A stretch of DNA of 23,078 bases from a virus, in IMG/VR virus record IMGVR_UViG_3300037134_000178, positions 1-23,078 of that record; one strand, written 5' to 3'. Below, one piece after another: positions 1 to 23,078 of the stretch; the stretch's first letter is position 1; the number at the start of each line of letters is the position of its first letter. The notes beneath the pieces are model-generated. The model searched no databases and was not told the origin of the DNA. It saw only the letters and a list, made by a program, of their open reading frames with translations. The position numbers and the translations under genes were made by a program.

Positions 1-67
1 CTTCGCGTAACAGTCGCAAAAGGAACCATGCCCCGCAACCATCCGAGGAGACCAGGGCAATTTTCAC
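1..67 (-). CDS. Partial CDS, N-terminus only (possible ATP-grasp/PurD-like phage protein)
   Basis: An open frame starts with GTG at 67 and runs off the left edge after 22 codons, beginning VKIALVSSDGCGAWFLLRL. The pattern of a short hydrophobic strand (KIALVSSDG), a glycine turn and then an amphipathic helix ending in LLREG resembles the first beta-alpha unit of a Rossmann-like or ATP-grasp pre-domain. That pattern is seen in phosphoribosylamine-glycine ligase-like proteins carried by some phages. It lies 6 bases after the stop of the 44-aa gene, in the same direction. No strong ribosome site precedes it; a GAGG lies about 13 bases upstream. The reading frame is reasonable but the family name is a guess from 22 residues. 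Confidence 0.42.
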   Translation of the reverse strand, partial: MKIALVSSDGCGAWFLLRLLRE

Positions 68-73
68 GGCGGA

Positions 74-208
74 CTATTTGCCTCGCGATGCTTTTCTCTT
101 CTGGGCGTAAGCGATGGCGACTGCCTGCTTCTGCGGTTTTCCAGCGTGCATCTCAGCCTTCACGTTGGACGAGAATGCTTTCTTTGACTTGCCCGATTTG
201 AGCGGCAT
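74..208 (-). CDS. Small basic protein, DUF6496-like
   Basis: This 44-codon gene has ATG at 208 and TAG at 74-76. The protein is Lys-rich, starting MPLKSGKSKKAFSSNVKAEM and continuing HAGKPQKQAVAIAYAQKRKA. The arrangement GKSKK, then a helix, then G-K-P-Q-K-Q-A-V-A-I-A is what I recall from the small DUF6496-type proteins that are common in phages and soil bacteria and have no known function. It follows the 63-aa gene by 3 bases and is probably in the same transcript. The family recall is fairly good, but no biochemical role is claimed. Confidence 0.7.
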   Translation of the reverse strand: MPLKSGKSKKAFSSNVKAEMHAGKPQKQAVAIAYAQKRKASRGK

Positions 209-211
209 GGA

Positions 212-403
212 TTACTCCATGCCTTTGCGGACCTTGCCCATGCCGGGCTTGGCAAAGCTGCCCAGAGTCGGTGAAGTCTTGCCGCCGGTGTAGGGCGTGT
301 GCAAACTGCCGGTCGGACCCATTTCATCCGCCCCAGCTTCCCGAGATTCAATCGAGGCAATAATCCGTTTGGTTCCTTCGTAACTTTCAGTATCACGGCT
401 CAT
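212..403 (-). CDS. Small hypothetical phage protein (63 aa)
   Basis: ATG at 403 is preceded by AAAAGGAGCATCATCC, a good ribosome site (AGGAG). The protein starts MSRDTESYEGTKRIIASIES and ends in a Gly/Lys-rich stretch, PGMGKVRKGME. I recognise no domain. It is the first gene after a 73-base gap in the otherwise tightly packed minus-strand series. That gap holds one copy of the 18-bp dyad, directly upstream of the ribosome site, so this gene and the two after it may form a separately controlled unit. It is small and polar with no membrane segment. Confidence 0.6.
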   Translation of the reverse strand: MSRDTESYEGTKRIIASIESREAGADEMGPTGSLHTPYTGGKTSPTLGSFAKPGMGKVRKGME

Positions 404-418
404 GGATGATGCTCCTTT

Positions 419-436
419 TGTGGTAAAAAAGACACA
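419..436 (-). promoter_or_regulatory. 18-bp dyad operator-like site, copy A
   Basis: The minus strand reads TGTGTCTTTTTTACCACA, identical over 18 bases to the copy at 17559-17576 but in the opposite orientation. It lies immediately upstream of the ribosome site of the 63-aa gene. The half-sites TGTGTC and ACCACA form an imperfect dyad around a T-rich centre. Identity between copies 17 kb apart argues for a protein-binding site. Function is inferred. Confidence 0.6.
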
Positions 437-476
437 CTTTACGGTTTCATGGTACTACCATTCGTTGATTGCAAAG

Positions 477-1433
477 CTATTTTTTTACGACAGCCTTGCC
501 GACCTGATAGACTCCTTCGCCTCCTATGGCTAGCGCAGTCGCCTTCAGCAGGTAATTTCCCATCTTTTCGGCTGCCCGCTGTAGTTGCGCAGCTTTGGCG
601 TATTGCTTGATTCCAGCGTAATAATCGGCGGCTTTACCTACCTTGGCCGCTGCCTGCCCGATATCATCCTTGAGCGCGCCGGCCACCTTGCCGACTTGCG
701 CCCGCATCACCGGCGTCAGGCGCTGCATCTCGTCCGCTGACAATCGCGTGATATTCGAATAAAAGTCGCGCGCCTCGGAATAAGTCAGCGGACCTTTTGC
801 CGGATCGGTCACGCGGCGCAGCATCTTGTTGATCGACATCGGCATGGAACCGCCCGCATCGGCCAAATCCTTGACTCGCAGGATATGTTCGGCTGATTGC
901 GACAGGTCGACGGGAACATTACCAGCTTTCTCCGACACCGAAGCCAGCAGAGCTCCAGCCTTCGACTTTAGGGGAATCGCCGCGCCCAATTCTTCCGCCG
1001 GGCCGGCCAATCCTCCGAGGAGAGCCGATTTGGTTACTTTGGTCGAATCGGGCTTCTCGCCCGTCGCGTGCTCGCGGGCAGCCTCACCTACCGCCCCGCC
1101 GAATGCGCCGCCTGCTGCGGCCCCTACAGGCCCGGCAATCGCGCCTCCAGCGACAGCACCAGTCGTAGCCCCGATTCCTGCCTCATTGTTCACGAATCCC
1201 TGCGCGACCGTATCAAAGGCTTTTCCGGCCTTCGATGGTGTGGGAGTCACTCCACCCTGCGTTGTCTGGAATACCTGCTGCTGATAGACAGGATGTTTGG
1301 CGATGACTTTCTGGGTCAACTCCGAATCTGGAATCGATTGATACTGCGGATACTTCGCCTTGATCTTCGAGGCGAACTGCTCCGTGGTCATGGTCGGAGT
1401 TTGCGGCATCGGCGCTACAGGAACGGCGCTCAC
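477..1433 (-). CDS. Glycine-zipper virion protein, probable internal/ejection protein
   Basis: The gene encodes 318 aa from GTG at 1433, which overlaps the TGA of the preceding gene as GTGA; a GGGG lies about 8 bases upstream. The N-terminal 60 residues contain FASKIKAKYPQYQSIPDSEL, a short helical motif often seen at the start of phage internal proteins. Residues about 75-115 form a Gly/Ala-rich hydrophobic stretch with GxxxG spacing (AGAVAGGAIAGPVGAAAGG-like), which could insert into or cross a membrane. The C-terminal half is Ala-rich and helical with a SEARDFYSNITRL segment. Being last in the adaptor and internal-protein block suggests a protein ejected with the DNA. That role is inferred from context and composition, not from a catalytic motif. 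Confidence 0.72.
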   Translation of the reverse strand: MSAVPVAPMPQTPTMTTEQFASKIKAKYPQYQSIPDSELTQKVIAKHPVYQQQVFQTTQGGVTPTPSKAGKAFDTVAQGFVNNEAGIGATTGAVAGGAIAGPVGAAAGGAFGGAVGEAAREHATGEKPDSTKVTKSALLGGLAGPAEELGAAIPLKSKAGALLASVSEKAGNVPVDLSQSAEHILRVKDLADAGGSMPMSINKMLRRVTDPAKGPLTYSEARDFYSNITRLSADEMQRLTPVMRAQVGKVAGALKDDIGQAAAKVGKAADYYAGIKQYAKAAQLQRAAEKMGNYLLKATALAIGGEGVYQVGKAVVKK

Positions 1434-3031
1434 TTCAAAATCCCCAGAGGATCGTTGGTACTGGTCGCGCCCGGCGCGCCTTCCATATTGTTTCCGCCCA
1501 CGGTATGGACGGTACCGCGCTCCTGAATAATGGTCGCGGCCTTCATCATCTGATTCAATGCGGCCACTGCTGCCTTCGGGTTGGTGGTGTTCTTGCCGAT
1601 GACGTTGTAGATTCCTTCAAGAGCAGCCTCTGAACGTCCGCCGAATACACCCGCAAGGTGGTCGGCTGCCACCCGCGCCGCGGCGGTGAATCGCTGCGCA
1701 TCCGGGTCTTGTGATCCAACCCATTGCGTAAAGTTGGTTTTGCGGCCGGATGCAGGGCCAAAAAGGTCTTTGCGGTCGGTCAGGATCTTCTCCATCGAGT
1801 CCATCTGATCCTTGGCGCTGGTAGCGAGGTCGGCACGCTGGCGCTCCAAGCCTGTGGGCCTGACATTCGACTGCAACGCCGATCCAACTGGCTTGCCTCC
1901 ACTGGTCTGAATCGCTCCCGGCAATGGCTGATTGTCCATGCCTACACCATGCGCATGGAGAAGATAGTTTCCCCAGTAGGCGTCGGCGCGCTCTTTCGCC
2001 GCCGTGCCGGTCTGATTCTTCATCTTGGTATAGCGGTCGTAGGCAGCGTTGGCGTCATGCATGGCAATCTTGCCCTGATCCGGCATGGCTGGATCGCTGG
2101 CCGAATAGAACTTGCCATCCGGCGCGGTGAATCCATAGGGAACGCCCTGATTGAAGGCGACACCGGTTTTGCCGTGGCCGGTCGCTTTCACCTGATCGGT
2201 ACGCGCGCGGTAGGCTGCAGTCTGATCTTCCTTCGCTCCCACTTCCGCCTGTTTCCCTGCATCCTCAAGAACTTTCTCCTGCACCGGTACCGGCAAGCCA
2301 GGGGACGCCTGACTTTGACCCACGGGCTGTCCTTGCTGCTCCGGTCGATTCAGCAGCGCCGATGGCTGGTCCGGTTGTGCCAATGCCTGATGCGCCGCCT
2401 CCTGCGTTTTTCGCATGGCCGCCTGCAGCGTCATCGATTCGGGCGAGTTCATGTCCTTCGGATTGATCCCGAGAGCTTTGTTAATGATCTTTAGATTCTT
2501 TGGATCAGCCGTTAGGGAAGTCAAAAGCGCGTTGTTTTGCTTGGCTGTCTGTGCTGCCTGCTTGATTTTTCCCACCACCTGAACATGGAGATGCGCCAGG
2601 TATCCGATGCGATTTGTCTTGGTCGGATCATCGTTCGGCAAAGCCTGTGCTTGCTTCATCATGGCATCGATCTGCTCGATGTTCGGCTTCAATTGCTGGG
2701 CCCGATTCACCGCTGCCACCTGCTGGCTGTACGCGCCCCAATAGCTGTGGATGATGTGTTGATTCCTGGTCTGAGTTTGCTGCTGCTGCTGCTGGTTGAT
2801 TTTCTTCACCATCGGGCCCAAGCCCGCCACGGCTCCCAGAATAGAAAGTGCAGCGCGTTTCTTGCTCGATGGATCGGGCGCGGCTTTCGGTTCCGCTCCA
2901 ATGTCTCTCTGCGCAACGCCAGCCTGCGGTCCCATGGCCTGCGCCTGCTGCGCGATCGGCATCACGTTCTTAGCTACCGATGGCTGGGGCTGCTGAACGG
3001 GTTCCTGCTGCGGTACTGGCATTGCACCCAT
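1430..3031 (-). CDS. Gln/Ala-rich virion protein, candidate internal or ejection protein
   Basis: The gene encodes 533 aa from ATG at 3031 with AGGAG six bases upstream. The first 100 residues are low-complexity Gln/Pro/Ala and include a run of six Gln near residue 81. A helical segment rich in Gln and Lys follows at about 105-210, then a more ordered C-terminal half with aromatic and Gly residues (WGNYLLHAHGVG, KNTTNPKAAVAALNQMM). No lysozyme, transglycosylase or peptidase motif is visible. It sits between two other low-complexity structural proteins, downstream of the adaptor, where podoviruses usually encode internal core or ejection proteins. It is coupled to the next gene by GTGA. The function is from position only. 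Confidence 0.7.
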   Translation of the reverse strand: MGAMPVPQQEPVQQPQPSVAKNVMPIAQQAQAMGPQAGVAQRDIGAEPKAAPDPSSKKRAALSILGAVAGLGPMVKKINQQQQQQTQTRNQHIIHSYWGAYSQQVAAVNRAQQLKPNIEQIDAMMKQAQALPNDDPTKTNRIGYLAHLHVQVVGKIKQAAQTAKQNNALLTSLTADPKNLKIINKALGINPKDMNSPESMTLQAAMRKTQEAAHQALAQPDQPSALLNRPEQQGQPVGQSQASPGLPVPVQEKVLEDAGKQAEVGAKEDQTAAYRARTDQVKATGHGKTGVAFNQGVPYGFTAPDGKFYSASDPAMPDQGKIAMHDANAAYDRYTKMKNQTGTAAKERADAYWGNYLLHAHGVGMDNQPLPGAIQTSGGKPVGSALQSNVRPTGLERQRADLATSAKDQMDSMEKILTDRKDLFGPASGRKTNFTQWVGSQDPDAQRFTAAARVAADHLAGVFGGRSEAALEGIYNVIGKNTTNPKAAVAALNQMMKAATIIQERGTVHTVGGNNMEGAPGATSTNDPLGILK

Positions 3032-3040
3032 AACTTTCTC

Positions 3041-3808
3041 CTAGAATCCTAGAAACGATAATGCATCATTCTGCGCCGATCCGGAGCCGGATGAACTTCC
3101 ACTGCCGCCGAAGATTCCCGCCGTGCTGGTGACCGCTCCTGCCGTTCCTGCAGCTCCGCCGGTATATTGCGCCAAGCCGCCCAAGCCGCCCGTCAGCAGG
3201 CTGCCAATGGCCCCCATGGTGGTTTGCTGGTTCATCGTGCCTGCGTTGTTGATGCCCTGCAGAGCTTCCAGCTCGCTCAGATAGTCCGTCTGCGATTGCG
3301 AGTACATCTGAGTGTATTGGTTGGCCGCAACTTCATTTTCCTGCGCCGAAGCATTCGACAGAAAGTTCGAGTTCGACAGGGCGGCGGCTGAAGAATTGGG
3401 GCTCAGACCAGCATTGCCGAGTGAGGTCTGCAAATCGCCATACTGCTGGTTGATCTGCGTCTGCATGGCCGCATCGGTGGCGTTGATGGTCTGCTGCGCC
3501 AAAGGACCGTTATAACCAGCTCCCGAAGTCAGATAGTTGGTTGCCGTGGCTCCGACTCCCTGGCCGAGATAGTTCTGATTCTCTCGCAAGAGGGCCGCGG
3601 CATTCGAGCCGCTGGTGCCGGTGGCATTGGCCGTCGTGCCGGTCGCCCCTGGGGTTGGGCTGACCGTCAGGCCGTTGGGCGCAGCACTGGGCGACACCGG
3701 CATCTGCATTCCGGTTGAATTCGTGCCCCCAGCGTAGAGCTGCGGCGGTGCCAGACTCTTTTGCGATGGAGCCGTTAATGTTGGCATGGTCATCGGTGCG
3801 GCTGCCAT
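3041..3808 (-). CDS. Gly/Ser/Ala-rich virion protein, candidate internal/ejection protein
   Basis: The gene encodes 255 aa from ATG at 3808, preceded by GGGAGGGTATAA, a strong ribosome site. The N-terminal 70 residues are Pro/Thr/Ser-rich and probably disordered. A helical region at about 72-190 is rich in Asn, Gln and Ala and includes LLRENQNYLGQG and NSSAAALSNSNFLSNASAQE. The C-terminus is a Gly/Ser-rich hydrophobic tail with a GSLLTGGLGGL segment. This composition and its place just after the head-tail adaptor resemble small internal virion proteins of podoviruses (analogous in position to T7 gp14), although I see no direct sequence match. No enzymatic motif is present. Confidence 0.7.
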   Translation of the reverse strand: MAAAPMTMPTLTAPSQKSLAPPQLYAGGTNSTGMQMPVSPSAAPNGLTVSPTPGATGTTANATGTSGSNAAALLRENQNYLGQGVGATATNYLTSGAGYNGPLAQQTINATDAAMQTQINQQYGDLQTSLGNAGLSPNSSAAALSNSNFLSNASAQENEVAANQYTQMYSQSQTDYLSELEALQGINNAGTMNQQTTMGAIGSLLTGGLGGLAQYTGGAAGTAGAVTSTAGIFGGSGSSSGSGSAQNDALSFLGF

Positions 3809-4597
3809 TTATACCCTCCCTGCGGTGTAGCGCGACATTGCCAGGCTCAACTGCCGTTCGTTCGACATCTCATCACGCTCCATCTGCGGTACGCGACCAA
3901 AGATCAAACCCGGCTGACCTGTCTTCTGATCGCCATGAAGCAGCGCCCGGAAGGTCGCAACGTAATCCATCGCGCCTTCGTTCGCCGCCAACCTTAGTGC
4001 TGCCGAATAGGTGACGATATCGCTCCATGATTGCGGCATGTACACCAATTGCGCCGTCTGACCGGTCGCCGGAATCGGATGTCTCATTTGCTGCATGAGA
4101 AAAAAGTAGTAATTCTTGTCCGGCGCGGGAGCAAGAGAGATGCAGTTGTTGTATCGGCTCCAATAGATTGGAGGCGTGTCGATGTTCGACTGTCCGCCCA
4201 ACCCGAAAGCATACATGACTGCCGTAGGATAGCGGCGGTATTTCAGGTTCCGCACCGCATTGACCTGGCCTTCAAACCAGAACGTGATGGTGAACAGCTT
4301 GGTCAGGTCAGTGGCGCCGATGGGATTTCCTGCAATCAGGGAAGGAATCGAATATTCGCTCTGTCCAAAAACAAGGTTCCCGACCGGAGAGCGGTATTTC
4401 AGCTCCTCAAATTCATAAGTCTCGGTCAGCTCCGCGATCGATTCCAGGATGGCTACCACCGCCGGGGAACCGTCTGCCGTAGAATTTAAGTCCTGCCGGT
4501 TGCCGAACTTCTGTACCACTGAGGGGACAAGCGAGCCTACAGTTCCCAGATTCGGTACGTTCGGGATCGGTCCTAGCGGGTTCCAGACTGTCGACAT
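3809..4597 (-). CDS. Head-tail adaptor protein (SU10 adaptor/P22 gp4-like)
   Basis: The gene encodes 262 aa from ATG at 4597, overlapping the preceding stop as TAATG. An N-terminal helical part includes a segment of the type AILESIAELTETYEFEELKY. This matches the 'repeated helix, then E-x-x-x-F' start seen in short-tailed phage adaptors, which bind the portal and carry the nozzle. The middle is beta-rich with aromatic residues (FWFEGQVNAVRNLKYRRYP, YWSRYNNCISLAPAPDKNYY). The C-terminus returns to helix (YSAALRLAANEGAMDYVATF), and a charged MERDEMSNERQLSLAMSRY tail follows. The length and order agree with this family, and the nozzle candidate lies two genes upstream. The assignment is from recalled pattern, not a search. 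Confidence 0.66.
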   Translation of the reverse strand: MSTVWNPLGPIPNVPNLGTVGSLVPSVVQKFGNRQDLNSTADGSPAVVAILESIAELTETYEFEELKYRSPVGNLVFGQSEYSIPSLIAGNPIGATDLTKLFTITFWFEGQVNAVRNLKYRRYPTAVMYAFGLGGQSNIDTPPIYWSRYNNCISLAPAPDKNYYFFLMQQMRHPIPATGQTAQLVYMPQSWSDIVTYSAALRLAANEGAMDYVATFRALLHGDQKTGQPGLIFGRVPQMERDEMSNERQLSLAMSRYTAGRV

Positions 4598-5028
4598 TAG
4601 AGCACCAGTATGACGTAGTTTACGCTGTCCGTGTTAGATAAAACTGTGATGGTGGTTGTAGTCCAGCCGTTCACCGCAGCCGATCCGTAGAAAATGGCCG
4701 GGACGTCCGACTGCACCAGAACGAAGCCGTTGGGTATTTTTCCCAGCGTATGAGCGATGGCAAACGGCGTATCGTGAATCGCCGGGCTGGTCCCCTGCAG
4801 CAATTCCGTCTTCAGGTTGCCGGTCGGCTGACCCAGGCTGAGATTGCCAAAGCTCAGGTTGCCGTCAATTGCCGTCGTGTTGTCATTGTTCAATCCCACT
4901 AGTGTTCGCAGCGCATTCACCGCGGCATTCAGGTTGCCGATGCCGTCGACAAACTTCTCGCGCGCGTGCCAGCCATCTTTCCCGATGGCCATCCGGGTCG
5001 GCGGCGTCGTGAGTGGGGTGGTGCTCAT
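4597..5028 (-). CDS. Small tail-associated beta-rich protein
   Basis: The gene encodes 143 aa from ATG at 5028, with AAAGGGA upstream. Residues about 20-50 form a helix (EKFVDGIGNLNAAVNALRTL). The C-terminal half, from about residue 86, reads FAIAHTLGKIPNGFVLVQSD and then ends in alternating hydrophobic strands. This 'H-T-L-G-x-x-P-x-G-F' block followed by short beta strands recurs in small phage tail or spike-associated proteins that sit between nozzle and adaptor genes. It is directly coupled to the adaptor gene (TAATG). The exact role is unknown; a virion component is likely from context. Confidence 0.64.
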   Translation of the reverse strand: MSTTPLTTPPTRMAIGKDGWHAREKFVDGIGNLNAAVNALRTLVGLNNDNTTAIDGNLSFGNLSLGQPTGNLKTELLQGTSPAIHDTPFAIAHTLGKIPNGFVLVQSDVPAIFYGSAAVNGWTTTTITVLSNTDSVNYVILVL

Positions 5029-5082
5029 TGCATCGTCCCTTTCAAATAATCGACTGCCCTCAAAAGTATCCTCGTATCATTC

Positions 5083-6945
5083 CTATTGCATAGTGCCCTT
5101 AGTGTCATTCACCATGGCTGTGACGCGGTGGATCAGCAGCCTTTGATCTGCGCTTGGATCAGTCCAACTTAAACTGACCTGTGGATTCTCGACACTCAGC
5201 ACCATATCGGCATAGGCGGTAGCCGTCAGACAGGGTTGAATATTCCCCGTGGTGGCCACGATCCCAGGCGGGTTGACCTGAATCGTCTTCGAGATCGACT
5301 GGATGGTGGTCGACGCCACGCCATTGCCGTTGGTGGCTCCGGTATTTTGGGTGATCGTGCCCTGCATGGTAATAGTCAGATTGACCGGTGTTCCGGCGGT
5401 CGCCAAACTTTCCTCGTCCCACGAATATTCGATGCGCACCCGGCGCGCGGCCGGACGGTGACCGGCGGCGATGGGAGTCTGCGGAAATCCTACCTGGCAG
5501 GGCTGCGGCTGGCTGGCCAAGCCCTGACACTGCGCCCCGGCATAGACCACCTGATTGAACACATCCGGCGCAATCACAAAGTAATTCGCCGCGGTCGCGC
5601 TGGGCGACGGCATGGTTCCGGTAATGAGCAGATTTTGCGAGGGAATCTGGGAATAGACGTCAGAAATCAGCGGTGGACCGATCACCTGATAGAGCTTGCC
5701 TGTCAGCGGTGGTGTTACCTGCTGTGTCCATGCCTGAGTCGCAAAGTTGTAGTCCAGGAGCATCCCAAACCACACTGGCACCGTTGCTTGTGCCGGATAG
5801 GGTGGAGTGGCCTGCTGCGGCGGGATACCAAAAGCGTTGAATGTCAGACAATAATGCAGCTCGTTGTAGATCGTATAAAACGATGCATTGATCGCCGGAT
5901 TGAGAGTTCGTGGCCATATCGTGCTCACCGCCTGCACAGATAGATTGCGAAAGATCGATCGCAGGTAAGGCATGATGGCCCCACCGATCGGAGTGTTGCC
6001 GCCCGGCGACCAGAGATACACGTTATCCGGCGTTACCGCCGCCCCAAACTCTCCATATTGGGCGACCGATCCAATCATCGAACCCACCGGAACCCTCTCC
6101 TGCCAGTAGTTGTACAGCGTGAACGGTGCGACGCCCGAGGCGGCAGGATCGCATTCGACCACTCCTTGGGTCATGTGGATGTAGAAACTGTGGCCAATAT
6201 TCATCAGTCCGGACGGAACGCCCTGCGAATAGCTGGTCAGCACATCGAATCCGCCGATATTTCCGGCATCGACCGAGGGATTCACGTTGAAGCTGCCGAC
6301 GCTGGTATCGCTGAAGTCCGATACCGTCGTCCAGGCAATTGTCCATGCGTTCAAGGGAATAGGAGGGCTGCCGGGAGTTGTTGGGGTGCCGGTCGTTCCC
6401 ACCACCACCAGGCGTTGCCCAAACACCGTCATGTAGGTTGCGGTCAGGGCCGCCAGGCCAAGATTGGTCGAAGCGTCGACATTGCCCCAGAGGGTAATGC
6501 CGTTCGATGGCGCATAGCGATAGATTCCCAGCAGGCATGCGAAGTAGAGGCATCCATTCAATTCCAGAAACGGCACTGGATTATTGTTTCTCGATCCAAT
6601 GGGAGGATAGGCCCCGGCGGGCATGGCGGACTGCACAAACAGATTCCAGGCGTTCGCTGGCGTGCCAGAAGAGATCATCTGGTAGATATTCAGGTTGGTG
6701 ACGACGAACCCGGCGGCGGTGGCGAAGATGAAATACTCTCCGGCGCCGAGAGTATTGCCAAACAATGTGTAGGAAAAAGGCCACGGCGCAGCAATGGATC
6801 CACGCACAATGGAAAAGGAAGGGCTGGTCTGTACGTCCTGCGCCGTGGGAGGTAAAAGTATCGAAGGAAGAGAAGCGTTCAGGCCGGTAAACGGTGCGCT
6901 ATAGGGCCACTCGCCATCGCCTTTGGGTTGCATGGCGTTAGGCAT
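5083..6945 (-). CDS. Tail nozzle/beta-propeller-like virion protein
   Basis: The gene encodes 620 aa from ATG at 6945 (a second ATG lies 12 bases downstream). Nearly the whole chain is beta-rich with repeated short blades. It includes FLELNGCLYFACLLGIYRY, a WTTVSDFSDTSVGSFNV segment at about residue 210, a later GEFGAAVTPDNVYLWSPGG block, then GGAIMPYLRSIF. The 'W-S-D-x-x-D' and 'x-x-x-D-N-V-Y-L-W-S-x-x-G' arrangement is typical of nozzle proteins (T7 gp12, SU10 nozzle, P22 gp10 type), which form the tail tip below the adaptor. The length fits. The upstream neighbours are capsid-region genes and the adaptor gene lies downstream. A receptor-binding protein with a similar propeller is the main alternative. 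Confidence 0.62.
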   Translation of the reverse strand: MPNAMQPKGDGEWPYSAPFTGLNASLPSILLPPTAQDVQTSPSFSIVRGSIAAPWPFSYTLFGNTLGAGEYFIFATAAGFVVTNLNIYQMISSGTPANAWNLFVQSAMPAGAYPPIGSRNNNPVPFLELNGCLYFACLLGIYRYAPSNGITLWGNVDASTNLGLAALTATYMTVFGQRLVVVGTTGTPTTPGSPPIPLNAWTIAWTTVSDFSDTSVGSFNVNPSVDAGNIGGFDVLTSYSQGVPSGLMNIGHSFYIHMTQGVVECDPAASGVAPFTLYNYWQERVPVGSMIGSVAQYGEFGAAVTPDNVYLWSPGGNTPIGGAIMPYLRSIFRNLSVQAVSTIWPRTLNPAINASFYTIYNELHYCLTFNAFGIPPQQATPPYPAQATVPVWFGMLLDYNFATQAWTQQVTPPLTGKLYQVIGPPLISDVYSQIPSQNLLITGTMPSPSATAANYFVIAPDVFNQVVYAGAQCQGLASQPQPCQVGFPQTPIAAGHRPAARRVRIEYSWDEESLATAGTPVNLTITMQGTITQNTGATNGNGVASTTIQSISKTIQVNPPGIVATTGNIQPCLTATAYADMVLSVENPQVSLSWTDPSADQRLLIHRVTAMVNDTKGTMQ

Positions 6946-6948
6946 GGC

Positions 6949-7245
6949 TTAACACTTCATGATGTAGATTTGGAGAACTCCAGAGTTCAAGACCGTCACC
7001 TGAAGCCCATTGATGAAACCAGGGCATGTGGATTGCTCGAAGTTCGCCTCATACGCTTCCGCGTCCCAGACCAGGTTGCCATAAGCATCCTTGACAGTGG
7101 CGTGATCTCCGGTCGAGACCATTTTGGTCCACACGATCTTGAACACTTTCATAGGGATAATCGTCGGCTTACCAGCAGCGTTGGGCTGCCAAGTAAACGG
7201 TGCAGTGTCGACGTAAATCGGATTGAATGCCGCCTGATTTGCCAT
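6949..7245 (-). CDS. Hypothetical structural protein (98 aa)
   Basis: ATG at 7245 lies two bases after the preceding gene's stop. The chain is mostly beta strand with several aromatic residues (KVFKIVWTKMVSTGDHATVK, YGNLVWDAEAYEANFEQ) and one internal Cys near the C-terminus as well as a terminal Cys. I recognise no family. In the middle of a virion gene cluster, one gene before the nozzle candidate, it is probably a small head or neck component. No enzyme motif, signal peptide or membrane segment is visible. Confidence 0.62.
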   Translation of the reverse strand: MANQAAFNPIYVDTAPFTWQPNAAGKPTIIPMKVFKIVWTKMVSTGDHATVKDAYGNLVWDAEAYEANFEQSTCPGFINGLQVTVLNSGVLQIYIMKC

Positions 7246-7247
7246 AG

Positions 7248-7772
7248 TTAGCTGACCGAAATTCCATTCACAATGGCCGTGCTGCCCGAGGGTGTCACGA
7301 CGTCGAGCTCCGCTACTACCAGCGTAATAGGAACCGGAACCGTGGGAAGGTTTTTGAGGGGAATCTGCACGGCATAGCTTCCCACTGCGGTTGCCAATCC
7401 ATTGGCCGCCAAAGTCAGCAAGGTTGTTACGACTGCGCCTGATGCGGAATAATAAGTCGCATAGAGACCCACAGAAATCGATGTCAGCGCGACTGCGGCA
7501 ACCGAGTAGTAAACGGTCAGGTAATTCTGTTTCAGGGTCTTGGTCTTCGGCTGATTGTACTGCTCGTACGGAGGAAACGATTCCGACGCAGGCTGTCCCA
7601 TCTGGGGAATTTGAAATCCGTACTTCACGGTCGAAGAGGCGGCGACATTCATCCCGTAATTGCCCACCGCAGTATTGGCCACGGTCGATGTGCCGGAAAG
7701 AAGGCTGGCAGGGGTGGCCGGATAGAAACCGACGACAGTCTTTGAAAGAAACGGCGCTGCGCTGCTAGGCAT
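7248..7772 (-). CDS. Hypothetical beta-rich virion protein (174 aa)
   Basis: ATG at 7772 follows AAGGAGATTCTGA, a strong ribosome site. The protein is Ala/Ser/Thr/Val-rich. An N-terminal half (FLSKTVVGFYPATPASLLSG) is followed by a central YEQYNQPKTKTLKQNYLTVY block and a C-terminal run of short hydrophobic strands ending VVAELDVVTPSG. No catalytic residues stand out. Its place between the capsid block and the nozzle candidate suggests a minor head or neck protein; that is inference only. The composition resembles other phage surface proteins rather than soluble enzymes. Confidence 0.62.
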   Translation of the reverse strand: MPSSAAPFLSKTVVGFYPATPASLLSGTSTVANTAVGNYGMNVAASSTVKYGFQIPQMGQPASESFPPYEQYNQPKTKTLKQNYLTVYYSVAAVALTSISVGLYATYYSASGAVVTTLLTLAANGLATAVGSYAVQIPLKNLPTVPVPITLVVAELDVVTPSGSTAIVNGISVS

Positions 7773-7783
7773 TCAGAATCTCC

Positions 7784-8077
7784 TTAAAAGAAAACGTCAT
7801 CTTCCGGCATGTTCGGCTGCGCTAACTTCGGATCGGGCTGCAAATCGCTGGTGGCATATTCAATTGCCCTGGCAATGGCGGCATCGCGGCTTCCAATCAA
7901 AGGAAATGTGCCTCTGTCGGCAAACCGACCATCCCGCAGATTGCCTTGCTGCCACTGCATGTTCGGAATGCCGGAACGGAATCCAGAAAGCGAGTCGAAG
8001 TGATACGGCCCGTACTTCCGCCGCGCCTGACGCACTGCCGTTTTCCCCTTGCCTGCGCAACCACCGCCGTTCTTCAT
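7784..8077 (-). CDS. Hypothetical small protein downstream of capsid (97 aa)
   Basis: ATG at 8077 abuts the TAA of the capsid gene with no gap. The N-terminus is short and basic (KNGGGCAGKGKTAVRQARRK). A Gly/Asn/Arg-rich middle follows (SGFRSGIPNMQWQQGNLRDG), then a helix (SRDAAIARAIEYATSDL) and an acidic, Phe-terminated tail. The single Cys near the N-terminus is not paired, so metal binding is unlikely. I know of no family match. Its immediate coupling to the major capsid gene suggests a head component or head-tail joining protein. Confidence 0.6.
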   Translation of the reverse strand: MKNGGGCAGKGKTAVRQARRKYGPYHFDSLSGFRSGIPNMQWQQGNLRDGRFADRGTFPLIGSRDAAIARAIEYATSDLQPDPKLAQPNMPEDDVFF

Positions 8078-9031
8078 TTAGCTCGGGCTCGATCCCCATG
8101 TACCGTAGAACACTGTAACACCCCAGGCTTCGCGATAGAACATCAGGAACTTGAAGGCCAGAGTGTTGAAATCGTCGTCCAGATCAAACGTGATCGGGGT
8201 GCGGGTGAAGTGCTTCAGCCGATGCTGGCTCTTGTCCGACAGCATGAACCAGTTGGTCGGGCTGGTCAGATAATCGCAAATTCTGTATTTTAGGTTCTCG
8301 CCCAGGATCGAGTTCAGGTTGTTGTCTGAAGTATCGGTCTTGCCGCCGGACCCGAAAATCTCGCGCGCCGTGAAGCGCAACTCGGGCGGAATCAGGACTG
8401 TGCGGGGCTTGATCGAAATGCTCAGGCCGGACTGGTCAATCATGCGCTCCATCTGGGTCGTACCAAGCTGGACCCCGGCCACGCTCAATTGCACGTCGAC
8501 TGACGGCCGATTGGGGAAAGTACCGGCGGCGTAGCTGGTAAAGCTTGCACCCGGCCCGACGTTGGTTGCCTCCGACCCTCTCAGCAATGGATGCTGGGAG
8601 TTGAAGAGAGAAACGCCATCGACCGTCTTGATGAGCGAAAAGCCGTTATTGAAGACGTTGGCGCCGGACTGCGAGATGGTGAAATTCGCGGAATTGGCCA
8701 GACCTTCGAGCAGCTTGGCGATCTTGTCGTACTGATCGTCTTCGACCAGCTCCATCGATACGCGAGCGGCCAAAGTCGACTTCAGCATGATGTAGCGAAC
8801 CGAGCCGCCTTCAATCAGGTCGACAAACGGGACGGGCGCGTTCTCCGGTGTAATCTGGGCGGGCGAGAAGCCGGAAATGAAGGCATCGTCCTCGTAGGCC
8901 CTGGTCGAGGGAAGTTCGTGGAAGATGTCTTCGAGGAAATCCTTCCGATCCTTGAGGTCCAGAAAATCGGTGAAGATTTCACTGGCGCCTGGTGCCAGAA
9001 GTTGCGGGAACTGTGCCCTGACCATACTCAA
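8078..9031 (-). CDS. Major capsid protein (HK97-fold type)
   Basis: The gene encodes 317 aa. The best start is TTG at 9031, because GGAGG lies 8 bases upstream; an in-frame ATG at 9025 would be 14 bases from it. Features include the helix-rich N-terminal arm (ASEIFTDFLDLKDRKDFLED), a SLFNSQHPLL block at about 140, and a PRTVLIPPELRFTAREIF block at about 208-225. The last two match the 'H-P-L' and 'P-x-x-L-x-V-P-P-x-L-x-x-x-A' patterns I associate with Mu gpT-like and related capsid families. A long C-terminal beta-rich part ends YGTWGSSPS. The position, after scaffold and decoration-like genes, agrees. Start TTG is unusual for the most abundant virion protein. Confidence 0.72.
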   Translation of the reverse strand: MSMVRAQFPQLLAPGASEIFTDFLDLKDRKDFLEDIFHELPSTRAYEDDAFISGFSPAQITPENAPVPFVDLIEGGSVRYIMLKSTLAARVSMELVEDDQYDKIAKLLEGLANSANFTISQSGANVFNNGFSLIKTVDGVSLFNSQHPLLRGSEATNVGPGASFTSYAAGTFPNRPSVDVQLSVAGVQLGTTQMERMIDQSGLSISIKPRTVLIPPELRFTAREIFGSGGKTDTSDNNLNSILGENLKYRICDYLTSPTNWFMLSDKSQHRLKHFTRTPITFDLDDDFNTLAFKFLMFYREAWGVTVFYGTWGSSPS

Positions 9032-9050
9032 CTTATTACCCTCCGAGAAA

Positions 9051-9545
9051 CTAGCTTACTAAGCTGATTTCTCTCTTCGATGAATTTTCAGTAATGACGT
9101 TTTGCATCAACTCTGTTCTGCGAGACATATTCTCTGGAGTCAGAAGATCGCGACGCCCGCGCTCTCCAGTTAACTCCGTCATCTCGATTGCCCACTCGAC
9201 CAGCTTCCTTTTCAGGATTACGTAAGGTCGAACGTACTCAAGAAACGGTCTCGCGTTTTTGCCGGTCATCCTGAGTGAGTAGCAGGGCTTTTTCTCTTTT
9301 TTAGTACCCTTGCGAACAGGACAAACAACATCTCCAAGATCATTGGTGAACTTCAATCCAATTAGCGTGAGCAACGTCGGTTCCGATTGAGTAATGGTCA
9401 CCGAGAGGCGCGGATAGTTCACTCCGCTCCCGTTGTGCCGATTTGTGATAGAGATACAACCTTCTCCATCGAAAAACCCCGCCAACCACTGCGGCGTGAG
9501 CCTCTCGGTAGAAATCTCTAGCTCGGATTGGATCAATGTTGCCAT
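9051..9545 (-). CDS. Free-standing LAGLIDADG homing endonuclease
   Basis: The gene encodes 164 aa from ATG at 9545. Residues 21-29 read LAGFFDGEG, a clear single LAGLIDADG helix with the catalytic acidic residue, followed by CISITNR and a basic beta-rich DNA-binding portion (RLSVTITQSE, PCYSLRMTGKNARPFL). One motif means it should act as a homodimer. The C-terminal third is helical (LKRKLVEWAIEMTEL). The gene occupies the space between the decoration-like gene and the capsid gene, not inside an intron or intein that I can detect. Its base and codon use look more AT-rich than the neighbouring structural genes, which fits recent transfer. The upstream ribosome site is weak. Confidence 0.86.
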   Translation of the reverse strand: MATLIQSELEISTERLTPQWLAGFFDGEGCISITNRHNGSGVNYPRLSVTITQSEPTLLTLIGLKFTNDLGDVVCPVRKGTKKEKKPCYSLRMTGKNARPFLEYVRPYVILKRKLVEWAIEMTELTGERGRRDLLTPENMSRRTELMQNVITENSSKREISLVS

Positions 9546-9553
9546 GATTTTCG

Positions 9554-10432
9554 TTAGACCTGCTGTGCAGCCGGCAGGAATTGGAACAAAAGCTGTCCGT
9601 TGGGGACTTCCGTGATGGCACTGGTCTGGGTAATGTCCCCAGGATAGAGGCCGATCACGGTCAGAACTGTGTTGGTTCCCGGTGTGGTCGAGTTGAAATC
9701 GATGTACCAGTTGCCGCTCGCATCTTCGGTCAGGCCATATTGCTTGCCCACTGAAGTAATGGTCGGAACGACGGATCCCGGCGTGTCGGTTCCGGTTCCT
9801 GCGGTGGCAATGACGGTTCCGGTCAGAGTGGTCTGTGCGGTGTAGGCCGAACCTGAGGCCGTCAACACCTTGCCAACCAAACCATTCAGCGGAATGCCCG
9901 CGCCCGTGAATCCGGCAAACACAACATTCTCGCCCACGTAATGCACGTTGGTTGCGGTCACAGAAACAATCCCGGTGGTCGCAAGCGCCGCGGCCGTAAT
10001 GGTCGTGGTGCCTTCCGAGGTATCGGTCTGGGCCTTGAAAATGGTGTCCTGAGTGGCTACCATGGTCAGCAAGCCGCCGGTAATGAACGGCGCGCCGTAA
10101 GGGATCGTGACTGCCGAGGGTTGATTCGGGGGAGCGCCAATCGAAATGTTGGCCCACGGTGGCCCGATCTGGCCGAAGTTGGCCGGAGCGCCCGCGCCCG
10201 AGGTACCCAGATTGTCGCCTGGCTGCAGACTGACGCCATAGATGCCGGCCGTAATGGTCGTTCCATCCCAAACCTTCGCATAGCCGGTGGCGTTCAATTG
10301 CACCGGAGCGCCCAGGGTCAGCAAGGTTGCCGTCTGGCCCGAGGCCTGCAGCGGGTTCTGAGTCAGCTCCGTGTTGCCGGAGATGGTCTCATACATGGTG
10401 ATGGGTACGTGACTCGAAAGGTTCGTTGCCAT
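9554..10432 (-). CDS. Head decoration/stabilisation-like protein
   Basis: The gene encodes 292 aa from ATG at 10432, chosen because AAGGAG ends 5 bases before it; a GTG two codons earlier would overlap that site. The chain is almost all short beta strands with Gly/Thr-rich turns. It starts with an arm (ITMYETISGNTELTQN), then a block reading GAPVQLNATGYAKVWDGT followed by ITAGIYGVS. That pattern of beta strands with 'W-D-G' then 'A-G' recurs in capsid decoration proteins encoded just upstream of coat genes. The rest holds repeated T-x-T strands and ends GQLLFQFLPAAQQV. Other possibilities are head fibre or structural cement. The position is strong support, the family is moderate. Confidence 0.6.
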   Translation of the reverse strand: MATNLSSHVPITMYETISGNTELTQNPLQASGQTATLLTLGAPVQLNATGYAKVWDGTTITAGIYGVSLQPGDNLGTSGAGAPANFGQIGPPWANISIGAPPNQPSAVTIPYGAPFITGGLLTMVATQDTIFKAQTDTSEGTTTITAAALATTGIVSVTATNVHYVGENVVFAGFTGAGIPLNGLVGKVLTASGSAYTAQTTLTGTVIATAGTGTDTPGSVVPTITSVGKQYGLTEDASGNWYIDFNSTTPGTNTVLTVIGLYPGDITQTSAITEVPNGQLLFQFLPAAQQV

Positions 10433-10454
10433 TGTCACTCCTTAAAATCAAAAC

Positions 10455-11051
10455 TTAGCGAAACGTGGGTCGATCCAGGTAAGAAACGCTGTGTTCCTGC
10501 GCTTCGTACAATGGAAGGTCTTTATTTCCCTTGATGTAGTGCGGCATGTCATTGCCTTCATACGCTTTCCCCACCACCGACTTGTATTCAATCGAAGCCT
10601 GGGAGCGGCGAATGTACTGCGCCTGCAGGGCGTAGTAGGCCACGATCGGAACCTTGGCCAGCACCACATCGTCCTTATGAATATGACCGTCGGCCGAGAG
10701 TTTCAGGTTCGATCCGGCCAGCTCGATATCGTCCAGGGTTGAAATCAGTTGCGCTCCCATATTCACGGCGCGCTCCAGCGTATCGAAGGCGCGGGGAATG
10801 TCGGCTTCCCGACCGGCGCTATAGAGCCACATGGGAATGTAATTTTTGTCCTTCAGCGTGACATGGAGGCCCAAGAAACTCTGGTGCTCGACCACTACAT
10901 CATGCAGCGATGAGCGCGGCGAGGATGTCAGGCGAACCCAGTCGGCCTGGGTCATGTCGTTGATGGGCTTGGGAATCTCGATTTTGGTGCCTTCGTAATC
11001 AACGAAGTGCTTGGATTCGTCCACTTGAACGGGTTTCTTGTCGGCTGGCAT
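10455..11051 (-). CDS. Hypothetical protein between scaffold and decoration genes (198 aa)
   Basis: ATG at 11051 overlaps the preceding stop as TAATG. The protein starts with a short charged arm (MPADKKPVQVDESKHFVDYE), then mixed alpha/beta. It includes SLHDVVVEHQSFLGLHVTLK, a helix PRAFDTLERAVNMGAQLI, and SADGHIHKDDVVLAKVPIVA. It is soluble, with no membrane segment and no Cys pairs. I do not recognise the family. Its place in the head cluster, directly after the scaffold candidate and before the decoration-like gene, suggests a head-assembly or minor head protein; a capsid-maturation accessory is possible but unsupported by motif. Confidence 0.62.
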   Translation of the reverse strand: MPADKKPVQVDESKHFVDYEGTKIEIPKPINDMTQADWVRLTSSPRSSLHDVVVEHQSFLGLHVTLKDKNYIPMWLYSAGREADIPRAFDTLERAVNMGAQLISTLDDIELAGSNLKLSADGHIHKDDVVLAKVPIVAYYALQAQYIRRSQASIEYKSVVGKAYEGNDMPHYIKGNKDLPLYEAQEHSVSYLDRPTFR

Positions 11052-11731
11052 TAGTTTTCCACCCCCGCAAAGCGTCCGAGGCGCGAGGCGCGCGATTCGG
11101 TCAGCCTGGTTTTTCCGTGGGCATATTTCTCTGCCGTCATGCCGAAAGGCTTCAAAGTCTTGACCATCTCGCGTTCGGCGTTCGATAGTCCATCGGATGT
11201 CTTGGGATCGGGCCGCAGGCCGGCTGAAACAGGTTCGAGATAGCCGAATTTCCCTGTAGCCCCATCTTTTTCGATCTCCGAAGCGTGAACGCCGCGCTTC
11301 ATCATCACCATGGCGTTCCAGACCCGCGGATCAGCCTGTTGCTGGGCGCTTAATTCACCCATCGACTGCACGATCTCCGTGCCCCAGCGCTCAAAGTCAC
11401 GCGGATACTGCTCGCGGCAGTTGCGGTGCATCATCATGATGGTGTTGTCGAGAGTCTGCTTCTCAAAGGGTGCCATGCGCTTGTCGATGGCGTTTTCCGG
11501 GTCGGTCAGGAAGTCGAGCGTGGGATCGGGAGTCTCTTTGGCCTTGGGAGCCATGGCTTCGATCTTTTCCATCAAAGCGGTCAGAGTTTTTTGGGTGTTT
11601 TCCTGGTGAGTGGAGAATTCCGTCATCCTGGTTTCGACTTTGTCGATCTTGCCAAGATTTTCTTTCAATTCATCGGGCGTCATGCCGATGATTTCCTTTG
11701 CATCTACCTGAGTGTTCGATCCCCATGCCAT
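11051..11731 (-). CDS. Candidate capsid scaffolding protein
   Basis: The gene encodes 226 aa from ATG at 11731; GAGG lies 8 bases upstream. Residues about 5-70 are charged and helical with heptad-like spacing (KEIIGMTPDELKENLGKIDK, then ENTQKTLTALMEKIEAM), suggesting a coiled coil. The middle is helical with Met/Gln/Arg. The C-terminus has GLSNAEREMVKTLKPFGMTA followed by a basic tail RASRLGRFAG. The phrase 'S-x-A-E-R-x-x-x-x-x-x-x-F-G-M-T-x-E-x-Y' resembles the C-terminal helix of many scaffolds that bind coat protein. It lies between the portal region and the capsid, as scaffolds usually do, and has its own predicted promoter. No protease motif is visible. Confidence 0.58.
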   Translation of the reverse strand: MAWGSNTQVDAKEIIGMTPDELKENLGKIDKVETRMTEFSTHQENTQKTLTALMEKIEAMAPKAKETPDPTLDFLTDPENAIDKRMAPFEKQTLDNTIMMMHRNCREQYPRDFERWGTEIVQSMGELSAQQQADPRVWNAMVMMKRGVHASEIEKDGATGKFGYLEPVSAGLRPDPKTSDGLSNAEREMVKTLKPFGMTAEKYAHGKTRLTESRASRLGRFAGVEN

Positions 11732-11744
11732 CGCGTTTCCTCGT

Positions 11745-11784
11745 TGTGTCTATTCTGACACAGATGTGTGTCTTTCTTGCCACA
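11745..11784. promoter_or_regulatory. Tandem pair of 18-bp dyad operators upstream of the scaffold candidate
   Basis: Two copies, TGTGTCTATTCTGACACA at 11745-11762 and TGTGTCTTTCTTGCCACA at 11767-11784, have starts 22 bases apart, about two helical turns. The first copy is a perfect dyad, TGTGTC-N6-GACACA. The pair lies between the predicted promoter at 11813-11785 and the start codon at 11731, so a bound protein would cover the transcription start. Confidence 0.66.
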
Positions 11785-11813
11785 CTTTTAGGTGAGGTCG
11801 CGCTCGAAGTCAA
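11785..11813 (-). promoter_or_regulatory. Sigma70-like promoter for the scaffold candidate
   Basis: On the minus strand a -35 TTGACT (11813-11808) and a -10 TAAAAG (11790-11785) are separated by exactly 17 bases. The predicted start point, near 11778, falls inside the nearest 18-bp dyad. The -35 matches five of six consensus positions, the -10 four of six. Confidence 0.5.
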
Positions 11814-11828
11814 GGGATTTCTTTTTTT

Positions 11829-12101
11829 CTAGTGGAATTTTTCCAGTTTTTGCTCAAGTCCGGCGGCGATCACTTGCTTGGCGCGGCCTTCGAGCCCAAT
11901 GAGCGAAGTGAGGGTCTGGACCGAGCCTGCATAGCGCATCAACTGCAGGGAATCGGTCATCGAGGCCATGGTTTCGATCATGACGTCTCGCTCTCCCTGC
12001 AAATACGGCAGGATGACGGTTTGCCAGGTCTCCGACTGCGCCATCGACAGAAGATTATGGGCGAGCGCAACTCGCTTGGCTGTTGCGGCGGCGGAATCCA
12101 T
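11829..12101 (-). CDS. Hypothetical helical protein (90 aa)
   Basis: ATG at 12101 overlaps the TAA of the 49-aa gene as TAATG. The protein is predicted to be entirely helical, with three helices of similar length: AAATAKRVALAHNLLSMAQS, WQTVILPYLQGERDVMIETM, and QTLTSLIGLEGRAKQVIAAG. I see no known motif. It resembles small head-associated helical proteins encoded after portals, but that is only a resemblance. The gap that follows (11828-11732) carries a predicted promoter and the dyad operators, so this gene is probably the last of the packaging/portal transcript before a new start. Confidence 0.64.
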   Translation of the reverse strand: MDSAAATAKRVALAHNLLSMAQSETWQTVILPYLQGERDVMIETMASMTDSLQLMRYAGSVQTLTSLIGLEGRAKQVIAAGLEQKLEKFH

Positions 12102-12250
12102 TACTCTTCCTTCCGCGGCTCATGGATTTTCCCAGCCATGTGCGGCTTCATCTTGCGAATGTGACCATGCGGCGCCGCGGTGTGGGGCGGGTGATGGGAC
12201 AAGACCTTCAACTGTTCTTTCAGATTGGGATCGTTCTCGAATTTGTTCAT
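12101..12250 (-). CDS. His-rich miniprotein (49 aa) between portal and helical protein
   Basis: ATG at 12250 overlaps the portal stop as ATGA, and its TAA overlaps the next start as TAATG. The protein starts MNKFENDPNLKEQLKVL and continues SHHPPHTAAPHGHIRKMKPH, then a charged tail ending PRKEE. Seven His residues in 49 suggest metal or nucleic-acid contact, or simply a flexible arm; I recognise no family. The exact overlaps on both sides are strong support that it is translated. A short length makes it easy to miss in automated annotation. Confidence 0.62.
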   Translation of the reverse strand: MNKFENDPNLKEQLKVLSHHPPHTAAPHGHIRKMKPHMAGKIHEPRKEE

Positions 12251-14166
12251 TGGATTTTCTCCGGTGGTGCCTGGTTGACCGGCATGGCACCGTTAGGCGG
12301 CGGCGCGCCGGGTTGCGGAGGCTGTTGACCTTGCGGCGGCGGTGGCTGTTGTGTCTGCGCTGCTTTTACCTGCTGTTGCTGCTGCTCATTCTTCTCGACC
12401 AACTGGTGCGTCTGCGGCACCACGCTCTGACCACCTTCATGGATGCCGAAATTCCTCACCGCCCAGCGCATCATGGTATTCAATCCCTGCAGCGCTTCGG
12501 CCAGATAAGTCTTGGTATCGGGCGGCGTCATTGGGTTCTCGATCATGGAAAGCATCTGCACTGCCTGCTGGTAATGCTGGCGCAGGTTCTGCATCATCAT
12601 CATCAGGTTCTGCTTCTCGACCTCACGATTGACCGAGGCATTGGCCGGTTTCACCCGCACCTGCATGATGCCGGTCGAATACGACTGAAGAGCTTCCTCA
12701 AGCAATCCGCGATCGTCGCCATAGCGCTTCAGAATTCGGGTGTCGACGCCAAAGTGAGCATGCAGGCCCAGCAAAGTCTCGCCCAGCAGGACGTGGGCAT
12801 TGCGAAACATGGCCAAATGCATGTCGGTTCGGGAATTGCCTTCCTGCATGACCGACATCGTTCCCATGGCAGAATAGACGCCGCGCTTGTTGGGCCCGCC
12901 CGATCCGGCACCTGAAAAACTCGGCTGCACTCCCGCGCGCTGGGCGGCTTCCGTCATGACCAACTGTTCATCCTGAATGGTCTCGACCGGATTTCTTCCC
13001 AACTGCAGCCATTCCAAAGTCCCCGGCGGGGCGGGAATGATGCCCATGGGATACAAAGTCGTCATGGTATCGAGCTGCGAACCGGGTGTGACGCGCAGCA
13101 CGTTGGTATTGGCGCAGGTGGCGGCATCGCGGCGCTGGTTATGGATCTGCGTTACTTCTTCCTGGTAGTCCTGCAGGGCCTCGATGAGTCCGAGGCCGTA
13201 GGCACGGTCGCCTTGTCCGCCGAAGCGGATGAGCAGGAATTCATCAATGCCGGCCGGATAGAAGCGGAAAATCGCCTTGGGGCAGGCTTTGGTCTCAGGA
13301 TAGAGGGTCAGGATGCAGTCGAACGTCTGTCGATTGTGCTCGAATTTGATGTGGGTCTCATAGATCGTGAAAACCTGCGATTCCTGCGTTCCGGAGGGGC
13401 TGATCTTCTGGTCCGACTGCACATCTTTTCTCGGCTGGTCGGATTCGGTCTGGGTAGGGCCGGCCAGAATCTTCTCGCCTTCCACCTTGTCCCATGCGCC
13501 CGAAGCAATCCGCTCCATAATGGCCCAGCGGGACAGATGCACGGCCTGGGCTTTGATCGGCATCCTCGAGACCGGCATGACTTCCGGCGGCATCAGAAAA
13601 TCCTCATACGCCACCGGCGTCAGGATGGGGCCTTTGTAACCGGCAATTTTTTTGGTTGATTCTTTGCCCGTAACCAGGATCGATTCATCTTCGACCACAT
13701 TGACCTTCAACGCCTGGCAGCCGTAGCCGATGGCATTGCGGAACCAGGTGTACTCGGTTTCGAGGATGTTCATAGTGGCCGGGTCGGAGGATGTCTGGAC
13801 CAGAAAATCTTCCAGCAACTCGCGCTTGCGTTCCGGCTGCAGCTTGGCCGGCAGAGAACCCATGACCTGCAGCGGCCAGAGCGGCAGGGTATTGTGGATG
13901 CCCATCACCATTCGGGCTGCCATCTGGTCGGTGAAGGACGCGACCAGTTGCACCACAACATTGCTGGCATACTGCCACGGAAACGATTTGATTTCCTCTT
14001 TGGGCCGGCCTTCGAGGATTCTCCGCATATCGGTCACGCGGGAAGTGCGGAGCGCGCGCAACTGGGTTCTCAGGGTATCGAGATAGCGGAAAGAATAGGC
14101 CTCAAGCGCGGCCATGGTGTCGGGTCCGAAGTATTCTTTGCACTGGACAATCTTCGGCATTCCCAT
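12247..14166 (-). CDS. Portal protein (P22/SU10-type)
   Basis: The gene encodes 639 aa from ATG at 14166, chosen because it overlaps the small gene's stop as TGATG; a TTG one codon upstream and an ATG two codons downstream are alternatives. The portal forms the ring through which DNA is packaged and ejected. Key features are RFGGQGDRAYGLGLIEALQD followed by the helix YQEEVTQIHNQRRDAAT, and a long C-terminal helical region containing QNLMMMMQNLRQHYQQ. These match the wing and 'G-x-G-x-x-x-x-x-x-D-Y-Q-E-E-x-T' signature of podovirus portals. The last 45 residues are Pro/Gln-rich (QQQQQ, then PPPPQGQQPP) and probably disordered. The neighbours are terminase upstream and the scaffold candidate downstream. 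Confidence 0.85.
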   Translation of the reverse strand: MGMPKIVQCKEYFGPDTMAALEAYSFRYLDTLRTQLRALRTSRVTDMRRILEGRPKEEIKSFPWQYASNVVVQLVASFTDQMAARMVMGIHNTLPLWPLQVMGSLPAKLQPERKRELLEDFLVQTSSDPATMNILETEYTWFRNAIGYGCQALKVNVVEDESILVTGKESTKKIAGYKGPILTPVAYEDFLMPPEVMPVSRMPIKAQAVHLSRWAIMERIASGAWDKVEGEKILAGPTQTESDQPRKDVQSDQKISPSGTQESQVFTIYETHIKFEHNRQTFDCILTLYPETKACPKAIFRFYPAGIDEFLLIRFGGQGDRAYGLGLIEALQDYQEEVTQIHNQRRDAATCANTNVLRVTPGSQLDTMTTLYPMGIIPAPPGTLEWLQLGRNPVETIQDEQLVMTEAAQRAGVQPSFSGAGSGGPNKRGVYSAMGTMSVMQEGNSRTDMHLAMFRNAHVLLGETLLGLHAHFGVDTRILKRYGDDRGLLEEALQSYSTGIMQVRVKPANASVNREVEKQNLMMMMQNLRQHYQQAVQMLSMIENPMTPPDTKTYLAEALQGLNTMMRWAVRNFGIHEGGQSVVPQTHQLVEKNEQQQQQVKAAQTQQPPPPQGQQPPQPGAPPPNGAMPVNQAPPEKIQ

Positions 14167-14309
14167 CAATCAGTCCTCGACCTAGGAATTCTCATCTTAG
14201 CTCCAACCCACCAAAGGGCGGCATCGAAACTTCCGAAACAATTTACCGGATAGCCTCGATATTCGACGATCCACCAGGAGCTCGACTTGAATATTCTTGG
14301 CTTGTCCAT
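14166..14309 (-). CDS. Small hypothetical protein between terminase and portal (47 aa)
   Basis: ATG at 14309 overlaps the terminase stop as TGATG, and its TGA overlaps the portal ATG as TGATG. The product is MDKPRIFKSSSWWIVEYRG followed by a YPVNCFGSFDAALWWVGAK segment and a basic end. Five Trp/Tyr-rich strands and one helix suggest a compact folded domain. I do not know the family. The double overlap is strong evidence for translation and for coupling of terminase, this protein and portal synthesis. Confidence 0.6.
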   Translation of the reverse strand: MDKPRIFKSSSWWIVEYRGYPVNCFGSFDAALWWVGAKMRIPRSRTD

Positions 14310-16114
14310 CAATAGCCAGCCTTGCCGACCGAACGGCGTCTGCGGTCCATGTCGCGCTCGTAATTCTCTTTCCAACGGCTCATATCCACTTCCGCAGTCT
14401 CTACGATGTTGAAAAGATAGCCCATGCAATCGAGAAGATCAACGGTTTTCGCTTGCGGGTGCATGGAATACTCCTGCATAAAATCTTCCACCCCGCCGCC
14501 AGAAGCTCTCACGTGTACCTGGCCGCGCTCATAGAGCGGTGACATTGAAAGGATTCTGCGCTCCTTCGCTCCGGCACCGCGTTCCTTCGGCAAGGCTCTT
14601 ACAATCATCTTGGGATTCTTGTCGTAGAGATCGCGTTCAAAGTACCTGAGCCATCCGTCCTGCCCGGCAATGGTCTCGACGTAGAAGGTGTTCGCGTGCC
14701 AGCGCAGCGCCATCTGGCCCACGTGGGCAGCCATGGCATCGTGACTGACAGCCTTCGCCCAGGATTCGAGAAGATACAGTTCCTTCTGGCCTTTCTTGCC
14801 ATCCTGCCTGCGAACACCGACCACGATGGCGGCGTGGCGCGCGCGCCCAGTCTCTCCGCCGTGATTGGGATCGAGAATCAGGATTCTGTCGAGGTCCGAT
14901 ACCGCGATATCCTGCCGCACCACTCCCGACTTTCCGGGAATGTGCTCGATCACGGTTTTCTTCTGCGGCTCGCCATACACGTCGATGCCGCATTCCTTTT
15001 GGAACAGCCTGATCTTACCCAGCCAGGCATCGCGGAAGGTGCATTCTTCCTCCGTAATGGGCTGATTCAGATATTGCGCGGCAAATCCCCTGGGTCCGAA
15101 TCGGATTCTCAGATCATTCAATCGCTCGGCGGAGAATTCTTCCGGGAAGATTGGTTCTCCCGCCGGATGTTCGTCGCAGCATCCACCCAATGCGGAATGC
15201 CGTTCGAACCTGAAGGTCGGATTGTTTTCCCTTATCCATCCGTTAAAGTCGTACATGCCCCAGCGATTGCCGATAATCAGCTCCAGATTTCTGAATCCGG
15301 GGGCCAGCTTGTCGGTGTCGAAGGCTCCGGGGAGTCTTTGGTGCCACTCGATGACCTGCTCTGCGACCGACGGAGAGTAGAGAGCTTTCTCGCCAAAGAG
15401 ATCATCTTCCACGGCCTTGTCGTAGTGGCGGGACTGCAGCGCGGAGCCGGCCGAGATGAGGTCATAGGTTCCTTCTCCTGAACTGCTATTTCGTTTGTGG
15501 GTCATGGACGATTGATTCCAGTTGGCGCCCGTTCCTGGAATCAGATCGTGAAACACATCCCTGAAAAGGTCGTTCGACTTGTACTGGGCATCGATACGGA
15601 TGCCGATCTTGATGATATTTTCTTCCGTCTGGCTGGCAATAATGGTCCGGTTATTCACCGAATGGAGTCTCTTCATGTGGCGAACCCACTCGTCGCCATA
15701 GCCGAGGGCGCGCATCCAGTCTTCCTCTTTCGAATCGAAGGGCAACGCCCACCAGATCGGGAGCGTCACGGATCCAAGAGACGTTTTCAGATGGTCCCGA
15801 GGCGCTTCGAGAACCAGCCGCAGGTCGGCCACTTCGAGTGATTTTGCCCATTTACCGTGCAGATGGCCGACAAAGCGATCCATCTTGAGAACGACTTTTC
15901 CGAAGAAATAGAGACTGCCCAGCGCATTCAGCCGCAGCGCCGCCAGACGCGACGGCTCCGACATCTTCTCATGCCAGGGAAGGAAGCGCCATTGCTCGAG
16001 CGGGGCTTCCTGATCGATCTCAATTTTGAGATGTTTGTCTTCCGGGACGTCGGATTCAATGGTGGGCGTGTGTCTGAGTTCTTCGGCAATCAGCGCGTCG
16101 ATTTCGGACGGCAT
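14309..16114 (-). CDS. terL: Terminase large subunit (packaging ATPase-nuclease)
   Basis: The gene encodes 601 aa from ATG at 16114, overlapping the small-terminase stop as TGATG. It powers DNA packaging into the prohead and cuts the concatemer. The N-terminal ATPase has a Walker A-like APRDHLKTS at residues 104-112 and a Walker B KAVEDDLF at 233-240 with D237/D238, followed by a GNRWGMYD motif near 282. The C-terminal RNase H-like nuclease shows ILILDPNHGGE (D415), VETIAGQ (E480) and DLLDCMGY (D559, D562), the expected acidic triad. The length fits the family. The Walker A is the deviant form (R-x-x-x-K-T/S) common in terminases. Confidence 0.92.
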   Translation of the reverse strand: MPSEIDALIAEELRHTPTIESDVPEDKHLKIEIDQEAPLEQWRFLPWHEKMSEPSRLAALRLNALGSLYFFGKVVLKMDRFVGHLHGKWAKSLEVADLRLVLEAPRDHLKTSLGSVTLPIWWALPFDSKEEDWMRALGYGDEWVRHMKRLHSVNNRTIIASQTEENIIKIGIRIDAQYKSNDLFRDVFHDLIPGTGANWNQSSMTHKRNSSSGEGTYDLISAGSALQSRHYDKAVEDDLFGEKALYSPSVAEQVIEWHQRLPGAFDTDKLAPGFRNLELIIGNRWGMYDFNGWIRENNPTFRFERHSALGGCCDEHPAGEPIFPEEFSAERLNDLRIRFGPRGFAAQYLNQPITEEECTFRDAWLGKIRLFQKECGIDVYGEPQKKTVIEHIPGKSGVVRQDIAVSDLDRILILDPNHGGETGRARHAAIVVGVRRQDGKKGQKELYLLESWAKAVSHDAMAAHVGQMALRWHANTFYVETIAGQDGWLRYFERDLYDKNPKMIVRALPKERGAGAKERRILSMSPLYERGQVHVRASGGGVEDFMQEYSMHPQAKTVDLLDCMGYLFNIVETAEVDMSRWKENYERDMDRRRRSVGKAGY

Positions 16115-16713
16115 CAGTTCACCGTTTCAGGCTTGGGCTTGATTCCGAACTCTTCCATGGTGGCATCGTTGACGGCAGGAATCTTTGAGATCGGCTGCAC
16201 CTGGGTCTGCACCCTGCTGGTCTTGGGCATTCTTCCGTCGCGGTCGAGAATCTCACGGGATGCCTGCAAACGAAGCTGCGCGTCGTTGCCCTCCAGATGC
16301 GAAGCCAACACTTCAATCGATTGCGGGACCAAGGACGCAACCCGCATCTTCATCCGCTCCACATCCTTCATCAGCTTGTCTTCGACGCCGGTATTGTGGG
16401 CTTCCTTCAGCTCCCACAAACGCCGCTTATACGACGCCGACTTCCTCAGCTTGACGGCATGGGGACGGGACACTTTCAGCAGGTCGGAAATTCCGTCCGG
16501 ATCCATGATGTAGCAATAGTCCATGTCGGCCAGGCGCGAGGCCTGAACTTTCTCGATATCGGAGGTTTTGCGGACAATCTCCCTCAGCGCAGCTTGCCTT
16601 TTCTTACTGGCTTCCGAGAATGGCTTGGGCGGTTCTTTCCTGACCCGCTTATACTTGCCGGTCAGCTTCGACTGCTCGAAATTGGGGCCGCCTTCGTTGG
16701 TGGGAATTTTCAT
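16114..16713 (-). CDS. terS: Terminase small subunit (candidate)
   Basis: The gene encodes 199 aa from ATG at 16713. This start is preferred over one 16 codons upstream because GAGG lies near it and the ATG overlaps the preceding TGA as ATGA. The N-terminus is basic and probably disordered (KLTGKYKRVRKEPPKPFSEA). A helix-turn-helix-like part follows (DPDGISDLLKVSRPHAVKLR), then long helices (KLMKDVERMKMRVASLVPQS, AQLRLQASREILDRDGRMPK). The pattern of DNA-binding head, helical oligomerisation core, and 'R-E-I-L-D-R-D-G-R-x-P-K' end is common in small terminases. It is directly next to the large subunit. The assignment is from arrangement and pattern together. Confidence 0.74.
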   Translation of the reverse strand: MKIPTNEGGPNFEQSKLTGKYKRVRKEPPKPFSEASKKRQAALREIVRKTSDIEKVQASRLADMDYCYIMDPDGISDLLKVSRPHAVKLRKSASYKRRLWELKEAHNTGVEDKLMKDVERMKMRVASLVPQSIEVLASHLEGNDAQLRLQASREILDRDGRMPKTSRVQTQVQPISKIPAVNDATMEEFGIKPKPETVN

Positions 16714-17426
16714 TTTGCTTTCCTCATGAACCCCATAACTTCGCCGCGGCGCATCAGGCAACAGACCTGGTCGCCATGGATGTGGATTCCGGCCATCCTG
16801 GAGAACAAGACTCGATCCCCCGGCCGCAAATCCTGAATATCGGCTCCCACCGCCATGATGTCGCCGTAGGAATGATCCTGCTTCGATGCGTCTGGAATCG
16901 CCAGAACTCCGGGAGCAAGGCCAGAACCTTTACAGCCGGCGCATGGAGTGAACCCGCAGGCCGCGGGAACCTGATTCTCCGATCCGACAATCACGCAGTC
17001 GGGACAGCACTCCGGTTTCCAGCCTTCTTTCCTGACAATCGACTTCGTTCCCTTACAACTCAGACACTCGAATTTCAAATGCCCAACACCCTGACAACTC
17101 TCGCACACATACCCTTCTTTGAAGCTGGCGTACTTGACCAGCAGCCTGTCATCCAAAGGCGTGATCGACCAGCCGCGCAGCAAGGGCTGTGAAGCCTGAG
17201 ATAGATCGAGCAGCTTTACTCTTGGGTCGGGCTTCCACGCAGAAAGTGCCGCTGGGTTCTGCTCCACCTTCTCATTCACCCAAAAGTCATTCCCTCGCAC
17301 TATCTCCTGCTCCGCTGCATGAGCCCGAGTGAAATCCACTACCCCATCGCTCGACCGATCGTTCCCTACCATGGCATTGAATTCCCGCTCGTCCATCTTG
17401 CCGTTCGTTATGCTCACATCCGCCAT
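16710..17426 (-). CDS. GroES-like co-chaperonin with inserted DnaJ-type zinc finger
   Basis: The gene encodes 238 aa from ATG at 17426, with GAGG 8 bases upstream. The first 86 residues are charged with no family I know. Residues 87-100 (WSITPLDDRLLVKY) match the first GroES strand (P-L-x-D-R-V-x-V-K). Residues 173-236 match the rest: GVLAIPDASKQ (the GroEL-contact 'G-I-x-I-P-D' loop), then YGDIMAVGADI and RPGDRVLFSRMAGIHIHG. Between them, 101-172 carries four CxxC pairs (C108/C111, C121/C124, C141/C144, C162/C165), two of them in CxxCxGxG form as in DnaJ. GroES normally has only about 17 loop residues here. It is coupled to the small-terminase candidate by ATGA. A co-chaperonin for head-protein folding is inferred. 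Confidence 0.8.
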   Translation of the reverse strand: MADVSITNGKMDEREFNAMVGNDRSSDGVVDFTRAHAAEQEIVRGNDFWVNEKVEQNPAALSAWKPDPRVKLLDLSQASQPLLRGWSITPLDDRLLVKYASFKEGYVCESCQGVGHLKFECLSCKGTKSIVRKEGWKPECCPDCVIVGSENQVPAACGFTPCAGCKGSGLAPGVLAIPDASKQDHSYGDIMAVGADIQDLRPGDRVLFSRMAGIHIHGDQVCCLMRRGEVMGFMRKAK

Positions 17427-17558
17427 TTTCACTACCTCAATGAGCCCATCGTACTCTCGAATCCAGAAAATATTTATAAAATTTTGTTCGCGGTACAAGC
17501 GCACGGCAAAACCACAAAGCATTATTCAGGGGGTGGGCATCGTGAAAATCCTGTCAAG

Positions 17559-17576
17559 TGTGTCTTTTTTACCACA
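17559..17576 (+). promoter_or_regulatory. 18-bp dyad operator-like site, copy C
   Basis: TGTGTCTTTTTTACCACA, identical to the copy at 419-436 in reverse. With one more base at each side it forms AGTGTG-N10-CACACT, a perfect inverted repeat. It lies about 130 bases upstream of the chaperonin gene, in its leader or promoter region. Confidence 0.62.
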
Positions 17577-17822
17577 CTGCCAGCAACCGAATCAGCGCAT
17601 CAGTAACAAATCGCCTGAGCCGCGTCCGGACAGCGGGCCTGTCGTATGAGAGACAGGGATTCATATCGGGCGTGTTACGCACGCTGAATCAATCACTTGG
17701 CTGTGCGGACATTCCAATGTACCCCCAAATATACCCCCAACTAGTCAGCATCGAGCACCGGTGCCGCCGGTGGATTGCCGCAGCAACATCACTGCTGCTT
17801 GCAGGCTTCGTTGTATGTTCGC

Positions 17823-17861
17823 TGTGTCTAAATTGCCACAAAGTGTGTCTAATCGTCCACT
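17823..17861 (+). promoter_or_regulatory. Tandem pair of 18-bp dyads beside the regulator gene
   Basis: TGTGTCTAAATTGCCACA at 17823-17840 and TGTGTCTAATCGTCCACT at 17844-17861, in the same orientation, with starts exactly 21 bases apart (two helical turns). They lie 65-103 bases upstream of the ATG at 17926. A minus-strand -10-like TTTAAA lies just outside the second copy. Autoregulation is inferred. Confidence 0.6.
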
Positions 17862-17925
17862 TTTAAAGGCTTGATCGAGTGCCTGAAAAAGCTGCTGTTA
17901 AACTCACATCGTAAACGGTTGAGTG

Positions 17926-18135
17926 ATGAGACATCTACGACAATGCGTGACTGAAGAGCGTACACGTCATACGCTTTGCTTGCCTGGTCCGCTGTGGAAT
18001 GAGCTTGTATTGCATCTAGAAGCTGTCGCGCTGCGCGATGAAGAGACGATGACAGCGATGTTGAATCGTTGGATCGAAGCCGGTTTAAGGCGAGAGCAGC
18101 AAGAGCTTGAGAGCGATTCGGAAGAGAACAAATAG
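17926..18135 (+). CDS. Ribbon-helix-helix-like DNA-binding protein, candidate phage regulator
   Basis: The gene encodes 69 aa from ATG at 17926 (GTG one codon earlier is an alternative; the ribosome site is weak). After a 12-residue arm, residues 13-20 (TRHTLCLP) form a strand. Two helices follow: GPLWNELVLHLEAVALR and EETMTAMLNRWIEAGLRREQ. One strand then two helices with 'x-x-x-L-N-x-W-I-x-x-G-L' is the layout of the ribbon-helix-helix (CopG/Arc) fold, which binds DNA as dimers on short half-sites. The tail is acidic. It lies next to a tandem pair of the dyads found at all four control points. The fold is by pattern; the operator link is inferred. Confidence 0.5.
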   Translation: MRHLRQCVTEERTRHTLCLPGPLWNELVLHLEAVALRDEETMTAMLNRWIEAGLRREQQELESDSEENK

Positions 18136-18424
18136 GGACAGTACTGGCTTGGGTGTTACGTAGGATGAAGCGCTATGCGTGCCGCTTGGAGCTGCGACCG
18201 TCACACTGGACCCCTGTCCTGGCAGGTCGGAGTTTTCTCCGATAACTAGCTGGTCATGCGTCCCAAGCCACCCGGAGACTCGACGCATCGAGTTCCGCTT
18301 TGGAAGGACATTCACGCTTCCACATCACCATAACATGGCTGTCAAGCCTGTGGAAAACTATCGTCGATTTCGCTTGCATTAGAATCCCACTAAGGGATAC
18401 ATTAAGCACATGGAGGCAACGCAA
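18136..18424. other. Intergenic region with hairpins and a candidate promoter
   Basis: No good gene. It contains two consecutive small hairpins, CCTG/CAGG and TCGGAG-TTTT-CTCCGA (18227-18242), without a following T-run. A plus-strand promoter-like pair is TTGCAT (18374-18379) and TACATT (18398-18403) with an 18-base spacer, suitably placed for the gene at 18425. Confidence 0.35.
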
Positions 18425-18643
18425 ATGACCAATAGCCAACAACTAGCACAGAAGATACAAGATCATCTGAAGTCTGGCGGTGCGGTTCGGTTCTGCACTT
18501 ATGCTCGTTGCACCATCCTTTCCGCAAAGCACGCTTCGCTGATCTTCGGTTCAATCAAAGAGCAGCCAATGAATGGTGTTTACATGCAGCGTGGCAAGTC
18601 CAATGATTTCTGGCTTGAACAGTACATCGCATTCAGCAAATGA
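18425..18643 (+). CDS. Small hypothetical protein (72 aa)
   Basis: ATG at 18425 is chosen over one five codons upstream because GGAGG at 18412-18416 is 8 bases before it; the upstream ATG itself overlaps that site. The protein has a helical start (NSQQLAQKIQDHLKSGG), then an alpha/beta part (AVRFCTYARCTILSAKHASL) and a C-terminal aromatic segment (SNDFWLEQYIAFSK). Two Cys, C30 and C35, might be paired, but there is no clear metal motif. No family is known to me. The leader is nearly identical to that of the next gene, which suggests that the genes of this island share expression signals. Confidence 0.55.
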   Translation: MTNSQQLAQKIQDHLKSGGAVRFCTYARCTILSAKHASLIFGSIKEQPMNGVYMQRGKSNDFWLEQYIAFSK

Positions 18644-18671
18644 CACAGCATTCAACATGGAGGCAACAGAG

Positions 18672-18938
18672 ATGAGATTCGATGAGCTTTACATTGGTCA
18701 GATGTTCTTTCATGCGTCGAGCATGAACACGGCTGCAGTGTTTGAGAAGAAGTCTAAGACTAGCGCTTTCACGCTTCACCCCGTGACAAAAGAGCGCGCC
18801 AAATTACCCTACTATGCACGCCCGATCTGCGAGTTTAGCGGAAGCGTAGAAGTGCAACCCTTCGCAGAGCAGGCTATCAACGCCCCCGCATTCCAGCCAA
18901 ACATGCTAGTTCCAACTAAAAAGTACGACCACGAATAG
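18672..18938 (+). CDS. Small phage accessory protein, tandem paralogue 1
   Basis: The gene encodes 88 aa from ATG at 18672 with GGAGG 8 bases upstream. It starts MRFDELYIGQMFFHASSMNT, continues AAVFEKKSKTSAFTLHPVTK and then RAKLPYYARPICEF. The gene at 19129 encodes a shorter protein of the same plan, with 'M-R-F-D-x-L-x-I-G-x-x-F-F', 'F-E-K-K-S-K' and 'T-L-H-P-V-T-K-E-R'. This small beta-barrel-like layout ('x-x-L-x-x-G-x-x-F', then 'K-x-S-x-x-x-A') is frequent in small phage and plasmid proteins of unknown role. The extra C-terminal 23 residues are absent from the paralogue. No enzyme motif is seen. Confidence 0.68.
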   Translation: MRFDELYIGQMFFHASSMNTAAVFEKKSKTSAFTLHPVTKERAKLPYYARPICEFSGSVEVQPFAEQAINAPAFQPNMLVPTKKYDHE

Positions 18939-18946
18939 GGGCTAGC

Positions 18947-19126
18947 ATGAGCGGCATTAAATCCCCGCGCTGCGGTCGCGGCCACAAGTGGGACGGCATC
19001 CGCGGCAACGGCCAGCGCTATTGCAAGAAATGCAAACTCATCACGCAAGCTGCCAATCGAAAGAAATTAGCAGCTCAACCGAAAGTCAGCAAACGCGATC
19101 CAATCACCGGACTCTGGAGGTACTGA
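18947..19126 (+). CDS. Zinc-binding miniprotein (59 aa)
   Basis: The gene encodes 59 aa from ATG at 18947 and has a strongly basic product. It reads SPRCGRGHKWDGIRGNGQRY, then CKKCKLITQAANRKKLAAQ. C9, H13, C26 and C29 have the 'C-x3-H ... C-x2-C' order of a zinc ribbon, followed by a basic helix, so nucleic-acid binding is plausible. The last codons supply the GGAGG ribosome site of the following gene, and the stop lies two bases before its ATG, so the genes are tightly packed. It lies between two tandem paralogues and could be part of the duplicated unit or inserted into it. No family name is claimed. Confidence 0.6.
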   Translation: MSGIKSPRCGRGHKWDGIRGNGQRYCKKCKLITQAANRKKLAAQPKVSKRDPITGLWRY

Positions 19127-19128
19127 AA

Positions 19129-19326
19129 ATGAGGTTTGATAAATTACCTATCGGCGCAATATTCTTCTGTGGATTCAGCTTAACAACCAGCGCGCTCTTT
19201 GAGAAGAAGAGCAAGAGTACTGCATACACGCTCCATCCCGTTACGAAAGAACGCACCCAGTTGCCACAGTTTGCTCGTCCGATTGTTGGATTTGGCGCCT
19301 ATGTCAGAGTGGAGCCGCTCGCATGA
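19129..19326 (+). CDS. Small phage accessory protein, tandem paralogue 2
   Basis: The gene encodes 65 aa from ATG at 19129, preceded by GGAGGTACTGAAA. It starts MRFDKLPIGAIFFCGFSLTT, continues SALFEKKSKSTAYTLHPVTK and then RTQLPQFARPIVGF, aligning almost residue for residue with the first 65 residues of the protein at 18672. Conservation is highest in the 'F-E-K-K-S-K' and 'T-L-H-P-V-T-K-E-R' blocks. The pair probably arose by tandem duplication. The shorter C-terminus may be the ancestral form or a truncation. Its stop overlaps the next start as ATGA. Confidence 0.66.
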   Translation: MRFDKLPIGAIFFCGFSLTTSALFEKKSKSTAYTLHPVTKERTQLPQFARPIVGFGAYVRVEPLA

Positions 19327-19505
19327 AACACTCGCTCATGTTCCTGATCCTTGGTTTCTATGCTATTCGCATCATCCAGGCTATCGTTGGCGGCCATCTG
19401 GACCTCTACTGCACCCTGATGTACGGCATGGACTGGTGCAGCCTGTTCCTGCTGGGCTCGTGGCGCTTTGAAACAAAGCTCGATATGAAAGGATTGCTCC
19501 AGTGA
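19323..19505 (+). CDS. Small membrane protein (60 aa)
   Basis: ATG at 19323 overlaps the previous stop as ATGA. Residues 4-23 (SLMFLILGFYAIRIIQAIVG) are a convincing membrane helix, and residues 29-47 (YCTLMYGMDWCSLFLLGSW) may be a second. The C-terminal tail is short and basic (ETKLDMKGLLQ). It could be a small membrane effector or holin-like protein, but no endolysin or spanin gene is nearby, so a lysis role is not supported. Its stop overlaps the GTG of a 22-aa peptide. Confidence 0.5.
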   Translation: MKHSLMFLILGFYAIRIIQAIVGGHLDLYCTLMYGMDWCSLFLLGSWRFETKLDMKGLLQ

Positions 19506-19570
19506 TTGACTTCGTCTGTGTCCTGATCTGCCTGGCCCTTGGCTATCTCAATCTGCGCGTGCATGTTTAA
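19502..19570 (+). CDS. Possible hydrophobic micropeptide (22 aa)
   Basis: GTG at 19502 overlaps the previous stop as GTGA and the frame ends with TAA at 19570. The product, VIDFVCVLICLALGYLNLRV plus two residues, is a single hydrophobic segment. The overlap and strong hydrophobicity suggest real translation, but a 22-codon frame can arise by chance. If real it would act at the membrane together with the preceding protein. The downstream sequence forms the terminator of the opposing operon. Confidence 0.28.
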   Translation: MIDFVCVLICLALGYLNLRVHV

Positions 19571-19573
19571 GCG

Positions 19574-19605
19574 CAAAAAGACGGGCCAAGCGGAGGCTCA
19601 GCCCG
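19574..19605 (-). terminator. Intrinsic terminator of the replication operon
   Basis: On the minus strand CGGGCTGAG-CCTCCG-CTTGGCCCG forms a 9-bp stem (two G-T pairs included) with a 6-base loop, followed by TCTTTTT. It lies 38 bases after the stop of the Ig-like gene. No T-run follows it on the plus strand, so it should act mainly on minus-strand transcripts. Confidence 0.72.
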
Positions 19606-19611
19606 GGAGGT

Positions 19612-19645
19612 CAGTATTGCAAGCTCTTCAGTATTGCAAGCTCTT
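19612..19645. repeat. Tandem 17-bp direct repeat at the 3' end of the Ig-like gene
   Basis: CAGTATTGCAAGCTCTT occurs twice back to back, 19612-19628 and 19629-19645. The second copy overlaps the stop codon of the minus-strand Ig-like gene, so the duplication has extended only the untranslated side. A replication slip is the simplest explanation. Confidence 0.85.
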
Positions 19646-20156
19646 AGGGTGTGGGCGCCGTAAATTGGATCGCAACGCTCTGCGTCAACTGTGCCGGCGG
19701 CACAACTCCACTGGTTGTAATGGTGAAAGCCTGGGTCCAGGTGGAAGTAACGCCGTCGGTATCAGTGACGGTGCAGGCCGCAGAACCGCTGATGGCGCCC
19801 GTAGACGCGGCGACACCAGTCACGGTAGCTGTCAGGCCGTCCGGATTCAGTACGACCATTGCGGAAGGATCTGCGAACGTGTATGTGACGGCCGATACGA
19901 CGCCGCCAGAGTTGGTGACTCCATCGGCCAGCAAGGGCACGATCGAAGCCTGCGAGGTTTGTCCTACATTGAGGGTGAGAGCATTGTTCGGCATTGGGAA
20001 ATCTCCTGTGAAAATGACGGCGATGGAAGCGGTTAAGGTTTTTGGTTTGAGCGCTTTAAGGATCTCGCGCAGCAGATGGGCGATGGATTCGAGGAGCCGG
20101 TGATTCTCCTCTTCGACGTGCAGAAGCTTTTTGACTTCACGTTCGCTGATCGGCAT
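19644..20156 (-). CDS. Ig-like domain protein with helical N-terminus
   Basis: The gene encodes 170 aa from ATG at 20156. Residues about 1-45 are charged and helical (SEREVKKLLHVEEENHRLLE), ending near a short hydrophobic strand. From residue 54 a Thr/Val/Ala-rich beta domain follows (ALTLNVGQTSQASIVPLLAD, TYTFADPSAMVVLNPDG, then ATVTGVAASTGAISGSAACT). The alternation of 'T-V-x-G-V-A' and 'A-x-C-T-V-T-D-T-D-G' strands resembles bacterial Ig-like (BIG2) domains, which phages use on virion surfaces. An in-frame ATG at 19994 has AGGAG 7 bases upstream, so a 116-aa form may also be made. Its place in the replication operon is odd for a virion protein. Confidence 0.6.
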   Translation of the reverse strand: MPISEREVKKLLHVEEENHRLLESIAHLLREILKALKPKTLTASIAVIFTGDFPMPNNALTLNVGQTSQASIVPLLADGVTNSGGVVSAVTYTFADPSAMVVLNPDGLTATVTGVAASTGAISGSAACTVTDTDGVTSTWTQAFTITTSGVVPPAQLTQSVAIQFTAPTP

Positions 20157-20165
20157 TTTGATCTC

Positions 20166-20498
20166 CTACACGTTCTCAATATATTCCACAACTTGATGAA
20201 TTGCTGTACCATTTTGCACCATTTCTGTTGAATATCTCAGCACCTTCCAGCCAAGCATTGCCGCTCGGTTGTATTTCGCGCAGTCAGCCTCGAAGCCTGA
20301 TCCTCGACTATGGCGCCCGCCCGACCACGTACCGCCCTCAATTTCAATCGCCAGCGCGATCCCAGGGAAAGCGAAGTCAAAACGCCAGCCGCGATCACAG
20401 AATTTGTATTCCCGCACAGGATTCAGCATCTTCGCCCTGCAATGAAGATCAAAGCATTCTTCGCCTTCGCTCAGAGCTTTCGGGATCTTATTTGGCAT
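20166..20498 (-). CDS. PD-(D/E)XK-type nuclease (VSR/DUF559-like)
   Basis: The gene encodes 110 aa from ATG at 20498, overlapping the primase-helicase stop as TAATG. The core is RGWRFDFAFPGIALAIEIEG, giving the 'D-x(n)-E-x-E' metal-binding residues of this fold (D40, then E52 and E54), followed by GGTWSGGRHSRGSGFEADCA and KYNRAAMLGWKVLRYS. The 'G-G-x-x-x-G-G-R-H-x-R-G-x-G-F-x-x-D-x-x-K-Y-N' block is typical of small phage nucleases encoded with replication genes. A junction-resolving or end-processing role in phage DNA metabolism is likely from context; substrate specificity cannot be read from the sequence. Confidence 0.74.
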   Translation of the reverse strand: MPNKIPKALSEGEECFDLHCRAKMLNPVREYKFCDRGWRFDFAFPGIALAIEIEGGTWSGGRHSRGSGFEADCAKYNRAAMLGWKVLRYSTEMVQNGTAIHQVVEYIENV

Positions 20499-22171
20499 TA
20501 AATGGATCTCCTCTGTCTCTTCTCTTTGTCCATGCCGAAGTGTTCGAATTCACAGCGCCTCAGCTTCACGATGCTTTTGTCGTCGCTCGATTCAATGGCA
20601 AAGAAAATAGGATCGATTTCCGCAGTCGCTTTAGAGATTACCTCAAATTTCCGGATATTCAGCTCTTCGCTGTTCGATCGAACCCGAGTCAATCCAATAA
20701 TCCACTCAGCCCAGCCGGCAATGGCACTAGCGCCACGCATCCTCAACGCCAGCGAGATATCGTCCTTTCCGTCGGCGGCCTTACGGCTATGGTGCACCAG
20801 GGCCATCGAGCAACCCACGCGGGATTGAATCAAACTTAATCGCTCCATCACTTTATGCATCTCCGTGTTGTCGTTTTCATCTACCGGATGCAACACCTTG
20901 AACACATCGAGAAAGCATATTTCAGGCCGGAAGGATTCCAGCGATCGGCATACCTCGTCCAGATGAATATCGTTCATCAGCGAGAATTGCTGCGTCTGAG
21001 CCCGCGTATTGACCATCAGGGTTTGGTCGATGTCAAGATTTTGCGGTTTGTGCTTGCCGCGCATCAAATGCTTCATCCTCCACTGCGTTAGACCTGGATT
21101 ATCTTCGCGGCTCAGAATCGCAGTTTTTACCGGCATCCGGACGCGATAATCAAGAAAGTCCGATCCCATCGCCAATGAAAGAGCCAAATCGATTGCAATC
21201 CACGATTTGCCAACCTTCGGTTCGGCGACAATCACACCATTAGCGCCACGTTCTAGAATGCCTTCAATCATCCAATCGATGTCTTCTCCCTGGCGCGTGG
21301 CCATAAACTCAAGTGCAGGAACGAAGACGCGCGCCGGGCCTCGGACGCCGTGCTTCCAGGGCACTGTTGCCTTGATCTCTTCGAATAGCTCGGTAATCGT
21401 GTGGTCTTCGAGATAATCACTCACATCGCCCTTATCCGCAAGTCCTTTCAACTCTACGATCCGAACCTGATAGGCATACGATGCCACACTTTCCGCCACC
21501 ATCGCAGCATGTTTTCTCCCCGGCTCGTCGTTGTCGGCCAGAATGAAGACCATCTTGCCGGAGAAGTATTTTGAATAGGCGTCGCGCCATTTTCCGGCGC
21601 CATCGAAGTTACAGGTAGCCGCGTAGGCATGGGAAGCGGATGGCTTCGTTTTCAATAGTTCAGTGAGCGTGTCGCAGTCGCGCTCCCCTTCGACCACGAA
21701 AACCACGTTGGCTCGCACTAAATTCTCCATGCCGTAGAGTGGCTTTTCCTCCATATTGCCCAAACCGTTTTCATAGCCGGTTTCCGTCTTGCGCCGAATC
21801 ACAAACTTCTTGCCTGGATAGCGCAGCTTTTGGAAGACTTCTTTGCTGGCGGCATCGCGGTAGGTGTAAATAGCTTCCGGAGTCTCTCTGGAATGCCCAG
21901 CATTGAGGTTGAGCGCCTCTCTGACGCGTTCGTTCGCTTCCGGGTGGGTAATCCCCTTAATTTTCTCTTCGAACGCTACCAGACCACCTTTACCGCATCC
22001 AGCGAAGCAGTTCCATACGCCTTTGCGGAAGTTGAGCGAGAGCGACGCGGTGCGATCGTCGTGAAATGGACACTTGACCACCGAGGATTCGCGTTCGGTG
22101 ATTCTGGCGTCCGGCATCCTGGATTGGAAATATTCGCGGCATTGCGCTGAAGTGAAAGTGAAGTCAGTCAT
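20498..22171 (-). CDS. Primase-helicase fusion (CHC2 zinc finger, TOPRIM, RepA-like ATPase)
   Basis: The gene encodes 557 aa from ATG at 22171 with GGAAGG 7 bases upstream; it overlaps the initiator's end by 8 bases. Domains in order: a CHC2-type zinc finger (C34, H37, C55, C59), a TOPRIM primase core with VVEGERD (E161) and LADNDEPG (D213/D215), a linker rich in charged residues, and a RecA-like helicase with Walker A AEPKVGKSW (about 316-324) and Walker B ICFLDVF (about 418-424), then LVHHSRK as a motif resembling RepA/AAA_25. It should make primers and unwind DNA at the fork. The fused layout resembles gp4-type primase-helicases, but the ATPase is of the RepA type. Confidence 0.86.
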   Translation of the reverse strand: MTDFTFTSAQCREYFQSRMPDARITERESSVVKCPFHDDRTASLSLNFRKGVWNCFAGCGKGGLVAFEEKIKGITHPEANERVREALNLNAGHSRETPEAIYTYRDAASKEVFQKLRYPGKKFVIRRKTETGYENGLGNMEEKPLYGMENLVRANVVFVVEGERDCDTLTELLKTKPSASHAYAATCNFDGAGKWRDAYSKYFSGKMVFILADNDEPGRKHAAMVAESVASYAYQVRIVELKGLADKGDVSDYLEDHTITELFEEIKATVPWKHGVRGPARVFVPALEFMATRQGEDIDWMIEGILERGANGVIVAEPKVGKSWIAIDLALSLAMGSDFLDYRVRMPVKTAILSREDNPGLTQWRMKHLMRGKHKPQNLDIDQTLMVNTRAQTQQFSLMNDIHLDEVCRSLESFRPEICFLDVFKVLHPVDENDNTEMHKVMERLSLIQSRVGCSMALVHHSRKAADGKDDISLALRMRGASAIAGWAEWIIGLTRVRSNSEELNIRKFEVISKATAEIDPIFFAIESSDDKSIVKLRRCEFEHFGMDKEKRQRRSI

Positions 22172-22874
22172 GTTTGGGCCTTCCGAAGGTATCGAGCGGG
22201 GAATCGGCGTATTTGTGGAGTTGAGGAATGAATTCGCAGGGTAGCCATGCGGTGTTGACGTTATCAGATTCGATCATGTTGTTGAACCATGATTCAAATT
22301 CGTCGATCGGCTGCGTTTGGAATCGAGCGAGAAATTCTTTTGCCATTTTCCCGTCGCGCGCGCCAAAGGTAAATCCTCCGCTCTCGTGCAGGGCATCCCA
22401 GTAGCGCTTGGAGAGATCGATAAACTCCGCGTAGCGGGAGGTAGTTGTTTTTTCTTTTTTCTGGCCCTCTGATACTCTGGCTTTCTGAGCAGGGGTTTTG
22501 GCTGTGCCATTGGCTGAGCCGATGGCTAAGCTATTGGCTGAGCCGTTAGCATAAGTATGTGGTTTATGTTTCGCTTGCGCGTTCTTCCTGGCAAGCTCAG
22601 ATTTAGCCTTTTCACGCTCCATCCGGGGTGAAAACAGGCGATCGGCGCGCAATTCGAAAAACGGTTTGCACAGCGGATAGCTGAGCGAAACGCTCAGCCG
22701 TTTGCTCCGCAAAAGGATAGAAAGTTCCTCTTCGTCGGCCGGCAAACTTCCCTCCATGTGGCAAACGCACCACATTCTAACCAGCAATCCCTGTGCTTCC
22801 AGGGGTAGCTTTTGAACCTCTCGATTACATAAATAGTCAGCCGCCCAGAACTTGAACCAGGGCTGTTTTTCCAT
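22164..22874 (-). CDS. Replication initiation protein, DUF1376/YdaU-like
   Basis: The gene encodes 236 aa from ATG at 22874, two bases after the HNH stop. Residues 5-60 (PWFKFWAADYLCNREVQKLP, EAQGLLVRMWCVCHMEGSLP) match the winged-helix start of YdaU/DUF1376-type initiators ('F-x-x-D-Y-L', 'L-s-x-E-A-x-G-x-y-x-r-L'). The middle, about 85-140, is a low-complexity linker with 'S-A-N-G' repeats, encoded by 12-bp DNA repeats. The C-terminal part is helical (SKRYWDALHESGGFTFGARD). Such proteins bind the origin and load the helicase, here the primase-helicase of the next gene. This linker repeat matches the position of the origin in lambda O. Confidence 0.72.
   Translation of the reverse strand: MEKQPWFKFWAADYLCNREVQKLPLEAQGLLVRMWCVCHMEGSLPADEEELSILLRSKRLSVSLSYPLCKPFFELRADRLFSPRMEREKAKSELARKNAQAKHKPHTYANGSANSLAIGSANGTAKTPAQKARVSEGQKKEKTTTSRYAEFIDLSKRYWDALHESGGFTFGARDGKMAKEFLARFQTQPIDEFESWFNNMIESDNVNTAWLPCEFIPQLHKYADSPLDTFGRPKHD
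22500..22559. repeat. 12-bp tandem repeats, candidate origin iterons
   Basis: Four copies in register, GGCTGTGCCATT, GGCTGAGCCGAT, GGCTAAGCTATT and GGCTGAGCCGTT (22500-22547), are followed by a degenerate fifth. Each contains a short GGCT-N-AGCC-like palindrome. They lie in the linker of the initiator gene, and a pyrimidine-rich stretch (TTGTTTTTTCTTTTTTCT, about 22445-22462) is about 40 bases away. Confidence 0.6.
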
Positions 22875-22876
22875 GA

Positions 22877-23078
22877 CTATTTCACCCCATGATGACGCGC
22901 GTGGCAGTCGTCGCAGAGAACAATCAAATCAAGAGGATTTTCGTAGCCCAGGATTTCCGGATATTTGCGGTGATGGACTTCCAGCTGCCGGGTTCCGTTG
23001 CAGAGTTGGCACCGATTCTCCGCCCGTGTCAGAGCTGCCTTACGATGGACTGCCCAGGCGTGAGAGTCGAGGTAAGCT
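22877..23078 (-). CDS. HNH endonuclease, C-terminal part
   Basis: The frame is open from the right edge to TAG at 22877-22879, giving 66 residues. It includes RAENRCQLCNGTRQLEVHHR, then YPEILGYENPLDLIVLCDDC and HARHHGVK. C-x2-C, V-H-H, the D-L-I-V-L-C strand and C-x2-C-H-x3-H are the zinc-structural and catalytic elements of the HNH family. The start lies outside the window. It precedes the initiator by two bases. It may be a homing or packaging-linked nuclease; position with replication genes favours a DNA-processing or selfish role. Confidence 0.84.
   Translation of the reverse strand, partial: AYLDSHAWAVHRKAALTRAENRCQLCNGTRQLEVHHRKYPEILGYENPLDLIVLCDDCHARHHGVK

Follow-up and report, generated by a model that had tools for sequence, protein, structure and literature searches.

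A probable viral GroES-like co-chaperonin with a DnaJ-type zinc-finger module in its mobile loop, encoded beside the terminase genes

The window analysed here is a stretch of 23,078 bases from an IMG/VR virus record, and all coordinates are positions within it. Its minus strand carries a structural and packaging block that runs leftwards through the small terminase, large terminase and portal genes, several unknown genes, and the major capsid gene. The first gene of this block encodes a GroES-like (Cpn10) co-chaperonin with a cysteine-rich insert, and its TGA stop shares bases with the ATG of the small terminase gene in an ATGA overlap. The features of the gene and its neighbours are shown in Table 1. 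The first-pass annotation had placed the gene at the head of a late operon; the gene order fits this proposal, although no convincing promoter was found.

Table 1. Coordinates of the co-chaperonin gene, the parts of its product, and the neighbouring packaging and head genes.
Feature	Position	Strand	Basis or remark
Zinc-finger co-chaperonin gene	16710..17426	-	238 aa + stop; ATG at 17426, TGA at 16712-16710
N-terminal extension, residues 1-85	17172..17426	-	conserved DRSSDG...F.RA..AEQE..R motif
Cpn10 first part, residues 86-104 (WSITPLDDRLLVKYASFKE), first barrel strand	17115..17171	-	identity 89-95%
Inserted DnaJ-type zinc-finger module, residues 105-171, in mobile loop	16914..17114	-	alignments, profile comparison, shuffles
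CxxC motif 1, C108-C111, full CxxCxGxG	17094..17105	-	invariant in all homologues
CxxC motif 2, C121-C124, CxxCxGxK	17055..17066	-	invariant
CxxC motif 3, C141-C144, first Gly of motif lost	16995..17006	-	invariant
CxxC motif 4, C162-C165, full CxxCxGxG	16932..16943	-	invariant
L175-A176-I177, equivalent of GroES mobile-loop I25-V26-L27 that docks on GroEL	16896..16904	-	alignments
Cpn10 remainder, residues 172-238	16713..16913	-	Cpn10 profile, joined flanks, alignment, pLDDT, Foldseek
Small terminase subunit	16114..16713	-	PHROG 2538, E=7e-4
Large terminase subunit	14309..16114	-	PHROG 38, E=4e-49
Portal protein, SU10-like	12247..14169	-	Pfam PF23899, E=6e-7, slightly below its cut-off
Major capsid protein, 317 aa	8078..9031	-	Pfam PF25209 + PF10124, PHROG 371

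Other parts of the window carry features of separate interest. An ORF for a LAGLIDADG homing endonuclease (9051-9581, minus strand; Pfam PF00961, E=1.9e-6) is flanked by the major capsid gene and by the gene at 9554-10438, which it slightly overlaps. On the plus strand, the adjacent ORFs 18573-18938 and 18988-19326 have near-repeated sequence (MRFDxLxIGxxFF...ALFEKKSKxxAxTLHPVTKER) and appear to be a tandem gene duplication; neither gave a family match. The minus-strand segment 20166-20498 shows a strong match to PHROG 503 (unknown function; E=3.5e-35) and a weak likeness to DUF559 nucleases.

Relatives of the co-chaperonin were found in three further IMG/VR records, which encode two distinct proteins of 53-59% identity; two of these records show no difference across the 1,000 bases of the locus that were compared, and only three distinct sequences are known for the family. 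In all three distinct contigs the gene lies just upstream of the small terminase, large terminase and portal genes, bearing out the expectation that homologues would adjoin terminase genes. The proposed coupling to the small terminase also holds: the gene is directly upstream in each contig, and the stop/start overlap recurs in one relative (L003) to give ATGA in two of the three, with a gap of ∼160 bases between the co-chaperonin gene and the small terminase region in the other (L001). Scans of 84,980 bacterial and archaeal genome species with the protein and the portal returned no relative, and in the phage collection any match extended over no more than about a quarter of the protein. Viral scans with the large terminase and portal yielded no further family member, the terminase scan giving only a distant locus (L011, 27% identity), and a scan for CxxCxGxG plus the motif spacing gave 59 matches of which only the known members are real, the others being chance frames. 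The four family records, which may be fragments so that absence is not proof, yielded no GroEL gene, and the GroEL of the host is thus the expected partner.

Residues 86-104 and 172-236 form one Cpn10/GroES domain. The Pfam Cpn10 profile (PF00166) matches residues 173-232 with 28.6 bits (curated cut-off 21.1; E=1.4e-6), and the cut-off is exceeded in all four family records; the NCBIfam GroES models cover the same region, and the co-chaperonin family PHROG 3188 also matches (E=2e-4). The protein shares with GroES the PLxDRxxVK first strand, the GxIxAVG and GDxVxF motifs of the beta-barrel core, and a hydrophobic tripeptide at the mobile-loop docking position, although the insert interrupts that loop. 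It differs in having a 67-residue mobile-loop insert with four CxxC motifs, no roof hairpin, and an 85-residue N-terminal extension.

Because the first GroES strand lies outside the Pfam match, the insertion needed a separate test, for which residues 105-171 were deleted in silico, the flanks joined, and the products rescored with Pfam Cpn10. The score rose by 9-11 bits in each of the three distinct proteins (from 27.9 to 38.8, 34.4 to 44.5, and 29.6 to 38.6), and the start of the match moved from profile position 22-24 to position 2, such that the joined flanks span positions 2-91 and account for a complete barrel, first strand included. When the first strand was reversed as a control, the score was 26.8 bits, with no gain. 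An alignment of the three joined cores retrieved full-length co-chaperonin matches from the PDB, the best being Cpn20 in 7ekq (8e-10), with GroES in 8wuw at 2.5e-6, and aligned over 84 columns with GroES sequences from E. coli and phages (E=1.9e-8). An unguided MAFFT alignment of 38 sequences likewise placed the insert after the first strand and before the mobile-loop tripeptide. The first-pass annotation had described a zinc finger spliced into the mobile loop of a GroES-like protein, and both the deletion test and this placement agree with it.

Structure prediction is in keeping with the profile results. AlphaFold2 was given the same number of sequences, 38, comprising the three of the family and 35 viral GroES; with the family sequences alone it reached a pLDDT of only 28, and that model was not used. 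In the model used, most of the Cpn10 core has pLDDT >90 (residues 191-230 being above 90) and the strand at 94-99 has ∼95. The insert is poorly modelled, with pLDDT <50 over most of 103-178, and the N-terminal extension is predicted to contain helices, mostly at low to middling pLDDT. Foldseek places Cpn10 structures at the top (3e-5 and up), together with viral GroES models, and also matches T4 gp31 (1g31, E=8.6e-3). The alignments to Cpn10 structures and gp31 are ∼160 columns long, the length one would expect for matches that bridge the insert and take in the C-terminal part as well as the first strand. As GroES sequences were present in the input, the AlphaFold2 and Foldseek results are support and not independent proof. 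A lack of Cpn10 fold in the flanks, which would have spoken against the proposal, was looked for by profile, PDB search and modelling and was not seen.

The insert is in frame in the first half of the mobile loop, with the GroEL-binding tripeptide one or two residues further on. Its eight cysteines are invariant in all homologues found, even though the insert overall is only 53-58% identical between family members, compared with 69-89% for the core, which is the most conserved part of the protein; loss of cysteines among relatives had been named as a result that would tell against the proposal, and none was seen. The four CxxC motifs have the same order as in the DnaJ cysteine-rich domain (PF00684) and its kin, with full CxxCxGxG in motifs 1 and 4 only. 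Motifs 2 and 3 are degenerate and lack the full GxG, the spacing of motifs 3 and 4 is longer than in DnaJ, and no J domain was matched in the 238-residue protein. PF00684 itself stays below its cut-off of 32.7 bits, with sub-threshold matches in two relatives (16.0 and 15.2 bits; E=0.015 and 0.026), no match listed for the insert of the window, and nothing found in a search of whole records. BSD2 and anti-TRAP have DnaJ-like zinc domains, and these match the insert as weakly as PF00684 does. A match to the zinc domain of GRXCR1/2 (best E=1.5e-5) is below the cut-off of that family, and we take it to be a cysteine-rich look-alike.

Comparison of the insert profile with nine DnaJ zinc fingers by hhalign brings all four CxxC motifs into register (E=1.7e-7, probability 93.8), in line with the DnaJ-type pattern noted at first pass, albeit below the Pfam threshold. 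Likeness beyond cysteine spacing was tested by permuting the non-cysteine columns 200 times with the cysteines fixed; all 200 shuffles scored below the observed 38.35, the best at 33.25. Judged from these profiles, the likeness to DnaJ zinc fingers is real, though weaker than the Cpn10 evidence. In DnaJ, CxxC motifs 1 and 4 jointly make up one zinc site, which draws the two ends of the domain close to each other; such an arrangement is well fitted to insertion in a loop.

GroES contacts GroEL through its mobile loop. In the family the docking tripeptide is hydrophobic in all homologues (LAI, LAM or MAI; IVL in E. coli), and the loop is interrupted by the insert. For comparison we used a pattern scan for ordinary GroES, with 80 viral loci among the matches listed. 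In 78 of these, 8-10 residues separate the first strand from the GG motif, and inspection by eye gave the same for the other two, as against ∼74 residues in the zinc-finger protein; thus none of the 80 other viral GroES among the matches listed has a long mobile loop.

The roof hairpin is absent from the zinc-finger protein, with ∼9-10 residues fewer between GxIxAVG and GDxVxF. Roofless viral GroES without an insert occur in IMG/VR and in phages phiKT1024 and phi46:3, and as gp31 and several viral GroES also lack the roof, it does not define phage members. The roofless form is therefore already known, and the mobile-loop insert is what appears to be new. An origin of the family from roofless phage GroES is unsupported, in that a tree of the cores places it on a long branch with a roofed GroES, L150, the support being modest (92/85); roof loss was thus probably a separate event. 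The N-terminal extension of ∼85 residues, unusual for GroES and not discussed in the first-pass annotation, matches no known family; it is 39-64% identical between family members and under purifying selection. Purifying selection was found in all domains where dS could be estimated, with dN well below dS.

The closest known systems include phage co-chaperonins. T4 gp31 is needed for head-protein folding; it lacks roof loops, has a longer mobile loop that gives a larger chamber, and serves the T4 capsid protein (PMC6318259). The zinc-finger protein resembles it as a roofless phage gene product with a lengthened mobile loop and a fold match, but the loop of gp31 has only 22 residues and no zinc finger, and identity in the fold alignment is 7%. 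Among phage genomes, direct search gave its best match (E=0.3; 30% over 26% of the protein) to the co-chaperonin of Vibrio phage phiKT1024, which together with its relatives is roofless and encoded two genes before the small terminase, but has neither insert nor N-terminal extension. In this distant 191-kb phage (L084) the arrangement occupies positions 890-2020.

We considered the 200-residue 'cpn10' of Cellulophaga phage phi46:3 as a second case and rejected it, since the long form has no CxxC. That phage (L229) has two cpn10 genes, at 28560-28814 (84 residues, roofless) and 41804-42406 (200 residues), and from its sequence the longer product apparently consists of two Cpn10 units in tandem.

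Two further systems parallel the insertion itself. HMO-2011-type phages have a partial DnaJ central domain inserted in their DNA polymerase (PMC9038755), and so share a DnaJ-type zinc domain inside a phage protein; the recipient is a polymerase, however, and only two CxxCxGxG motifs are present. The mobile loop of engineered human Cpn10 takes foreign peptides and heptamers are kept with suitable linkers (PMC5118791), although these are short, man-made insertions in the same loop with no GroEL function intended. The open-access literature, to which our search was confined, yielded no report of a zinc finger in a GroES, nor of a natural domain in the GroES mobile loop, in accord with the initial impression that the insertion is undescribed. 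Soil virus chaperonins have been detected as transcripts and peptides (PMC8390657), and such genes can therefore be active.

The protein most likely serves as a co-chaperonin, closing host GroEL over phage head or packaging proteins, and we give a probability of about one half to the specific reading in which the zinc module docks these clients. Seven roofless Cpn10 barrels would assemble into a ring and close off the host cell's GroEL, with each mobile loop keeping its hydrophobic tripeptide for docking. Just ahead of the tripeptide each loop would carry a compact two-zinc module, its ends meeting through the pairing of CxxC motifs 1 and 4 as in DnaJ. At the GroEL rim the module probably serves as a docking site for head or packaging proteins of the phage in their non-native state, and client capture and capping would thereby be coupled in one ring. 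The major capsid protein is a possible client. This account builds on the Cpn10 domain, the insertion site, the conserved cysteines, the DnaJ-type motif order and the terminase neighbourhood, with gp31 and the engineered human Cpn10 as precedents. Against it stand the poor modelling of the insert, the sub-threshold DnaJ likeness with degenerate motifs 2 and 3, and the small family; the insert, lying right beside the docking tripeptide, might also hinder GroEL binding, and for a capsid protein as small as 317 aa there is no obvious need of an enlarged cage. It is conceivable, albeit tentative, that the ring acts as a client-capturing lid, whose seven DnaJ-type fingers seize unfolded phage protein and deliver it into GroEL as the loops dock, merging Hsp40-like capture with GroES capping.

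In the main rival reading the zinc module does not bind clients but has a mechanical or specificity role: it stiffens or lengthens the loop, lifts the lid, or fits one host GroEL or paralogue, and so tunes GroEL affinity, specificity or cage size. The module lies exactly in the GroEL-contact loop beside the tripeptide, the longer loop of gp31 gives a larger chamber (PMC6318259), and the lower identity of the insert than of the core, apart from the cysteines, is as expected of a scaffold. We nonetheless consider this rather unlikely, since a folded module of 67 residues far exceeds the need when all 80 listed viral GroES manage with 8-10, and the CxxCxGxG glycines are retained in motifs 1 and 4.

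A ring of Cpn10 fold might instead be reused in packaging or head assembly without GroEL, binding terminase or DNA through its zinc fingers, for example. The constant neighbourhood of the small terminase, the ATGA overlaps, the similar gene order in phiKT1024, and an N-terminal extension and zinc fingers that could serve as binding modules are all consistent with such a role, but we regard it as improbable given that the docking tripeptide stays hydrophobic in every member and conservation is highest in the core. To our knowledge, phage GroES genes are otherwise all for co-chaperonins, which also argues against it.

A loop obstructed beside the docking site could make the protein a dominant poison, binding or blocking host GroEL and diverting it from host proteins. 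Phage capsid proteins often require GroEL, however, so inhibition would harm the phage, and the gene lies in a structural operon at the packaging genes; this explanation is very improbable. That the gene is an assembly chimaera or decayed, as a family of three distinct sequences might suggest, is already contradicted by the conservation in the sequences, with the same architecture, invariant cysteines and low dN on separate, diverged contigs.

If the proposed co-chaperonin ring works, it means that a device for client binding or selectivity can be built into a GroEL lid, and the mobile-loop module would be a ready-made part for the design of GroEL lids with chosen clients. For the virus, a zinc-finger lid may be a way to pick or position the proteins being folded and, if this is true, it bears on how phages steer the chaperonin of their host to their own proteins.
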